Positions 1 to 64,000 of a DNA stretch of 64,000 bases are shown piece by piece. The position numbers and the translations under genes were made by a program. Source of the stretch: Rhodococcus tibetensis. Its GTDB lineage: Bacteria; Actinomycetota; Actinomycetes; Mycobacteriales; Mycobacteriaceae. The stretch's first letter is position 1. The number at the start of each line of letters is the position of its first letter. Location: positions 372,001 through 436,000 of the forward strand of contig NZ_JANFQF010000001.1 of NCBI RefSeq assembly GCF_024438035.1. The letters are read 5' to 3'. The notes under the pieces are model-generated. The model did no database searches, had not been told where the DNA came from, and worked only from the letters and a program-made list of their open reading frames with translations.

Positions 1-1
1 G

Positions 2-607
2 CAGGCCATCGCGCTCGAGGCCGATGTCACAGACCGCGACCAGGTGGACGCCCTGTTCGCCGCGGCGGCTGACCACTTCGGCTCACCGCTCACCACGGTC
101 GTCAACAACGCGCTCGCCGATTTCTCCTTCAACGGCGACGCCCGCGACAAGGCCGACGCCATCGCATGGGACGCCTTCGACGCGCAGCTGCGGGGGAGCG
201 TCAAGGCCACCCTGAACACCACGCAGGCCGCGCTACCGGGCATGCGCTCGCTCGGTTTCGGCCGCATCGTCAACATCGGCACCAACCTGTTCCAGAACCC
301 CGTGGTTCCCTACCACGATTACACGGCGGCCAAGGCTGCAGCACTGTCACTGACCCGCACGCTCGCCGCCGATCTGGGCGCCGACGGCATCACGGTGAAC
401 ATGGTGTCGGGCGGGTTGCTGCGCACCACGGATGCGAGCGCCGCCACTCCGGACGAGGTGTTCGATCTCATCGCGGCGAGCACACCCCTGCAACGCGTCA
501 CCACGCCGGAGGAGTTCGCCGATGCGGTGCTGTTCTTCGCGTCCCCGTGGTCGCGTTCGGTGACCGGCCAGAATCTCGTCGTCGACGGGGGATTGGTCAA
601 AGACTGA
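2..607 (+). CDS. Short-chain dehydrogenase/reductase, 5' end missing
   Basis: The reading frame is open from the window edge, so only the C-terminal 201 residues are visible and the N-terminal TGxxxGxG cofactor loop lies outside. The family oxidises or reduces alcohols and ketones with NAD(P). Visible landmarks are VNNAL (equivalent of NNAG), the catalytic pair in YTAAK, and the C-terminal VVDGG common to FabG-like members. The residue 13 positions before the active-site Tyr is Thr (in NIGTN), where the family normally has Ser. The stop codon overlaps the start of the next gene by one base (TGATG), so the two are probably co-translated. Substrate unknown. Confidence 0.88.
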   Translation, partial: QAIALEADVTDRDQVDALFAAAADHFGSPLTTVVNNALADFSFNGDARDKADAIAWDAFDAQLRGSVKATLNTTQAALPGMRSLGFGRIVNIGTNLFQNPVVPYHDYTAAKAAALSLTRTLAADLGADGITVNMVSGGLLRTTDASAATPDEVFDLIAASTPLQRVTTPEEFADAVLFFASPWSRSVTGQNLVVDGGLVKD

Positions 608-1905
608 TGACATCACGTAAGCAACTGCACCTCAACGCGTTTCTGTTCGCGTGCGGACATCACGGCGCGGCCTGGCGGCATCCGGCGTCGCAGGTGGAAC
701 GGCTTGCCGACATCACCTATTACGAAGAGTTGGCGCAGACCGCAGAACGCGGCTGCCTCGACGCGGTCTTCTTCGCAGACGGGCATTCGGTACGCGATCC
801 TGCCGCCGGGGGGATGTGGTTCCTCGAACCGCTGACGGCGTTGTCCGCAATGGCCCGGGCGACGGAGCGAATCGGTTTGGTCACCACCGTGTCCAGCACC
901 TTCTACACGCCGTTCCATGCCGCCCGGATGCTGGCGTCACTCGACCACATCAGTGGCGGCCGAGCGGGGTGGAACGTCGTGACCTCCATGTTCGACGCGG
1001 AGGCCCGCAACCACGGACTCGAGGAAATGCCACCGCACGACGAGCGCTACTCGCGCGCCGCCGAGTTCGTGGATGTGGCTCTCGCACTCTGGGATTCGTG
1101 GGATGCGGACGCGCTGGTCCTCGAGCGGGACGGGGTGTTCGCCGACCCGGCGAAGATCGCACCGATCCATCACCGTGGCAAGCATTTTCTGGTGGACGGC
1201 CCGCTGACCGTGCCGCGGTCGCCGCAGGGACGTCCCGTGCTGTTCCAGGCCGGTGCCTCCGAGCAGGGACGCGACCTGGCCGCCCGCTGCGCCGAAGGAA
1301 TCTATGCCGTTGCCTACGACCTCGAGTCCGCTCAGAGCTATTACGGAGACGTCAAGCGGCGTATCCGGGCCGCGGGCCGCGACGCCGACGCCGTGACAGT
1401 GATGCCCGGTCTTGTCACCTACGTCGGATCGACCACCGAGGAGGCGTACCGGAAGAAGGCCGAACTCGATGCGCTGCTGCCCGTCGAGCAGTCGATCGCG
1501 CAACTGTCCCTGTTCACACACCAGGACTGCAGCACGTGGGAACTGGACGCGCCCGTTCCCGCTCTGCCCCCGCTGTCGGAATTTACCGGACCGCAGGGCC
1601 GCTACGACACCATTCTGCGCATCATCGAGAAGGATCGGCCGACTGTCCGCGCGCTGCTGGGCACCCTGGCCGCCGGCGGTGGGCACTGCACGATGATCGG
1701 CACCCCGGAGTCGATCGCGGACGACATCGAACGGTGGTTCCACGCCGACGGCGCCGACGGCTTCAACCTGATGCCGCCGATGTATCCGGACTCTCTGACC
1801 GAGTTCGTCGACGAGGTTGTTCCCGTACTGCAGAAGCGTGGGCTGTTCCGGACGGAGTACGAGACCGCAACGCTGCGGGAGCATCTGTCGTCGCCACCAC
1901 AATGA
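607..1905 (+). CDS. FMN-dependent monooxygenase, NtaA/SnaA/DszA family (LLM class)
   Basis: A 432-residue bacterial-luciferase-like monooxygenase of the nitrilotriacetate/dibenzothiophene-sulfone type. Such enzymes use FMNH2 supplied by a separate flavin reductase to oxidise C-N or C-S bonds. Family hallmarks visible are the N-terminal LHLNAF...GHHGAAWRHP, DHISGGRAGWNVVTS, and the C-terminal GADGFNLMPP...LQKRGLFRTEY. It is coupled to the upstream SDR by a one-base overlap, and no reductase gene is nearby. It is clearly related to the monooxygenase at 23415-24758. Substrate cannot be read from sequence; an organosulfur or aminopolycarboxylate compound is typical for the family. Confidence 0.9.
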   Translation: MTSRKQLHLNAFLFACGHHGAAWRHPASQVERLADITYYEELAQTAERGCLDAVFFADGHSVRDPAAGGMWFLEPLTALSAMARATERIGLVTTVSSTFYTPFHAARMLASLDHISGGRAGWNVVTSMFDAEARNHGLEEMPPHDERYSRAAEFVDVALALWDSWDADALVLERDGVFADPAKIAPIHHRGKHFLVDGPLTVPRSPQGRPVLFQAGASEQGRDLAARCAEGIYAVAYDLESAQSYYGDVKRRIRAAGRDADAVTVMPGLVTYVGSTTEEAYRKKAELDALLPVEQSIAQLSLFTHQDCSTWELDAPVPALPPLSEFTGPQGRYDTILRIIEKDRPTVRALLGTLAAGGGHCTMIGTPESIADDIERWFHADGADGFNLMPPMYPDSLTEFVDEVVPVLQKRGLFRTEYETATLREHLSSPPQ

Positions 1906-1926
1906 ACACAACCTTCTCTACGTCCG

Positions 1927-1973
1927 TAACAGTGACTGTGAGCGCCCGCTCGATCAACACTTGCTGTTGTCGC
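1927..1973 (+). promoter_or_regulatory. Possible leaderless GTG reading frame with a Cys-Cys-Cys-Arg run
   Basis: Between the monooxygenase and the CitMHS gene a GTG at 1938 opens a frame that reads S-I-N-T-C-C-C-R-D-H, with the three Cys codons at 1962-1970. A -10-like TAACAG lies at 1927-1932, placing a start site close to the GTG. Poly-cysteine leader peptides are known cysteine-responsive attenuators in mycobacteria. Against this, the frame does not stop until 2351, inside the transporter gene. Functional assignment is inference. Confidence 0.35.
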
Positions 1974-2013
1974 GATCACACTGCGGCTTTCGAAGTGCGG
2001 ACGAGGAGTGGCA

Positions 2014-3420
2014 ATGCTGGTAGCACTCGGCTTTCTGATGGTGGCCGTATTCATGTTCTTGATCATGTCGAAACGGGCCACCCCAGTGGTCGGGTTGATT
2101 GCGGTCCCGGTCGCTTTCGGTATCGCGGCCGGGGCGGGTCTCGGTATCGGCGACATGATCACCGACGGGATCAAAGCGCTGGCACCCACTGCGGCATTGC
2201 TGTTCTTCGCGATCATCTTCTTCGGGATCATGATCGACGTCGGGCTCTTCGATCCGCTGGTGAAGGTGATTCTGCGGCTCGTCCGCAACGATCCCATGCG
2301 GCTGGTCGTCGGAACCGCGGTCTTGGCCATGGTGGTGTCGCTGGACGGTGACGGGTCGACGACGTTCATCATCGTCACCTCTGCGTTGCTGCCGCTGTAC
2401 CTGAAATTGAAGGTGAGCCCTGTCGTTCTCACCGTCGTCGCGGGACTGGCCAACGGTGCAATGAACATCATTCCGTGGGGTGGGCCGACCGTCCGAGCTG
2501 CTGCGGCACTCGGAATCTCCCCGTCCGACGTCTTCGTGCCGATGATCCCGTCGCTCGTTGCCGGACTCGTCATCGTGCTGCTCTTCGCCGTGCAGCTCGG
2601 CTACTCCGAACGACGACGCATCGGCACCCTGGTTCTGACGTCCGAGCGCCTGCTCGTCGGCGCGGGCTCCGCCCGGACCGGGGTGGGTTCCGGCGGCAGT
2701 GGCGGTGACAGTGGCCACGCGCCCGGTGGCGGTTCCGGTGACTCCGGGTCGGACGACGGTCTCGACGGATTCGTCGATGGGCTGGACCCCGAGCGGCCGA
2801 CCCTGCGACCGAAACTGTTGTGGTTCAACGCTGCTCTGAGTGTGGGTTTGCTGGCCGTTCTCGTGATGGACGTCCTGCCCATCCCGGTGCTCTTCATGGT
2901 GGCGGCATCGATCGCATTGATGGTGAACTTCCCGCGCGTCAAGGAACAGCAGGAAGCCATCACCCGGCACTCGTCGAGCATCGTCTCGGTAGTGGCGATG
3001 GTGTTCGCCGCGGCCGTGCTCACGGGCGTCTTCCAGGGCACCGGCATGGTCGAAGCCATGGCGCAGTGGTTACTCGAGATCATCCCGCCATCGCTCGGAC
3101 CGCACCTCGCTGTCATCACCGGCGTCCTGAGCCTGCCCTTCACGTTCTTCATGAGCAACGACGCCTTCTACTTCGGTGTGATGCCCGTGCTCGCCGAAAC
3201 CGCAGCCACCTACGGCATCGAGCCGGTCGAGATGGCGCGCGCCTCGATCACCGGACAAACCTTCCACATGCAGAGCCCATTGGTCCCGGCTATCCTGCTG
3301 CTCGTCACCCTGGCCGGGGTGTCCCTGGCCGACCACCACAAGAAGGTGCTGTGGCGCGCCGCGCTGGTGTCGCTGACCATGCTGGTGGTCGGGGTTGTGG
3401 TCGGTCAGATTCCCTGGTGA
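2014..3420 (+). CDS. CitMHS-family citrate/metal or carboxylate transporter
   Basis: A 468-residue polytopic membrane protein of the CitMHS family, which moves citrate as a Mg2+ or Ca2+ complex with H+. N-terminal hydrophobic helices, the LDGDGSTTFIIVTSALLP segment and the NIIPWGGPTVRAA segment are typical. A hydrophilic Gly/Ser/Asp-rich loop (about residues 225-255) joins the two halves. ATG 2014 is preferred over GTG 2008 because a GAGGAG ribosome-binding site ends 5 nt before it. It lies 108 bp after the monooxygenase, so it may share its transcript or be controlled by the Cys-rich leader frame between them. Confidence 0.88.
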   Translation: MLVALGFLMVAVFMFLIMSKRATPVVGLIAVPVAFGIAAGAGLGIGDMITDGIKALAPTAALLFFAIIFFGIMIDVGLFDPLVKVILRLVRNDPMRLVVGTAVLAMVVSLDGDGSTTFIIVTSALLPLYLKLKVSPVVLTVVAGLANGAMNIIPWGGPTVRAAAALGISPSDVFVPMIPSLVAGLVIVLLFAVQLGYSERRRIGTLVLTSERLLVGAGSARTGVGSGGSGGDSGHAPGGGSGDSGSDDGLDGFVDGLDPERPTLRPKLLWFNAALSVGLLAVLVMDVLPIPVLFMVAASIALMVNFPRVKEQQEAITRHSSSIVSVVAMVFAAAVLTGVFQGTGMVEAMAQWLLEIIPPSLGPHLAVITGVLSLPFTFFMSNDAFYFGVMPVLAETAATYGIEPVEMARASITGQTFHMQSPLVPAILLLVTLAGVSLADHHKKVLWRAALVSLTMLVVGVVVGQIPW

Positions 3421-3432
3421 TCGTCGCGGCGG

Positions 3433-3624
3433 TCAGTCTTCCGTGTCGGTGGCCGGCCCCTCCGGGGTCGCGCCACCTTCGCCGCTCCAATCCGCCCCCG
3501 AACCCTTGTCGTCCTCCGCGGGATCGGACACCACGTCTGTGTGAGCACCCGACTTGCCGCTGTCCGTACTGCTCGTCGCCGGGCCGGATGTGTTCTCATG
3601 CTTCTCGGTGTCCTTGTGCGTCAT
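3433..3624 (-). CDS. Small acidic hypothetical protein
   Basis: A 63-residue, highly polar and acidic protein rich in Asp, Glu, Ser, Thr and Gly, with no hydrophobic segment and therefore probably soluble and largely disordered. It converges on the CitMHS gene (12 bp between the stops) and diverges from the FAD monooxygenase. Composition alone gives no function. It is called because codon use and the isolated position between two convincing genes favour it, and no better frame exists here. Confidence 0.5.
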   Translation of the reverse strand: MTHKDTEKHENTSGPATSSTDSGKSGAHTDVVSDPAEDDKGSGADWSGEGGATPEGPATDTED

Positions 3625-3743
3625 ATCCGACGGTTACCCACACGGCCGCACGTTCAAAAACTCCGAGCTCGTCTGCCACCGATTTCGCCGGCGGGCAGGC
3701 ATACTGATCGAAAGTTGATCCCTCCTGGTGAGGCGGTGCCTTC

Positions 3744-5356
3744 GTGGGCGATCCCGAAGTGTTGGTGGCCGGAGCGGGTCCAGTAGGACTCGCCGCGGCA
3801 ATCGAGCTGCGCAGGCGCGGCATCTCCTGCCGCATCATAGATCCGCTCTACGAGCCGCCGCAGTACGCGAAGGCGGTGGGAATCCAACCCCGCACCCTCG
3901 AGGTGTTCGAAAGCATGGGCTTGCTCGGGGGATACTCGACGCGGCGATCCAATTCCGGGGACAGATCCTCTACGTCGACGGAGTCGAGGTCGGGCGCATG
4001 GAGTTGGCATTGCCCGCCGATGTGCCGTACGGATTCATCGGACTCCCCCAGTACGAGACCGAACGCATTCTCGCCGAGCACCTGGCGTCCCTGGGCACCA
4101 CGGTCGAACGCGGAATCGGCCTGGTGTCGTTCGAGCAGGACGAAAATGGCGTGGTCGCTACGGTGACTGGCAACGGCGGCGACACCATCCGGACGCAGTA
4201 CCTCATCGGATGCGACGGCGCCCACAGTGTGGTGCGCAAGGGTCTCGGTCTCACGTTCGAGGGCGGCGCGTTCGCCGAGCAGTACATGCTGGGTGACGTC
4301 GAAGTGGATTGGTCGCTTCCGAGTGGTTACGGAGTGCGGTCGGTTCACCGGACGGAGGACGGACCCGACGACCTTCTCGTGTGCATTCCGTTGCCCGGTC
4401 GTCATCGGTACCGGATGTCGATGCTCGTGCCCGCGGAACTCTCGAACACCAGCGCCCAGCCCGCAGACAAGATCCAGCACGGATTCGAGGTGGGGCCGAA
4501 ACCGCAGCTGGGGCACATTCAAGCCGTACTCGACAGGCTGGCTCCCGAACCGACCACAGCCTCGAATCTTCGGTGGTCCTCGGTATTCCGAATCAGTCAC
4601 CGCATCGTCGACTCCTACGGACGGGGTCGTGTGTTCGTTGCCGGCGACGCCGCCCACATCCATCCGCCCACCGGCGCCCAGGGAATGAATACCGGCATCC
4701 AGGACGCCCACAACCTGGCGTGGAAGCTTGCGCTTGCAGTGTCCGGAGTCGCAGCCCCTGACTTGACGGACAGCTATGACGCCGAACGGCGGCCGGTCGG
4801 GGAGGAGGTCGTGGGTCGCACAATCCGCAGCGCGCGGGAAGGGATCGGCGCCGGATCTTCGGACCCCGAAGTGGTGATGCGCCGCGAAGCGCAACTGCTC
4901 ATCGACTACTTCGACAGCCCGCTCGTGTCCCGGGCCGAGGGCACTCCTGCGCTGCGGCCCGGTGAGCGAGCACCCGACGCGCGTGGGTTGACCCGCGCTG
5001 CCGTTGCCTTTCCGATCCGGCTGTTCACCCTACTCGGACGCAAGCAGCACACACTGCTCCTGTACGCCGACGCTTCGGTCGACGCGCGTGGTCTGGCCGT
5101 CCTCGAGGCCGCTGCATCGTCCGCGACGACGGCGGCCCACGGCTTCCTCGACACCTACCTGATCGCACACCCGGGTGCCGATGTCGGCGAAACGATCCTT
5201 CCGCTCTTGCGGGACGCCGCCCACGAATTCGCGGCGGCGTACGGCGCGGAGAACTGCGCGGCATATGTCGTCCGGCCTGACGGCTATCTGGGTTTCCGGA
5301 TGGCGCCCGTCTCGATCGAGGGTCTCGCCGAACACCTGAAATCGACCTTTCGCTGA
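3744..5356 (+). pseudogene. FAD-dependent aromatic-hydroxylase-type monooxygenase, frameshifted
   Basis: A class A flavin monooxygenase (PheA/TfdB-like, about 537 residues if intact) that uses NAD(P)H and FAD to hydroxylate a substrate. The N-terminal GAGPVGLAAAIELRRRG dinucleotide fold is read from GTG 3744 in one frame. From about 3932 the homology continues in the -1 frame (ILDAAIQFRGQI...), through the DG motif GCDGAHS and the GD motif AGDAAHIHPPTGAQGMN to the stop at 5354. The break lies in a run of five G at 3927-3931; six would restore one frame. It is either a real one-base deletion or a homopolymer sequencing error. The rest of the gene shows no other damage. Confidence 0.85.
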
Positions 5357-5490
5357 GCCGGCCGGGGAAGACCGGACAGCTGTTCGGTGTTGTAGGGAGT
5401 CCCGACGGGCAGCTGATGCCCCACCGGTATGACGGCCGTCACAGTGAACGCCCCCTCGCTCCGGGAATTGATCGGAGCACTGGCACGTTA

Positions 5491-5511
5491 GTTGAGTGAG
5501 TAACGCTCAAC
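5491..5511 (+). promoter_or_regulatory. HAIR-type inverted repeat (HspR operator candidate)
   Basis: GTTGAGT, seven bases, GCTCAAC forms an almost exact copy of the HspR-associated inverted repeat CTTGAGT-N7-ACTCAAG known upstream of actinobacterial dnaK and clpB operons. It ends 20 bp before the ATG of the Clp ATPase at 5532, so bound HspR would block its transcription until heat shock. Confidence 0.7.
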
Positions 5512-5531
5512 TTCCTACAGGAGGCTTCGGA

Positions 5532-7952
<2,421 letters not shown>

Positions 7953-7959
7953 TCCCCGA

Positions 7960-8001
7960 CGTGAGTGGCAGGGCGTGCTTCGGCACGCTCTGCCACTCAC
8001 G
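7960..8001 (+). terminator. Strong hairpin after the Clp ATPase gene
   Basis: A 19-bp stem (left arm 7960-7978, right arm 7983-8001) closed by a TTCG tetraloop, with a single G-U pair, begins 7 bp after the stop codon. No long T run follows, which is usual for actinobacterial terminators. Confidence 0.8.
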
Positions 8002-8217
8002 TGTGTGGGTAGCCCCTTGCCCGCCCTCGCCGTCTCGGATCAGCACCCGGTGATGAGTTGTGCCTCGTGCACCGTCACCTGTGCGGTGTGCAGGGCTGCA
8101 GTGTGATCCGGGTGTGTGCCCGGGGTGCGCTGCCCTCCGCGCAGGAGAAGTGGCCGGATTGCCGCCGACCGCGGTGCGTGCTCGCCTCCGGAACGGTTAC
8201 CTACCACCCAGCTTGGT

Positions 8218-8685
8218 TCAGTCGAGTAGCTCGACTTCCCAATTCTCCTTCTGCACTTGCAGATCGACTTCCCGGATCTGCCGGGCGAGATCGTCTGCCG
8301 TCCGTCGGAGATCCCGGACGGGCAACGCCGCGACGAAGACGAGTTCGGAGCGGAGTTGCCTGCCGTATCGGTCCTGCTCACGTCCGGATGCGGCATCCGC
8401 GGCGGCGGACACCACCCGGTGCCGGATCCGCAGCATGTCCCGGCGGGCCAGCGCGTCCGTGATGCTCGCATCGCCCAGGGGCGCAGAGGTATTCGTCCGG
8501 TTGATCCTTCGGACGAGAACCTCCAAGCGGTCCAGGACCTCCTCGAGTTCGACGAGGAGGGCTGCGGCGTCCTCTGCCGGCGACTCGCCCTCTTGATGTC
8601 GTGCATTCGCGAGAATGCGCGACTTCAGGTGTTCCACCCGGCGCATCAGATCGCCACGTTCGGCCAGTGCCTCAGCCAACTTCAT
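8218..8685 (-). CDS. DIP1984 family protein
   Basis: A 155-residue, strongly helical, charged protein that matches the DIP1984 (septicolysin-like) family by its length, its start MKLAEALAERGDL, the repeated heptad-like helices and the RQIREVDLQVQKENW segment near the C-terminus. Members are small cytoplasmic proteins of unknown function. A clear AAGGAGG site precedes ATG 8685. It converges on the Clp gene's terminator, with about 215 bp of featureless sequence between them. Confidence 0.85.
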   Translation of the reverse strand: MKLAEALAERGDLMRRVEHLKSRILANARHQEGESPAEDAAALLVELEEVLDRLEVLVRRINRTNTSAPLGDASITDALARRDMLRIRHRVVSAAADAASGREQDRYGRQLRSELVFVAALPVRDLRRTADDLARQIREVDLQVQKENWEVELLD

Positions 8686-8960
8686 GTGTACCTCCTTTCT
8701 CGAAGTCGTTGTAGGGCATCGAAAATAGGTGACTACGAAGTGCCCGTCTGGGGTCGGACGGGTCGCGGCATCGCGAAGGGAGCGATCGAAGCGCGTCGAA
8801 CGCGCGGGTGAATTCCCCGAACCGTTGTGTCGGAGGGATATCTCGGTGGGCGCTCATGCGCCTTTCGTCGAGTCGAATTCGAGCATCTTCAATAGGTACC
8901 ACATCCGCGCGCCCGAGGCGACCATCGATTTTTCGGCACTCACGCGCTGGTGGGGGCGAC

Positions 8961-8966
8961 TATCGT
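8961..8966 (+). promoter_or_regulatory. -10 element (TATCGT) for a leaderless regulator transcript
   Basis: TATCGT lies exactly 7 nt before ATG 8974, so transcription should begin at the start codon of the IclR-type gene. Confidence 0.55.
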
Positions 8967-8973
8967 CGAGGGC

Positions 8974-9760
8974 ATGCGAGCGGAAGACGGCGAATTGACC
9001 TCCAAGCACCAACCGTTGCTGGTGCTGAGCAAGATCACGGAGATCCTCGATGCCTTCAGCCTGTCGCGTCCGTCGATGACGCTGGGCGAGATCCAGCAGG
9101 CGACGGGTCTGCCGACGTCGACGGTCCAACGGCTGGTCAGCAACCTCGTGGCGCAGGAATTCCTCGACCGGACCGGCGACCAGATCCGGATCGGCGTGAA
9201 AACGGCGTTCTGGGCCGCGACGTCCACCAAGGGACTCGACGTACTCGCTGTCGTCACGCCGGTGCTGAAGGAGATCCGCGACGCCACCGGCGAGACCGCC
9301 AGCTTCTTCCGGGTCGAGCAGGGTTACCGCGTGTGCGTGGCCATCGCGGAGACCGAGCACGCGCTGCGACGGAACATGTACGTCGGAAAGATCGTCCCCC
9401 CTGCCCGCGGGATCGGCGGGCCGGGTGTTGCTCGCCTGGAACCCGGACCTCACCGAACAGGTCCTCGCAGGCCCCATCGAGCCGATGACCGAGGGCACCG
9501 TCACCGACACCGCGGTGCTGCGCGAACTGATCCACCAGGCCCGGGCCGACGCGTACGCCATCACCGCGGGGGAGCGGGAGGACAGCGCCTCGGGATTGGC
9601 TGCGCCCGTGTTCGATTCGTCCGCCGACGTGATCGGTGCTCTGGCGATCAGTGGGCCGACACTGCGCATGCCACGTGAACAGTGCGAGAAGTGGGTGGAT
9701 CTGCTCGTCGGCAGCGCCGAGCAGGTCACCCGTACGCTGGGTGGCCGCTACCCGTCATGA
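8974..9760 (+). pseudogene. IclR-family transcriptional regulator, frameshifted
   Basis: An IclR regulator of about 260 residues if intact, with an N-terminal winged helix (SMTLGEIQQATGLPTSTVQRLVSNLV) and a GAF-like effector domain. It starts at leaderless ATG 8974. After ...MYVGKIV the frame is lost and the family sequence resumes one base further on (VLLAWNPDLTEQVL...) to the stop at 9758. The break lies in a run of six C at 9396-9401; five would restore the usual VPLxAGSAGRVLLAW. It diverges from nothing directly but faces the dehydrogenase/lyase/CoA-transferase genes tail-to-tail, and is probably their regulator. Confidence 0.82.
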
Positions 9761-9780
9761 GTGGTGGGCGATCAGGACGG

Positions 9781-10638
9781 TCATGAGTTCCAGGCTTCCG
9801 GGTTCACCGGATGCGGGGGAATCCGGTTCTGCGCCATGGCCACGGCGTTCTCGGCGCACAGCCTCGCCATCTCGGCGCGCACCGACACCGTGGCGCTGCC
9901 GAGGTGGGGGAGCAGGACCGTGTTCGACAGTTCCGCGAGCCCCGGGGCGAGCGCGGGTTCGTCCTCGTAGACGTCCAGCCCGGCCCCGGCGATCTCCCCG
10001 GATTTCAGGGCGGCGACGAGGGCGGTTTCGTCGACGACGGGACCGCGGGCCGTGTTGATCAGGATCGCGGAGGGCTTCATCGCCGCCAGCACGCCCGCAT
10101 CGACCAGGTGGCGGGTCTGTGCGTTGAGGGGCACGTGCAGCGACAGGTAGTCGCTGGTGGTGACGAGGGTGTCCCAATCGGTGTGGGTGACGAGTCCGGC
10201 GAATTCGCCGAGTTCCTCGTCCGGCACCGGCCGGTCACCGGGCGGGCGCGGGCAGAACAGCACCTGCATCCCGTAGGCCAGTGCCCGTTTCGCGGTGGCC
10301 ATGATCAGCAGCATCGCGACGTCGGCGGTGGCGTCGGTGAGCACACCGGGTGTGTTGCCGACCAGTATCGAGTTCGCGGTCGCCGCCCCGATGTCGACGT
10401 TGTTGAACCCGACCGCGTAGTTGGAAATACCACGGATCTTCGCGGCGGCCAGGAGATCGGCGTCGAACGTGTCGCGAAGCTGGGACACCACCACGTCGTA
10501 GTCGCCGGACACGCAGACCTCCCGCAGCCGGGCCGCGTCCGGAAGCTCGTCGGGAACGTCGACGCTGCCCGCGCCGCGCAGCAGCGTGAGAGCGGGTTCG
10601 GGGATCGGGGTGGTGACGTAGAACCGGGCGCGGTTCAT
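9781..10638 (-). CDS. D-isomer 2-hydroxyacid dehydrogenase lacking the NAD-binding loop
   Basis: A 285-residue member of the D-2-hydroxyacid dehydrogenase family (about 320 residues is usual). Catalytic residues are present: Arg in NTARG (198), Glu in DVYEDEP (225-227) and His in LLPHLGSAT (245). However, the segment that should contain the Rossmann GxGxxG is missing. The text runs ...MLLIMATAKR (118) straight into ALAYGMQV, which normally follows the glycine loop. About 45 residues are lost in frame, so NAD binding and activity are doubtful. It overlaps the lyase gene by 4 bp (ATGA) as the last gene of the operon. Confidence 0.85.
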   Translation of the reverse strand: MNRARFYVTTPIPEPALTLLRGAGSVDVPDELPDAARLREVCVSGDYDVVVSQLRDTFDADLLAAAKIRGISNYAVGFNNVDIGAATANSILVGNTPGVLTDATADVAMLLIMATAKRALAYGMQVLFCPRPPGDRPVPDEELGEFAGLVTHTDWDTLVTTSDYLSLHVPLNAQTRHLVDAGVLAAMKPSAILINTARGPVVDETALVAALKSGEIAGAGLDVYEDEPALAPGLAELSNTVLLPHLGSATVSVRAEMARLCAENAVAMAQNRIPPHPVNPEAWNS

Positions 10639-11573
10639 CGGCCGCCGCCGATGACCCACTCGAACGCGGTGGCATTGGAGCGTGCGCCTTGCGCGGCCTT
10701 GGACCGGTTGGCTTCGCCGAGTTCGGCGAGAGTCTTCTCGGACAGTTCGACGAAGGATCCGAACGTGGTGGGGTTCAGCCAGTCCGGGCGGGTGGCGAAC
10801 AGCAGGTCCTCGCTGGCGGTGTTGCCGCTGGCGCCGGGTGCGAACGGGCAGCCGCCGAGTCCGCCGAGGGCGCCGTCGACGGTCATCGCGCCTGCCGCGA
10901 CCGCGGCGAGGCTGTTCGCGACCCCGAGACCCCAGGTGTCGTGACCGTGGAAGACGATGCCGCGCTGCGGGGTTTCGAGCCGGACCCGGGAGACGAGCGA
11001 GTACACCTCGGCGGGGACGGCCTGGCCGAGGGTGTCGCAGACGACGACGTCGACGGCGCCGTGGGCGCGCGGGTCGTTGGCGATGTCGATGACCCGCTGC
11101 TCGGGCACCCGGCCCTCGAACGGGCAGGTGAACGACGTCGCGATGCACAGCTGGATGCTGCCGCCGACCTGCTGGGCGAGTTCGATCGCGGCGGGCATCG
11201 CGGCGAGGCTGTCCTCGGTGGAGCGTCCGATGTTCGCCTGGTTGTGGGAATCGGAGGCCGAGAAGCAGTACTGGAAATGTCGTGCGCCGGCGGCGGCGGC
11301 CTTCTCCACGTGCCGGGGCGTCGCCACCCACACCCAGCAGCGATCGAGTTCCTCCGGGGTCAGTTCCGAGATCACCTCGACGGTGTTCGCCATCGGCGGT
11401 ACGAGGTCGGGGCGGGCCATCGACCCGATCTCGAGCGCGGGAACACCGAGTTCGAGGAGCCGCCGGGCGATCTCGAGCTTCCGGGCGGTCGGCAGCATCT
11501 TGCCCGTCAACTGCAATCCGTCACGCAGGGTGACGTCGCGGAGCAGGGTGCGTGATTCGAAGGACTGTGTCAT
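10635..11573 (-). CDS. HMG-CoA lyase-like enzyme (DRE-TIM metallolyase)
   Basis: A 312-residue TIM-barrel lyase that cleaves 3-hydroxy-3-methylglutaryl-CoA or a similar 3-hydroxyacyl-CoA into acetyl-CoA and a keto acid. All key elements are present: R12-D13 (LRDVTLRDGLQ), the metal-binding H209 and H211 in HGHDTWG, and the catalytic Cys242 in GGLGGCPFAPGASGN. It overlaps the CoA-transferase gene upstream and the dehydrogenase gene downstream by 4 bp each, so the three are one translationally coupled unit. The true substrate may be a related hydroxy-dicarboxylate rather than HMG-CoA. Confidence 0.9.
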   Translation of the reverse strand: MTQSFESRTLLRDVTLRDGLQLTGKMLPTARKLEIARRLLELGVPALEIGSMARPDLVPPMANTVEVISELTPEELDRCWVWVATPRHVEKAAAAGARHFQYCFSASDSHNQANIGRSTEDSLAAMPAAIELAQQVGGSIQLCIATSFTCPFEGRVPEQRVIDIANDPRAHGAVDVVVCDTLGQAVPAEVYSLVSRVRLETPQRGIVFHGHDTWGLGVANSLAAVAAGAMTVDGALGGLGGCPFAPGASGNTASEDLLFATRPDWLNPTTFGSFVELSEKTLAELGEANRSKAAQGARSNATAFEWVIGGGR

Positions 11574-12823
11574 GAGAGGCCACCTACCGTGTCGTTGACG
11601 ATGGAGTCGATCTGTTCCGGGGTCTTGCCGAGCACCGTTTCGAGGACCTCCCGGGTGTGCTCGCCGAGGTCCGGTCCGACGTTGCGGATGGGCAGCGACT
11701 TGCCGCCGATCACCGGGACGATGCCGGGGAACCCGACCTGCTTCGGCTCGGCCTCACCGATGTCGACGGTGAACTGCTGAATCATGTTGCGGGCCGCGTA
11801 CTGCTCGTCGCTGCAGATGTCGGCGGCGGTGTTGATCGGACCCGACGGCACCCCGGCGGTGTCGAGGATCTTCAGCGCCTCGTCGCGCGAGTACTGGATC
11901 GTCCATTCACCGATCGCCGTGTCGAGTTCGTCGCGGCGCGCCCACCGGCCGGCGTTGGTGGACAGGTCGGGGTCGGCGCCGAGGTCGGGGCGGCCGATGG
12001 TGTCCATGTAGCGCTGGAAGATGGCGTCGCCGTTGCCCGCGATGATGATGCTGTTGCCGTCGTTGCAGATGTACGCGTTCGACGGGGCGATGCCCTCCAT
12101 CCTGCCGCCGACGCGTTCGCGTTTGATGCCGTACGCGAGGTAGTCGGGGATCAGCGACTCCATCATCGACAGGATCGATTCGTTGAGCGCGACATCGATG
12201 ATCCGATGAGGCAGGGACGGGCCCGGCGTTCCGGCGACCTTCGCGGCCTCGCGCTGGAACAGGGCCATCACCGCCCCGAACGCCGCGTAGAGGCCGGCGA
12301 TCGAGTCGCCGATCGACACCCCCACCCGCACCGGTGGCCGGTCCGGGTCGCCGACGAGTTCACGGAATCCGCCCGCGGCCTCAGCGACCGCGGCGAACCC
12401 CGGCTGCTGCGACATCGGCCCGGTCTGCCCGAACGCGGAGATTCGGGTGATCACCAGGTCCGGATTGGCCGCGTTCAACGCGTCCGGTCCGATGCCCCAC
12501 TTCTCCAGGGTGCCGGGCCGGAAGTTCTCCAGCAAGATGTCGCACTTGGCGGCGAGGTCCAAGACGAGCTGCCTGCCTTCCTCGGTGCGCAGGTCCAGCA
12601 CGATCGACTTCTTGTTGCGGTTGATTGTGCGGTACAGCATCGAGGTGTCGCCGGAGTAGAGCCGCCAGTTGCGCAGTTCGTCGCCGGTCTTCGGGCGCTC
12701 CACCTTGATGACCTCGGCTCCGAAGTCGGCGAGCATCCGGCCCGCGGTCGGCGCGGCGATGTAGTTACCCAGCTCGAGTACCCGCACTCCGTCGAGTGGC
12801 CGAATGGTGTTGTCGGAGAACAT
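11570..12823 (-). CDS. CaiB/BaiF class III CoA-transferase
   Basis: A 417-residue family III CoA-transferase, which moves CoA between carboxylic acids through an aspartyl-CoA anhydride. The nucleophile is Asp173 in GVSIGDSIAGLYA; RVLELGNYIAAPTAGRMLADFGAEVIKVE and NKKSIVLDLRTEEG are typical N-terminal landmarks. As first gene of the operon with an HMG-CoA-lyase-like enzyme it probably activates the dicarboxylate that the lyase then splits. Human SUGCT, which acts on glutarate and HMG, belongs to the same family. The broken permease immediately upstream may once have imported the substrate. Confidence 0.9.
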   Translation of the reverse strand: MFSDNTIRPLDGVRVLELGNYIAAPTAGRMLADFGAEVIKVERPKTGDELRNWRLYSGDTSMLYRTINRNKKSIVLDLRTEEGRQLVLDLAAKCDILLENFRPGTLEKWGIGPDALNAANPDLVITRISAFGQTGPMSQQPGFAAVAEAAGGFRELVGDPDRPPVRVGVSIGDSIAGLYAAFGAVMALFQREAAKVAGTPGPSLPHRIIDVALNESILSMMESLIPDYLAYGIKRERVGGRMEGIAPSNAYICNDGNSIIIAGNGDAIFQRYMDTIGRPDLGADPDLSTNAGRWARRDELDTAIGEWTIQYSRDEALKILDTAGVPSGPINTAADICSDEQYAARNMIQQFTVDIGEAEPKQVGFPGIVPVIGGKSLPIRNVGPDLGEHTREVLETVLGKTPEQIDSIVNDTVGGLS

Positions 12824-12848
12824 GGTGATCCTTAACTGATAGTGACGC

Positions 12849-13046
12849 TCAGAGAACGAGGCTCATGGGCAGGATGAGCAGTATTGCGACGACCGATGCC
12901 ACCGATACTCCCACCGAACACGTCTTCAGCGTGCCTCGTGTGGTCTGACCCATCAAGGATTGCAGCAGCCAGAAGGTGTTGCTGGTGACGTGCACCGCGA
13001 ACAGGGAGCCGGCGCCGGCCGCGAGGGCGATGACGACGGTCCGTCA
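12849..13046 (-). pseudogene. C-terminal remnant of a GntP-family permease
   Basis: Read on the minus strand, about 63 residues (TVVIALAAGAGSLFAVHV...FWLLQSLMGQTTRGTLKTCS...VAILLILPMSLVL, stop at 12849) match the last transmembrane helices of GntP-type gluconate/hydroxyacid permeases. An in-frame TGA directly precedes this stretch and no start or upstream domain exists, so about 85 percent of the gene has been lost. It sits 26 bp before the CoA-transferase gene in the same orientation, and the break point lies just before the aroG leader promoter. Confidence 0.6.
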
Positions 13047-13109
13047 CGATCGCACCGTGACAATTGTCAGGGGCCTGGGGTAGGTGTGGCGCCGATCGGG
13101 GGCAGCCGC

Positions 13110-13115
13110 TACTGT
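13110..13115 (+). promoter_or_regulatory. -10 element (TACTGT) for the aromatic leader transcript
   Basis: TACTGT ends exactly 7 nt before ATG 13123, so the transcript should start at the first base of the leader peptide (leaderless). Confidence 0.6.
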
Positions 13116-13122
13116 GGTGGCC

Positions 13123-13191
13123 ATGCAGCGCGTGTATTTCTGGTTTAGCAGGCCGGCCCCGGGTGGGTCGGTCGGTGCAACCACGCGCTGA
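13123..13191 (+). CDS. Aromatic-amino-acid leader peptide of DAHP synthase
   Basis: A 22-residue ORF beginning MQRVYFWFSRPAP. Residues 5-8 are Tyr-Phe-Trp-Phe, one or more of each aromatic amino acid, encoded just before GC-rich dyad sequence. It precedes the DAHP synthase gene by 89 bp. A ribosome stalled at these codons for lack of Tyr, Phe or Trp would alter folding of the following RNA. A comparable leader (aroR) upstream of aroF has been described in Corynebacterium glutamicum. The peptide is probably leaderless. Evidence is from the sequence and context only. Confidence 0.75.
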   Translation: MQRVYFWFSRPAPGGSVGATTR

Positions 13192-13205
13192 TCACGTCCA
13201 CCCCA

Positions 13206-13227
13206 GAGCCGGATTACAGACCGGCTC
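13206..13227 (+). terminator. Candidate attenuator hairpin upstream of aroG
   Basis: GAGCCGG, an 8-base loop, CCGGCTC forms a 7-bp stem 15 nt after the leader stop. An upstream GGGTGG (within the leader, about 13161) can pair with CCACCC (about 13198), giving a possible alternative fold. The T run after the stem is weak, so control could also act through Rho or translation. Confidence 0.45.
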
Positions 13228-13280
13228 GCGGGAATTTGCACAGTCTTCGAGGGTCGGCCTGAGAACAGGAACCTCAACCC

Positions 13281-14369
13281 ATGACTGTCACTCTCGACAC
13301 CACGCCCAGAACTGATCGCCTGGACGACCAGCGCACGGTGAGCATCAGCCCCCTGGTGGCGCCCTCTCTCGTGCGCCGTGAATTCGCGCCCGACGATGTC
13401 GCGGCCGCGACGGTGCGTACGGGTCGCGCCGACACAGTGAACGTGCTGAACGGCGAGGACGATCGACTGCTCGTCGTGGTCGGCCCGTGCTCGGTGCACG
13501 ATCCGGATGCCGCCATGGACTACGCCCGCCGGCTCGCCGCGAAGGCCGAGGAATTGCGCGACGACCTGCACATCGTGATGCGGGTCTACTTCGAGAAGCC
13601 GCGCACCACACTCGGCTGGAAGGGTCTGCTCAACGACCCGCACCTGGACGGCACGTTCGACATCGACACCGGGATCCGCATGGGTCGCAAGCTGCTGCTC
13701 GACGTGTCCTCCCTGGGTCTCCCGGTCGGCTGCGAGTTCCTCGACCCGATCATGCCGCAGTACATCGCCGACCTCGTCACCTACGGCGCGATCGGTGCGC
13801 GCACTGCCGCCAGCCAGGTGCATCGGCAGCTGTGCAGCGCACTCTCGATGCCGGTGGGTATCAAGAATTCTACGGAGGGTGACGTGCAGGTAGCGGTCGA
13901 TGGAACGAGGGCCGCTGCGGCGAGCCACGTGTTCCCGGGCACGGACCTCGACGGTCAGGCCGCTCTGATTCGGACAATGGGTAACCCCGACTGCCATGTG
14001 ATTCTGCGCGGGGGATCCGACGGCCCGAACTACGACTCCGAGACGGTGTCCGACACGCTCGCTCGGTTGCGGAAGTCGGGTTTGCCCGAGCGGGTCGTCA
14101 TCGATGCGAGCCACGGCAACAGCAGTAAAAACCACGAGAAGCAGGTCGATGTGCTGAACGACATCGCAGCCCGGCTCGAGGAGGGCGAGAAGGGGATCGT
14201 CGGTGTGATGGTGGAGAGCTTCATCGAAGCCGGCCGTCAGGACCTCACACTCGGAAAGGCTGAGGACCTCACGTACGGGCAGTCCATCACCGACGCGTGC
14301 ATCGACTGGAACACGACGGCGGCACAGCTGGACCGCCTCTCCCAGGCAGTTGCCGCACGTCGGAAGTGA
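13281..14369 (+). CDS. aroG: DAHP synthase, class I (shikimate pathway entry)
   Basis: 3-deoxy-D-arabino-heptulosonate-7-phosphate synthase, 362 residues, of the AroFGH class I type. It condenses phosphoenolpyruvate and erythrose 4-phosphate. Landmarks are VVGPCSVHDPDAAMDYA, RVYFEKPRTTLGWKGLLNDP, GARTAASQVHRQ, GIKNSTEGD, CHVILRGGSDGPNY and IDASHGNSSKNHEKQ, together giving the metal and substrate ligands. Expression is probably set by the Tyr/Phe/Trp leader peptide just upstream. The gene is monocistronic and abuts the alkB-type gene stop-to-stop with no spacing. Which amino acid feeds back on the enzyme cannot be told from the sequence. Confidence 0.95.
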   Translation: MTVTLDTTPRTDRLDDQRTVSISPLVAPSLVRREFAPDDVAAATVRTGRADTVNVLNGEDDRLLVVVGPCSVHDPDAAMDYARRLAAKAEELRDDLHIVMRVYFEKPRTTLGWKGLLNDPHLDGTFDIDTGIRMGRKLLLDVSSLGLPVGCEFLDPIMPQYIADLVTYGAIGARTAASQVHRQLCSALSMPVGIKNSTEGDVQVAVDGTRAAAASHVFPGTDLDGQAALIRTMGNPDCHVILRGGSDGPNYDSETVSDTLARLRKSGLPERVVIDASHGNSSKNHEKQVDVLNDIAARLEEGEKGIVGVMVESFIEAGRQDLTLGKAEDLTYGQSITDACIDWNTTAAQLDRLSQAVAARRK

Positions 14370-15017
14370 TCACCGCACGCCTCTCGTGCGGAACTGCACG
14401 CTGATCCGCGGTCCGAGCAGGCGGCTGCTCTTCGGTACGCAGTGTTCCCACGTGCGCTGGCAAGAACCGCCCATCACCAGAAGGTCGCCGTGTCCGAGTG
14501 AGTACCGGATCGAAGGCCCGCCGCCGCGCGGCCGCAGCAGGAGCGGTCGCGCGGTGCCGAGGGAGAGGATGGCCACCAAAGTGTCCTCGGTGCGGCTGCG
14601 CCCGGTGTCGTCTCCGTGCCAGGCCACGCTGTCGGAGCCGTCCCGGTAGAAGCAGAGACCCGATGTCACGAACCTCTCACCCATCTCGGGCTGGTAATGC
14701 GTGCTCAGGGCCTCGCGCGCAGCGACGAGAAGCGGATCGGGAAGCGACTCGTTCTCACCGTAGAAGCGGACGAGGCGGGGTACGTCGACCACCCGGTCGT
14801 ACATCTGCCTCCGCTCGGCACGCCAGGGGACGGAATCGGCGAGCGTGGTGAACAGCTCTTCGGAGCCCGTCATCCAGCCCGGCCGCACGTCGACCCACGC
14901 ACCGACCGTGAGTGTGCGACGCTGCACCGTCGGGCCGAGCTCGCCGAGTTCGACGCCGCCCGTTGCGTCGTCGAACAGTGAGGCCTGGAGCGCATACCGC
15001 GCATCCGCGGAAGTCAT
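14370..15017 (-). CDS. AlkB-type Fe(II)/2-oxoglutarate dioxygenase
   Basis: A 215-residue member of the AlkB family, which removes alkyl lesions from DNA or RNA by oxidative dealkylation. The HxD metal motif is seen in VAWHGDD, the second His in WEHCVPK, and the 2-oxoglutarate Arg in RISVQFR; RYSLGHGDLLVMGG is also typical. A LexA-like box lies 22 bp upstream of ATG 15017, so it may belong to the SOS response. It is convergent with aroG. Whether it repairs DNA, RNA or modifies another substrate is not decided by sequence. Confidence 0.9.
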   Translation of the reverse strand: MTSADARYALQASLFDDATGGVELGELGPTVQRRTLTVGAWVDVRPGWMTGSEELFTTLADSVPWRAERRQMYDRVVDVPRLVRFYGENESLPDPLLVAAREALSTHYQPEMGERFVTSGLCFYRDGSDSVAWHGDDTGRSRTEDTLVAILSLGTARPLLLRPRGGGPSIRYSLGHGDLLVMGGSCQRTWEHCVPKSSRLLGPRISVQFRTRGVR

Positions 15018-15038
15018 GCCGCCATGCTACCTCGAGAT

Positions 15039-15054
15039 TCGAACGTATGTTCAC
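15039..15054 (-). promoter_or_regulatory. LexA/SOS box candidate
   Basis: TCGAAC-GTAT-GTTCAC matches the actinobacterial SOS box TCGAAC-N4-GTTCGA at 10 of 12 fixed positions. It lies 22 bp upstream of the AlkB-type start codon, a suitable place for repression. Confidence 0.6.
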
Positions 15055-15258
15055 CCGATTTTCCAGCGGCGTGATCGCAGCCGCGCTCAGATGCACCCTG
15101 TTTCGGTGCGCGCACTTCTTTTGGGGCCCTGAAAGCGGTGCTTCTGCGGAGAAGTGGTGCGTCTGTGGGAAGGCCTGCTGGGATAGTGCGCGTCCTCCAG
15201 TCCACCGAGGCAGGACTGGACCGTGACGGCGAGTGGCGCTGGTGGGATCGTCACGGCC

Positions 15259-15906
15259 ATGATCGATTCGACGGCAGTACTCGGGGTGGCGGCGATTGCG
15301 CTCGGAATGGTTCTCACACCGGGACCCAACATGCTGTACCTGCTCTCGCGCAGCATCACTCAGGGCCGAGCAGCGGGTTTGATCTCACTGGGTGGAGTCG
15401 CGCTCGGGTTTCTGTGTTATCTGACAGCAGCGACGCTGGGAATTTCGGCGGTATTCTCGGCGATTCCGGCGGCGTATACGGCCCTCAAACTGGCGGGGGC
15501 GTGCTACCTCGGCTGGCTGGCGTGGCAGGCACTTCGACCTGGGGGAAGTACGCCGTTCGCGTCGAGCCGGAGCCTGCCGCGGGATTCGTCGGCCCGCCTT
15601 TTCGCGATGGGCCTCACGACGAATCTGCTCAACCCGAAGATCGCGGTGATGTATTTGGCGATGATTCCCCAGTTCGTTGACTCCGACTCCGGCCCGGTGT
15701 GGTCGCAGAGCTTGCTGCTGGGCAGTGTTCAAATTACCGTCGCCTTGGTCGTCAACGCCGTAATCGTTTGTCTGGCAGGATCTATCGTCGGGTTCCTCTC
15801 CGGGAGGCCACTGTGGCTGCGCGCTGAGAAATTCGTGATGGGCAGTGTGCTGGGCGGTCTCGCGGTACATCTCGCGTTGGATCGGGGACGCCCCGCAGTG
15901 GTCTGA
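15259..15906 (+). CDS. LysE/RhtB-family amino-acid exporter
   Basis: A 215-residue inner-membrane exporter with about six hydrophobic helices. The N-terminal LTPGPNMLYLLSRSITQGRAAGLISLGGVALGF is the family signature, and GLTTNLLNPKIAVMYLAMIPQF marks the second half. The family exports basic or neutral amino acids, homoserine lactones or cytokinins. ATG 15259 is chosen because the helix signature starts soon after it; GTG 15223 would add a non-conserved tail. No LysG-type regulator is adjacent. Substrate unknown. Confidence 0.87.
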   Translation: MIDSTAVLGVAAIALGMVLTPGPNMLYLLSRSITQGRAAGLISLGGVALGFLCYLTAATLGISAVFSAIPAAYTALKLAGACYLGWLAWQALRPGGSTPFASSRSLPRDSSARLFAMGLTTNLLNPKIAVMYLAMIPQFVDSDSGPVWSQSLLLGSVQITVALVVNAVIVCLAGSIVGFLSGRPLWLRAEKFVMGSVLGGLAVHLALDRGRPAVV

Positions 15907-15972
15907 TCCTGTCGGGTGATCGTCGGGTGCACCTCGCCTCGACGTGTCGGTGGCCTGCTATACCGTCGAAAA

Positions 15973-16398
15973 ATGGGATACGAAGTTCAGGTCACAGTCG
16001 ACTCGGAGAACCCGCACAGCCTCGCCAAGTGGTGGGCACAGACGCTGGGCTGGGAGGTGGAGCCGAGCGACGAGGAGTTCATTCGCGGTCTGGTGCAGGC
16101 CGGTCATGCGAAAGAATCCGACACGATGATCTTCGAAGGTGTTCTCGTCTGGCGGGAGGGCGCCGCGATTCGAGATCCGGAACATTCGGAGCGGCCCCGG
16201 GTGTTGTTCCAGCTCGTTCCCGAGTCGAAGACGGTGAAGAACCGTCTGCACCTCGACCTGCGGGTGGGAGACGGACGGGAAGATCTCGCCGAGAAGCTCG
16301 AGGGGTCGGGGGCGAAGGTGCTGCACCGCGGACGCCAGGGCCCGAGCGAGTGGATCACCATGGCCGATCCGGAGGGCAATGAGTTCTGCCTCGCCTGA
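15973..16398 (+). CDS. VOC-family (glyoxalase-like) protein
   Basis: A 141-residue protein with the paired beta-alpha-beta-beta-beta layout of the vicinal-oxygen-chelate fold. The start MGYEVQVTVDSENPHSLAKWWAQTLGWEVEP, the central NRLHLDLRVGDG and the C-terminal WITMADPEGNEFCLA are typical of glyoxalase-like proteins of actinobacteria. Potential metal ligands are His in RLHLDL and Glu in GNEFCLA. The -10-like TATACC lies about 8 nt before the ATG, so translation may be leaderless. Function unknown; resistance or small-molecule metabolism is common for the fold. Confidence 0.8.
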   Translation: MGYEVQVTVDSENPHSLAKWWAQTLGWEVEPSDEEFIRGLVQAGHAKESDTMIFEGVLVWREGAAIRDPEHSERPRVLFQLVPESKTVKNRLHLDLRVGDGREDLAEKLEGSGAKVLHRGRQGPSEWITMADPEGNEFCLA

Positions 16399-16414
16399 CG
16401 GGATGTGCCCTAGC

Positions 16415-17446
16415 TCAGCGATACGTGCTGGGAGTGGTGCCGGTCCACCGCTTGAAGGCGCGCCGGAACGCACTGGGCTCGGAAAATCCCAGGCGAGCGG
16501 ACAGGTCGTCCACCGTCTCACCGCGTCGGAGCCCCGCGACTGCGGCGTCACGCAGAACTTCCTCGCGGAGTTGATTGAGCGAGGTGCCTTCCTGCCGGAG
16601 TAGTCGCCGTAGGTGGGGCACGCTGACCGACAGCATCTCCGCGATGTCCTCGGCGGTGGACGTCCGTCCCTTCATGCCCAGTTCCAGGACGCGTCGTACC
16701 TGCGACGAAGCCGTGCTGTCGTAGTCACGCTCGGACATCAACAGCGTCGGCGACTCGCGGAGATATTCCTCCAGCGTCTCCTCGGTCTGAATGATCGGCA
16801 GTTTCATCACCGCGTTGTCGAATTCGATTGCGGGAATAGCAGAGTCGAAGGTGACGGGAACGCCGAAGATGTGGTCGTAGTTCTCGGCCAGGCGCGGAAG
16901 CGGCGCGGGATACGGCATGTCGACCGCGAGCAAACGCACGCGCTTACCCACCAGCCACGCCGCGAAGCGGTGCAAGAGGATCAGGAGGAAGTCGGTGGTG
17001 ACGCGCGCCGCCTCGAGCGAGAGTTGCGGGTCCTCGGCCGACTGCACCGTCACCCCGGGACGAATATCGATCGTAATTCGGGTTCCGCCATGGTTACCGG
17101 GGGCAATGTGGAGAGCGGGAAGTGATGGCAGTGCGCGGAGAATGTCCGCCATCCGCTCGAGCGCGGCAGACAGGTCCGCGGTGTGGATCAACGCCAGACA
17201 CACGAGTCGAAACGTGCCGCGCGGCACGGGAGCCGGTCCGAGACCGAACAGTTCGTCGCCGGTGATCTGCCAGACCGCTTGCGTGAACGCGGTGACCTGG
17301 GTCGGTGTCAGCCGGGTCAGTGGGTCCTGCAGCGATGCCGTCGTAATTCCTGCGACCGACAGTGCAGGGGAGAGGTCGACCCCACTGCGTGCCGACAGTT
17401 CCAGTGACCGCCGGACGAAGTCGGCGGGAATGGTGCGGACAGTCAC
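16415..17446 (-). CDS. AraC-family transcriptional regulator (OruR/VirS type)
   Basis: A 343-residue regulator with an N-terminal arabinose-binding-like domain (about residues 20-210) and a C-terminal AraC double helix-turn-helix (about 245-343) ending in LSARLGFSEPSAFRRAFKRWTGTTPSTYR. This architecture is that of the OruR/ArgR-type AraC regulators. The start overlaps the stop of the aminotransferase gene by 4 bp (ATGA), so it is translated from the same mRNA, which is unusual for an AraC regulator. It may sense an amino-acid-derived compound. Confidence 0.88.
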   Translation of the reverse strand: MTVRTIPADFVRRSLELSARSGVDLSPALSVAGITTASLQDPLTRLTPTQVTAFTQAVWQITGDELFGLGPAPVPRGTFRLVCLALIHTADLSAALERMADILRALPSLPALHIAPGNHGGTRITIDIRPGVTVQSAEDPQLSLEAARVTTDFLLILLHRFAAWLVGKRVRLLAVDMPYPAPLPRLAENYDHIFGVPVTFDSAIPAIEFDNAVMKLPIIQTEETLEEYLRESPTLLMSERDYDSTASSQVRRVLELGMKGRTSTAEDIAEMLSVSVPHLRRLLRQEGTSLNQLREEVLRDAAVAGLRRGETVDDLSARLGFSEPSAFRRAFKRWTGTTPSTYR

Positions 17447-18654
17447 GATCCAGGCTTTCCGAGCGCCCGCAGTCGCCGTGCAGCCTCATCGAGCACCTGG
17501 TCCTGTTTGCAGAAGGCGAAGCGGACCAAGGGTTTCCACTTAGTGGGGTGGTCCGTGAACACACTGACCGGTACACCGGCGACACCGATGCGCGCGGGGA
17601 GGTTGCGGCAGAACTCGATGCCGTCGTGCTCGCCGATCCCAGTGATGTCGGCACAGAGGTAATAGGTGCCCCCGCCGGAGCGAACCTCGAGGCCGGCCGC
17701 GACGAGAGCGTCGTAAAGAACGTCCCTCTTCGTTTGCAGGCTGTCACGTAGTCGTCTCACCCACTGTTGTTCGTGCGTCAACGCATGGGCCACCGCAGGC
17801 TGGAACGGGCCTCCACCCACGAACGACATGTACTGCTTGGCGGTGCGCACCGCGTCGATCAGTTCTGCGGGGCCGCATGCCCAGCCGATCTTCCACCCGG
17901 TGACGTTGAACGTCTTGGCGGCACTCGACACGCTGACGGTCCGTTCGTACATGCCGGGCAGGGTGGCGATGGCGGTGTGGGTTCGGCCGTCGAAGACCAG
18001 GTGCTCGTAGACCTCGTCGCTGAGAACCAGCAGGTCGTGCGCGCAGGCCAGGCGAGCGATGGCCTCGAGCTCCTCGCGCGTGAACACCGTGCCCGTCGGA
18101 TTGTGCGGAGTGTTGAGCACGAGCATCCGGGTCTTGCTCGTGACCGCATCGCGGAGTCCGTCGAGGTCGACGGCAAAGCTCTCCCCGGAACGTACGAGCG
18201 GCACCGTCCGGCGCACCGCGCCCGCCAGCGCGACCGAGGCCGCATACGAGTCGTAGTACGGCTCGATCAGCAGTACCTCTTCACCCGGCTCCACGAGGCC
18301 GAGGATCGCCGCGCTGATCGCCTCCGTGGCGCCGACGGTGACCAGCACCTCCGAATCGGGGTCGTGGTCGAGCCCGTATCGGGCCAGGCGGTCGGCCGCT
18401 ACAGCGTGCCGGAGCACGGGCATCCCGGGGCCGGGTGGGTACTGATTGAGGCCGTCCGCGATGGCCTGACGCGCGGTGTCGAGCATCGACACCGGCCCGT
18501 CGGTGTCTGGGAAGCCCTGGCCGAGGTTGATGGCATCGTGTTCCACCGCAAGTGCGGTCATCTCGGCAAAGATGGTGGACGCGAACGGCCGCAGGCGCGA
18601 GACGGTTCGATTACGCGGCGAAGCCGACAGGCGATTGCGCGGCGTTTCGGGCAT
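17443..18654 (-). CDS. dapC: PLP-dependent aminotransferase, DapC-like
   Basis: A 403-residue fold type I aminotransferase closely resembling, from memory, M. tuberculosis Rv0858c (N-succinyldiaminopimelate aminotransferase, lysine and meso-DAP pathway). Landmarks are RLRPFASTIFAEMTALA, NLGQGFPDTDGP, NTPHNPTGTVF, DEVYEHLVFDG and the PLP-lysine in SSAAKTFNVTGWKIGWACGP. The related kynurenine/methionine aminotransferases share these motifs, so broader specificity is possible. ATG 18654 gives about 15 residues before the conserved region. It heads a two-gene operon with the AraC regulator and belongs to the conserved neighbourhood that includes XPB and rpfA. Confidence 0.8.
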   Translation of the reverse strand: MPETPRNRLSASPRNRTVSRLRPFASTIFAEMTALAVEHDAINLGQGFPDTDGPVSMLDTARQAIADGLNQYPPGPGMPVLRHAVAADRLARYGLDHDPDSEVLVTVGATEAISAAILGLVEPGEEVLLIEPYYDSYAASVALAGAVRRTVPLVRSGESFAVDLDGLRDAVTSKTRMLVLNTPHNPTGTVFTREELEAIARLACAHDLLVLSDEVYEHLVFDGRTHTAIATLPGMYERTVSVSSAAKTFNVTGWKIGWACGPAELIDAVRTAKQYMSFVGGGPFQPAVAHALTHEQQWVRRLRDSLQTKRDVLYDALVAAGLEVRSGGGTYYLCADITGIGEHDGIEFCRNLPARIGVAGVPVSVFTDHPTKWKPLVRFAFCKQDQVLDEAARRLRALGKPGS

Positions 18655-18698
18655 TACTGCAGCGTAGTCGGTGTGGCACAGAACCCTGCACACGGCCG

Positions 18699-18725
18699 TG
18701 TCACGTTCTGTGGGGCTGTCTCGTC
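18699..18725 (+). promoter_or_regulatory. ECF41-type promoter
   Basis: TGTCACG, 16 bases, CGTC matches the ECF41 sigma-factor target promoter (TGTCACA ... CGTC). It lies about 50 bp upstream of the carboxymuconolactone-decarboxylase-like gene, whose downstream neighbour encodes an ECF41 sigma factor. Confidence 0.6.
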
Positions 18726-18774
18726 TTCTCTGTAGACGGCGCGCGAAGGGCGCCCGGTGACGATGGAGGACACA

Positions 18775-19377
18775 ATGCCCCGCATTCCCGCAGTGGCCCC
18801 GGCGGACGCGAGCCCGTTGGTCAAGGTCGCGTACAAATTTGCTGCCCACAAATTCGACGAGGTCCCCGAGCCGTTCGCCGTGCTCGCCCATCACCGCAAA
18901 CTCTTCGTCGCGTCGGCGCGCCACGAGATGGCGGTGCAGAAGGCTTCGACCGTTCTTCCCGCGAATGTCCGCGAGGTGGCCGTGTACCGCGTCGCGTGGA
19001 CGATCGGCTGCTCGTGGTGTGTGGACTTCGGCACCATGCTGCAACGCCTCGACGGGCTGGACACGGCGAGGCTCGAAGACATCGGCAACTACGCCGACTC
19101 ACCGGCGTACAGCGAGGACGAACGTGCGGCCATCGCCTATGCCGACGCGATGACCGCAACACCCACCACCGTCACGGACGAACAGGTGGCCGACCTCGAA
19201 CGCCGTTTCGGCAGGGACGGCGTCGTCGAACTGTCGTATCAGATCGGGATCGAGAACATGCGCGCCCGGATGTATTCGGCTCTGGGCATCACCGAGCAGG
19301 GCTTCAGCACCGATTCGTGCCGGGTGCCGTGGGCCTCGGACGACGCCGGGGTCACGAAGGACGGTTCGGGAGTCTGA
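18775..19377 (+). CDS. Carboxymuconolactone decarboxylase/AhpD-like protein
   Basis: A 200-residue all-helical protein of the AhpD/CMD superfamily with the redox pair Cys79-x-x-Cys82 (GCSWCVDFGTML) and a downstream conserved helix EVAVYRVAW. AhpD-like members act as thiol peroxidases or reductants. ATG 18775 is used because GGAGGA ends 4 nt before it. CMD proteins are the usual regulatory target of ECF41 sigma factors; the promoter at 18699 and the convergent sigma gene fit this. Its 3' end overlaps the sigma gene's 3' end by 26 bp. Confidence 0.87.
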   Translation: MPRIPAVAPADASPLVKVAYKFAAHKFDEVPEPFAVLAHHRKLFVASARHEMAVQKASTVLPANVREVAVYRVAWTIGCSWCVDFGTMLQRLDGLDTARLEDIGNYADSPAYSEDERAAIAYADAMTATPTTVTDEQVADLERRFGRDGVVELSYQIGIENMRARMYSALGITEQGFSTDSCRVPWASDDAGVTKDGSGV

Positions 19378-20272
19378 TCCCGACGAGCTTCTCCGGATTC
19401 GCGATGTCGTACGCGGCGTAGACGAGTCCGTTCCGGACGGTGAACCCACCCACTCGCGGAGGCGAGCTGCGGTGGGTCCCGTCGGCGGCGATCCCGGAGC
19501 TGAAGAAACCGAGCTGGCCGTTGACCAGGACCGGCTGCATGGTGGTGAAGGCGGCGGCGCCGTACTTTCGGATGAGACCGAGGTAGAAACGTGCGAACCT
19601 GTCCGCTCCGCGGATGACGTTGACGGCGGTGCTCGTCGTGCCGTTGGCGTCGCCGATGACGAGGGCGCCGGGGTGCAGAGCCGAGACCACCGCATCGATG
19701 TCACCCGAGGCGAGGGCTTCGAGAAGTCGCTGCACCGCACGCGAATGTTCCTCGTCCGGCACCGCGGGAGTGGTTGCGGCGGCGGCTTTACGGGCGCGGG
19801 ACGCGAGCTGCCGCGCGGCCGGAACCGCGATTCCGAGCAGGTCTGCCACCTCGTCGAAAGGCACCCCGAAACCGTCGTGGAGAACGAAGGCGACACGTTG
19901 CTGTGGAGTGAGTGTGTCGAGCACGATCAGAGCTGCCAGTCGGTTGTCTTCCTCCTGCACCACAGCTTCGAGTGGATCCGGCTCCGCCGACGGTGCCAAC
20001 CCGGTGACGATAGGCTCTGGAAGCCACTGCCCGACATAGTGTTCCCGCCGCACTGCGGCCGACCGCAACCGGTCGAGGCAGATTCTGCCCACCACGGTGG
20101 TCAGCCAGCTTCGGAGGTCCCGGATACCCGTTGAGTTCTCTTCGTCCAGTCGCAGCCACGACTCCTGGACGGCATCCTCAGCATCGCTGACACTTCCGGT
20201 CAGCCGATAGGCGACCGACAACAGATGCCGCCGGTGAGTCTCGAATTCGTCTACCAGCGTCGCTGACGGCAT
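19352..20272 (-). CDS. ECF41-family (SigJ-like) RNA polymerase sigma factor
   Basis: A 306-residue extracytoplasmic-function sigma factor. Region 2 (YRLTGSVSDAEDAVQESWLRL) and region 4 (LTPQQRVAFVLHDGFGVPFDEVADLLGI) are followed by a C-terminal SnoaL-like domain of about 100 residues that works as a built-in regulator. The ECF41 signature NPDKL appears as NPEKL near the C-terminus. No anti-sigma gene is adjacent, as expected for this group. ATG 20272 is chosen because it gives the usual N-terminal spacing; the longer frame adds unconserved residues. Its probable target is the convergent CMD gene. Confidence 0.9.
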   Translation of the reverse strand: MPSATLVDEFETHRRHLLSVAYRLTGSVSDAEDAVQESWLRLDEENSTGIRDLRSWLTTVVGRICLDRLRSAAVRREHYVGQWLPEPIVTGLAPSAEPDPLEAVVQEEDNRLAALIVLDTLTPQQRVAFVLHDGFGVPFDEVADLLGIAVPAARQLASRARKAAAATTPAVPDEEHSRAVQRLLEALASGDIDAVVSALHPGALVIGDANGTTSTAVNVIRGADRFARFYLGLIRKYGAAAFTTMQPVLVNGQLGFFSSGIAADGTHRSSPPRVGGFTVRNGLVYAAYDIANPEKLVGIRLPNRPS

Positions 20273-20348
20273 GCCGACATCGTACGTCCGATCCAGACAT
20301 AAAATCCGTGGTGTGTATAACCGTTGACCCTGGTGGGGGGAGCGGACG

Positions 20349-20354
20349 TACTGT
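20349..20354 (+). promoter_or_regulatory. -10 element (TACTGT) of the sulfur operon
   Basis: TACTGT with TTGACC 19 bp upstream (20324-20329) is the best promoter before the Cys-rich leader. It predicts a start near 20361 and a 26-nt 5' leader. Confidence 0.5.
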
Positions 20355-20386
20355 GAGGCAACCACACGACGTCAGGGAGTCCTGCC

Positions 20387-20416
20387 ATGTTCCAGTGTTG
20401 TAGCTGTCGCAGCTGA
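20387..20416 (+). CDS. Cysteine-rich leader peptide (MFQCCSCRS)
   Basis: A 9-residue ORF, MFQCCSCRS, with three Cys codons among the last six. AGGGAG lies 7 nt upstream of the ATG. It precedes, by 138 bp, a sulfonate-type ABC transporter and monooxygenase operon. Poly-cysteine leader peptides that attenuate sulfur genes when cysteine is plentiful are known in mycobacteria. Here the start is not leaderless. The following GC-rich region can form several hairpins (one at 20464-20480). Confidence 0.7.
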   Translation: MFQCCSCRS

Positions 20417-20463
20417 CCTGGCTTTTCTGCACCCTTCTTTTCGCAGGCACTGTGCGACCGGCA

Positions 20464-20480
20464 GGGACCCCTCCGGTCCC
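20464..20480 (+). terminator. Hairpin between the Cys leader and the transporter operon
   Basis: GGGACC, 5-base loop, GGTCCC. This 6-bp stem is one of several possible folds in the 138-bp GC-rich leader. A role as attenuator is inferred, not shown. Confidence 0.4.
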
Positions 20481-20554
20481 GGGCCGAACTGTGCGCGCAC
20501 CACCCGACCCGCCGCCCTTTTCCGTGTGCGGGCATCACCCTGAGGAAGATCTCG

Positions 20555-21625
20555 ATGATTCGTCCACGTCTTGCGCGGACTCTGGCTGTCACGGCCGCCC
20601 TGCTTTCTTTCACCAGCCTCGCCGTCGCCTGCTCGAGCGACAAGACCGTCACGACCGCCGACGGTAAGACCGTCCTGCGCTACGAGGGAACCACCGGGCA
20701 GGTCTCGTTCTCGGAACTTGCCGCCGACCTCGGCTACTACCAGAAGGTCGAACTCAACTGGATCGGCGACAGCACCAGTGGGCCGCAGAGCATCCAGAAC
20801 GCCGCAACCGGCCAGACCGATTTCGGTGGGGCCTTCAACGGTGCGGTATTGAAGCTGGCCGCTGCAGATTCGCCCGTCACATCGGTCATCGGCTATTACG
20901 GCTCCGACAAGGAGACATTCAACGGGTACTACGTGCTCGAGGACAGCCCGATCCGCACCGCCCGGGACCTGATCGGCAAGAAGGTCGGAATGAACACCCT
21001 CGGCGCGCACCACGAGTTCCTGGTCCGTGAATGGCTGGCCCGTGAAGGCCTCACTCCGGACGAGATCAAGCAGGTCGAGCTCACCGTCGTGCCGCCGGTG
21101 AACACCGAACAGGCACTGCGGCAGGGGCAGGTCGACGTCGGAACGCTCGGGAGCGTGTTCCGGGACAAGGCAGTGGAAAAGGGCGGCATCCGCCCGCTGT
21201 TCACCGACGAGTCCATCTTCGGTTCGTTCACTTACGGCTCGCTGCTGTTCCGCAACGACTTCATCGCCAAGAACGAGGAGGCGGTGGCCGACTTCGTGCA
21301 GGGCACGGCTCGGGCGATCCGCTGGACCCAGACAACACCCCGCGACCAGGTGATCGCCAAGTACAAGGACATCATCACGAATCGCGGGCGCAACGAGAAC
21401 ACCGACCTCGTCGACTACTGGCGCTCGCCCGGTGTCGCCGGCCCCGGTGGAGTGATCACGGACCAGGAAATTCAGACGTGGACCGACTGGCTCGTGCGCA
21501 ACGGTGAACTCGAGGACGGCAAGCTCACACCGGCCGACGTGTACACGAACGAGTACAACCCGTATGCCAATGGCACGTACCACGCGGACAGCGGTCCCGA
21601 CGGGCAGGCCCTGGCCACGAAATGA
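20555..21625 (+). CDS. ABC transporter substrate-binding lipoprotein (SsuA/NMT1 type)
   Basis: A 356-residue exported lipoprotein: basic N-terminus, hydrophobic helix and lipobox LAVAC (Cys26). The mature part has the periplasmic-binding-protein type II fold of SsuA/TauA/NMT1 proteins, which capture alkylsulfonates, taurine, nitrate or thiamine precursors; the GDSTSGPQSIQNAATGQTDFG segment corresponds to the ligand-binding loop. It is the first structural gene of the operon (SBP, ATPase, permease, monooxygenase, small membrane protein). The context with a Cys leader and a DszA-like oxygenase favours an organosulfur ligand. Confidence 0.88.
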   Translation: MIRPRLARTLAVTAALLSFTSLAVACSSDKTVTTADGKTVLRYEGTTGQVSFSELAADLGYYQKVELNWIGDSTSGPQSIQNAATGQTDFGGAFNGAVLKLAAADSPVTSVIGYYGSDKETFNGYYVLEDSPIRTARDLIGKKVGMNTLGAHHEFLVREWLAREGLTPDEIKQVELTVVPPVNTEQALRQGQVDVGTLGSVFRDKAVEKGGIRPLFTDESIFGSFTYGSLLFRNDFIAKNEEAVADFVQGTARAIRWTQTTPRDQVIAKYKDIITNRGRNENTDLVDYWRSPGVAGPGGVITDQEIQTWTDWLVRNGELEDGKLTPADVYTNEYNPYANGTYHADSGPDGQALATK

Positions 21626-21667
21626 CAACACCGAACGGAACTGACGGAGAAGTTTGGAAGGACAGAC

Positions 21668-22504
21668 ATGAGCGCCACAGCCTCGGACCTCGAGCTGATC
21701 ACGACACCCAAACTCCGCCTCGAACACGTCACCAAACAGTTCGACGTGCGCGGGACGAAGGACAAGTTCACCGCAATCGAAGACATCGACATCGATCTCG
21801 CAGACGGTGAGTTCCTCGTCCTCGTCGGACCCAGCGGTTGCGGCAAGTCGACGTTGCTGGACCTTCTCGGAGGATTGAGCACGCCCACCTCGGGCCGGAT
21901 CCTCCTCGACGGAAAGCCGGTGACGGGACCGGGTCTCGACCGCGGCATCGTCTTCCAGCAGTACGCGCTGCTCCCGTGGCGCACGGCGCGGCACAACATC
22001 GAGTTCGGGTTGGAGGCCAAGGGGCTGCCCAAGAAGGAGCGCCGGAGTCTCGCAGAGCACTACCTCGAGTTGGTTGGCCTGCACGGATTCGGTGACCGGT
22101 ACCCGCACGAGTTGTCCGGCGGGATGAAGCAGCGTGTTGCTATTGCCCGTAGCCTCGCCTTCGATCCCGAAGTGCTGCTGATGGACGAGCCGTTCGCCGC
22201 CCTCGACGCGCAGACCCGCGAATCGCTCCAGGACGAACTGTTGCGCATCTGGAAAGCAACCGGAAAGACCATTCTGTTCATCACCCACGGCATCGACGAG
22301 GCCATCTACCTCGGGCAGCGGGTTGCGGTCCTGACTTCGCGGCCTGGACGGGTGAAGACGTTCGTCGACATCGACATCGACCGTAGTGGCGAGGACGTCC
22401 GTTCCAACGAACAGTTCCGGCAGTACCGGCACAAGATCTGGACGCTGTTGCACGGTGAAGTGGAGCGCGCACAGGTAATCGAGAAGGAGGAGGCTCATGT
22501 CTAG
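21668..22504 (+). CDS. ABC transporter ATP-binding protein (SsuB/TauB type)
   Basis: A 278-residue ATPase subunit. Walker A GPSGCGKS, signature LSGGMKQRVAIARSLAF, Walker B LLMDEPFAAL and the switch His in FITHGIDEA are intact. The short C-terminal tail and sequence put it with importers for sulfonates, taurine or nitrate. ATG 21668 follows GGAAGGA at good spacing. Its end overlaps the permease gene by 8 bp, so the two subunits are translationally coupled. Confidence 0.92.
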   Translation: MSATASDLELITTPKLRLEHVTKQFDVRGTKDKFTAIEDIDIDLADGEFLVLVGPSGCGKSTLLDLLGGLSTPTSGRILLDGKPVTGPGLDRGIVFQQYALLPWRTARHNIEFGLEAKGLPKKERRSLAEHYLELVGLHGFGDRYPHELSGGMKQRVAIARSLAFDPEVLLMDEPFAALDAQTRESLQDELLRIWKATGKTILFITHGIDEAIYLGQRVAVLTSRPGRVKTFVDIDIDRSGEDVRSNEQFRQYRHKIWTLLHGEVERAQVIEKEEAHV

Positions 22505-23390
22505 CGCACTCGCCACACCAGCGGACCTCGACCGGGCGCCCGTCGTCACCGCTCCGCCGTCGACCCGCGCAACGTCTCCCACACCGGAAGCCGTACCGGC
22601 GACGCCCGGCGCAGCGAAGCGCGCGGGTGCGGTGCTGGGACCCGTCGCCTGGCGAATCCTCAAGCCCTCCATCGCGATCGTCGCCTTTCTCGCATTGTGG
22701 GAGTTCGCACCCCGAGTCGGGCTGGTGGACGAGGTGTTCTTACCGCCCTTCAGTACGGTGATCGACGCATTCTTCGACCTGGCTGTCAGCGGTGAGCTGT
22801 GGCAGCACGTATCCGCGAGCCTTTCCCGCGCCCTGACCGGCTTCTTCGTGGCAGTCGCGATCGCGATCCCGCTGGGTATCGCCATCGCCTGGTATCGACC
22901 GGTGTCGGACTTCCTGAACCCGATCCTCGAACTATTCCGCAACACGGCGGCACTGGCCCTGCTGCCCGTCTTCATCCTGATCCTCGGCATCGGTGAGGAG
23001 TCGAAGATCGCGCTGGTGATCTACGCGTGCACCTTCCCGATCCTCCTCAACACGATTTCCGGTGTGCGCACCGTCGATCCGCTGTTGATCAAGTCCGCCT
23101 CGTCGTTGGGACTCTCGCCGGTGCGCCTGTTCCAGAAGGTGGTTCTGCCCGCCGCTGTTCCCACCATTTTCACCGGTATCCGCATGGCGGCGGCGTCGTC
23201 CATTCTCGTGTTGATCGCCGCCGAGATGGTCGGTGCCAAGGCCGGGCTCGGCTATCTGATCACCGCCTCGCAGTTCAACTTTCAGATCCCCAACATGTAC
23301 GCGGGTATCGTCGCGATCTCCGTTCTCGGGCTGACGCTCAACGCCGTTCTCGTACTGATCGAACGCAGGCTGTCCCGCTGGCGGGTCTAG
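22497..23390 (+). CDS. ABC transporter permease (SsuC/TauC type)
   Basis: A 297-residue membrane permease with about six helices after a Pro/Ala-rich cytoplasmic N-terminus of about 40 residues. The cytoplasmic coupling loop reads SASSLGLSPVRLFQKVVLPAAVPTIFTGIRMAA, the EAA motif that docks to the ATPase. It overlaps the ATPase gene and is followed 24 bp later by the monooxygenase, completing an import-and-oxidise unit. Confidence 0.92.
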   Translation: MSSALATPADLDRAPVVTAPPSTRATSPTPEAVPATPGAAKRAGAVLGPVAWRILKPSIAIVAFLALWEFAPRVGLVDEVFLPPFSTVIDAFFDLAVSGELWQHVSASLSRALTGFFVAVAIAIPLGIAIAWYRPVSDFLNPILELFRNTAALALLPVFILILGIGEESKIALVIYACTFPILLNTISGVRTVDPLLIKSASSLGLSPVRLFQKVVLPAAVPTIFTGIRMAAASSILVLIAAEMVGAKAGLGYLITASQFNFQIPNMYAGIVAISVLGLTLNAVLVLIERRLSRWRV

Positions 23391-23414
23391 CCACTTACCG
23401 AAAAGAAACTCCAC

Positions 23415-24758
23415 ATGTCACAGAATTCCCAGTTCCACCTCAACGCGTTTCTCATGGGTGTGGGACATCACGAGGCGGCGTGGCGGCATCCGCGCACCGA
23501 GGCTCACCGCGTTCTGGACGTGAAGCACTTCCAGGAACTCGGGCGGATCGCGGAACGCGGCAAACTCGACTCCGTGTTCTTCGCCGACACACTCGCGGTC
23601 GGTCCGCGGCTCGAGCACAACACGCAGGCAATCTTCGAGCCCGTCACGCTGCTGTCGGCAATCGCTGTCGCCACCGAACACGTGGGTCTGATCGCCACGG
23701 CGTCCACGAGTTACGGCGATCCATACAGCCTGGCGCGGAAGTTCACCTCGCTCGACCACATCAGCGGTGGCCGGGCGGGGTGGAACATCGTGACGTCGGC
23801 AGGCGCGGACGAGGCGGCGAACTTCGGTGTCGACGGTATTCCCGCCCACAACGGAAGATACGAGCGGGCAGCGGAATTCGTCGACGTAACACTCGCGCTG
23901 TGGGACAGCTGGGAAGACGACGCGGTGGTGCTCGACCCGGACACCGGTTTGTTCGCCGACCCTGGGAAGGTTCACACGATCGACCACGACGGGCCGCGGT
24001 TCCAGGTCAGGGGGCCGCTGAATTCCCCGCGATCAACGCAGGGGCGTCCGCTGTTGGTGCAGGCCGGCTCTTCGGAGAGCGGCAGGGAGTTCGCGGCCCG
24101 GCACGCGGAGGCCGTCTTCACCGCGCAACGCACCCTCGCGCAGGGGCAGGAGTTCTACCGGGACCTGAAGGCGGGGGTGGTGAAGCACGGCCGGAATGCC
24201 GGTGATCTGAAAGTGCTGCCGGGCATCGTCCCGTTCATCGCCGACACCCAGGAGGAGGCGGAGGCGCTGGAGCAGTCGTTCACCGATCTGATCTCACCCG
24301 CGTACTCGCTGCGTCAGCTGTCCACGATGCTCGGCATCGATCTCACCGGGCATTCCCTCGACGCCCCGCTGCCACCCTTGCCGCCGCTGGACGAGATTCA
24401 AGGGAACAAGAGCCGGTACCAGCTGGTGAAGGATCTCGCCGAAGACGGCTCGCTCACCGTGCGGCAGCTGATCGGACTTCTCGGCGGCGGGCGTGGACAC
24501 CGCACCTTCGCCGGAACCCCCGAGCAGGTGGCGGACGAGCTGCAGATCTGGTTCGAGCAGGGCGCGGCCGATGGCTTCAAAATCATGCCGCCGTACCTGC
24601 CGGGAGGACTCGACGACTTCGTCGATCGGGTGGTTCCGATCCTGCAGCAGCGCGGACTGTTCCGGACGGAGTACACCGCGACCACCCTGCGCGGTCACTA
24701 CGGTCTCACGGACGTCGGTAACCGGTTCGCGGGCGCGGTCGACGAAGCGAGCGCATGA
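23415..24758 (+). CDS. FMN-dependent monooxygenase, NtaA/SnaA/DszA family (sulfur operon)
   Basis: A 447-residue luciferase-like monooxygenase paralogous to the one at 607-1905: LNAFLMGVGHHEAAWRHP, DHISGGRAGWNIVTSAGADEAANFG and the C-terminal ADGFKIMPPYLPGGLDDFVDRVVPILQQRGLFRTEY are shared. With FMNH2 it would cleave a C-S bond of an imported sulfone, sulfonate or thioether and release sulfite. No flavin reductase is encoded here, so reduced flavin must come from elsewhere. The stop overlaps the start of a 54-residue membrane-protein gene by 4 bp. Confidence 0.9.
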   Translation: MSQNSQFHLNAFLMGVGHHEAAWRHPRTEAHRVLDVKHFQELGRIAERGKLDSVFFADTLAVGPRLEHNTQAIFEPVTLLSAIAVATEHVGLIATASTSYGDPYSLARKFTSLDHISGGRAGWNIVTSAGADEAANFGVDGIPAHNGRYERAAEFVDVTLALWDSWEDDAVVLDPDTGLFADPGKVHTIDHDGPRFQVRGPLNSPRSTQGRPLLVQAGSSESGREFAARHAEAVFTAQRTLAQGQEFYRDLKAGVVKHGRNAGDLKVLPGIVPFIADTQEEAEALEQSFTDLISPAYSLRQLSTMLGIDLTGHSLDAPLPPLPPLDEIQGNKSRYQLVKDLAEDGSLTVRQLIGLLGGGRGHRTFAGTPEQVADELQIWFEQGAADGFKIMPPYLPGGLDDFVDRVVPILQQRGLFRTEYTATTLRGHYGLTDVGNRFAGAVDEASA

Positions 24759-24919
24759 GCGGTCCGACCGGCCTCACACCCTTCGTCACCACGGTCTTCG
24801 TCCCGGCCGCGCTGCTCGGCGCGGGTCTGCTGTTCCGTGTCATTCCCGTGTACTCGCCGTGGCCGCCTCGACCGAGCACCGATCCAGGTTCCGTCCCCCT
24901 CGAAAAGCAGGAGGCCTAG
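24755..24919 (+). CDS. 54-residue single-helix membrane protein
   Basis: The ATG overlaps the monooxygenase stop (ATGA) and the frame runs 54 codons to TAG 24919. The N-terminal half, TPFVTTVFVPAALLGAGLL, is one transmembrane helix; the C-terminal half is polar with a PWPPRPSTDPG stretch. It is the last gene of the sulfur operon and is convergent with the FtsX-type permease (35 bp between stops). No family is recognised. Translational coupling argues that it is expressed. Confidence 0.6.
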   Translation: MSGPTGLTPFVTTVFVPAALLGAGLLFRVIPVYSPWPPRPSTDPGSVPLEKQEA

Positions 24920-24954
24920 GACCCGGGCGGGCTCGACGAGGCGACTCCGGGTGG

Positions 24955-27402
24955 CTAACTCGACAGGGCTGCTACCGGGGAGGCGGCCCCCGCACGCCGG
25001 GCGGGGAGCAGGGCGGCAATCACCCCGCAGACCCCGCCGATCGCCGCGATGGCGAACAGCTGCAACCAAGGGATTGCGCTGAGTGCCACATCGTCGTATC
25101 CGAACACCGAGGCGGTTCCCGCAGCCCCGAAGATCAGACCGAACACAACGCCCATCACGGACGCCACACCCGTCACCAGCACGGCTTCCCAGATCAACAT
25201 TGCGCGTACCCCCTTTCTCGTCAGTCCGAGTGCCCGGAGCAGTCCGGATTCGCGGCTCCGTTCGAGGACGGACAGTGCCATCGTGTTGCCGACGCCGATC
25301 AGGGCGATCAGCACCGCAACCGACAGCAGTCCGGCAACCACCATGAGCATGGTGTCGAGCACCGAATCGATAGCCGAGCGCATCGCGATCATCCCCTGGA
25401 CGTCGCTTCCGGGTGCCAGCTCACGGGCAACTTCTGTCACCTGGTCCGTAGCGGTCAGCGACTGCTCGTCGGAGTTGCCGTCGGACAGGCGAATCCAGAA
25501 CGCGTCGATCACAGGGGACGCCGCCGACGACATGTCGGTGTGGTCGAGGAGGGCGGGCTGACCGTCCAGGCCCTCGGCCACCGTAAGTGTGACGGCGTCG
25601 CGATCACCTCGGACCGTCACCGTGTCACCGGGGCTGAGATCGTAATCCCGCAGTCCGGCGGGGGAGAGCACCAGCTGACCCGGCGCGGGAAGGGTGATCG
25701 GCGTCCGCAGCACGGACTGTGCCGCACTGCCCGACACTCCGAAGGCGTCCAGTTCTCCGCGTCCATCGAGGACGAGGCCGGCCCGTTCGAGTCCTGAAAC
25801 ACCCGCCACACCTGCGGTCCCCTCGATCCGCGGACCCAATTCCGGTGGAAGCCCTTCGTTCCCCGTGCTGCTGACCATCACGTCCACCGGGAACTGTTCG
25901 TCCATCGCTGCGGGGGCCGTCGATTTCACGGTCGCGATCCCGACCACCAGTGTGCTGGTCAACGCCACCCCGATCAACAAGGCAGTGGCCGTCGCGGATG
26001 TCCGGCGCGGATTCCGGCCGGCGTTGCCCGCGGCAAGTTCGCCGACCGGCCCCGCCAACCGCGCCAGAACGATGCCCGCTCGGCTGATCAGCGCAGGCAC
26101 CACGGTGATGCTGAGTAGTGCGATGCCGAGGAACGAGAGCAACCCACCGACTGTTGCCACCAGTACCTGCTGTCCGAACACCCCCATCACGGTCGCCGCG
26201 ACTCCGGCGGCCAGCGCCCCCAGTCCGAGAACTTTGCGGCCGAACGACATTCGCGCGCTCTCCGGCTTGGTTTCCATCGGCTGCAGCGCTGCCAGCGGCG
26301 ACAGTCTGGTCGCTGCCCGTCCGGGCGCGGAGGCCGCCACCATCGTCATCACGATCCCCACCGCCACACCGGCCCCGATCGACACGGAATCGACATCCAA
26401 CGTGGACAACGGGATCGGTGCATCCGCCGCCGTGGCCACTCGCCCGACAACCCAGGCCAACGCGATCCCGACCCCGGCGCCGAGAACCGACGCGATGATC
26501 CCCACTGCGGCCGCCTCCGTCCGGATGCTGCGGCGCACCTGTGACGCGGTTGCACCGACACATCGGAGGAGAGCGAGTTCCTGAGTCCGCGCCGCGAGCA
26601 ACACCGCGAAGGTGTTGGCGATCACCAGCGCCGCGACGACGACTGCGATGGCACCGAAGGACAGAAGAATCGTACTCAGCAGCTCGGCCTGGCCGAGATA
26701 CTGTCCTGCAGCATTTTTCGTCGCCGCGGCGCCGGTGACCACAGTCGAGTCGGCAGGCAAGGACGCGCGGACGCGGGTGGCAAGTTCCTGCTGTGACAGT
26801 GACCCGTCACCGGCGATGCGTACCTCGTGCTCGGCGGCGTCGCCGGCCCACTGGAAAAGCTGGGCAGGCGTCGCGAAGACCGTGGTGCCGCGCATCCGCT
26901 GCGCGGTACCGGAGAGGTCGACCAGCCCGACGACGCGAACACTGGTGGACGCACCGTCGCTCGCCCCAGGCGCGGTGACGATGATCTCGGAGCCGACGGG
27001 AATGTCGGCGTCCTTGCTCACCAGCGCCTCTCCCAGCCCCGTGGGCAGCTCTCCGTCGGAGACCTGCTGCCACCGCAACGTACTGTCGTCCGCGATTGAG
27101 ATGGCGTCACCGTACGATTTTCCGTCGATCGCGGAATCGACTCGGATATAGGCGCTCACGTCGTCGGTCGTCGCGGCGACGCCGGGGACCCGGGCGAGGT
27201 CGGCCGCCGTGGCGCCCGGACCGGAGGCGACCGCGTCGGTGCCCTGATATTGCGCCGCGAGCGAGTTGTTGATTCCGGCATCGACGGTGGAGTTCAAGGT
27301 CAGCGTCGCCACGATGTACCCGACGGCGATGACCACTGCGAGAATCGATGCCACGTACCTGCCCGCATGGGCCCGGGCCTGCGCCAACGCCAGCTCCCTC
27401 AT
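24955..27402 (-). CDS. ABC exporter permease, FtsX/MacB type (two FtsX domains)
   Basis: An 815-residue type VII ABC permease: one N-terminal helix, a large extracytoplasmic domain, three helices (first FtsX domain), a linker, a second extracytoplasmic domain and three final helices (second FtsX domain ending near LLPARRAGAASPVAALSS). This architecture fits exporters of antibiotics, lipids or lipoproteins, and mechanotransmission systems. Its start overlaps the ATPase gene by 4 bp. A two-component system lies just upstream in the same direction, a pairing common in cell-envelope-stress or peptide-sensing modules. Confidence 0.9.
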   Translation of the reverse strand: MRELALAQARAHAGRYVASILAVVIAVGYIVATLTLNSTVDAGINNSLAAQYQGTDAVASGPGATAADLARVPGVAATTDDVSAYIRVDSAIDGKSYGDAISIADDSTLRWQQVSDGELPTGLGEALVSKDADIPVGSEIIVTAPGASDGASTSVRVVGLVDLSGTAQRMRGTTVFATPAQLFQWAGDAAEHEVRIAGDGSLSQQELATRVRASLPADSTVVTGAAATKNAAGQYLGQAELLSTILLSFGAIAVVVAALVIANTFAVLLAARTQELALLRCVGATASQVRRSIRTEAAAVGIIASVLGAGVGIALAWVVGRVATAADAPIPLSTLDVDSVSIGAGVAVGIVMTMVAASAPGRAATRLSPLAALQPMETKPESARMSFGRKVLGLGALAAGVAATVMGVFGQQVLVATVGGLLSFLGIALLSITVVPALISRAGIVLARLAGPVGELAAGNAGRNPRRTSATATALLIGVALTSTLVVGIATVKSTAPAAMDEQFPVDVMVSSTGNEGLPPELGPRIEGTAGVAGVSGLERAGLVLDGRGELDAFGVSGSAAQSVLRTPITLPAPGQLVLSPAGLRDYDLSPGDTVTVRGDRDAVTLTVAEGLDGQPALLDHTDMSSAASPVIDAFWIRLSDGNSDEQSLTATDQVTEVARELAPGSDVQGMIAMRSAIDSVLDTMLMVVAGLLSVAVLIALIGVGNTMALSVLERSRESGLLRALGLTRKGVRAMLIWEAVLVTGVASVMGVVFGLIFGAAGTASVFGYDDVALSAIPWLQLFAIAAIGGVCGVIAALLPARRAGAASPVAALSS

Positions 27403-28148
27403 CGCTGCACCCCCGCGAGGTCGTCCGCGCCGAGCGCGCGCATCGACGCGATCACGGCATCTACTGTCGGCTGAAGAATTTCACCGGCGAGCAGGCCGTC
27501 CGCGATGAGGACGACCCGGTCCGCATACGATGCGGCCACCGGATCGTGGGTCACCATCACCACTGTTTGCGACGTCTCCCGCACACTGGTACGCAAGAGT
27601 TCGAGAACCTCTGTGCCAGAATGTGAGTCGAGGTTGCCGGTCGGCTCGTCGGCGAAGATGACATCGGGCTGCGGAAGCAGAGCGCGCGCCACAGCCACCC
27701 GCTGCTGCTGCCCGCCCGACAGCTCGTGCGGGAGATGATCGAGCCGGTGCGTGAGGCCGAGCTTGGTGATCACTTCGTCCATCCACTGCGGCGACGGGTT
27801 GCTACCCGCCAGGCGCATCGGCAAGACCATGTTTGCTCGTGCGCTCAGGACCGGCAGGAGGTTGAACGCCTGAAACACGAATCCGATCCGCTCGCGCCGC
27901 AATTCGGTCAACTCCCGATCTCCCAGCCCGGTCACCTCGGTATCGCCGAGGAAGACTCGACCGGCCGACACCGTGTCCAGTCCGGCCAGGCAGTGCATGA
28001 GCGTCGACTTGCCGGAACCCGACGGACCCATGATGGCCGTGAAGGCGCCCCGCTCGAAGTCGACGTCCACACCGCCCAGTGCCCGCACCGCTGTCTCACC
28101 CGTGCCGTATACCTTGGTCACTCCGCTCGCATGTACCGCTGACTGCAT
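27399..28148 (-). CDS. ABC exporter ATP-binding protein (MacB/LolD type)
   Basis: A 249-residue ATPase with Walker A GPSGSGKST, signature LSGGQQQRVAVARALL, Walker B VIFADEPTGNLD and His in MVTHDPVAA; the EPTGNLD form is typical of the MacB/LolD class that pairs with FtsX-like permeases. ATG 28148 starts MQSAVHASGVTKVYG. A 12-bp palindrome lies 24 bp upstream and may bind the response regulator encoded next door. Confidence 0.92.
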   Translation of the reverse strand: MQSAVHASGVTKVYGTGETAVRALGGVDVDFERGAFTAIMGPSGSGKSTLMHCLAGLDTVSAGRVFLGDTEVTGLGDRELTELRRERIGFVFQAFNLLPVLSARANMVLPMRLAGSNPSPQWMDEVITKLGLTHRLDHLPHELSGGQQQRVAVARALLPQPDVIFADEPTGNLDSHSGTEVLELLRTSVRETSQTVVMVTHDPVAASYADRVVLIADGLLAGEILQPTVDAVIASMRALGADDLAGVQR

Positions 28149-28171
28149 CGTCCCGACCTCCGTGTTGTCAC

Positions 28172-28183
28172 CCGTGATCACGG
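28172..28183. promoter_or_regulatory. 12-bp palindrome upstream of the ABC exporter genes
   Basis: CCGTGATCACGG, a perfect palindrome, lies 24 bp before the ATPase start in the 136-bp gap after the response-regulator gene. It may be an operator; this is inference. Confidence 0.3.
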
Positions 28184-28284
28184 AATCGACGTTATTGCAG
28201 GTGAAGCGGTGCGCGCGTCGGAGCGCGGAGCCATCTTTCCGCTCGCCGTCGTCATCCTCGGGTAGGACGAATGCGGTTTGGGCG

Positions 28285-28977
28285 TCAGTCCTCGGTACCG
28301 AGCAGGTCCGAGCGGCGCACCAAACCGACCTGGAAGGCGAACACCACCGCTTGCACACGGTCTCGTGACTGCGTCTTCGACAGGACACGTCCCACATGCG
28401 TCTTCACGGTGGTCTCCGAGATGTGGAGCCTGGCCGCGATCTCCGTGTTGGACAACCCGTATGCCATGGCCTCGAGGACTTCCACCTCACGGGGTGTGAG
28501 TTCCTCTGGCAGCTGTGCGCGGTCCATCGAGTCCTCCAGCAGTGGCCCTACGTGCTGGAGGAGCCGGCGAGTGGCCCGTGCCTCGATTACGGCGTCACCC
28601 CGGTGTACCGTCCGAATGCCGTCGAGTAATTGCTCCGGCGGAACGTCCTTGAGGAGGAAACCGCTCGCCCCGGCCCGGATTGCGGAGATGACATATTCGT
28701 CGTTGTCGAACGTGGTGAGTACCACCACCTTCGGCGCATTCTCGGCGGCCAGCAGCAACCGGGTGGTTTCGATGCCGTCCATGCGGGGCATTTGCACATC
28801 CATCAGGACGACATCGACGCGCCTCGCCGCGAGTTCGGTGAGTGCCTGCCGTCCGTCCGACGCCTCCACCACCACCGACAGGTCCGGCTGCGAATCGATG
28901 ACCATCCGGAACCCCGCACGGACCAGTTGCTGATCGTCGATCAGCGCAACATCGATGCGGTCGCCGTGTTCGTCCAT
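28285..28977 (-). CDS. LuxR/NarL-family response regulator
   Basis: A 230-residue response regulator. The receiver domain has acidic pair Asp14-Asp15, phosphoacceptor Asp60 (VVLMDVQMPRMDG), and Lys in FLLKDVPP; the C-terminal LuxR helix-turn-helix is LTPREVEVLEAMAYGLSNTEIAARLHISETTVKTHVGRVLSK. It follows the histidine kinase gene in the same direction with a 9-bp gap. TAGGGT overlapping the kinase stop lies 6 nt before the ATG, so a second, leaderless transcript is possible. It likely controls the ABC exporter. Confidence 0.93.
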   Translation of the reverse strand: MDEHGDRIDVALIDDQQLVRAGFRMVIDSQPDLSVVVEASDGRQALTELAARRVDVVLMDVQMPRMDGIETTRLLLAAENAPKVVVLTTFDNDEYVISAIRAGASGFLLKDVPPEQLLDGIRTVHRGDAVIEARATRRLLQHVGPLLEDSMDRAQLPEELTPREVEVLEAMAYGLSNTEIAARLHISETTVKTHVGRVLSKTQSRDRVQAVVFAFQVGLVRRSDLLGTED

Positions 28978-28986
28978 GCCCTCACC

Positions 28987-30165
28987 CTAGGGCTTCTCGT
29001 ACGGGAGGACGGCGCGGACCCGATATCCGCCACCGGGTTTGGGACCTGCCGTCACCCGGCCGCCGTGGAGTCGTGCCCGCTCTTCCATTCCGATCAAACC
29101 CTGCCCACCCGCGGAGGGCTCGATGAGCGCCGCGGCAACGCCACGGCCGTCGTCGACGACAGTCAGGGTCAGATCGCGGTCGGTCCAGCTCATCTCGACA
29201 CCGGCGTGTGCCCCCGGCCCGGCGTGTTTGAGCACGTTGGTCAGCGACTCCTGAACGATCCGGTACGCGGTCAGGCCCGTCCCCGGCGGCAGCTCCCGGG
29301 GACTCCCTTCGACCCGCAGGTGCACGTCCACCCCCTTCTTGCGGAGGTCTGCGACGAGCGAAGTGATGTCCGGCGCACCGGGAATCACGGCGAAGTCCCG
29401 GGGCCGGTCTTCTCGCAACACCGACAGCAGTGCCCGCATGTCCGTCAGTGCTTGCCGGCCGGTGGCTGCGATCGTCTCCAGCGCAGCGACAGCAGCTGCG
29501 GGATCCTGGGCGGCCCCGTACCGTCCGCCGTCGGCCTGCGCGATGACGACGGTCAGCGAGTGGGCGACGATATCGTGCATCTCCCGGGCAATACGCGTGC
29601 GCTCGCTGATGGTGGCAATCTCGGCTTCCTGCTCCCGTTCGAGTTCGAGTAATCGAGCGCGCTCCGCGAGCCCGTCGAACTCCTTCATCCGAATTCGTCG
29701 CAGGTCACCGAAGGCCCACACCGCAAGCACGAAGGCGACGAATGCGAGAGAGTTGTACACCAGTATCTCGAACGACTTGTTCTGGGTGAAGTATTTCGTC
29801 GTCGCGCCCACCGCGCCGACCATGGCGATACCGAGCGCGGTGAAACTGCTCCAGCGTGGACCGTAGGCAGCAAAGGCGTAGAGCGCGATGGGGACCGCCA
29901 CCACGGACAGCAGGAGGGTGTTCGCGATGACGACGAGATGCAGCACCGAGAACGCGGCGATCACGAACCCCGACACCACGGTGTGCGAACGACGCCAGGC
30001 CAGCGGCACCGTCATGCCCAGCGAGACGATCACTGCGGCCACGCTCGCCTCCGCCGCCGTGAGGAGGCTGAGGACGGTGACGACACCGGCTACGCACACG
30101 TCGATTCCGCGGCTGTGCTCCGCGCTCCATCGATACCATCGTTCAGTCGAAGGAAAGCGGGCCAT
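28987..30165 (-). CDS. Sensor histidine kinase (HisKA_3/NarL-cognate type)
   Basis: A 392-residue kinase with several N-terminal transmembrane helices (about residues 20-160) and little extracytoplasmic sequence. The dimerisation helix has the phospho-His in RIAREMHDIVAHSL (about residue 192), and the ATPase domain has GLTAYRIVQESLTNVLKHA, DDGRG and GLIGMEERARLHGG. This is the class that pairs with LuxR-type regulators and often senses membrane or peptide signals (intramembrane sensing). Confidence 0.92.
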   Translation of the reverse strand: MARFPSTERWYRWSAEHSRGIDVCVAGVVTVLSLLTAAEASVAAVIVSLGMTVPLAWRRSHTVVSGFVIAAFSVLHLVVIANTLLLSVVAVPIALYAFAAYGPRWSSFTALGIAMVGAVGATTKYFTQNKSFEILVYNSLAFVAFVLAVWAFGDLRRIRMKEFDGLAERARLLELEREQEAEIATISERTRIAREMHDIVAHSLTVVIAQADGGRYGAAQDPAAAVAALETIAATGRQALTDMRALLSVLREDRPRDFAVIPGAPDITSLVADLRKKGVDVHLRVEGSPRELPPGTGLTAYRIVQESLTNVLKHAGPGAHAGVEMSWTDRDLTLTVVDDGRGVAAALIEPSAGGQGLIGMEERARLHGGRVTAGPKPGGGYRVRAVLPYEKP

Positions 30166-30241
30166 GCTGCCACGGTAGCGCCTGCTCAGGCGATTCAGCC
30201 GCGGGTGGCGCCGCTCCCTGCAGGACTACCCGGACTGTGGG

Positions 30242-30247
30242 TACATT
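30242..30247 (+). promoter_or_regulatory. -10 element (TACATT) for a leaderless transcript
   Basis: TACATT is followed by 6 nt and then ATG 30254. Confidence 0.5.
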
Positions 30248-30253
30248 CTTCTC

Positions 30254-31240
30254 ATGCGCTTCGGATTGTTCGTTCCTCAGGGCTGGCGTCTGGACCTCGT
30301 CGGAATCGACCCCTCCGAGCAGTGGGCGGTGATGCGCGACTTCTCGCTGCGCGCCGACCGCGGCTCCTGGGATTCGCTGTGGGTGTACGACCATTTCCAC
30401 ACCGTCCCGGCGCCCACCGAGGAGGCAACCCACGAGGCGTGGACCCTGATGTCCGCTCTCGCTGCCGTCACCTCGCGGGTGCGCCTCGGCCAGATGTGCA
30501 CGGCGGTCAGCTATCGCAACCCCGCGTATCTGGCCAAGGTGGCCGCCACCACCGACCTCATCTCGGGTGGACGAGTGGATATGGGCATCGGAGGTGGCTG
30601 GTACGAGCACGAGTGGCGCGCTTACGGATACGGATTTCCCTCTCCCGGTGATCGTCTCGGCCGCCTCGACGAAGGCGTTCAAATCATGCGCCAGGCCTGG
30701 GTAAACGGCACTGCCACCCTCGCGGGCAAGCACTACCAGGTCGACGGGGCGATCGTGCAACCACTTCCCCTGCAAGAGGGCGGCATTCCCCTGTGGATTG
30801 CCGGTGGTGGTGAAAAGGTCACCCTGAAGATCGCCGCGAAGTACGCGCAGTACACCAACTTCGACGGCACCCTCGAAGGGTTCGCCCACAAGTCCGAGAT
30901 TCTCCGCAGGCACTGCGAGGACGTCGGAACCGACTTCGATGCCATCGTCCGGTCGGCCAACTACAACGTCGCGATCGGAACCACCGAAGCCGAGGTCGAG
31001 CAGCGACTGGCCACGTTGGTGGAGCGGGTCACCCCGTATGTGGGCGCCGAGGCGGCGGAGGGAACTTTGGGCGCTTTCCGTGGGATGCCAGGTGTGGGCA
31101 CCCCGGATCAGATCATCGAGAAGCTGTCCGCCCTGAAGGCGCAGGGCATGACCTACGGCATCTTCTACTTCCCCGAAGCCGCATACGACACCTCCGGCAT
31201 CGAACTGTTCGAGAAGGAAGTGCTCCCGGCGCTGCGCTGA
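30254..31240 (+). CDS. LLM-class F420-dependent oxidoreductase
   Basis: A 328-residue luciferase-like TIM-barrel protein of the F420-dependent TIGR03560-like group: MRFGLFVPQGWRLDL, VYDHFHTVPAP, LGQMCTAVSYRNPAYLAKVAATTDLISGGRVDMGIGGGWYEHEWRAYGY and PLWIAGGGEKVTLK. It would transfer hydride between F420H2 and an unknown substrate. Start ATG 30254 is leaderless. It is related only distantly to the NtaA/DszA-type enzymes at 607 and 23415. The next gene is a GNAT acetyltransferase under its own promoter. Confidence 0.87.
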   Translation: MRFGLFVPQGWRLDLVGIDPSEQWAVMRDFSLRADRGSWDSLWVYDHFHTVPAPTEEATHEAWTLMSALAAVTSRVRLGQMCTAVSYRNPAYLAKVAATTDLISGGRVDMGIGGGWYEHEWRAYGYGFPSPGDRLGRLDEGVQIMRQAWVNGTATLAGKHYQVDGAIVQPLPLQEGGIPLWIAGGGEKVTLKIAAKYAQYTNFDGTLEGFAHKSEILRRHCEDVGTDFDAIVRSANYNVAIGTTEAEVEQRLATLVERVTPYVGAEAAEGTLGAFRGMPGVGTPDQIIEKLSALKAQGMTYGIFYFPEAAYDTSGIELFEKEVLPALR

Positions 31241-31257
31241 TCGGTCGCTCACAGGCC

Positions 31258-31263
31258 TACAGT
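31258..31263 (+). promoter_or_regulatory. -10 element (TACAGT) for a leaderless transcript
   Basis: TACAGT is followed by 6 nt and then ATG 31270. Confidence 0.5.
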
Positions 31264-31269
31264 GGCGGC

Positions 31270-31833
31270 ATGTTCGTCGTCACTCTGAACACCGACTCCG
31301 TGTGGCTGAGTCCGCCGGTCATCGGCGACATCGACGCAATCTGTGCCGCGTGCAGCGACTCCGTGATCGCCGAGTGGACCACCATGCCGTCGCCCTATAC
31401 GCGATCGGACGCGGAGCAGTTCGTGCGGCGTACCGTCCCCTCCGGATGGGCGGATCGCAGCCCCGTCTGGGCAATTCGCGAACGCGCCGACGGACCCGCG
31501 GTGGGGATGATCGGATTGCTCGCGCGCGACAGCTCAGCGTCCGAAATCGGTTACTGGCTCGCGGCCGATGCGCGCTCACGCGGTCTCATGACAGCCGCGA
31601 TCGAAGTGGTGTGTGGCTTCGCGTTTCGGCCGGATGGTATGGGTCTCGAACGCATCGAGTGGCGTGCCTTCGTCGGCAACCGCGGCTCCGCGGCGGTGGC
31701 CCGGAAACTGGGATTTCGGTTCGAGGGAGTGCAGCGCCGCGGACTGCTCCAACGTGGCGTTCGACGGGACTCGTGGATGGCGGCGCTACTGGCGGAGGAT
31801 CCACGGACGCAGGTAGACGGCTGGCCCGACTAG
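31270..31833 (+). CDS. GNAT-family acetyltransferase (RimJ/RimL type)
   Basis: A 187-residue acyl-CoA N-acyltransferase. The family pattern is visible as RSDAEQFVRRTVPSGWADRSPVWAIRE, SSASEIGYWLAADARSRGLMTAAIEVVCGFAF (acetyl-CoA loop) and RIEWRAFVGNRGSAAVARKLGFRFEGVQRRGLLQRGVRRDSW. These features mark the RimJ/RimL-like branch that acetylates protein N-termini or small amines. It is convergent with the DUF3239 gene (stops almost adjacent). Confidence 0.87.
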   Translation: MFVVTLNTDSVWLSPPVIGDIDAICAACSDSVIAEWTTMPSPYTRSDAEQFVRRTVPSGWADRSPVWAIRERADGPAVGMIGLLARDSSASEIGYWLAADARSRGLMTAAIEVVCGFAFRPDGMGLERIEWRAFVGNRGSAAVARKLGFRFEGVQRRGLLQRGVRRDSWMAALLAEDPRTQVDGWPD

Positions 31834-31834
31834 A

Positions 31835-32503
31835 TCAGCGCAGGCTCTCCGGAAGCTCGTGCTCGGACACGACCACTCGCTGATCGGGACTCGTCCGAAC
31901 GTGCTCGGACTCGGGAATTTTGCTCTGCAAGAACTCCCACTCCGCCTGATCGATGGCTTCGGCCGCGCGGGCGCGCACCGAGGCGTCGCGGGTGCCCCAG
32001 GCGATGGGCATCGGACTGACCATCTCCCAGGTGTCGGCGGCACTGTGCGTGTTGCGGTCGTTCAGAAGCGCGACCGACGGCACCTTGTCACCGACGCTCT
32101 GCTTCTGATGTGCGCGGATCGGGACATTGCGGGTGACCAAGACGTAAGACGGCCGACCTGCGGCAGGCTTCGCCACGTCGATCAGCGACAGCAGCGTGAG
32201 CGCGCGCGGGTGCACCTCCGAGATCACCGCCGGGACCAGCGGGCTCTTCGCATACAGGTCTTCGATCCTGCCCACCTTCTTCGGCACCCAGAACGCCACC
32301 CACACCGACGTGAGCGCGACGAGCGCCACCACGACACCGAGGATGATCGACCACGCATGCCCGAACAGGATCAGTCCCACAGCCGCGGCCGCGAACAGCA
32401 GGGCAACGATGACCGCGGACACCTGGAGGCGTCGCATATCGGCGAAGGTCTGATTCACAGACTTCGCGTAGGCCCGATCGACGGTGAACTCGAAATGTCG
32501 CAC
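31835..32503 (-). CDS. DUF3239 membrane-anchored protein
   Basis: A 222-residue actinobacterial protein with two closely spaced transmembrane helices (about residues 28-72) and a cytoplasmic C-terminal domain containing VPAVISEVHPRALTLLSLIDVAK and WEMVSPMPIAWGT. It matches the DUF3239 family by layout. Function unknown. The GTG start has TAAGCT 6 nt upstream, so it is probably leaderless. It lies downstream of the XPB gene in the same direction, but has its own promoter. Confidence 0.8.
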   Translation of the reverse strand: MRHFEFTVDRAYAKSVNQTFADMRRLQVSAVIVALLFAAAAVGLILFGHAWSIILGVVVALVALTSVWVAFWVPKKVGRIEDLYAKSPLVPAVISEVHPRALTLLSLIDVAKPAAGRPSYVLVTRNVPIRAHQKQSVGDKVPSVALLNDRNTHSAADTWEMVSPMPIAWGTRDASVRARAAEAIDQAEWEFLQSKIPESEHVRTSPDQRVVVSEHELPESLR

Positions 32504-32541
32504 GGCACCAGCTTAGAGTCCCGGGTGCCGCGGCGGCGGAG

Positions 32542-34221
32542 TCACCCGATAGCCGGCCCGAGGAGATCGTCGGCATCGGTGATCCGGTACGCGTAACCCT
32601 GCTCTGCCAAGAAGCGCTGCCGGTGCGCGGCGTACTCGGCGTCGAGGGTGTCGCGGGCGACGACGGAATAGAAGTGTGCTTGGCCGCCGTCCTGCTTGGG
32701 ACGCAGGAGCCGTCCGAGCCGCTGAGCTTCTTCCTGTCGCGAACCGAACGTGCCCGAAACCTGCACCGCGACGGACGCTTCCGGGAGGTCGATGGAGAAG
32801 TTGGCGACCTTACTCACCACCAGCGTCTGGATTTCACCGGCGCGGAAGCTGTCGAAGAGTTCCTCGCGCTCCTTGTTCTTGGTGGAGCCCTTGATGACCG
32901 GCGCGTTCAACGCCTCACCCAGCTCGTCCAGTTGATCGAGGTAGGCACCGATGATGAGGGTCGGCGCGTCGGTATGCCGCTCGAGTATCGATTTCACCAC
33001 CGCGATCTTCGTGTGTGCGGTCGAACACAACTTGTACCGCTCGTCGGGTTCGGCGACTGCGTAGGCCATGCGTTCGGCGTCCGTCAGCGTCACCCGCACC
33101 TCGACGCAGTCGGCGGGAGCGATCCATCCCTGTGCCTCGATGTCCTTCCACGGTGCGTCGTACCGCTTGGGCCCGATCAGCGAGAAGACGTCACCCTCGC
33201 GACCGTCCTCACGCACCAACGTGGCGGTGAGACCGAGGCGGCGACGAGACTGCAGGTCTGCGGTCATGCGGAAGACCGGGGCCGGCAGAAGGTGGACCTC
33301 GTCGTAGATGACGAGGCCCCAGTCGCGGGAGTCGAAGAGTTCGAGGTGCTTGTATTCACCCTTCGTGCGTCGCGTGATTACCTGATACGTGGCGATCGTG
33401 ACCGGCCGAATCTCCTTGCGCTCACCCGAATACTCTCCGATCTCCTCCTCGGTGAGGGAGGTGCGCGCGATGAGCTCCCGCTTCCACTGACGTCCCGCGA
33501 CGGTGTTCGTGACCAGGATCAACGTGGTGGCCTTCGCCTTGGCCATGGCCGCGGCACCGACCATGGTTTTGCCTGCCCCACAGGGAAGGACGACGACACC
33601 GGAACCGCCCGCCCAGAACGAGTCGGCTGCCATCTCCTGATAGTCGCGCAGGTGCCAATGGCCGTCTGCCGATCCGGGGGAGGTGCCGTCGTAGTCGAGA
33701 TCGATCTGGTGGGCTTCGCCGTCGACATATCCGGCGAGGTCTTCGGCCGGCCAGCCCACCTTGAGGAGGAGCTGCTTGAGTCTTCCGCGCTCACTGGGGT
33801 GGACTATGACGGTGTCGTCGTCGACGCGGGCGCCGAGCATCGGAGCGATCTTCTTGTGCCGGGTCACCTCGGTGAGCACAGCGCGGTCGAGGCTGACGAG
33901 TGTCAGCCCGTGCGCAGGATTCTTCACCAGCTGCAGGCGGCCGTACCGAGCCATGGTGTCGACGATGTCGACCAGCAGGGGTTGCGGCACGGCATAACGG
34001 GAGAAGTTGACGAGGGCGTCGACCACCTGTTCGGCGTCGTGCCCGGCCGCTCGTGCATTCCACAGGGCCAGGGGAGTGATGCGGTAGGTATGGACGTGTT
34101 CCGGCGCCCGTTCGAGTTCGGCAAACGGGGCGATCGCCTGTCGGGCGTCGTTCGCGCGTTCGTGATCGACCTCCAACAGCAACGTCTTGTCGGATTGGAC
34201 GATCAACGGTCCGTCGGTCAC
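32542..34221 (-). CDS. xpb: DNA repair helicase XPB
   Basis: A 559-residue superfamily 2 helicase of the mycobacterial XPB/Ercc3 type, a 3'-5' ATP-dependent DNA helicase linked to nucleotide excision repair. After the N-terminal XPB-specific domain come Walker A PCGAGKTMVGAA (about residue 214), DEVH box YDEVHLLPAP (about 305), LTATLVREDGREGDVF (RED motif, an XPB hallmark), and motif VI ...SRQEEAQRLGRLLRPK. The GTG start is preceded by AAGGAGG. In mycobacteria it sits next to the XPB-like gene; here several genes (about 5.5 kb) separate the two. Confidence 0.95.
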   Translation of the reverse strand: MTDGPLIVQSDKTLLLEVDHERANDARQAIAPFAELERAPEHVHTYRITPLALWNARAAGHDAEQVVDALVNFSRYAVPQPLLVDIVDTMARYGRLQLVKNPAHGLTLVSLDRAVLTEVTRHKKIAPMLGARVDDDTVIVHPSERGRLKQLLLKVGWPAEDLAGYVDGEAHQIDLDYDGTSPGSADGHWHLRDYQEMAADSFWAGGSGVVVLPCGAGKTMVGAAAMAKAKATTLILVTNTVAGRQWKRELIARTSLTEEEIGEYSGERKEIRPVTIATYQVITRRTKGEYKHLELFDSRDWGLVIYDEVHLLPAPVFRMTADLQSRRRLGLTATLVREDGREGDVFSLIGPKRYDAPWKDIEAQGWIAPADCVEVRVTLTDAERMAYAVAEPDERYKLCSTAHTKIAVVKSILERHTDAPTLIIGAYLDQLDELGEALNAPVIKGSTKNKEREELFDSFRAGEIQTLVVSKVANFSIDLPEASVAVQVSGTFGSRQEEAQRLGRLLRPKQDGGQAHFYSVVARDTLDAEYAAHRQRFLAEQGYAYRITDADDLLGPAIG

Positions 34222-34393
34222 GAAAGCCTCCTTGTCATGCGGCGCCGGATCTGGCCAGCCTGTCCATTGTCCTGGTATGGGCGTCGGCGCGCCACGTCGC
34301 CACCTCTCACCTGGCTCGATACCAGCACATTCCGGGCGGTTGCAGCCTAAATTGAAAGGTCAGCCGGTGGATTCCCCAGAGACGAGGCCTGAG

Positions 34394-35146
34394 ATGACCC
34401 AGCCCCCCGACCCCTCACGTCCCGATCCGAACACCCCCGGCCAACCGCCGAACAACCCGCAGCAGCCGTACCAGCAAGGTCAGCCGTATCAGCAGGGTCA
34501 GTACCCGCAGCAGCCTTTCCAGCAAGGTCAGTACGGTCCGCCGCCCGGACAGCAGGGCCAGTACGGTCCGCCGCCCGGACAGTACGGGCAATACCCGCCC
34601 GGCGGCCAATACCCGCCACAGAAGAAGTCGCGCAAGGGCCTGCTCATCACCCTCGCCGTCGTCGCAGTAGTGCTCCTTGCTGCTGTCGCCGCGGTCGGCG
34701 TCTTTGTCGTACGCAGCGCCGACCAGAACAGCCTCGACGTCGGAGACTGCGTCTTCTTCGAATCCGCGTCGACCACGGCCGCCGACACCGAGCACGAAAA
34801 ACGTGACTGCTCCGACGACGACGCCACCTACGAGGTGGCCACCAAGCAGGACGGTGACGCCCAGTGCGGTGACGACTACTTCTCCTACACGCTGGTGGGT
34901 GAGGAAGACACCGTCGAAAGCACGCTGTGCCTCATCCCGAACATGGTGGAGAATTCGTGCTACCTCCTGGAGGACGACGGCAGAATCGTCCCAGGCACCT
35001 GCTCCGAACCCGACACGGTCAAAGTGGTCGAACGCGTCGACGGCCAGGAGGACGAATCCCTCTGCAACCAATTCGACGCCGCATTCCCCATCGCCTTCTC
35101 GGAGCCGCAGCGCACCTACTGCATCGAGGTGAACCTCACCGGCTAG
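34394..35146 (+). CDS. Membrane-anchored protein with Pro/Gln/Gly/Tyr-rich cytoplasmic tail
   Basis: A 250-residue single-pass protein. Residues 1-85 are rich in Pro, Gln, Gly and Tyr with repeated QQGQYGPPPG units; a basic KKSRK stop signal and one transmembrane helix (about 88-115) follow; the outer domain has six or so Cys (GDCVFF, KRDCSDDD, AQCGDD, TLCLIPN, NSCYLL, GTCSEPD, SLCNQF, TYCIEV) suggesting disulfides. It resembles the septum-formation/LppU-like mycobacterial proteins in layout. ATG 34394 has GAGG 6 nt upstream; GTG 34367 is an alternative. Confidence 0.7.
   Translation: MTQPPDPSRPDPNTPGQPPNNPQQPYQQGQPYQQGQYPQQPFQQGQYGPPPGQQGQYGPPPGQYGQYPPGGQYPPQKKSRKGLLITLAVVAVVLLAAVAAVGVFVVRSADQNSLDVGDCVFFESASTTAADTEHEKRDCSDDDATYEVATKQDGDAQCGDDYFSYTLVGEEDTVESTLCLIPNMVENSCYLLEDDGRIVPGTCSEPDTVKVVERVDGQEDESLCNQFDAAFPIAFSEPQRTYCIEVNLTG
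34529..34582 (+). repeat. Two copies of a 24-bp direct repeat in the Pro/Gln-rich coding region
   Basis: Identical 24-bp blocks at 34529-34552 and 34559-34582 encode QYGPPPGQ repeats in the cytoplasmic tail. Their length could vary by slippage. Confidence 0.8.
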
Positions 35147-35351
35147 CTTCTGTCACGTGTGAGTATTGCCGGTCGGCTACGCCGCGGGCCGGAGTCGAGA
35201 TAGCAACGAGTTGAGATGACGACGCCAATCTCCGATTCGATCTGCTCGACTCTCGCATTAGCGCAATTGGCGATCGGTGTCAAGGCTCGGGCGCACCCTA
35301 GCTCTGAGGCGAATGTAACGGCGTTGCCCGAGCCACCGATCGGCCCGGGCA

Positions 35352-35867
35352 TCAACGTGGCTCATGTTGTGAGCGCAGCCATTTGCGTATACGTCCGCGG
35401 GCGTTGCTGTAGGGCGATGCGGTGTTGAGCTGAATCATCCGGCCGGCCGTATATTTCTTGTACCAGGGCTTGGCGTACAACTCCTCATTGCTCATCGAGT
35501 CGATCAATGCCACGATCCGGCTCTCGGCCGCGGAGAGCCGCTCGAGCAGCTCGGCCCACGACTCCGACGCACAATTGCGGTAGAAGCTCTGGGCGAGCTC
35601 TCCGAGTTGGCTCCAGGTGTACCCCGTCGCTGGGAACTCCGGTTCGATTCCGAGAGCGCGGTCGTGGTGCCAAGTGAGCACCAGTTCGTTCCAGCCAATG
35701 AGATAGGCGACCAGGTCGGCTGGACTGATCAGCGTCCCAGTTGAGTGCCCGGGCAGCGACCGCTCCCGCGACCGTTCCGGCGGCACCCGCGCGAGATCGG
35801 CAACGAGCTTGATGTAATTGGCATCGATCGCGGTCAGCAAGCTGGCTTTGTCGTTCGGAACCGCCAT
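35352..35867 (-). CDS. ClbS/DfsB family four-helix bundle protein
   Basis: A 171-residue protein of the DinB-like ClbS/DfsB family: MAVPNDKASLLTAIDANYIKLVADLARVP, LVAYLIGWNELVLTWHHDRA, and NTASPYSNARGRIRKWLR. ClbS deactivates the genotoxin colibactin; most members are unassigned. A GAGGTGAGGG precedes ATG 35867. The flanking 35147-35351 and 35868-36066 stretches (about 200 bp each) show no convincing gene. Confidence 0.85.
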   Translation of the reverse strand: MAVPNDKASLLTAIDANYIKLVADLARVPPERSRERSLPGHSTGTLISPADLVAYLIGWNELVLTWHHDRALGIEPEFPATGYTWSQLGELAQSFYRNCASESWAELLERLSAAESRIVALIDSMSNEELYAKPWYKKYTAGRMIQLNTASPYSNARGRIRKWLRSQHEPR

Positions 35868-36066
35868 CCCTCACCTCTCGGGCACTGTCGCCGCCCGACG
35901 CTGCGTACGCAACGCCGGTAAAGCGAATCTTATGCAACGGGTTTCGGCTCGTGTCCGGGGTACCGCGGTGCACGAAGTGCTTGGGGGAGCGTAAATAGAT
36001 GACGTTGCGACTGGGCACCCTTTCGGCGATCGGCTACAGGAGCTATCCGCCGCGGCCGAGACCCGT

Positions 36067-36507
36067 TCAGAGCCGATTCGGACCTGAACCCTCCACGGCG
36101 AGTTCGTCTTCCGGGTTGAGCAGGTAGCACGCCTTCATCGACAGGCATCCACACCCGATGCATCCGGTGAGCTCGTGTTCGAGGCGTTCGATTCGCTTGC
36201 GTTGATCCTCGAGTTGCACCCGCCACAGCTTCGATACGCGCTGCCAGTCGCGGATCGTCGGCATCCGGTCGGGTGGGAGCGTCTCGAACACCGTCCCCAC
36301 ATCGGCCAATGGAATCCCGAGCCGCTTGGCCACCACGATCAGCGAGATTCGGCGGAGCATGTGGCGTTCGTACCGGCGTTGATTCCCGGACGTCCGCGTC
36401 GAGGCGATCAGTCCGAGCTGCTCGTAGTAATGGAGCGCCGAGACGGCCACACCCGTCCGACGGGACACCTCCCCCACCGACAGCAGATCCTTCGGATCCA
36501 AAGACAT
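36067..36507 (-). CDS. soxR: SoxR redox-sensing transcriptional activator
   Basis: A 146-residue MerR-family regulator. The N-terminal winged helix (LLSVGEVSRRTGVAVSALHYYEQLGLI) is followed by a dimerisation helix and the [2Fe-2S] cluster motif Cys116-x2-Cys119-x-Cys121-x5-Cys127 (CIGCGCLSMKAC). Oxidation of the cluster by redox-active compounds such as phenazines activates it. It is divergent from an MFS gene, and its operator lies between them. In actinobacteria SoxR controls efflux and detoxification genes directly, without SoxS. Confidence 0.95.
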   Translation of the reverse strand: MSLDPKDLLSVGEVSRRTGVAVSALHYYEQLGLIASTRTSGNQRRYERHMLRRISLIVVAKRLGIPLADVGTVFETLPPDRMPTIRDWQRVSKLWRVQLEDQRKRIERLEHELTGCIGCGCLSMKACYLLNPEDELAVEGSGPNRL

Positions 36508-36519
36508 CCCATCACCCCC

Positions 36520-36550
36520 TTGACCTCGAGTCCACTCGAGATTTTAGCCT
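36520..36550 (+). promoter_or_regulatory. SoxR-controlled promoter with 19-bp spacer
   Basis: -35 TTGACC (36520) and -10 TAGCCT (36545) are 19 bp apart, the stretched spacing MerR-type activators act on. The spacer carries CTCGAGT-CC-ACTCGAG, a near match to the SoxR operator. The transcript should start at or next to ATG 36558 (leaderless). Confidence 0.8.
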
Positions 36551-36557
36551 GGCTTCC

Positions 36558-37967
36558 ATGACTACGACCGCCCCGTCACCGGCCAGCTGGTCCGAACTGC
36601 TCGGACCCCGCTACCGCTCCACCTCCGTCGTCCTCGCCGGCGGCGTCGGCCTGCACGCCGTCAACATCTTCCTGACGACGAGCCTGCTGCCCACCGCCAT
36701 CGGTGAACTCGGTCGCGAATCGCTGTATGCGTGGAGCGCGACCGTCTTCATGGTGGCGTCCGTGATCTCGTCGATGACCGTGAGCAGGCTGCTGGCGCAC
36801 CGCGGGCCGCTCGGTGCATATCTGTTCGCTCTCGCGCCGTTCTTCGTCGGCACGATCATCTGCGCCGTCAGCCCGTCGATGGAGGTTCTTCTCGTCGGGC
36901 GTGCGGTCCAGGGGGTCGGCGGGGGTCTGCTGGCGGGGCTGAGTTACGCCGTACTGCGTCAGGCGCTGCCAGAACATCTGTGGGCCCGCGCGACCGCACT
37001 GGTCTCGGCAATGTGGGGCGTCGGAACTCTAGCCGGACCGGCGATCGGCGGACTGTTCGCCCAACTCGGCCAGTGGCGTCTCGCGTTCGTCACGCTGGCA
37101 GTGGTCGCCGCCGCCATTGCTGTGATCGCACCCCGGGCATTGCCGCGCACCGAGCGAGTGCGTGGCGGAGAACCCGTGCCCGCCACGTCGCTCACACTGC
37201 TGACCGTGGCGACGATCGCGATCAGCGTGGCGGGGATCCTCGGCAACCGCACCCACATGTTCGTCCTGATTGCGGCCGGGGTGGCGTTCATCGTTCTGTT
37301 CCTGGCCTGGGAGCGGCGATCGCCGCGACGCGTGCTGCCGCAGTCGACGTACACCCGGGCGTCGTCACTGAAGTGGATCTACCTCACCATCGCGGTTCTG
37401 GCGTCCGGCACCGTGTCGGAGGCCTTCACACCCCTGTTCGGTCAACGGCTCGCCGGACTGGTGCCGTTCGCGGCGGGATTCCTCGGCGCCATGATGTCGG
37501 TGGGATGGTCGGTGACCATGATCTTCAGTTCCGACATCGTTCGCCCCCGTGCGCAGACGGCAGCGAAGATCGCTGGACCTCTGGTGCTCGCCGCAGGTCT
37601 GCTCCTTACTGCGGCCCTCTGGCGTGAGGACGCCGGACTGGGCGTGGCGATTCTGTGGGCAGGCGCGCTGGCCGCCGCGGGTGCCGGGATCGGGCTCGCT
37701 TTCCCTCACCTGATGGTTGCTGCCATGCGGAGCACCGATGACGAGCAGGAGGGGTCCAAGGCCGCGGCCGGGCTCAACACGGTCGAGTTGATCGCCATGG
37801 CCGTCGGGTCCGCGGTCGCCGGTGTGCTGGTCAACCTCGGCGCTCCGTCGGCCCTCATCTCTGCACAACTGCTCTTCCTCGGTCTCGGCGTCATCGCGGC
37901 AGCCGGTGTGTTCACCGCGTATCGTGCGACCCGGCAGGTAGAACGCGCAGTCACCGGACCGTCCTGA
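36558..37967 (+). CDS. MFS efflux transporter under SoxR
   Basis: A 469-residue major-facilitator protein with about 14 hydrophobic segments (DHA2-like). Hallmarks include SLLPTAIGELGRESLYAWSAT and GRAVQGVGGGLLAGLSYAVLRQALPEHLWARATALVSAMWGVGTLAGPAIGG. Start ATG 36558 is 7 nt after TAGCCT, so probably leaderless; longer upstream frames would cross the SoxR operator. Divergent arrangement with soxR and the operator suggest that it exports redox-cycling toxins. The 37968-38181 gap shows nothing. Confidence 0.92.
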   Translation: MTTTAPSPASWSELLGPRYRSTSVVLAGGVGLHAVNIFLTTSLLPTAIGELGRESLYAWSATVFMVASVISSMTVSRLLAHRGPLGAYLFALAPFFVGTIICAVSPSMEVLLVGRAVQGVGGGLLAGLSYAVLRQALPEHLWARATALVSAMWGVGTLAGPAIGGLFAQLGQWRLAFVTLAVVAAAIAVIAPRALPRTERVRGGEPVPATSLTLLTVATIAISVAGILGNRTHMFVLIAAGVAFIVLFLAWERRSPRRVLPQSTYTRASSLKWIYLTIAVLASGTVSEAFTPLFGQRLAGLVPFAAGFLGAMMSVGWSVTMIFSSDIVRPRAQTAAKIAGPLVLAAGLLLTAALWREDAGLGVAILWAGALAAAGAGIGLAFPHLMVAAMRSTDDEQEGSKAAAGLNTVELIAMAVGSAVAGVLVNLGAPSALISAQLLFLGLGVIAAAGVFTAYRATRQVERAVTGPS

Positions 37968-38181
37968 CCCGGCCGGCGTCGCCGGAGCGACCGCGACGGT
38001 TCGACCTCATCGCAGCGACGGTTTCCTCGGCGACGGTGGCCGGGTCCGTACTTCTGGGCCGAACGAGAGCTCCTGCACTGGGGGAAATGGCACGCCCCAA
38101 ATGGAAGCTGGCAGAGACGAATTCGCAGGGCTGGGCAGCGCAGGACCTGCATCTGTCTGAGCTGTGTGTCACACTCCATGT

Positions 38182-38460
38182 ATGGAGGGGGCTGACAAGT
38201 TTGCGCGTGAGGTGATTGCCGCGTTGCGTCCAGTCCTGCCGGCGGAGACGATCGATCATGTGAGCTTCTCGCTCGAGACCGGGCAGGTCCACAAGGCGCT
38301 GATCGAAGCGATTGGTGGCGCGGTCAAACAGGAGGTGGCCGTTCCGGCCCGTGTGGTCGAGACGGTGCGGGAGTTGCTGGCGGGCGGGTCTTTGCGTCGC
38401 CGGGATGCCCGTGCGTTGAACCGAATGCTTCCGCGGCTTCGCGTGGACACCGCGACCTGA
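38182..38460 (+). CDS. Small hypothetical protein (92 residues)
   Basis: A 92-residue predicted soluble helical protein starting MEGADKFAREVIAALRPVLPAETIDHV, with a basic C-terminus (RRRDARALNRMLPRLRVD). GC-3 bias fits real coding. No family is recognised and no clear ribosome-binding site is seen. It stands alone between two intergenic regions of about 215 and 232 bp, neither of which shows a feature. Confidence 0.5.
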   Translation: MEGADKFAREVIAALRPVLPAETIDHVSFSLETGQVHKALIEAIGGAVKQEVAVPARVVETVRELLAGGSLRRRDARALNRMLPRLRVDTAT

Positions 38461-38692
38461 GTTCGGTGGCACCGCCGCCCGGGCTTCCCATTGATGCATT
38501 GGTGACATGGACTCCGGAGCAATTCGCAGAATGCGCATTGACGGACGGGCATAGAACGTGAAAATCGATCTTCGCCTGCTGTCGATCCTGAGGTGGCCGA
38601 GTCGATCATCCCGGCGCTTTCAGCTGGCTGTTGCTCGGTGGATCTTCATCAGTGTGATCCGTGTCCAGCTGCCCCGCCCGGCCGCGTGCGGC

Positions 38693-39676
38693 TCAGGCGC
38701 CGATCGAGGCCTTCATCATCGGGAGCATTGCCCAGAGCTGATCTTGCCAGTAGCCCCAGGAGTGAGTTCCAGACGCGGGGAAGTCGTAGTGCGCGGGGAT
38801 GCCGAGCGTGTCGAGCCGTACCTGGAAGGCGCGGTTCTGGGCCAGAGCGATGGCCTCGAGGCCCATGCCCGTACCGACGTTGAAGACGTCGATGGCGGAT
38901 CGCGGCTGATCGTGCGGGCCGGGGAGGCCGGCGCCAGCCGAGATCCACATCGGGAGTCCGCGAAGCATGGGGGCGACGACGAAGGGGTCGTTGCGGAGCC
39001 ACGCCGGATCCCACGGCGGCCCCCACATGGAGTCGGAGTTGTAGCCGCCGGAGTCGAGCATCGACACCCGGATGGCTTCGCGCATGCCCGGTGCCGAGAG
39101 ATTGAGATACCCCGACATCGACCCGGCGAACGTGAATTGGTCGCGGTGATAGGCGGCTAGAACGAGGGCTGCATTGCCGCCCATGGACAGGCCGGCCACG
39201 GCGTTGCTCGTCCGACTGATGCCGTACACGTTCGCGAGGAAGTCGGGCAGGTTCTGGGTGAGGAACGACTCCCACTTGTAGGTGTAGGGCTGTCCGTTCG
39301 TGTTACTGGGGGCGTACCAATCCGTGTAGAAGCTGGACATGCCTCCGACGGGCTCGACGACATTGATTCCGTGATCGGACAGCCACGCGGCGTTGGTTTC
39401 GTGCTCCCACCCGCTGACATCGTTGGTCGCGCGGAGGCCATCGAGAAGGTAGAGGGCCTTGTTACTGCCGTTGTTCGCCAGCCAGATGCGTACCTTGATG
39501 TGCCCGACACCTCCCGGGGCGGCAACCCAGTGTTCACGCAATCGGTCATACGGGTTCGCCGAAGCGGTGCCGCCCCCGACGAGTACGAACGCCAACGGCA
39601 GGATCACCACGGCGACCATCAGACGTACGACGGCGCCCGATATCGCACGCCGACGCCGCGTTGCGGTAACACTCAT
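38693..39676 (-). CDS. Secreted esterase/mycolyltransferase of the antigen 85 type
   Basis: A 327-residue exported alpha/beta hydrolase. It has a basic N-terminus (TRRRRAISG), a hydrophobic helix and a cleavage site near ASA-NPYDRL, then the domain with nucleophile Ser164 in AGLSMGGNAA and the His in SGTHSWGYW. GGMSSFYTDWYAP is typical of Fbp/corynemycolyltransferases that attach mycolic acids to trehalose or arabinogalactan. AGGAGG precedes ATG 39676. Mycolate transfer is inferred from the fold and host lineage. Confidence 0.85.
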   Translation of the reverse strand: MSVTATRRRRAISGAVVRLMVAVVILPLAFVLVGGGTASANPYDRLREHWVAAPGGVGHIKVRIWLANNGSNKALYLLDGLRATNDVSGWEHETNAAWLSDHGINVVEPVGGMSSFYTDWYAPSNTNGQPYTYKWESFLTQNLPDFLANVYGISRTSNAVAGLSMGGNAALVLAAYHRDQFTFAGSMSGYLNLSAPGMREAIRVSMLDSGGYNSDSMWGPPWDPAWLRNDPFVVAPMLRGLPMWISAGAGLPGPHDQPRSAIDVFNVGTGMGLEAIALAQNRAFQVRLDTLGIPAHYDFPASGTHSWGYWQDQLWAMLPMMKASIGA

Positions 39677-39784
39677 GTTCCAGCCTCCTGGTAGTGGTCC
39701 CCGGCCAGGTACATACCCGTAACACGCTATTGCCCAGAAACCCGGCGTCCAGGCGTTTGCGCACAATCGTTATCTGGGCGCCGC

Positions 39785-42100
39785 TCAGTCGACGCGGGCG
39801 ACGGACGTTATCCGGTGCAAAGTGAAGCGACGGACACTGCCACTGGCCGGATCGAACGCGTCGAGTTGACCGCCGCCGACGCTCACCGGATCCACGATGC
39901 GATGCGTCGCCACCCCCTGCGCGTCGACATAGCCGATCGACACGCTGCTCTTTTCACGGGCGGCGGTGTTGAGTAACGCGACGGTCGCGGCGCTGCTGGC
40001 TCGCGAACCATCGGAGCGGACGCCGCCACGACCGCGAGCCGACGCGGCCAGATCACCTGCACGGAGTGTGCGGACCACCGCATCGAGCTGCGCGTCGGTG
40101 GCGACGGCCGGGACTCGACTTCCAGGAGGCTTGCGCCGGGCAGGCACCCGAGCCCCCCGCGGGCGGAGATCGACCAGGGCTCCGGACGAATCCTCACCCG
40201 CAGGCGCGAACCCGGCGGTGCGCAACTCGTTCAGTACCTCCCGCAGCGGGGCATGCGACACCGCCACCGTCGGCGCCAGCGCGCGGAGCGCCAGCGACGC
40301 AGCCACCGGCGACGCCAGGACCTCGGCGAGCAGGGCGGGATCCTCACAGCGAACGAACGAGGAGGCGACTCCGGCCCGCAGCCGTCCGTGCCGTCGGGCA
40401 ACGTCGTCGATCAGGTACGACAACGACTGCGGGACGGGGGTGCGCGACCGGGTGGTGAAGAGGCTGTGCAGTTCAGCGGCCGTCATCCCGGCGTCGAGTG
40501 CCCTGCGCACGCTGTCTTCGCTGATCCGGTACATGGACGCTGCACCGGCCGACTCGATATCTGCGACCAGCGTGATCTGCTCGAGGAGGTCGGGGGTGAG
40601 CGGTCCCGGAGCGACGACGGTGAGGTCGGCCTGAACGAGGACGTGGTCGACGGGATCGGGAAGCGAGGCGTGCATCTCGGCTTCGGCGTCACCGCCGTGG
40701 AGAAGCGCCCGGCCGGGAGAGCTGAGGGCGCCGCGGGCGACGAGGCCGAGGGTCGCGGCCTCCTCGAGGGTCCGCTCCACCGCGTGGACGCGCAGTCGGG
40801 CACCCCACCGCGGGCGACGCCACGCGAGTAGTCGACTCAATTCCGCGGGCGCCGCGGCCTGGCCGCTGCCCAGTTCGGCGAGGAGCCCGAGGATGACCTG
40901 CCGGTCGCGGGGTGCGGACGGCGCGCGCACCTCCTCCGACAACGCGGCGACCGGCTTGTCATTGGAGTCGCGCATACCGATGAACCACGGCATGCGCGGT
41001 AGGTCGAGCCAGCCGGCGGCCAATGTGTGCCATCGCCGGGCGATCGGCGCGTTCAACCAGTTGTCGACGGCAGTCGTCGGCGCCCAGTAACTGTCCCCGC
41101 TGTCCGACGGCGGAGCGGGATCCGGCGCACCGCTCGCGATCAACTCGGCCGCCGAGAGGAGTTCGACCAGCAGGCTCAACCGGTTCTCGTCGACTCCCGA
41201 CACCTTCGCGATGCGCCGCAGCTCCCGGACACCCAGACCGCCGGCACGCAGGGCAGGCGCGGGCGCCTCCCCGAGAACCTTGACGACGTCCTCGCAGTGG
41301 CGGACCAGCTCGAGAGCCTCACCCGCTGCGGCGGCATTGATGTCAGCCGGCTTGTACTTGCGACCGGTCACGGCGGGTGGCGTCAGCGAGGTGGGGTCGA
41401 AGGCGGCTTCACCGCGCAAGACCTGACGAACCTGGAACGGCAACTCCACCGTCTCGTCGTCGACCCAGCGCAGGAGTCCGGCGGCGAGGAGGCGTGGGAC
41501 GGGCCGGTCGGCCGGCGTTCCGGGAGCCGCGTCCCGCGTCCGCCCGATGGACGTGGAGCGGGCGAGTGTTTCCAGGATGTCGCGTTCGACTGTCGCGAGC
41601 TGCGCGAGAGCGGCAGTGATGGCGGCGTCGTCGAGAGTCTCGGTGGGCTCGGTGATACGTCCGACGCGCCACGGAATGGTCGCGACGACGGCGGGGACGA
41701 TGCGGAGACTGTCCGCGTCACCCCACACCAGTGCCAGTGACAGCAGGACGTCGAGCGTGGCGTCGACGGTCTTCTTCGTCACCCGTGACCCCACTGCATT
41801 CAGGAGTGTGGCCCGGGAGACGGGCGTCTCGTCCGCCTTTTCGAGTGCGAGTAGCTCGAGGATGCCGAACTCGAGCGAGGTGAGGTTGTCGGCGGCGCGG
41901 GCCACCGACGCTCGTTGTTCCGCGCGTCCGGCGAGAACGACGATGGTGGCAGGCGGCGGCACTGCCAGGTCGGGGCGTGCCCGCAGCAGGGCGGTCAGGT
42001 GGGCGTCGCTGCGTGCTGCCAGCCAGTCAGCGAGGCTCGCGCCGCTAGGGGTGCTCGCAGCGGCGCCGGGGCTCATGACGGTGTCGTCGGTGTCGGTCAT
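39785..42100 (-). CDS. XPB/Ssl2-like helicase-associated protein (Rv0862c type)
   Basis: A 771-residue protein that lacks Walker and DEVH motifs but resembles the N-terminal helicase-associated region of XPB/Ssl2, as in the protein encoded next to XPB in mycobacteria. LADWLAARSDAHLTALLRARPDLAVPPP, a long series of winged-helix-like segments, and a WYL-like C-terminal YVDAQGVATHRIVDPVSVGGGQLDAFDPASGSVRRFTLHRI are visible. It may assist a DNA repair machine, but no activity is known. TAATCT lies about 8 nt before ATG 42100. Confidence 0.85.
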   Translation of the reverse strand: MTDTDDTVMSPGAAASTPSGASLADWLAARSDAHLTALLRARPDLAVPPPATIVVLAGRAEQRASVARAADNLTSLEFGILELLALEKADETPVSRATLLNAVGSRVTKKTVDATLDVLLSLALVWGDADSLRIVPAVVATIPWRVGRITEPTETLDDAAITAALAQLATVERDILETLARSTSIGRTRDAAPGTPADRPVPRLLAAGLLRWVDDETVELPFQVRQVLRGEAAFDPTSLTPPAVTGRKYKPADINAAAAGEALELVRHCEDVVKVLGEAPAPALRAGGLGVRELRRIAKVSGVDENRLSLLVELLSAAELIASGAPDPAPPSDSGDSYWAPTTAVDNWLNAPIARRWHTLAAGWLDLPRMPWFIGMRDSNDKPVAALSEEVRAPSAPRDRQVILGLLAELGSGQAAAPAELSRLLAWRRPRWGARLRVHAVERTLEEAATLGLVARGALSSPGRALLHGGDAEAEMHASLPDPVDHVLVQADLTVVAPGPLTPDLLEQITLVADIESAGAASMYRISEDSVRRALDAGMTAAELHSLFTTRSRTPVPQSLSYLIDDVARRHGRLRAGVASSFVRCEDPALLAEVLASPVAASLALRALAPTVAVSHAPLREVLNELRTAGFAPAGEDSSGALVDLRPRGARVPARRKPPGSRVPAVATDAQLDAVVRTLRAGDLAASARGRGGVRSDGSRASSAATVALLNTAAREKSSVSIGYVDAQGVATHRIVDPVSVGGGQLDAFDPASGSVRRFTLHRITSVARVD

Positions 42101-42160
42101 CGACTATCAGATTAGAGACCTGGGCTGTACGTCGCCGACCGCTCCTGTCAAAATGTCCCC

Positions 42161-42349
42161 GTGGCTAACAATTCGAAGAAGCAGTATGTGGATCCAGGGT
42201 GGCCCGACACCGCCGATGGAGATCACGCCGTGACCGAACTGTCGTCGAGTCGGGCGGGCGGTCTGTCCCCGTTCGGCGAGGACACCGAGTTCCCGCTGCC
42301 GGCGGAGTCGTTGCTGTACGCGCATCCGCACACGGTGATCAACCGCTAG
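42161..42349 (+). CDS. Small conserved actinobacterial protein (Rv0863 type)
   Basis: A 62-residue polar protein, [22 protein letters not shown], without hydrophobic segments, divergent from the XPB-like gene, a position it also has in mycobacteria as I recall. GTG 42161 is the start. A strong bidirectional terminator follows 10 bp after the stop. Function unknown. Confidence 0.72.
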
Positions 42350-42359
42350 TACAAACGGC

Positions 42360-42401
42360 AGAAGAGGGGCCCTGCACCAAATGGTGCAGGGCCCCTCTTC
42401 T
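42360..42401. terminator. Bidirectional terminator between the 62-residue gene and rpfA
   Basis: A perfect 19-bp stem (42360-42378 with 42383-42401) with an AAAT loop lies between the two convergent genes. Confidence 0.92.
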
Positions 42402-42413
42402 GGTCGCTGGGAC

Positions 42414-43200
<787 letters not shown>

Positions 43201-43453
43201 CTTCGTCGGGACTCCGGTACCCGCGGGACGAGGTTTGGCGCGGCGGGCCGGATGTGGCCGATGTTTGCTCGACCGCTGACGACGGTAACGGGCCGAGGCC
43301 TCAGTGTCACCATTTGATAACGCAGCGTGTCCGTGCCTGATGCGGCCCACTATTCGAGGCGCTGCGGACTCTTCCCAGCTAGTGGCGATGAGACGTGCCT
43401 ATCGCCGAGCCGTTGCCCTTCTGTTACCGAGCCGTTATGTGAGTAACGTCACA

Positions 43454-43831
43454 TCAGCGCGGAGCGTCGACTATGTCCTTGCCGAGAGGCATGAGCGAGA
43501 TCGGAACCATCTTGATGTTCGCGACGGCGAGAGGAATGCCGATGATCGTGATCGCCATGGCAACCGCGGTGACGACGTGGGCGATCGCGAGCCAGAGGCC
43601 GGCGACGATGACCCAGATGACATTGCCGATCAACGACGCCACCCCGGCCGTCGGTTTGTCGACGACCGTCTTCCCGAACGGCCACAGTGCGTAGACGCCG
43701 ACACGGAACGAGGCGATTCCGAACGGAATGGTGATGATCAGGATGCAGCAGAGGACGCCTGCCACGAAGTAACCCAGGGCCAGCCACAGCCCACCGAAGA
43801 TCAGCCAGATGATGTTGAGCAGAATTCTCAT
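43454..43831 (-). CDS. YccF-domain membrane protein
   Basis: A 125-residue membrane protein with two YccF repeats: MRILLNIIWLIFGGLWLALGYFVAG and IGNVIWVIVAGLWLAIAHVVTAVAMAITIIGIPLAVANIKMVPISLMPLGKDIV. Each repeat has two helices. ATG 43831 gives the exact family start; GGGAAG lies just upstream. The family role is unknown. It lies downstream of a 79-residue membrane-protein gene in the same direction. Confidence 0.9.
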   Translation of the reverse strand: MRILLNIIWLIFGGLWLALGYFVAGVLCCILIITIPFGIASFRVGVYALWPFGKTVVDKPTAGVASLIGNVIWVIVAGLWLAIAHVVTAVAMAITIIGIPLAVANIKMVPISLMPLGKDIVDAPR

Positions 43832-43884
43832 GATCTTCCCGTCGTAGTGAGGGTCTGGTTGTGGTCGCCGAGTGTGTGCACGAA

Positions 43885-44124
43885 TCAGCGTGCGCGTCTG
43901 CCCTGTCTGAGCGCCGCCGCGATGCCGAGAAGGAACCCGATCGGGCACGCGAGCGCGATGAGATACAGGACCAGGCCGGGGTCGCTGTCGGAGACCACGG
44001 GGGTCAGGAAGATCGCCACGATCGCGAGAAACCCGACCGCGAACAAGACGAGCGCCACCCGCAGCAGGCCATCTCGCGTGCGGGGGGTCTGGGGTGTGCT
44101 CGGGGGAGTCGGTTCTGGGTGCAC
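43885..44124 (-). CDS. Small two-helix membrane protein
   Basis: A 79-residue protein with a Pro/Thr-rich N-terminus and two transmembrane helices (VALVLFAVGFLAIVAIFL and LVLYLIALACPIGFLLGIAA), ending in a basic tail RQGRRAR. GTG 44124 is chosen since TATCGT lies 7 nt upstream (leaderless); the longer frame would begin with unlikely sequence overlapping the cspB leader. Its 5' region is back-to-back with cspB. Confidence 0.65.
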   Translation of the reverse strand: MHPEPTPPSTPQTPRTRDGLLRVALVLFAVGFLAIVAIFLTPVVSDSDPGLVLYLIALACPIGFLLGIAAALRQGRRAR

Positions 44125-44193
44125 ACCTGCAACGATAGTGCCTGGAAACCCGAATGCCGGAGGCAGTGCGTGCAAGGTAGACTGCGAGTACTG

Positions 44194-44228
44194 CGCGTCC
44201 CGCACCAAAGGTGGGGCGCGTTGTTTTG
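44194..44228 (+). other. Hairpin at the 5' end of the cspB leader
   Basis: CGCGTCCCGCACC-AAA-GGTGGGGCGCG pairs with two bulged bases and is followed by TTGTTTT, resembling an intrinsic terminator. It begins just after a TAGACT -10 box (44178-44183), so it would be the first structure in the cspB mRNA (5' leader about 78 nt). It may be an attenuator or a temperature-responsive element, or a terminator for something upstream. Confidence 0.5.
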
Positions 44229-44267
44229 CATACCAATTGCACTTCAAGTGATGAGCGGGTGAACGCG

Positions 44268-44678
44268 GTGCCGACCGGCAAGGTGAAGTGGTACGACGTC
44301 GAAAAGGGCTTCGGCTTTCTGTCGCAGGAGGAGGGGGAGGACGTCTATGTGCGTTCGTCCGCTCTGCCCGAGGGCGTCGAGGGCCTCAAGGCCGGCCAGC
44401 GCGTCGAGTTCGGCATGGCCGCCGGGCGGCGTGGTCCCCAGGCGCTGAGCCTGAAGGTGCTCGACCCCGCGCCGTCGCTGCGCCAGAACGCCGGGCGCAA
44501 GGAACCTTCCGCGAAGAAGCACACTCCCGACGAATTGCACGGCATGGTCGAGGACATGATCACGCTTCTGGAGGCGAAGGTGCAGCCAGATCTGCGTAAG
44601 GGTAAGTACCCCGACCGCAAGACGGCTCAGCGGATCTCCGAGGTGGTCCGCGCGGTCGCCCGGGAACTCGACAGCTGA
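44268..44678 (+). CDS. cspB: Cold-shock protein, long form (CspB type)
   Basis: A 136-residue protein with an N-terminal cold-shock domain ([30 protein letters not shown]) carrying the RNP1-like KGFGF and RNP2-like DVYV motifs, and an unusual C-terminal extension of about 65 residues that is helical and charged ([51 protein letters not shown]). It binds single-stranded RNA or DNA. GTG 44268 gives the usual start. A strong terminator follows. The extension is also present in the mycobacterial counterpart. Confidence 0.92.
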
Positions 44679-44692
44679 CAGCACCCCACACG

Positions 44693-44740
44693 AAGAAGGG
44701 ACCCCCGCACAGAGTGAGGTGCGGGGGTCCCTTCTTTTGT
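44693..44740 (+). terminator. Terminator after cspB
   Basis: An 18-bp stem (44693-44710 with 44719-44736) with an 8-base loop and following T-rich sequence lies between cspB and the convergent DUF2771 gene. Confidence 0.92.
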
Positions 44741-44748
44741 CTGTTCGC

Positions 44749-45240
44749 TCAGGCCGTCTTGATCGACCAGGCGGCCCGCGCCTGCGGCAGCCCCTGCTCG
44801 TCGACGACGGCGGACGGCAACTGAATCTCGACGCCGGCCAGCTGTAGTTCCTCCGTCGACGGCACTGTCACCGAGCGGGTCTCACCGGCGCGGTGCGCCC
44901 TCTCCTGCACCACGACCTGACCCGACGGGTCCTGGTAGACGACGACCATCCGCCACGGTGCGTCGACGATTTCCTGCGGCAGCGACAACTGCAACGTAGA
45001 GCCGGGGGGGACGTCGAGTTCGGCGAGGTCGCCGGTCTCGCAGTTCTCGAGATAGAGATTGCAGAACGCCAGTGGCGCCACCTGCTCCGCACGGCCGTGC
45101 GCGAATGCGGTGATCTCAGGCAGGCGGGGATCGGAGTCCCGAACGAGCACGTACAGAACCCCGACGAAGGCCACGGCGGCCACCACCAGTCCCACGGTGA
45201 TCAGTGCCAGGGTCTTCTTCGTCCTCGCCTGCATACTCAC
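44749..45240 (-). CDS. DUF2771 membrane-anchored protein
   Basis: A 163-residue protein with one N-terminal helix (ALITVGLVVAAVAFVGVLYVLV) and an exported domain with the Cys pair in AFCNLYLENCETGDLAELDVPPGSTLQLSLP. This matches DUF2771 (Rv0875c-like). The MFS stop directly precedes it on the mRNA (TAAGTGAGTATG), so it is coupled to the MFS gene; the GTG at 45240 or ATG at 45234 may start. Function unknown. Confidence 0.82.
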   Translation of the reverse strand: MSMQARTKKTLALITVGLVVAAVAFVGVLYVLVRDSDPRLPEITAFAHGRAEQVAPLAFCNLYLENCETGDLAELDVPPGSTLQLSLPQEIVDAPWRMVVVYQDPSGQVVVQERAHRAGETRSVTVPSTEELQLAGVEIQLPSAVVDEQGLPQARAAWSIKTA

Positions 45241-46911
45241 TTACGTCACATTTCCTGTCGATCGGTCGGCCCTGTGGGTCGAGATTGGCTGAGTAACTTC
45301 CTGCTCGGCCAGGTCTGGCCGCTTACCGCCGAGCCCAGGCAGCAGCGTGCTGCCCCGGTAGGTGAGGACGGTCTGCACGAGCCCGACAGTCATGACCGCC
45401 GACACCACGGTGAATCCGATCCAGTACTCGGTGGGAAGCAGGACGCCCAGCGCACCACCGACCACCCAGCTGAGCTGCAGCACCGTCTCGGAGCGGCCGA
45501 AGCCCGATGCGATCGATTCTTCCGGCAGATCGTGCTGCAGCGATGCGTCGAGCGACACCTTGGCCAGGGCGCTCGCCGCCGAGCCGACAAGGGTGGCGAC
45601 GGCTGCGGTCAGCAGATTGTCGGTGACGGCGGCGATGACCGCAACCACCCAGACGGCGCCCGTGCAGCGCAACACGATCAGAGCGGGACGGCCGAGTTTG
45701 AGGCGGGCGCCGGCGGCGTTGCCGGTGAAGTTGCCGATGCCGGCTGCTGCCCCGACCAACCCCAGCATCGCGGCCTGGATCAGTGGTTCGTGATCGGTGC
45801 GGGACTTCGCCACGAATGCGATGTACAGGGTGAGGAACCCGGTGAGAACGCGGATGGTGCTGTTGCCCCACAGGCCGGTGATGACCGCCCGCCCCAGCGG
45901 TTGCCTGCGCTTACCCGACTTGGAGGCGGCGTCCGCCTCAGCCATCACGCGGGTGCGGTCGATGACCTCGGTATGCCGGTCGTCACCGTGGTAGGTGAGG
46001 GTGGCCGGGACCTCACCTTCGGTCACCTCCACCCATGACGGGATGCGCATGCTCAGGTAGGCGCCGAGAAGGGTGATCGCCGCGGCCAACCACAACGTCG
46101 CCATGGACGATCCGGTGACCAGTGCGAGACCACCCGCGAGAGCGCCCGCGCCGATCGTTCCACCGAGCAGACCGAACACGGTGAGGCGGGAGTTGACCCG
46201 CACGAGGTCGATCTCGGGCGGTAGTACACGCGGTGTGACCGCACTTTTGAGGACCGAGAACGACTTACTGAGCACCATCATCCCGAGGGCGGCGGGATAG
46301 AGCACCCAACTGTCGAAATTGAAGACCAGAACGACCGCGAGAACGGTACGCAGCCCGAACGACGATGCGAGGGCGACGCGCCGACCGTGCTGCAGGCGGT
46401 CGAGCATCGGGCCGATCAGTGGGGCGATGACCGCGAACGGGGCGATGGTGATCAGGAGGTACAGCGCGACCTTCGTCTTGTCCTCGCCCGTCGCAGCGGA
46501 GAAGAACAAGGTATTCGCGAGCGCGACGGCGATGGCCGCGTCGGTCGCGTTGTTGGTCATCACCGCATAGGTGAGTGCGGTGAGCCCCGATTTGTCGGCC
46601 CCGTCGGCCTTCGCCGCCCGATGGAAGGTGGCGATCGTCTTGTTCGTCAGCTCGCGGCTGCGCATGGCGGCGACCCGGGTGACGGTGAGCTTGCGCGGCA
46701 TCGGTGGAGCTTTGGGTGCGTTCGCGCGTTCCTCCTCGGAACGGGATCGCTGCCCACCGTCCACCGGATGCAAGGGCGGTAACGGCGTACGCCGTCCCCC
46801 AGAGCGGGACGCCGGAGGATAGTTGTCGTAGCCGGGATGAGCCGTGGGTCCGGAATTGCCGTGGGGCGCCCGACTGCTGTCGGGGTCGAAGGGTTCGCGC
46901 GGTCCGGTCAC
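45241..46911 (-). CDS. MFS transporter with long cytoplasmic N-terminus (Rv0876c type)
   Basis: A 556-residue major-facilitator protein. The first 75 or so residues are polar and Pro-rich (cytoplasmic), followed by KLTVTRVAAMRSRELTNKTIATFHRAAKADGADKSGLTALTYAVMTNNATDAAIAVALANTLFF and about 12 helices. This is the conserved mycobacterial family found next to DUF2771. GTG 46911 (VTGPREPFDP) is favoured; further upstream in-frame codons are unconserved. Substrate unknown. Confidence 0.85.
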   Translation of the reverse strand: MTGPREPFDPDSSRAPHGNSGPTAHPGYDNYPPASRSGGRRTPLPPLHPVDGGQRSRSEEERANAPKAPPMPRKLTVTRVAAMRSRELTNKTIATFHRAAKADGADKSGLTALTYAVMTNNATDAAIAVALANTLFFSAATGEDKTKVALYLLITIAPFAVIAPLIGPMLDRLQHGRRVALASSFGLRTVLAVVLVFNFDSWVLYPAALGMMVLSKSFSVLKSAVTPRVLPPEIDLVRVNSRLTVFGLLGGTIGAGALAGGLALVTGSSMATLWLAAAITLLGAYLSMRIPSWVEVTEGEVPATLTYHGDDRHTEVIDRTRVMAEADAASKSGKRRQPLGRAVITGLWGNSTIRVLTGFLTLYIAFVAKSRTDHEPLIQAAMLGLVGAAAGIGNFTGNAAGARLKLGRPALIVLRCTGAVWVVAVIAAVTDNLLTAAVATLVGSAASALAKVSLDASLQHDLPEESIASGFGRSETVLQLSWVVGGALGVLLPTEYWIGFTVVSAVMTVGLVQTVLTYRGSTLLPGLGGKRPDLAEQEVTQPISTHRADRSTGNVT

Positions 46912-46981
46912 TCCCCAATTCTGTCCTAGTCGAGAGACATCCGACCACAGCAACCCCGGGCAAGCTGGTGGGACCGGCCTG

Positions 46982-47788
46982 TCAGGGAACGAATCGGACT
47001 TCGAATATGCGCGGCCAGTACTTTCCGGTGAGCAGGAAACGGTCGGTTCCGGGGATTTGGGCGATGCCGTTGAGGACGCCGACGTCCCGCGGCCCGGGCG
47101 GCAATGCGTCGCGGAGTGCGCCCGCGTCTATCGCGGCGATGACGTGGCCGTCGGCCGGGTCGATGCGGACGAGAGTGTCGGTGGCCCAGACATTGGCGTA
47201 GATCGTGCCGTCGTCCGCGCACTCGAGTTCGTTGAGGTGAGTGACGGCGACCCCGTCGCGTCGTGCCTGGACGGTGCGCTGCGGTTCGAAGGTTTCCGGG
47301 TCGCGGAAGATGAGTGTCGGCGAGCCGTCACTGGTCACGAGACTGCCGGAAAGCGCGCAGATGCCCCAGCCCTCGGTTTCCAGCGCGACCCGTCGCCTCT
47401 CGGTGAGGGTTGCCCGGTCTCGGGCGATGGCCACGCCGTCACGCCACGTCAGCTGCCACACGGTGTCGTCGTCGACGGTGATGCCCTCGCCGAAAAGTGG
47501 GGGAGGGAGTTCGGCCCGAGCGCGGACGGCGCCGCTGTCCAGGTCCGTCGCCCGAACCCACGACTCGCCGCTGCGGCCCGTGCCCTCGAAGAGATCGCCG
47601 CCGGAGATCTCGAGCCCCTGGGTGAAGGCATTGGGGTCGTGATCGAGGGTGCGCAGTATCTCCACACGCAGCTCGGCGTCGGTGGGGGCGGTTGCCGTGG
47701 GTGCCTGCGCGGAGCAGGAGGTCACCAGCATCGCGACTGCGCAAAGGGGTGCCGCGACGCCGGGGACGAGGTGCCTCCGGCCGGTCAT
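46982..47788 (-). CDS. Glutaminyl-peptide cyclotransferase (lipoprotein)
   Basis: A 268-residue exported lipoprotein (lipobox LVTSC, Cys25) of the plant/bacterial-type glutamine cyclotransferase family, a five-bladed propeller that turns N-terminal Gln into pyroglutamate. Landmarks are DHDPNAFTQGLEISGGDLFEGTGRSGESWVR, TWRDGVAIARDR, ALSGSLVTSDGSPTLIFRDPETFE, HLNELECADDGTIYANVWATDTLVRIDPADGHVI and VLNGIAQIPGTDRFLLTGKYWPRIFEV. The family is complete. It is divergent from the DUF3027 gene (59 bp apart). Confidence 0.9.
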   Translation of the reverse strand: MTGRRHLVPGVAAPLCAVAMLVTSCSAQAPTATAPTDAELRVEILRTLDHDPNAFTQGLEISGGDLFEGTGRSGESWVRATDLDSGAVRARAELPPPLFGEGITVDDDTVWQLTWRDGVAIARDRATLTERRRVALETEGWGICALSGSLVTSDGSPTLIFRDPETFEPQRTVQARRDGVAVTHLNELECADDGTIYANVWATDTLVRIDPADGHVIAAIDAGALRDALPPGPRDVGVLNGIAQIPGTDRFLLTGKYWPRIFEVRFVP

Positions 47789-47847
47789 CGGACCAGCATG
47801 ACAGCCCAGGTGGGCACGCACTTGCGGTGGTGCGGCAAACTGGGGGT

Positions 47848-48681
47848 GTGAGTGTTGCTTCTTCCGACGAGCGCGCGATGGCGCGTCCCGTACTGACCGA
47901 CGCCGTCGAGCTCGCCCGAACCGCGCTGGTCGAACTGCAGGACGGGGGAATCGGCGAGTACTTGGGTGTCACCACCGAAGACGAGTGCGCCGCGACTCAC
48001 CGTTTCGTTGCCGACCTTCCGGGTTACCGGGGCTGGCAGTGGGCGGTGGTGGTGGCCGCAGATCCCGAGGCGGATCATGCCACGGTCAGCGAGATCGCCC
48101 TCCTGCCCGGACCCGATGCCCTTGTAGCGCCCGACTGGATTCCCTGGGATCAGCGCATTCGGCCGGGTGACCTGTCGGCCGGGGACCTGCTGGCACCTCC
48201 GGCCGGTGACGACCGACTGGTTCCCGGCTACGTCGCCACCGGCGACGCCGAGGTCGACGACGTCGCCCTCGAGATCGGGCTCGGCCGCAAACAGGTGATG
48301 AGCCTCGAGGGTCGTCTCGATGCCGCGCAACGCTGGCACGACGGCGACTACGGCCCGGATTCGGAGATGGCCAAGGCTGCCCCGTCCACGTGTTCCCTGT
48401 GCGGGTTCTACCTGCCGCTCGCGGGGTCGCTGCACGGGGCGTTCGGAGTGTGCGGCAACGAGCTGGCCGCGGACGGACACGTCGTCGACGCTGATTACGG
48501 TTGCGGCGCCCACTCGGACACGGCCCTGCCGTTGGGTGCCGGTTCGCCGCAGTTCGACGCCTACGACGACGGCGCCGTGGAGATGGTCGACGGTCCGACC
48601 GAGCCGAAGGCTGCGAACACCGCCACCGAGACCGCTGCCACCGAGAACTCCGACGCTGAGGAATCCGCATCGACCAGCTAG
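47848..48681 (+). CDS. DUF3027 protein
   Basis: A 277-residue actinobacterial protein with LGVTTEDECAATHRFVADLPGYRGWQWAVVVAADP, LLPGPDALVAPDWIPWDQRIRPGDLSAGDLL and a zinc-knuckle-like CSLCGFYLPL...CGNELAADG pair (four Cys in two CxxC-like spacings). The C-terminus is acidic. This is DUF3027; function unknown. GTG 47848 is used. Its stop region overlaps the open frame of the sacsin-like gene. Confidence 0.85.
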   Translation: MSVASSDERAMARPVLTDAVELARTALVELQDGGIGEYLGVTTEDECAATHRFVADLPGYRGWQWAVVVAADPEADHATVSEIALLPGPDALVAPDWIPWDQRIRPGDLSAGDLLAPPAGDDRLVPGYVATGDAEVDDVALEIGLGRKQVMSLEGRLDAAQRWHDGDYGPDSEMAKAAPSTCSLCGFYLPLAGSLHGAFGVCGNELAADGHVVDADYGCGAHSDTALPLGAGSPQFDAYDDGAVEMVDGPTEPKAANTATETAATENSDAEESASTS

Positions 48682-48749
48682 CCGATCCTTTCGGCACGGG
48701 TGCCCTTCGGGAATCGACGCTGCAAGCCTGGCGCACCTCACCCACCCGG

Positions 48750-51425
48750 TTGAGGGAAGACGCCGCCGCGGAGTCGGATCTCGTCCGCGCCGGCTACCGC
48801 GACCGGTTGCTGACCGAGCTGGCGCAGAACGCAGCCGACGCCGCAGCCCGCGCAGGCGTGCTCGGTGAGGTTTCGGTGCGCCTCGACGGGCGCGTACTGA
48901 GCGTCGCCAATACGGGTGCACCGCTGGACGAGTCCGGGGTGCAGGCTCTCGCCGCCCTCCGTGCGTCGAACAAGTCGGCGGGCACGGTCGGCCGCTACGG
49001 GGTCGGTTTCACCGCGGTGTTGTCGGTGAGTGACGAGGTGGAGCTGCGCTCGACGTCCGGTTCGGTCGTCTTCTCGTCGCGGCGCACGAGATCGGCACTC
49101 GCGCAGTTCGACGGCGCCGACCCCGGTGCCGATGTCCCGGCGTTGCGGCTCGCGTGGCCCACCGCCAACCTCCCTGTCGCGGGCGCGACGTCCGAGGTGG
49201 TGTTGACCCTGCGCGACAACGTCGACGCAACCGCGTTGCTGGGTCACATGGTCCGCGAGGCTCCCGACCTGCTGCTCGAGCTTCCCTCACTGGCCTCGAT
49301 CACCGTGGGGGGCAGGGAGTTCCGCAGACACGAGCACGCGCTGGCATCCGGACTGACCGACATCGCCATCGGGGGCGACCACTGGTGGCAATTCGTGTCC
49401 GGGCGCGCCCGCTGGCTGGTTCGCGTCGTCGACAGCGTCGTCCGCCCGTCTGCCGACGACGTCCTGCGCGCCCCCACCCGCTCGGACGAAGAACTGTCGA
49501 TCCCGGCGCTACTGATCGCGGACGTTGCGATGCAGCCCGATCGCCGTCGGGTCATGCCCGGCGCTTCGCTTGCCGAGGTGGCGGTCGGTTATGCCGACTT
49601 CGTGGCTGCACTGCCCCCGAAACAACGACTGGCCATGGTTCCTCTTCCCGGTTTCGCCCGCAGCGAGGTCGATTCGGCGCTGCGTGAGCACCTCCTGGCC
49701 GAACTCCGCGAGAAACCGTGGCTTCCCACAGTCGGCGGAAAGGACAGGGCACCCAACCGGGCGGCGGTCGTTCCCGGACTCAGTGACGACCTCGCCGAGC
49801 TCCTCGCCGACATCGTGGACGGCCTCGTCGTGCCGGAACTGTCCGGACCACGCTGGGCGCACGCCCTGGCCACCGTCGACACCCACCGGATCGGACTCGC
49901 CCGCATCGCCGAACTACTCAGTGGGGTCGTACGCGAGCCGGCATGGTGGGCTCGCCTCTATGCCGCGCTCGAACCTCTTGCTGTCGACGCACTCGCGGCC
50001 GAGGAACTCGCGTCCATTCCCGTGCCGCTGTCGGACGGCCGCACGGTGACGGGACCGCGAACGGTGTTGCTGGGCCACGACATCGGGGACGTTCTCGGCG
50101 TCGACTGGACGCGTCTGGTCCATCCCGAGGCGGCGCACCCGCTGCTGTCACGGCTCGGTGCCAAGACCGCGACCGCCGTCGACCTGCTGTCCGATCCGGC
50201 CTTGCGGGCCGAAATCGAGGACCTCGACCACGACGACCCGGCGGCGGCGGCGGATCTGTCCACGGTGGTGCTGGCGCTCGCGGCGCGGGGCGATCCCGGC
50301 GCCCTGCCGTCGTGGTTGGGTGAACTCCTCCTGCCCGACGTCGACGGCGAGTTACGCGGCGCCGACGAATTGCTGCTGCCCGGCGCACCTCTCACAGCGG
50401 TGCTGGTGGACGACGCACCGTTCACGTCGGTGGACTCGGCCTTCGCCGAGCGAGTAGGCGAGACCGCACTGCGCGCCGTCGGTGTGGGCTGGGGCTTCAC
50501 CGTGCTGCGCGCCGAACTGCCGACCGGACCCGATCACGACCTCGACGACGAAGACCGCTGGTGGGACACACTCGATGACGATCCCGAGACGATCGACGCC
50601 GTACGCGACCTCGACCTGGTGGACGAGGAGCGCTGGTCGGCGGCTCTGACCATGCTCGCGACGGATCCGTCGACCCGCCCCTTGCTTGCTGACCGCGGCG
50701 GTTACACGGCGTGGTGGCTGCGGCACAACGCCGAACTGGACGGCCAGATCCTCGGCCTGCTCCGCGAGCCGGACGACGACACCTTCACCGGGCTGCTGGA
50801 CGCGGTCCACCACCCGGAGTCGGCCGTATTCGCTGCGGCACTGGCCGCTCCTGCCGTCGATTCCCCGGAACTCGCGCAGCTACTCCTGGATCGTCTCGCC
50901 GACGCGCACCGGCAGCCGTCCCCGGCGGCAATCATGCGGACGCACACCCTGCTCGGGGCAGCGGCTGCCGCCCGGGTGCTCGACCTCGACGAACTCCACC
51001 TGCCGGACCACGTGCGTGCGGTCACCGGGGCGGTCATCGATCCTGCTGACGCACTGGTGCTCGACAAGCCGTGGTTGTCCGCTGCAGTCCCGCACGACCA
51101 TCTGGTCGTCGGCTCCCTCGACACCGGTGAGGCGCTGGCCGACCTGCTCGATGTGTCGATGGCCTCCGCAGCACTGCGAAGTGTCGTGATCAGCACGGGA
51201 CGTCCGCTGTCGTGGGGGGAGGACCCGACCGCAGTGCTCGCCCACGCCACCCTCGGCCGGCCCCTGCCTCAGGGCGAGGTCGTGGTTCACCCGCGGCTCA
51301 CCGTATCGCTCACCGGCGCATTCGACACCGAAATGACCGTTCCGTGGTGGGTGGACGAAGAGGGCACCACACACGTGTCCGCGTCCTGGGCGGCAGCCAC
51401 CTGGGGTGTCGCCGATGTCCGTTGA
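48750..51425 (+). CDS. Sacsin-like GHKL ATPase-domain protein
   Basis: An 891-residue protein with an N-terminal Hsp90/sacsin-type ATP-binding domain: ELAQNAADAA (N box), VANTGAPLD (DxGxG-like), and GRYGVGFTAVLSVSDEVE. The large remainder has no clear domain. Homologues are common in actinobacteria and of unknown function. TTG 48750 is the first normal start, but the frame is open upstream to 48660 (reading ADPFGTGALRESTLQAWRTSPTR) and looks coding; no ATG, GTG or ribosome-binding site is in that region, so the true start is uncertain. Confidence 0.8.
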   Translation: MREDAAAESDLVRAGYRDRLLTELAQNAADAAARAGVLGEVSVRLDGRVLSVANTGAPLDESGVQALAALRASNKSAGTVGRYGVGFTAVLSVSDEVELRSTSGSVVFSSRRTRSALAQFDGADPGADVPALRLAWPTANLPVAGATSEVVLTLRDNVDATALLGHMVREAPDLLLELPSLASITVGGREFRRHEHALASGLTDIAIGGDHWWQFVSGRARWLVRVVDSVVRPSADDVLRAPTRSDEELSIPALLIADVAMQPDRRRVMPGASLAEVAVGYADFVAALPPKQRLAMVPLPGFARSEVDSALREHLLAELREKPWLPTVGGKDRAPNRAAVVPGLSDDLAELLADIVDGLVVPELSGPRWAHALATVDTHRIGLARIAELLSGVVREPAWWARLYAALEPLAVDALAAEELASIPVPLSDGRTVTGPRTVLLGHDIGDVLGVDWTRLVHPEAAHPLLSRLGAKTATAVDLLSDPALRAEIEDLDHDDPAAAADLSTVVLALAARGDPGALPSWLGELLLPDVDGELRGADELLLPGAPLTAVLVDDAPFTSVDSAFAERVGETALRAVGVGWGFTVLRAELPTGPDHDLDDEDRWWDTLDDDPETIDAVRDLDLVDEERWSAALTMLATDPSTRPLLADRGGYTAWWLRHNAELDGQILGLLREPDDDTFTGLLDAVHHPESAVFAAALAAPAVDSPELAQLLLDRLADAHRQPSPAAIMRTHTLLGAAAAARVLDLDELHLPDHVRAVTGAVIDPADALVLDKPWLSAAVPHDHLVVGSLDTGEALADLLDVSMASAALRSVVISTGRPLSWGEDPTAVLAHATLGRPLPQGEVVVHPRLTVSLTGAFDTEMTVPWWVDEEGTTHVSASWAAATWGVADVR

Positions 51426-51972
51426 TCACAGCGTCCTGGACGGGGCGGTCGTTGAGCGGCCGCCGTGGCTGATCGACCTCGTCACGGTGATCACGAACAG
51501 CGGCGGAACCGTCGCCGCCTGGATCATCTCCCTCGTGCTCACCGCCACTCTCCTTCTGCAGGACCGCCGCCGGGACGCGCTGCTCGTCGGTGGCGCGATG
51601 CTGTCGGGCTGGGCGGTGATGAGCGGCTTGAAACTCTTGTTCCGGCGCGAGCGACCGCCACTTTCGGAACGGCTCGTGGACATCTCGACCTATTCGTTCC
51701 CGTCCGGCCACGCCATGATGACGGCAATCCTGGCCGGCGTCGTCGGCACCGTCGTCGTTCGCCTCGTCGCGCTACCTCATGTGCGGGCGGCAGCCCTGAC
51801 CGTGCTCGCCTTCTACACGCTGATGGTCGGGCTGTCGCGGGTGTACCTTGCGGCGCACTGGATCACCGACGTCCTCGCCGGCTGGGCCTTCGGCGGGGTG
51901 TGGGCGGCGTTCTGGATCCTGCTCACCGGCACCCGCTCGCGCACCCGCACCCGCACCCGCACCCGCACCTAG
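51415..51972 (+). CDS. PAP2-family phosphatase
   Basis: A 185-residue integral-membrane phosphatidic-acid-phosphatase-like protein with the tripartite signature KLLFRRERPP, PSGHAMM, and SRVYLAAHWITDVLAG. Such enzymes dephosphorylate lipid phosphates such as undecaprenyl pyrophosphate. The start overlaps the upstream stop by 11 bp. The C-terminus is an unusual run of Arg-Thr repeats (SRTRTRTRTRT) encoded by a CGCACC tandem array (about 51938-51969). Confidence 0.9.
   Translation: MSVDHSVLDGAVVERPPWLIDLVTVITNSGGTVAAWIISLVLTATLLLQDRRRDALLVGGAMLSGWAVMSGLKLLFRRERPPLSERLVDISTYSFPSGHAMMTAILAGVVGTVVVRLVALPHVRAAALTVLAFYTLMVGLSRVYLAAHWITDVLAGWAFGGVWAAFWILLTGTRSRTRTRTRTRT
51938..51969 (+). repeat. CGCACC tandem array at the end of the PAP2 gene
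   Basis: About five copies of CGCACC encode a C-terminal Arg-Thr run. A microsatellite of this kind may vary in copy number between strains. Confidence 0.8.
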
Positions 51973-52011
51973 AGCAGACCCTGCTGTGTCACTAGAGCAG
52001 ACCCTGCTGTG
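51969..52011. repeat. 20-bp direct repeat spanning two convergent stop codons
   Basis: CTAGAGCAGACCCTGCTGTG occurs at 51969-51988 and again at 51992-52011 (period 23). The first copy contains the PAP2 stop TAG, and the second contains the DUF2530 stop on the other strand. Confidence 0.9.
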
Positions 52012-52240
52012 CCCCCCGACTGCCTCGCCTCGCCGCCCGCCGCTGCACTGCGAACAATCCGTAGCCGAGGAACCCGACGACGACGCCCGCTATACACGTC
52101 GGCAGCGCATCCGCCCACCGATCGCCCGTGACGATCACCACGACGATCGCCACCGCCCACGCGAGCGTGCCCAGTATCAGCGCAGGTCGCGGGTCGGCGA
52201 GGCGCCGGCTGAGGGGTTGGCGGTCTACGGTCTCGTCCAC
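51992..52240 (-). CDS. DUF2530 small membrane protein
   Basis: An 82-residue protein with two transmembrane helices (ALILGTLAWAVAIVVVIVTGD and ALPTCIAGVVVGFLGYGLFAV) and a basic C-terminus QRRAARRGSRGAQQGLL. Layout and length match DUF2530. ATG 52240 is the start. Its stop lies in the second copy of the direct repeat. Function unknown. Confidence 0.82.
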   Translation of the reverse strand: MDETVDRQPLSRRLADPRPALILGTLAWAVAIVVVIVTGDRWADALPTCIAGVVVGFLGYGLFAVQRRAARRGSRGAQQGLL

Positions 52241-52302
52241 CGAATGAACGCTACCCTCGTCGTCGTGCCTTAATCTCCTGTAGCGACGCGCGACTTCTGG
52301 CG

Positions 52303-53772
52303 ATGGGGATCAAAGACATGGGTGCACCTCCGAAACTGCTCGACAACTACTTCAAGATCACCGAACGTGGTTCGACGGTGGGCACGGAGATCCGCGGCGG
52401 TGTGGTGACCTTCGTCGCGATGGCATACATCGTGGTGCTCAACCCGCTGATCCTCGGCAGTTTCTCAGAGGACGATGCCGTCGCCAAGACGGACGTTCTC
52501 GGCAACATCCTCCCCGTCAACCAGGTGGCCGCTGTCACCGCGCTCGTGGCCGGGTTGATGAGCATCATCTTCGGCATCGTCGCCAACTATCCCTTCGCGA
52601 TCGCGGCAGGCCTCGGTATCAACAGCCTCCTCGCCGTCACTATCGCGCCACAGGTCACCTGGCCCGAGGCGATGGGGTTGGTGGTGATCGACGGAATCAT
52701 CATCGTCGTGTTGGCGCTCACCGGTTTCCGGACCGCGGTCTTCAACGCCATTCCGCCCGAACTGAAGTCCGCGATCGCAGCCGGCATCGGTATGTTCATC
52801 GCGTTCATCGGCCTCGTGGACGCCGGGTTCGTGCGACGCATCCCCGACGCGGCCGGAACGACAGTCCCCGTGGGCCTCGGTATCAACGGGTCGATTTCCT
52901 CCTGGCCCACAGTGACCTTCGTCTTCGGTGTCCTGCTGATGGGCATTCTGGTGGTCCGCAAGGTGCGCGGCGGTCTGCTGATCGGCATCGTCGTCACCAC
53001 CGTGCTCGCCGCGATCATCGAGGCGGTCGCCGGCGTGGGCCCGTCCCTCGGAGTGAACCCGAGCGGTTGGAACCTCAGTGTGCCCGCACTTCCCGATGTC
53101 GTCGCGGAACTCCCGGATCTGAGCCTCGTCGGCGACGTCAGCCTCTTCGGCGCTTTCACCCGTATCGGTGTGCTGGCCGCAAGCCTGCTGGTGTTCACCC
53201 TCGTGCTCGCCAACTTCTTCGACGCCATGGGCACCATGACGGGCCTCGGCAAGGAGGCCGGTCTCACCGACGAGGAAGGCAACCTGCCCAACATCGGACG
53301 GGCCCTCGTCGTCGAGGGAACCGGCGCCATCGTCGGCGGTGGCGCGTCCGCTTCGTCCAACACGGTCTTCGTGGAATCCGCATCCGGCATCGCCGAGGGC
53401 GCGCGCACCGGCCTGGCGAATGTCGTGACCGGACTGCTCTTCCTGGCCGCGATGTTCCTCACTCCGCTGTACTCGGTGGTGCCCATCGAGGCAGCCGCGC
53501 CCGCGCTGGTCGTGGTGGGCGCCATGATGATCGGTCAGGTCCGCGACATCGACTTCTCCACGTTCTCGGTGGCGTTGCCCGCATTCCTCACCATCGTCGT
53601 CATGCCGTTCACCTACTCGATCGCCAACGGCATCGGTGTCGGCTTCGTGTCCTGGGTGGTCCTTAACGCTGCGAGCGGCGGTTTCAGGAAGATTCACCCC
53701 TTGATGTGGGTGGTTGCCTTGCTGTTCGTGGCGTACTTCGCCGTGGGCCCGATCACCGACGCAGTAACGTAA
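52303..53772 (+). CDS. NCS2-family purine permease (AzgA type)
   Basis: A 489-residue transporter with about 14 helices. The family signature begins LLDNYFKITERGSTVGTEIRGGVVTFVAMAYIVVLNPLIL; AIAAGLGINSLLAV and VLANFFDAMGTMTGLGKEAGL...GGGASASSNTVFVESASGIAEGARTGL are AzgA/PbuG-like substrate-site segments. Likely substrates are adenine, guanine or hypoxanthine with H+. ATG 52318 is a shorter alternative start. No riboswitch or purine gene is seen nearby. Confidence 0.93.
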   Translation: MGIKDMGAPPKLLDNYFKITERGSTVGTEIRGGVVTFVAMAYIVVLNPLILGSFSEDDAVAKTDVLGNILPVNQVAAVTALVAGLMSIIFGIVANYPFAIAAGLGINSLLAVTIAPQVTWPEAMGLVVIDGIIIVVLALTGFRTAVFNAIPPELKSAIAAGIGMFIAFIGLVDAGFVRRIPDAAGTTVPVGLGINGSISSWPTVTFVFGVLLMGILVVRKVRGGLLIGIVVTTVLAAIIEAVAGVGPSLGVNPSGWNLSVPALPDVVAELPDLSLVGDVSLFGAFTRIGVLAASLLVFTLVLANFFDAMGTMTGLGKEAGLTDEEGNLPNIGRALVVEGTGAIVGGGASASSNTVFVESASGIAEGARTGLANVVTGLLFLAAMFLTPLYSVVPIEAAAPALVVVGAMMIGQVRDIDFSTFSVALPAFLTIVVMPFTYSIANGIGVGFVSWVVLNAASGGFRKIHPLMWVVALLFVAYFAVGPITDAVT

Positions 53773-53792
53773 ACGACCGCCCATCGGTCCCG

Positions 53793-53798
53793 TATTGT
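53793..53798 (+). promoter_or_regulatory. -10 element (TATTGT) for leaderless marR
   Basis: TATTGT is followed by exactly 7 nt and GTG 53806. Confidence 0.6.
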
Positions 53799-53805
53799 CA
53801 TTCCC

Positions 53806-54237
53806 GTGACCACGGATACGCGCGCACTCGCCAGCGACCTCTCTTTGGCCGTCGTGCGCCTCACGCGTCATCTGCGTGGGCGCCGCGTCGACGCGCAGGT
53901 GTCGCTCACCCAGCTGTCGGCTCTTGCCACCCTTGCCCGCGACGGCGCAATGACGCCGGGCAATCTCGCTGCCCGCGAGAAGGTTCAGCCGCCGTCGATG
54001 ACACGCGTCATCGCCTCGCTCGTCGAACTGGGACTGGTGGAGCGCGCAGCGCATCCCACGGACGGCCGTCAGATCATCGTCACCCTCTCCGACGCCGGTC
54101 ACGCGCTGATCGCCGACGAGACGCACGCGCGAGAAGCCTGGATGAACGAGCGGCTGTCCGGACTCGAAGAGGAGCAGTTGAAGACACTTCGTGACGCGGT
54201 CGGCATCATCACTTCCATCGTCGCCGACTCCGAGTAG
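53806..54237 (+). CDS. MarR-family transcriptional regulator
   Basis: A 143-residue winged-helix regulator: VSLTQLSALATLARDGAMTPGNLAAREKVQPPSMTRVIASLVELGLVERAAHPTDGRQIIVTLSDAG is the MarR DNA-binding domain. It probably controls itself or the adjacent MFS gene. Leaderless GTG start. It corresponds by position to mycobacterial Rv0880, with the MFS gene inserted after it. Confidence 0.93.
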   Translation: MTTDTRALASDLSLAVVRLTRHLRGRRVDAQVSLTQLSALATLARDGAMTPGNLAAREKVQPPSMTRVIASLVELGLVERAAHPTDGRQIIVTLSDAGHALIADETHAREAWMNERLSGLEEEQLKTLRDAVGIITSIVADSE

Positions 54238-54284
54238 TCGTACCGGAGCACAAACGCTTCCGGCGCCGGGAGCAAGATGGAACG

Positions 54285-55664
54285 GTGCCGCCCGAACCTG
54301 ATACCGCCTCGCCCGACCGGCAGAAGCCCGGAATGTTCGCTGCTCTGCACACCCGCAACTACCGGTTGTGGGCGTCGGGACAGATCGTGTCCCTCGTCGG
54401 GACGTGGATGCAGCGGGTGGCGCAGGACTGGCTCGTCCTGACTCTCTCGGACGGCAACGCCCTCGCGGTGGGCATCGTGATGGCACTGCAGTTCGGGCCG
54501 ACACTTCTACTGTCGGTGTGGGGTGGCGTGCTCGCCGACCGTTACGACAAGCGGCGAATCCTGATCATGACTCAGGTGTCGATGGCGTTGTGCGGCCTTG
54601 TGCTCGGCCTGCTCGACGTCGGTGGGGTCGTCGCGTTGTGGCACGTCTACCTCATTGCCTTCGTACTCGGCTGCGCGTCGGCGATCGACGCACCGGCCCG
54701 TCAGTCGTTCACCATCGAAATGGTCGGCAAGGATTCGCTCTCCAATGCCATTGCACTGAACTCGATGACCTTCAACACGGCACGCATCATCGGCCCGGCG
54801 GTGTCCGGAGTACTCATCACCCTCATCGGCACAGGCTGGGTATTCCTCCTGAACGCTGCGACGTTCACCGGTGTGCTGGTGGCGCTGGTGATGATGAATA
54901 CGGGTGAGCTGTTCACTGCGCGGTCCGCGGAACGCGGCAAAGGGCAAGTGCGCGAGGGCTTCCGTTATGTGTGGGGCCGCGCAGACCTGCGCGTCCTCAT
55001 GATTGCAGTGTTCCTGGTGTCGACGTTCGGGCTGAACTTTTCGATAAGCCTGGCTGTGCTCGCCCGCAACACCTTCGGGCACGGGGCCGACGCCTACGGC
55101 CTGCTGTCCACCACCCTGGCCATCGGTACTCTCGCGGGCGCCACGATCGCCGCCAAGCGAAAAACACCGCCGCGACTGCGAACGTTCCTCGGTGCCGCGG
55201 CGGCGTTCGGCGCGTTCGAGATCCTAGTCGGGCTCATGCCCACCTACCTCCTCGTGGCGATCATGCTCGTCCCCACCGGGGCGCTCACCCTGACGTTCAC
55301 CACGGCAGCGATGAACATCCTGCAGATGTCGGTGCCATCGGAGATGCGGGGCCGGGTGATGGGTATCTACATGCTCTGCTTCCTCGGCGGCACCCCGCTG
55401 GGCAGTCCGGTCCTGGGTTGGCTCGCCGACGTCCTCGACCCGCGGGCCCCCCTCGTGATCGGAGGTGCGATCTCCCTGGTGAGCGGCCTCGGCGCAGCGC
55501 TCTACCTGATGCGGCACCAACGAATGCGACTGCGAGTACGCAGACCGGATGCGGGCCGCTACCTTCCGGTGTTCGAGCTGCACAACGTCGTCGACCCGCA
55601 CCCGGTCGTGGTGTGCGACGCCACCGAGCAGGCGGTGGAAGCCGGCCGCGACTCGCGGCCCTGA
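54285..55664 (+). CDS. MFS transporter (Bcr/enterobactin-exporter-like)
   Basis: A 459-residue major-facilitator protein with 10-12 helices. Its FAALHTRNYRLWASGQIVSLVGTWMQRVAQDWLVLTLSDG start is typical of the EntS/MFS_3 group, which exports siderophores or drugs; the RYDKRR loop is the MFS A motif. GTG 54285 (VPPEPDT) is the start. It follows marR by 47 bp in the same direction, so it may be the MarR target. A polar C-terminal tail of about 45 residues is unusual. Confidence 0.9.
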   Translation: MPPEPDTASPDRQKPGMFAALHTRNYRLWASGQIVSLVGTWMQRVAQDWLVLTLSDGNALAVGIVMALQFGPTLLLSVWGGVLADRYDKRRILIMTQVSMALCGLVLGLLDVGGVVALWHVYLIAFVLGCASAIDAPARQSFTIEMVGKDSLSNAIALNSMTFNTARIIGPAVSGVLITLIGTGWVFLLNAATFTGVLVALVMMNTGELFTARSAERGKGQVREGFRYVWGRADLRVLMIAVFLVSTFGLNFSISLAVLARNTFGHGADAYGLLSTTLAIGTLAGATIAAKRKTPPRLRTFLGAAAAFGAFEILVGLMPTYLLVAIMLVPTGALTLTFTTAAMNILQMSVPSEMRGRVMGIYMLCFLGGTPLGSPVLGWLADVLDPRAPLVIGGAISLVSGLGAALYLMRHQRMRLRVRRPDAGRYLPVFELHNVVDPHPVVVCDATEQAVEAGRDSRP

Positions 55665-55680
55665 CGGCTGCCGCGACCGT

Positions 55681-56535
55681 TCAGACGCCGACCGCCGTCG
55701 CCACGGCCCGCCGGGTCAGCACTCTCGCAAGGTGGCTGCGGTAGTCGGCGTCGGCGTTACCGTCGGTGACCGGGTCGGTGCCCTCGGCCGCGTGCTCGGC
55801 CGCCGCCCGGATCAACTCCGGATCGGCGGCATTGCCGACGAGCGCGTCCTCGACGCCGCGAGCGCGCACCGGCACGGAGCCCATGTTGGTCAGCGCCACC
55901 CGGGCCTGACGGATGGTGCCGCCGTCGACCCGGATCGTCGCGGCCACCGCCACGATCGACCACGCCTCCGCGACGGTGTTGAACTTCTCGTACCGCGCCT
56001 CCCAACCGGTGTGCTTCGGGATCCACACTTCCGCAAGGATTTCGTCCGGTTGCAGCGCCGTCGTGTAGTAGCCCTCGAAGAAGTCGGCGACCGGAATGCT
56101 CCGCCTGCCCGCGGTCCCGACCGCGGTCAGGGTGGCGTCGAGTGCCAGTGCGGGCGCGCACAGGTCACCCGCCGGATCGGCATGCGCCAGAGCGCCACCC
56201 AGCGTGCCGCGGTGACGGATCTGCGGATCGGCGACAGTGCGCGTCGCTTCGACGAGCAGCAGCGCGTGCTCGTGGACGAGCGGGTCGCGAATCATGTCGT
56301 AGTACGTGGTCATCGCGCCGATCACGATGCTGTCGCCGTCCTCGCGCACACCGCGCAACTCGCCGATCCGGCCAAGATCGACGAGAGTGCTCGGCGAGGA
56401 CAAGCGCAGCCGCAGCACCGGCAGCAGGCTCTGGCCGCCCGCGAGTATCTTGGCGTCGTCCCCGGCCTCGGTGAGTGCGGCCACCGCCTGTTCGACAGTG
56501 GTCGGGGCTACGTAGTCGAAGGTCGAGGGAATCAT
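55681..56535 (-). CDS. Molybdenum hydroxylase FAD subunit (CoxM/CutM)
   Basis: A 284-residue medium subunit of a xanthine-oxidase-type enzyme. FAD-binding motifs AGGQSLLP (about residue 32) and TLGGALAHADPAGDL (about 110) are intact. It shuttles electrons from the iron-sulfur subunit to an acceptor. The start overlaps the CoxL stop by 4 bp; it is the last gene of the coxSLM set. Convergent with the MFS gene. Confidence 0.93.
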   Translation of the reverse strand: MIPSTFDYVAPTTVEQAVAALTEAGDDAKILAGGQSLLPVLRLRLSSPSTLVDLGRIGELRGVREDGDSIVIGAMTTYYDMIRDPLVHEHALLLVEATRTVADPQIRHRGTLGGALAHADPAGDLCAPALALDATLTAVGTAGRRSIPVADFFEGYYTTALQPDEILAEVWIPKHTGWEARYEKFNTVAEAWSIVAVAATIRVDGGTIRQARVALTNMGSVPVRARGVEDALVGNAADPELIRAAAEHAAEGTDPVTDGNADADYRSHLARVLTRRAVATAVGV

Positions 56536-58907
56536 CGGGCACCTCCCTGAGCGGACCGGATGGCGTTCCAGACCCGCATCGGTGTACAGGGCATTGCGAT
56601 GTCGCGCACCCCGAACTGGCGGACGGCGTCGAGGACGGCATTGACGACGGCCGGGGTGGATGCGATTGTTCCCGCCTCACCGACCCCCTTGACGCCGAGC
56701 GGATTACCGGTGGCGGGAGTCTCGGTGCGGCCCGTGGTGAACGTCGGCAGATCCGCCGCGGACGGTACGTGGTATTCGGCGAAGGAACCCGACAGCAAAG
56801 TGCCGGACTCGTCGTACACCGCCTCCTCGTACAGGGCCTGCGCGATGCCTTGGACCAGTCCGCCGTGTACCTGACCCTCCACGATCAGCGGGTTGACCAC
56901 GTGTCCGATGTCGTCGACACACACATAGGACCGGATGCCGACCTTCCCGGTCTCGGTGTCCACCGCCACCGCGCACAGATGCGTGCCGTGCGGGAACGAG
57001 AAGTTCTCCGGGTCGTACGTGGCCTCGGAATCCAGGTTCGGCTCCACCCCGTCGGGCAGATCGTGCGCGGCGAACACGGCGAGCGCGACGTCGGCGATGC
57101 CGACCGCCTTCTCGGTGCCCTTCACCCGGAATCGGCCCTCGGTGAACTCGAGATCGTCCTCGGCGCACTCCATCAGGTGTGCGGCGATGGGCCGGGCCTT
57201 CGCGATCACCTTCTCGGCGGCCTTCACCACCGCGATCGCCCCGACGGCCAGCGACCGTGAACCGTACGTGTCCATGCCACGCGGCGACGTCTGGGTGTCG
57301 CCGTGTAGCACCTCGACGTCCTCGAACGGAACCCCGAGCTGATCCGCGACCACCTGGCTCCACGCGGTCTCGTGTCCCTGGCCGTGCGCCGAGGAACCGG
57401 TGACCACCTCGACCTTGCCGGTGGGCAGCATTCGGATCGCCGCGTGTTCCCACCCGCCGGCCCCGTATGCCAGCGCGCCGAGGGTGCGCGACGGCGCCAG
57501 ACCGCACATCTCGGTGAACGTGGACACCCCGATGCCGAGTTGTACCGGGTCCTTCCGCTCGCGTCGCTCCGCCTGTTCGTGCCGGAGCCCGTCGTAGTCG
57601 AACAACTCCCGCGCGTGCGCGGTGGCGGCCTCGTAGTTGCCGGAGTCGTACGTCAGGCCCGCCACGGTGTCGAACGGGAACTCCTCGTGGGTGATCCAGT
57701 TCTTCGCCCGCAGTTCCAGCGGATCCATCGACAACTCGGTCGCGAGCTCGTCCATCATCCGCTCGATCGCGAACGTCGCCTCCGGCCGCCCCGCGCCGCG
57801 ATAGGCGTCGGTGGGAACCTTGTTGGTGAACACGTTCGTGCACGTGAAGTGATACGCCGGGAACTTGTAGATGCCGTTGAACATGAACGCGCCCAGGATC
57901 GGCACCCCCGAGGTGACCAGGCGCAGATACGCGCCCATGTCGGCGAGCAGTTCCACCTTCATTCCGGTGACGGTGCCGTCGCGGCGGGCGGCCAGGGTCA
58001 GTTTCTGGATCTGGTCGCGCCCATGATGCGCCGCGACCATCGATTCGCTACGCGACTCGGTGTACTTGACGGGCTTGCCGAGTCGCCGCGCGACGAGCAG
58101 CGCGATGACTTCCTCCGGCGTCACCTGAAGCTTGCCGCCGAAACCACCGCCGACATCCGGGGCGACGACGCGCAGTTTGTGCTCCGGTATGTCGAGCGTC
58201 ATCGCCAGCATCAGCCGCAGGATGTGGGGGATCTGTGTGGCCGACCACATGGTGATCTGAGCGCCGGTCGGGTCGACCACCACCGAGCGGGGTTCCATGA
58301 ACGCCGGGATCAGCCGCTGCTGCCGGAATGTGCGCTCGACGAGTACCTCCGCGTCGCGGATGGCCTGCTCGACGTCGCCGCCCGTGCCTGCCTCCGCGGA
58401 GTCGAAGGTCCAGGTGGCGCTGACGTTCGTCCCGAGATCCGGGTGCACGAGTTCGGCGCCGTCAGCGGCCGCGGCCGCGAGATCGAGCACGACCGGCAGT
58501 TCGTCGTACTCGACGTCGATCGCCTCGAGTGCGTCGTGCGCCTCGTACGCGCTCCGCGCCACCACGACCGCGACGGCCTCGCCGGCGAAGTTCACCCTGT
58601 CGACCGCGAGGGACGGGGCGGGCGGTGACTTCATGTCCGGTGTGATCGGCCAGGCACACGGCAGGCTGCCCTGCTCGGCGGCGAGATCTGCGCCGGTCAG
58701 GACCGCGACGACACCGGGCATCTCGCGTGCAGCGGTGGCGTCGACACCGGTGATGCGCGCGTGCGCGAACGGGCTGCGCAGAATCGCCAGATGCTGCATA
58801 CCCGGCAGCACGAGGTTGTCGGTCCAGCGGGTGCGGCCCGTGACCAGATGCTCGTCCTCCTTGCGCTTCCTGGCCTTGCCGATTTCCGGTTCGGCGGTGG
58901 CGGTCAT
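56532..58907 (-). CDS. Molybdenum hydroxylase large subunit, form II CoxL-like
   Basis: A 791-residue catalytic subunit binding molybdopterin-cytosine dinucleotide. The active-site loop reads AYRGAGR (about residue 369), the form II signature, rather than the form I AYxCSFR of true CO dehydrogenases. The Glu of GVKGVGEAG (near 745) and HGQGHET are also present. Start ATG 58907. Form II enzymes hydroxylate unknown aromatic, purine-like or aldehyde substrates, so CO oxidation should not be assumed. Overlaps both neighbours by 4 bp. Confidence 0.93.
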
Positions 58908-59437
58908 CGCACACCTCCCTGCGCGGTGTCGGTCTTCGGGGCATCTGCCGCCGTCGGTGTTTCGGTGGTGCTGCCGCCGCGCAACCGCTGCGCCGCATCC
59001 TGCACCGCGCTGACGATGTTCTGGTATCCGGTGCAGCGGCACAGGTTGCCTTCCAACCCCAGCCGCACTGTCCGCTCGTCCGGGTCGGGTTCCTCGGCGA
59101 GCAGGTCGAGGGTCTGCATGATCATGCCGGGGGTGCAGTAGCCGCACTGCAGGGCGTGGTTGTCGCGGAACGCCTGCTGCACGGGGTGCAGGGTCCCGTT
59201 CCGGGACAGTCCCTCGATGGTGAGGACGTCGGCGCCGTCGGCCTGCACGGCAAGCACCGAGCAGGACTTGACGCTGTGACCGTTCAGGTGAACGGTGCAC
59301 GCCCCGCAGTTTCCGGTGTCGCAGCCGATGACGGTCCCGACCTTGCCGAGCCGGTCCCGTAGGTAGTGGACGAGGAGTAGTCGTGGTTCCACCTCGTCCG
59401 TGTATTTTATTCCGTCGACGGTGACAGTGATGCGCAT
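58904..59437 (-). CDS. Molybdenum hydroxylase [2Fe-2S] subunit (CoxS)
   Basis: A 177-residue small subunit with plant-ferredoxin-type cluster ligands Cys39, Cys44, Cys47, Cys59 and a second cluster bound by Cys98, Cys101, Cys133, Cys135 (QCGYCTPG ... CRCTGYQN). A Thr/Ala-rich tail of about 25 residues is extra. GGAGG precedes ATG 59437. It is first of coxSLM. The 96-bp gap after the VWA gene may hold an internal promoter. Confidence 0.94.
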
Positions 59438-59533
59438 CGCGCCTCCAAAGCCGGGAGCCCCAGGTGATACGTCCTACTCTGCGCCGAAAGAGCGCGAACA
59501 ACACCCGAAATCGTGGAACCCGTTCCGGAATGG

Positions 59534-60658
59534 TCACGTTCGGCGTGCAACCTCGAGCAGTTCCTGCAGTGTCGCGAGGCTGTGGCCGGCGAGCAGACGA
59601 TCGATGTACGGCAGCGCGGCCGCGATCCCGGACTGCACCGGCTCGTAGCCGTCAGCGCCGGCGTGCGGATTCACCCACAGCACGGTGCGGGCAAGCCGGC
59701 GCAGTTGAGCCATCTGCTCCGCGAGCAGGGTCGGGTCACCGCGCTCCCAGCCGTCGGAGAAAATCACTACGACGGCGCCGCGGGCCACGCCCCGCCTGCC
59801 CCAGCGGTCCAGAAACGCGCGCAGCGTATCACCGAGACGAGTGCCGCCCGCCCAGTCGGGCACGGCCCGGCCCGCTGCGGCGAGCGCCACTTCCGGGTCG
59901 CGGACCCGCAGCGCCCGGGAGAGCCGGGTCAGGCGGGTGCCCAGCGAGAACACCTCCGTGCCGCCCGGGTTGCCGCGGGCGATGACGTGCGCAAAACGCA
60001 GCAGTGCGTCGGCGTACGGGCTCATCGAACCGGACACGTCGATGAGCAGCACCATCCGGCGTGGTCGGGTGGCTTTGCGGTGGAGGCTCGGCCGCACCGG
60101 TTCGCCGCCCGCCGCGAGCATGCCCCGCACGGTGCGGCGCGGGTCCACCGTCCCCCGGCGGGCCGGGCGCATCCGGATGGCTGGGCGGGTCGGGGGCCGC
60201 GGGCGCAGGGCGGCGATCAACTCGGCGAGGTGCGCGCGCTCGGCCGCGGTGAGGTCGGCGATGTCGCGGTGGCGCAACACCTCGGTGTCGTCCGCGGCGA
60301 CCCGCAGATGTGGCGCGTCGCCACCGGTGTCGCCGCCGTCCGTCGTGGTCAGGGCGGCGGTTCGGGCACGACGAGGCAGTTCCCCGGCTCGCGGCACCCG
60401 GGCGGGAACGGTACCGCCGAACCAGGCTGCGAACGCCGAGTCGTACCGGGGGATGTCGCCCTGACCGCGGCACAGCGTCGCGCGACCTGCCCAGTACACC
60501 TGTTCGGAATTGCCCACTTCCACCTCGCGGAGTGCCCGGGTGAAGGCGGCGACGGCGTCCGACGCGACCGGCAGTCCCGCGGCTGCGAGGGCGTGCGCAA
60601 ACCCGGCGAACCCCACGAGAGGATCGCCGGCGTCCGGTGCTGCGGACATGGTTCTCAC
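59534..60658 (-). CDS. VWA-domain protein (CoxE type)
   Basis: A 374-residue protein with a C-terminal von Willebrand factor A domain. The MIDAS motif is D207-x-S-x-S (IDVSGSMS) with T at GGTRLGD and the later FSDGWERGDP. CoxE works with the MoxR ATPase CoxD to mature the molybdenum hydroxylase active site. The GTG at 60658 overlaps the MoxR stop by 4 bp; ATG 60649 is an alternative. Confidence 0.9.
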   Translation of the reverse strand: MRTMSAAPDAGDPLVGFAGFAHALAAAGLPVASDAVAAFTRALREVEVGNSEQVYWAGRATLCRGQGDIPRYDSAFAAWFGGTVPARVPRAGELPRRARTAALTTTDGGDTGGDAPHLRVAADDTEVLRHRDIADLTAAERAHLAELIAALRPRPPTRPAIRMRPARRGTVDPRRTVRGMLAAGGEPVRPSLHRKATRPRRMVLLIDVSGSMSPYADALLRFAHVIARGNPGGTEVFSLGTRLTRLSRALRVRDPEVALAAAGRAVPDWAGGTRLGDTLRAFLDRWGRRGVARGAVVVIFSDGWERGDPTLLAEQMAQLRRLARTVLWVNPHAGADGYEPVQSGIAAALPYIDRLLAGHSLATLQELLEVARRT

Positions 60659-61548
60659 CCGGCCAGGAGCCGGTCCAGTCCGGCGCGGGCGACCCGTTCG
60701 AGGTCCTCGCGGTACTTGAGGACGGCGCCGAGCGTCGCGGCGGCTGTTTCCGCGTCCAGCACGTCCCGGTCGAGCTCGCGCAATGCGCGTGCCCAGTCCA
60801 GCGCCTCGGCCACCCCCGGCGGCTTGAGGAGTTCCATCTCCCGCAGGGAGTGGACGGCGCGGGCGACCTGCGTGGCGAGGTCGGGGCCGATGCCGGGGAT
60901 GCGGCGCCGCAGGATCGCGACCTCCCGGGCCAGGTCGGGGTGCTCGAGCCAGTGGTACAGGCAGCGGCGTTTGAGGGCGTCGTGCACTTCGCGGGTGCGG
61001 TTTGAGGTGAGCACCACCAGCGGCGGTGTCGCCGCCCGCACCTCGCCGAGTTCTGGGATGGTGACGGCGTTCTCATCCAATACTTGCAGCAGGAACGCCT
61101 CGAACTCGTCGTCGGCGCGGTCGATCTCGTCGACGAGCAGCACGCAGGGCGCTTCGGTGAGCGCCCGCAGCAATGGGCGGGCCAGCAGGAACCGCTCGGT
61201 GTACAGCGAGCGTTCGACGGTGTCGGCCTCGAGCAGGCCGTTACTCGCCGCCTCGAGCGTCCGCAGGTGCAGCAGCTGCCGCGGGAAGTCCCAGTCGTAG
61301 AGCGCCTGCGCGGCGTCGATGCCCTCATGACACTGCAGGCGGATCAGCGGCAGGTCGAACGCCTCCGACAACGCGGTCGCGAGCGACGTCTTGCCGGTGC
61401 CGGGTTCACCCTCGCAGAACAGCGGCCGTCCCATACGTATGGCGAGGAACGCGGCCATCGCGACGCCGTCGTCGGCGAGGTAGCCCGTGGCGTCGAGCGC
61501 CCGCGCCAGTTCCGCAGGCGAACCGACCGTCGGTGTGGAATCCCTCAC
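60655..61548 (-). CDS. MoxR-type AAA+ ATPase (CoxD type)
   Basis: A 297-residue MoxR chaperone ATPase. Walker A GEPGTGKTS (residues 47-55), Walker B LLVDEIDRADDEFEAFLLQVL and sensor LTSNRTREVHDALKRRC are present. CoxD is known to help insert the Cu-S or Mo-S centre of CO dehydrogenase. GTG 61548 is preferred over the upstream GTG because TAGGCT lies exactly 7 nt before it (leaderless). First gene of the five-gene cluster. Confidence 0.92.
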   Translation of the reverse strand: MRDSTPTVGSPAELARALDATGYLADDGVAMAAFLAIRMGRPLFCEGEPGTGKTSLATALSEAFDLPLIRLQCHEGIDAAQALYDWDFPRQLLHLRTLEAASNGLLEADTVERSLYTERFLLARPLLRALTEAPCVLLVDEIDRADDEFEAFLLQVLDENAVTIPELGEVRAATPPLVVLTSNRTREVHDALKRRCLYHWLEHPDLAREVAILRRRIPGIGPDLATQVARAVHSLREMELLKPPGVAEALDWARALRELDRDVLDAETAAATLGAVLKYREDLERVARAGLDRLLAG

Positions 61549-61555
61549 CCACGCG

Positions 61556-61561
61556 AGCCTA
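61556..61561 (-). promoter_or_regulatory. -10 element (TAGGCT) of the molybdenum hydroxylase operon
   Basis: On the minus strand TAGGCT is followed by 7 nt and GTG 61548, predicting a leaderless transcript of the five-gene operon. Confidence 0.55.
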
Positions 61562-61608
61562 GGTGAGTGCCCGCCCCCGGACACGCGACTCGGAGGAGCT
61601 TGCTGCCG

Positions 61609-62448
61609 TCAAGCGTCCGGCTCCACCCTGCCGCGGTCCTCGCTCAACCGCCGGAACATCGCGGTGGCGCCGAACCGCGCGGCCACCCGTTCGACCAGTC
61701 CCGGCGCGATCTGCCCCAGAGCGAGCAGCGGGCGGATCGGGGCTCCGCTCTCGACGATCTCGGGCCGGTCACGCTGGATTGCCCGGATCACGGCGGCGGC
61801 GACCTTGTCGGTGGTGGTCTCGCCCGTGATCCGGCCGGCCCTGATGCCACGTTCCGTCATGCGCTGGTACATGCCGTCGCCGGCGATGAAGCCGGGGCAC
61901 ACGACGGAAAAGCCGACGGGCGAGCCCGCGTACTCCGCCCGCAGCGACTGGGTGAGACCGATCAGGCCCGCCTTCGTCGTGGCGTACGGCGCGCAGTACG
62001 CCGGACCGATCTTCGCTGCCAGCGACGAGATGAACACCACGTGTCCCCAACCGCGGTCGAGCATCCCGGGAACCACTCGGCGTGTGAGAAGCAGTGGTGC
62101 GGTGAGATTGACGTCGACCATTGCGGTGAGCTCGCCGGGGTCGAGTCGGGTGAAGGCCGAGACGTTCTCCACACCGGCGTTGTTCACCAGCAGGTCGAGG
62201 GGACCGACTGCCGCCTCGGTGCGTTCGATGAGCGAATCGAGCTGTTCCAGCCGGTTCAGGTCCCCGGGCACGGCCTCGGCGCGCACACCGAGAGCACGCA
62301 GTTCACCGACGACTTCCGCGAGTCGATCCTCGCGCCGGCCGGACACCGCGACGGTGACGCCTTCACGCGCCAGCGCCCGTGCGATGACGCGGCCGAGGCC
62401 GCCGGAGGTACCCGTCACCAGAGCCGTGCGTCCGTGCAGTTGCTTCAT
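61609..62448 (-). CDS. Short-chain dehydrogenase/reductase
   Basis: A 279-residue SDR of the classical type: TGTSGGLG cofactor loop (about residue 12), NNAG, catalytic Ser in FISSLAAK and YATTK. The longer C-terminal helix (DKVAAAVIRAIQRDRPEIVESG...LLALGQIAPGL) resembles lipid-related SDRs. ATG 62448 has CGAAGGG upstream. Divergent from the TrmH gene by 70 bp. Substrate unknown. Confidence 0.9.
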   Translation of the reverse strand: MKQLHGRTALVTGTSGGLGRVIARALAREGVTVAVSGRREDRLAEVVGELRALGVRAEAVPGDLNRLEQLDSLIERTEAAVGPLDLLVNNAGVENVSAFTRLDPGELTAMVDVNLTAPLLLTRRVVPGMLDRGWGHVVFISSLAAKIGPAYCAPYATTKAGLIGLTQSLRAEYAGSPVGFSVVCPGFIAGDGMYQRMTERGIRAGRITGETTTDKVAAAVIRAIQRDRPEIVESGAPIRPLLALGQIAPGLVERVAARFGATAMFRRLSEDRGRVEPDA

Positions 62449-62518
62449 CCCTTCGAGCTTTCGCGTTCGGTGGTGGGGAGTCAACGGGGTGACTCTGCAC
62501 ATACGGCACGATGGACCA

Positions 62519-63325
62519 GTGGTTTCCGTCATCGACATAGCAGATCCGGCCGATTCGCGGCTGGACAACTTCCGCGATCTCAACTCCTCGGATCGCCGCC
62601 CGGATCTTCCCGAAGGTAAGGGCCTGGTGATTGCGGAAGGCGTGCTGGTGGCTCAGCGCCTGCTTGCCTCTCGTTTCGACCCGATCGCGCTTCTGGGCGT
62701 CGATCGCCGGCTCGGGGAACTCGCGGACGACCTGGCTCGGGTGGACGTCCCGTTCTATCGAACGACGGCGGATGTCATGGCCGAGGTCGTGGGATTCCAT
62801 CTCAATCGCGGCGTACTGGCCGCGGCGCGTCGACCGGTGCCGCTGGAATTGCCGGAGGTGCTCGACAACGCGCGAACGGTCGCTGTTCTCGAGGGAGTGA
62901 ACGATCACGAGAACCTCGGTTCGATGTTCCGCAATGCCGCCGGACTGGGAGTGGACGCCGTCGTCTTCGGCAAGGGATGTGCAGACCCGCTGTACCGCCG
63001 GGCGGTTCGCGTGTCGATGGGGCATGTCCTGCGGGTTCCGTTCGCACACGTATCGGCTTGGCCGCGCGACCTCGACGCGTTGCGCGAGCGCGGATTCCAG
63101 TTGATCTCGCTCACTCCGAACCCCGAAGCGATCACCTTGGCCGAGGCCATGACGGGGGAGAAGGTCGCCGTCCTGCTCGGCGCGGAAGGCCCAGGCCTCA
63201 CCGAACATGCCATGCGCGCCACGGATGTCCGTGCCCGCATCCCGATGGCCCCGGGGACGGATTCGCTGAACGTGGCCACCGCCGCCGCGATGGCGTTCTA
63301 CGAACGCGTCCGGACGGGTCGGTGA
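62519..63325 (+). CDS. TrmH/SpoU-family rRNA methyltransferase
   Basis: A 268-residue SPOUT methyltransferase, probably for rRNA ribose 2'-O. Motif 1 is DHENLGSMFRNAAGLGVDAVVF, motif 2 LLGAEGPGL, and motif 3 IPMAPGTDSLNVATAAAMAFY. An N-terminal substrate-binding domain of about 100 residues precedes the knot. GTG 62519 is preferred; GTG 62489 is in frame and cannot be excluded. It corresponds by position to Rv0881. The next gene starts within its stop. Confidence 0.88.
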   Translation: MVSVIDIADPADSRLDNFRDLNSSDRRPDLPEGKGLVIAEGVLVAQRLLASRFDPIALLGVDRRLGELADDLARVDVPFYRTTADVMAEVVGFHLNRGVLAAARRPVPLELPEVLDNARTVAVLEGVNDHENLGSMFRNAAGLGVDAVVFGKGCADPLYRRAVRVSMGHVLRVPFAHVSAWPRDLDALRERGFQLISLTPNPEAITLAEAMTGEKVAVLLGAEGPGLTEHAMRATDVRARIPMAPGTDSLNVATAAAMAFYERVRTGR

Positions 63326-63615
63326 CGGTGCCGCCTGAACCACGGCCGGTGTCCGGTGCCGGGGTCCCGTGGTTCACCGGGCTTCTGGTCACCGGATTCA
63401 CCGCGGTTGTCGTGGCGGTTGCGGTGATCGCGTTCGGCACCCAGTTGGCCCGCATCAACCCGGTGCTCGCGGTCTTCCTGGAGCTGGTCGTAGTGGCGGG
63501 TGTCGCGCCGACGGCGTGGCGATACCGCCGGACACAAGTGTGGCGCTGGGTGGTCTACGGGCTGGGCGTGGGAGTTCTCGCGGGATGGGTCGCGGCGCTC
63601 GCGGGCGCGACCTGA
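63322..63615 (+). CDS. DUF2537 small membrane protein
   Basis: A 97-residue protein with three hydrophobic segments and the family's GVPWFTGLLVTGFTAVVVAVAVIAFG and RTQVWRWVVYGLGVGVLAGWVAALAG. It overlaps the TrmH stop (GTGA), so translation is coupled. Corresponds to Rv0882. Function unknown. Confidence 0.82.
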   Translation: MTVPPEPRPVSGAGVPWFTGLLVTGFTAVVVAVAVIAFGTQLARINPVLAVFLELVVVAGVAPTAWRYRRTQVWRWVVYGLGVGVLAGWVAALAGAT

Positions 63616-63619
63616 CGGC

Positions 63620-64000
63620 TCAGAAGCCGAAATACCTGCGCAGGCGTCCGGGCCTGCGGGCCGGGTGTGGACCGACGGCAACGGGCACCGATTCCGGCTC
63701 CGGTTCCGGCGCGGCCTTCTTCGCCTCGACCGTCTCCTCCGTATTCGTGTTCGCGTCCTCCACTTTGTCGGGCCCTTCGCCCGGGCTGTGAACGGCGAAG
63801 GCGAGCACCGGGAGGGACTTCGGGTCGAGTTCGGTGTCCTCTCGGGGTCCGGTATACCGGAATCCCAGCCAGTTCCGGTTGGCGGCTTCGGCGAATTGTT
63901 GTGGGTGGAACGGCAGCGACTGCGGATCGGGAAGAACCCCCGAGGGATACTGCAGCGGGAACTCGCCCGCCCAGTACGGTCTTTCCCACACCAGGGGAAG
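63620..64000 (-). CDS. Hypothetical protein, 5' end beyond the window
   Basis: The minus-strand frame is open to the window edge; 126 C-terminal residues are visible (LPLVWERPYWAGEFPLQYPSG at the edge). The sequence contains FRYTGPREDTELDPKSLPVLAFAVHSPGEGPD and an acidic then Pro/Arg-rich end RRPGRLRRYFGF. GTG 63991 may be the start or internal. No family is recognised. Convergent with DUF2537 (4 bp between stops). Confidence 0.6.
   Translation of the reverse strand, partial: LPLVWERPYWAGEFPLQYPSGVLPDPQSLPFHPQQFAEAANRNWLGFRYTGPREDTELDPKSLPVLAFAVHSPGEGPDKVEDANTNTEETVEAKKAAPEPEPESVPVAVGPHPARRPGRLRRYFGF

Follow-up and report, generated by a model that had tools for sequence, protein, structure and literature searches.

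Leaderless short open reading frames (sORFs) rich in cysteine codons reportedly act as attenuators in Mycobacterium, the polycysteine type attributed to Canestrari 2020. Cysteine-rich leaders have a documented mycobacterial precedent (PMC1262725, PMC4633059, PMC9094748, PMC13236596), as the initial annotation of the DNA studied here had stated, and the three loci shown in Figure 7 of Shell 2015 (PMC4633059) are cysA2, Rv0485 and nirA. Outside the mycobacteria, ribosome-mediated attenuation has been proposed for uORFC-8-2 (PMC8632094), and eight leader peptides have been described in Streptomyces lividans, none of them assigned to cysteine (PMC8079986). The S. lividans leader before metNIQ, classed there as methionine-dependent, carries three cysteines near its end (ARCMCRRMCAF; Table 4 of PMC8079986) and could be a cysteine sensor. 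The name Rhodococcus does not occur in the text of PMC1262725, and a search that lay outside most subscription papers found no earlier report of a cysteine leader before the operon described below.

The window analysed here, a stretch of 64,000 nucleotides from Rhodococcus tibetensis, contains a 9-codon ORF that is likely to be the gene of a cysteine-responsive leader peptide, situated ahead of a sulfonate-uptake/monooxygenase operon:

19352..20272, minus strand: SigJ-like ECF sigma factor, divergent (PRK09636, 376.8 bits; cut-off 271)
20324..20354, plus strand: putative promoter (-35-like TTGACC at 20324-20329, -10-like TACTGT at 20349-20354, spacing 19 nt)
20374..20379, plus strand: Shine-Dalgarno (SD) sequence of the leader, AGGGAG, 7 nt 5' of the leader ATG
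20387..20416, plus strand: leader ORF MFQCCSCRS (UGU Cys codons 4, 5 and 7; stop UGA)
20417..20554, plus strand: untranslated spacer of 138 nt, with a pyrimidine-rich start, C-rich and G-poor; candidate read-out region
20542..20548, plus strand: SD of the first operon gene, GAGGAAG
20555..21625, plus strand: NMT1/SsuA-like substrate-binding lipoprotein (SBP)
21668..22504, plus strand: ABC transporter ATPase, Ssu/Tau/nitrate type
22497..23390, plus strand: ABC transporter permease, SsuC/TauC type
23415..24758, plus strand: FMN-dependent monooxygenase, NtaA/DmoA family TIGR03860 (575.8 bits; cut-off 279.7)

The leader reads ATG TTC CAG TGT TGT AGC TGT CGC AGC TGA at 20387-20416, and both the ORF and its own ribosome-binding site (RBS), as proposed initially, are confirmed. 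A purine-rich SD-like run stands at normal spacing ahead of all 30 leaders listed in this study. The leader transcript is predicted to begin near 20361, which would leave a 5' UTR of roughly 26 nt. The further proposal that the leader has its own promoter finds partial support: a block with -35-like and -10-like elements is conserved in alignment A1 (TTGACC in 7 of 10 rows, a TAYnKT -10-like hexamer in 10 of 10), but a strict sigma-70 scan returned no promoter site at the leader locus. Longer in-frame leaders were rejected; the TTG-started extensions at L003-L012 and L037 begin within the -35 box, and the window has none.

The operon had been described as encoding an SsuABC-type transporter and a DszA-type monooxygenase. 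SBP, ATPase and permease are indeed present, and the top solved relatives of the SBP are two SsuA-type sulfonate-binding proteins (E ~1e-9); the SBP nevertheless scores 81.5 bits against TIGR01728 (SsuA), below the cut-off of 163.5, and the first designation therefore holds at the level of the superfamily. The monooxygenase is related to DszA (chain 5tlc, E 1.5e-93), but DszA ranks sixth among 22 solved matches and is not the closest solved relative, the family being TIGR03860. The SBP is 91-92% identical in R. opacus, R. jostii, R. koreensis and R. wratislaviensis, and 95% identical in one Rhodococcus congener. In the opacus/jostii/koreensis/wratislaviensis group a second SBP gene, ∼65% identical, lies right behind the first (L004, L005, L032-L036); unlike that group, the window has a single SBP gene. 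SBP paralogues with ∼50-62% identity and one TAG in the matched frame were also encountered (G017:C889, G026:C25, G005:C1:1827589 and G004:C20).

Conservation of the leader was surveyed in the regions upstream of 90 of the 120 listed SBP matches (E ≤1e-60) from 301 genomes of the family, scoring SD-led sORFs of 6-20 aa with at least two Cys within the last 7 residues, with expected counts taken from dinucleotide shuffles and antisense strands used as controls. Such an sORF is found at 20/21 Rhodococcus loci (0.26 expected; antisense 0/21), at 11/15 loci of the sister genus g27 (0.07 expected), at 2/4 of the sister genus g22 (0.02 expected), at 3/5 of the sister genus g20 (0.00 expected) and at 2/45 other loci (0.39 expected), the last set including the Rhodococcus paralogue L115; because many loci are closely related, these counts are not independent trials. 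Antisense controls yielded none in 90 loci. A Cys-rich, SD-led leader ahead of this alternative-sulfur operon, the central claim of the initial annotation, is thus real at 20 of 21 Rhodococcus loci; at the remaining one (L021) the operon is present and the sORF absent, as it is from 43 of the 45 other SBP loci. Of the six loci without the sORF in g27 and g20, five are paralogues at 56-60% identity, and the remaining one, L071, shows 72% identity. The SBP itself was found at the E ≤1e-60 level in 21 of 28 Rhodococcus genomes searched. The pattern ATG-TTY-SAR-TGY-N6-TGY-MG has one match in the 5.8 Mb genome, and a reversed control pattern has none.

Across lineages the peptide changes while the Cys codons and their placement near the stop are kept: variants include MFQCCSCRS, MFQCSSCRS, MFQCFGCRS, MPQCSSCRS, MFECCSCRS, VFSSCRCCR, VYECSECCR, VSECRLCCR, VRSCPCCR, MPSCRLCV, MSSCCLCV and, in the erythropolis group, VFRSFPLMSLNCCR, which has two Cys codons only. 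Most leaders are 8-9 codons long, with 14 codons in the erythropolis group and 17 in L022. In an alignment of 13 leaders (A2), invariant columns number 25 of 30 in the sORF and 27 of 121 in the spacer; codons 1, 2, 4, 7 and 9 are identical in 13/13, as is the stop, and codon 8 (Arg) shows synonymous changes only. As codon 5 encodes Cys in 4/13, the conserved core consists of two cysteines (Cys4 and Cys7), not three.

Codon choice within the leaders is distinctive. The 30 leaders comprise 17 distinct ORFs, whose Cys codons number 37 UGU : 5 UGC, compared with 17 UGU : 170 UGC in 77 host ORFs, which were drawn from the window and eight other stretches of its own genome and picked by size and codon-position GC (Fisher 3.7e-24, ignoring shared ancestry). 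Other T/C-ending codons of the leaders number 16 T : 54 C (p 1.2e-11, ancestry again ignored), and T/(T+C) in the spacer is 0.33; the window's leader alone, with UGU:UGC of 3:0, gives p 0.001. These counts cover the leaders outside L041-L049. Ten lineage representatives give 25:1 but omit most UGC-bearing leaders (L037, L073, L075), and 37:5 is the preferred figure. Wobble reading of UGU would plausibly heighten the sensitivity of the ribosome to depletion of charged tRNA-Cys.

Given conservation far above chance, the leader most likely signals the turn to poor sulfur sources once cysteine becomes scarce. We infer the following course of translation and stalling, and with it the direction of control. 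The leader would be translated from its own SD; with charged Cys-tRNA ample, ribosomes would read through the UGU triplets and terminate translation 138 nt ahead of the operon, keeping its expression low; with Cys-tRNA short, a ribosome would stall on the UGU triplets within codons 4-7, and expression of the sulfonate-uptake/monooxygenase operon would follow.

The target is characterized by expression data from R. qingshengii IGTS8, in which proteins were compared during growth on dibenzothiophene and on sulfate (PMC8557817). Table 1 of that study lists peg3410 (monooxygenase), peg3412 (TauB, the ATPase), peg3413 (a sulfonate SBP) and peg3414 (SigJ, log2 fold change 2.0 to 2.5) with log2 fold changes >2 without sulfate; peg3411 is missing from its upregulated list. 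The erythropolis-group locus L130, with leader VFRSFPLMSLNCCR, has the order monooxygenase, permease, ATPase, SBP and divergent SigJ, and gene order suggests that the IGTS8 cluster and that of L130 are the same. An operon for alternative sulfur sources, as first proposed, is accordingly supported by the induction of its likely orthologue without sulfate (PMC8557817). In IGTS8 the promoter could be the point at which induction acts, and the word 'leader' appears nowhere in that paper.

How a stall would be read out is less clear-cut. With no intrinsic terminator-like site at 20200-20700, attenuation by intrinsic terminator (trp type, or that of uORFC-8-2) was rejected. A known riboswitch or catalogued leader was likewise rejected, as the leader locus matches no curated RNA family in Rfam; in five related loci the lone match, in L043, is far under the gathering score and away from the leader. 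The sole Rfam match in the window is a c-di-AMP riboswitch (ydaO/yuaA leader) at 43005-43218 on the minus strand (52.1 bits, above gathering). Regulatory hairpins had been postulated at 20417-20554, but fold energies do not differ from those of shuffled sequences (z-scores 0.34 and 0.13), and simulated stalling frees the operon RBS inconsistently. The covariation analysis that had been suggested for these hairpins gave little sign of a structured RNA element: RNAalifold put the covariation term at -0.38 kcal/mol, and 6 of 40 predicted pairs show a two-sided change.

Within the preferred explanation, one tentative read-out is translational attenuation as in M. smegmatis, a mechanism reported for mycobacterial Cys genes (PMC13236596): without a stall, RNA structure would mask the operon SD, and a stalled ribosome would block that pairing. 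When all RNA up to the stall is blocked in simulation, the cost of opening the RBS in the window falls by 2.75 kcal/mol (15 shuffles, -0.24 ± 0.69), and the same lean is seen for L038 (5.58 vs 1.49 ± 2.45), L070 (3.63 vs 0.67 ± 1.45) and L078 (7.67 vs 3.61 ± 1.69), which lie 1.7-2.4 SD above the null. Over the 22 of 30 leaders simulated in this way (six near-duplicates and two with an unclear gene start set aside), however, mean relief is 0.23 kcal/mol, against 0.28 in shuffles. Blocking the ribosome footprint alone, simulated for 20 leaders, has no effect in the window (0.14 vs 0.10) and the wrong sign in five erythropolis-group leaders (-1.03 to -1.25 kcal/mol). A duplex between SD and leader reaches p ≤0.05 for one segment in 4 of the 28 leaders assessed (out of 30), about what chance gives with three segments. 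Tested in these three ways, RBS sequestration is unsupported across species, although the window by itself shows the 2.75 kcal/mol effect. Just 5' of the SBP start at L013, L014, L019 and L020, CUUC occurs on each side of the SD (CUUCUACAGGAAGnnnCUUCAUG-like), an arrangement that could form two alternative small SD hairpins.

The other read-out, to which we give nearly the same provisional credence, is Rho-dependent attenuation, in which the C-rich, G-poor spacer would serve as a Rho loading site and ribosome position would decide termination before the operon. The excess of C over G in the spacer averages 0.150 (n=29, minimum 0.091), against 0.041 in 48 regions upstream of SBP genes that were taken as leader-free and are not proven transcripts (p 1.3e-10); the comparison lacks phylogenetic independence, a possible sORF occurs in L101 and L126, both among the 48, and the regions may hold promoters. 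The lack of an intrinsic terminator at 20200-20700 fits Rho, which has also been proposed for mycobacterial cys operons, although its authors call that prediction 'rather weak' (PMC1262725). C-G excess alone does not prove Rho. A ribosome at Cys4-7, moreover, covers few spacer nucleotides, and protection from Rho would therefore have to act via RNA folding or coupling. Since the tests of read-out are split, we commit to Cys-tRNA sensing and regard RBS release and relief from Rho as about equally likely.

The same genome has another three poly-Cys leaders, none of them annotated and each with an RHxDL/RTVDL motif, chosen by motif, Cys run and downstream genes:

L068:2803-2874, plus strand: poly-Cys leader
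L065, position 15142, minus strand: poly-Cys leader
L142, position 3015, minus strand: poly-Cys leader

One of them, GTG-ARRHVDLKRVCSCCCLLCCVQ, found in a scan of sulfur loci of the genome, lies 5' of a sulfite/nitrite reductase gene; another, MLTRRRTVDLCRLGACCCTCC, lies 5' of a DUF4395 gene and, behind it, a two-domain rhodanese gene, which we label cysA2-like; and MTHTARSTWRRRHIDLCRTKSCGC lies 5' of an ABC permease/ATPase (ABC importer). The first two settings resemble the nirA and cysA2 loci in Figure 7 of PMC4633059. All three leaders are 21-24 aa long, with an Arg-His/Thr-x-Asp-Leu motif ahead of the Cys codons (the 'RHxDLCR-type', a motif label of our own), and their UGU:UGC ratio is 6:9 (p 0.003 vs the genome, ancestry ignored). 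The same scans yielded two more Cys-rich sORFs, each shortly ahead of a long ORF (L065, 16926, plus strand; L153, 1201, minus strand), as well as others within long ORFs. The Arg-His/Thr-x-Asp-Leu stretch is absent from the 17 distinct leaders of the operon studied here, and the window leader is probably a lineage apart. Together, the four form a candidate cysteine-responsive set, presumably sharing the same Cys-tRNA signal.

These differences raise the question of whether the window leader belongs to a separate class of cysteine sensor, defined by a very short, SD-started UGU leader, a trigger set by codon choice and a Rho read-out in a C-rich spacer. Such a leader would trigger its operon at another cysteine level than do the cell's RHxDLCR-type leaders with their mixture of UGC and UGU. 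We consider this doubtful; the features that would mark a variant, namely the SD start, the length of mostly 8-9 codons, the UGU bias and the target operon, are unproven as such. The UGU bias does allow a direct test of synonymous Cys codon choice as the threshold of a leader-peptide switch.

Control by the promoter alone, through a sulfur regulator and/or the SigJ-like factor, with the sORF as a relic or a means of keeping ribosomes on the RNA, is improbable, although several observations point to the promoter. DNA is conserved around and upstream of the -35 element: at 20300-20329, upstream of and across that element, TAAAATC...AACCGTTGACC recurs in many Rhodococcus, with similar sequence at some loci of other genera, possibly as an operator common to the operon and the divergent SigJ-like gene. 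SigJ is co-induced in IGTS8 (PMC8557817), and sulfur repression of dsz in that strain has been ascribed to a putative repressor site in the promoter (PMC9426449). SigJ is also adjacent and divergent at 9 of 18 loci tested, all nine of which have the sORF; L040 among the 18 is not assessable, and L133 and L038 seem to represent a single contig. Yet among the eight loci that could be assessed and lack SigJ next door, three carry the sORF (L131, L137 and L039, the last with a SigJ homologue ∼3.6 kb off) and five lack it (L134, L135, L136, L138 and L139), so that the two features are separable though associated, and Cys4, Cys7 and the rare Cys codon persist amid variable flanking residues. The association leaves room for promoter-level control in addition to the leader, the SigJ-like gene itself probably being a co-regulated neighbour outside the leader proper. 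That the operon would switch on only when Cys-tRNA is short, as initially proposed, is therefore too strong, since the conserved upstream DNA and the co-induced SigJ-like factor suggest a second control at the promoter.

It is very unlikely that the CxxC peptide itself, rather than its codons, is the active element (through metal or redox binding, or as an arrest peptide). CxxC spacing occurs in many leaders (MFQCxxCRS, VYECSECCR, MPSCRLCV), and in 13 of the 17 distinct leaders the final Cys is followed directly by Arg; the spacing is broken, however, in VFSSCRCCR and LNCCR, and the bias extends to codon choice, beyond the residue. A chain of 8-9 residues is, moreover, still within the ribosome. 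A chance origin can be dismissed at the level of conservation by the 90-locus survey (notably its Rhodococcus counts), even though short ORFs are frequent in any sequence and the window has a second such frame, a GTG-started sORF at 35369 (plus strand) with at least three Cys, 3 of them near the stop, a weak SD and no long ORF within 350 nt downstream, which is itself probably a chance occurrence.

If Cys-tRNA sensing by this leader is borne out, sulfonate-type sulfur use in Rhodococcus would be gated directly by the supply of cysteine-tRNA and not by sulfate itself, and leader-peptide control would be widened from cysteine synthesis to the scavenging of poor sulfur sources. It would also bear on the shut-off of alternative sulfur use by cysteine or sulfate in industrial desulfurizing bacteria.

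The locus shows two features of cysteine-responsive, ribosome-mediated leader-peptide attenuators in the broad sense, a conserved short ORF of clustered Cys codons and its placement first before genes of matching metabolism, and probably represents a known kind of switch at a target for which we found no earlier report. It differs from its own genome's RHxDLCR-type leaders (21-24 aa, mixed UGU:UGC) in having 9 codons and UGU only. Like uORFC-8-2, which precedes cysS in Rhodobacterales, it has conserved Cys codons, but that element has an intrinsic terminator and is dominated by UGC, whereas the Rhodococcus leader is terminator-free and dominated by UGU (PMC8632094). The leaders of Seliverstov 2005 share with it Cys runs near the stop and the lack of a terminator hairpin; their targets, the mycobacterial and Propionibacterium cys operons and Bifidobacterium cbs, are unlike the Rhodococcus target (PMC1262725). 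That target, a sulfonate/monooxygenase operon, also differs from cysA2, Rv0485 and nirA (PMC4633059). With the Mycobacterium polycysteine attenuators, the leader has in common a clustered-Cys short ORF as first cistron of a sulfur operon and, as proposed here, cysteine-responsive control. In contrast to that leaderless type, it is SD-led with a predicted 5' UTR, mostly 8-9 codons long, and devoid of the RHxDLCR motif; judged from sequence, the SD-like runs ahead of 30/30 leaders and the predicted 26-nt 5' UTR argue against classing it as a 'leaderless polycysteine sORF'. It appears to function like the mycobacterial cysteine-responsive leader peptides.
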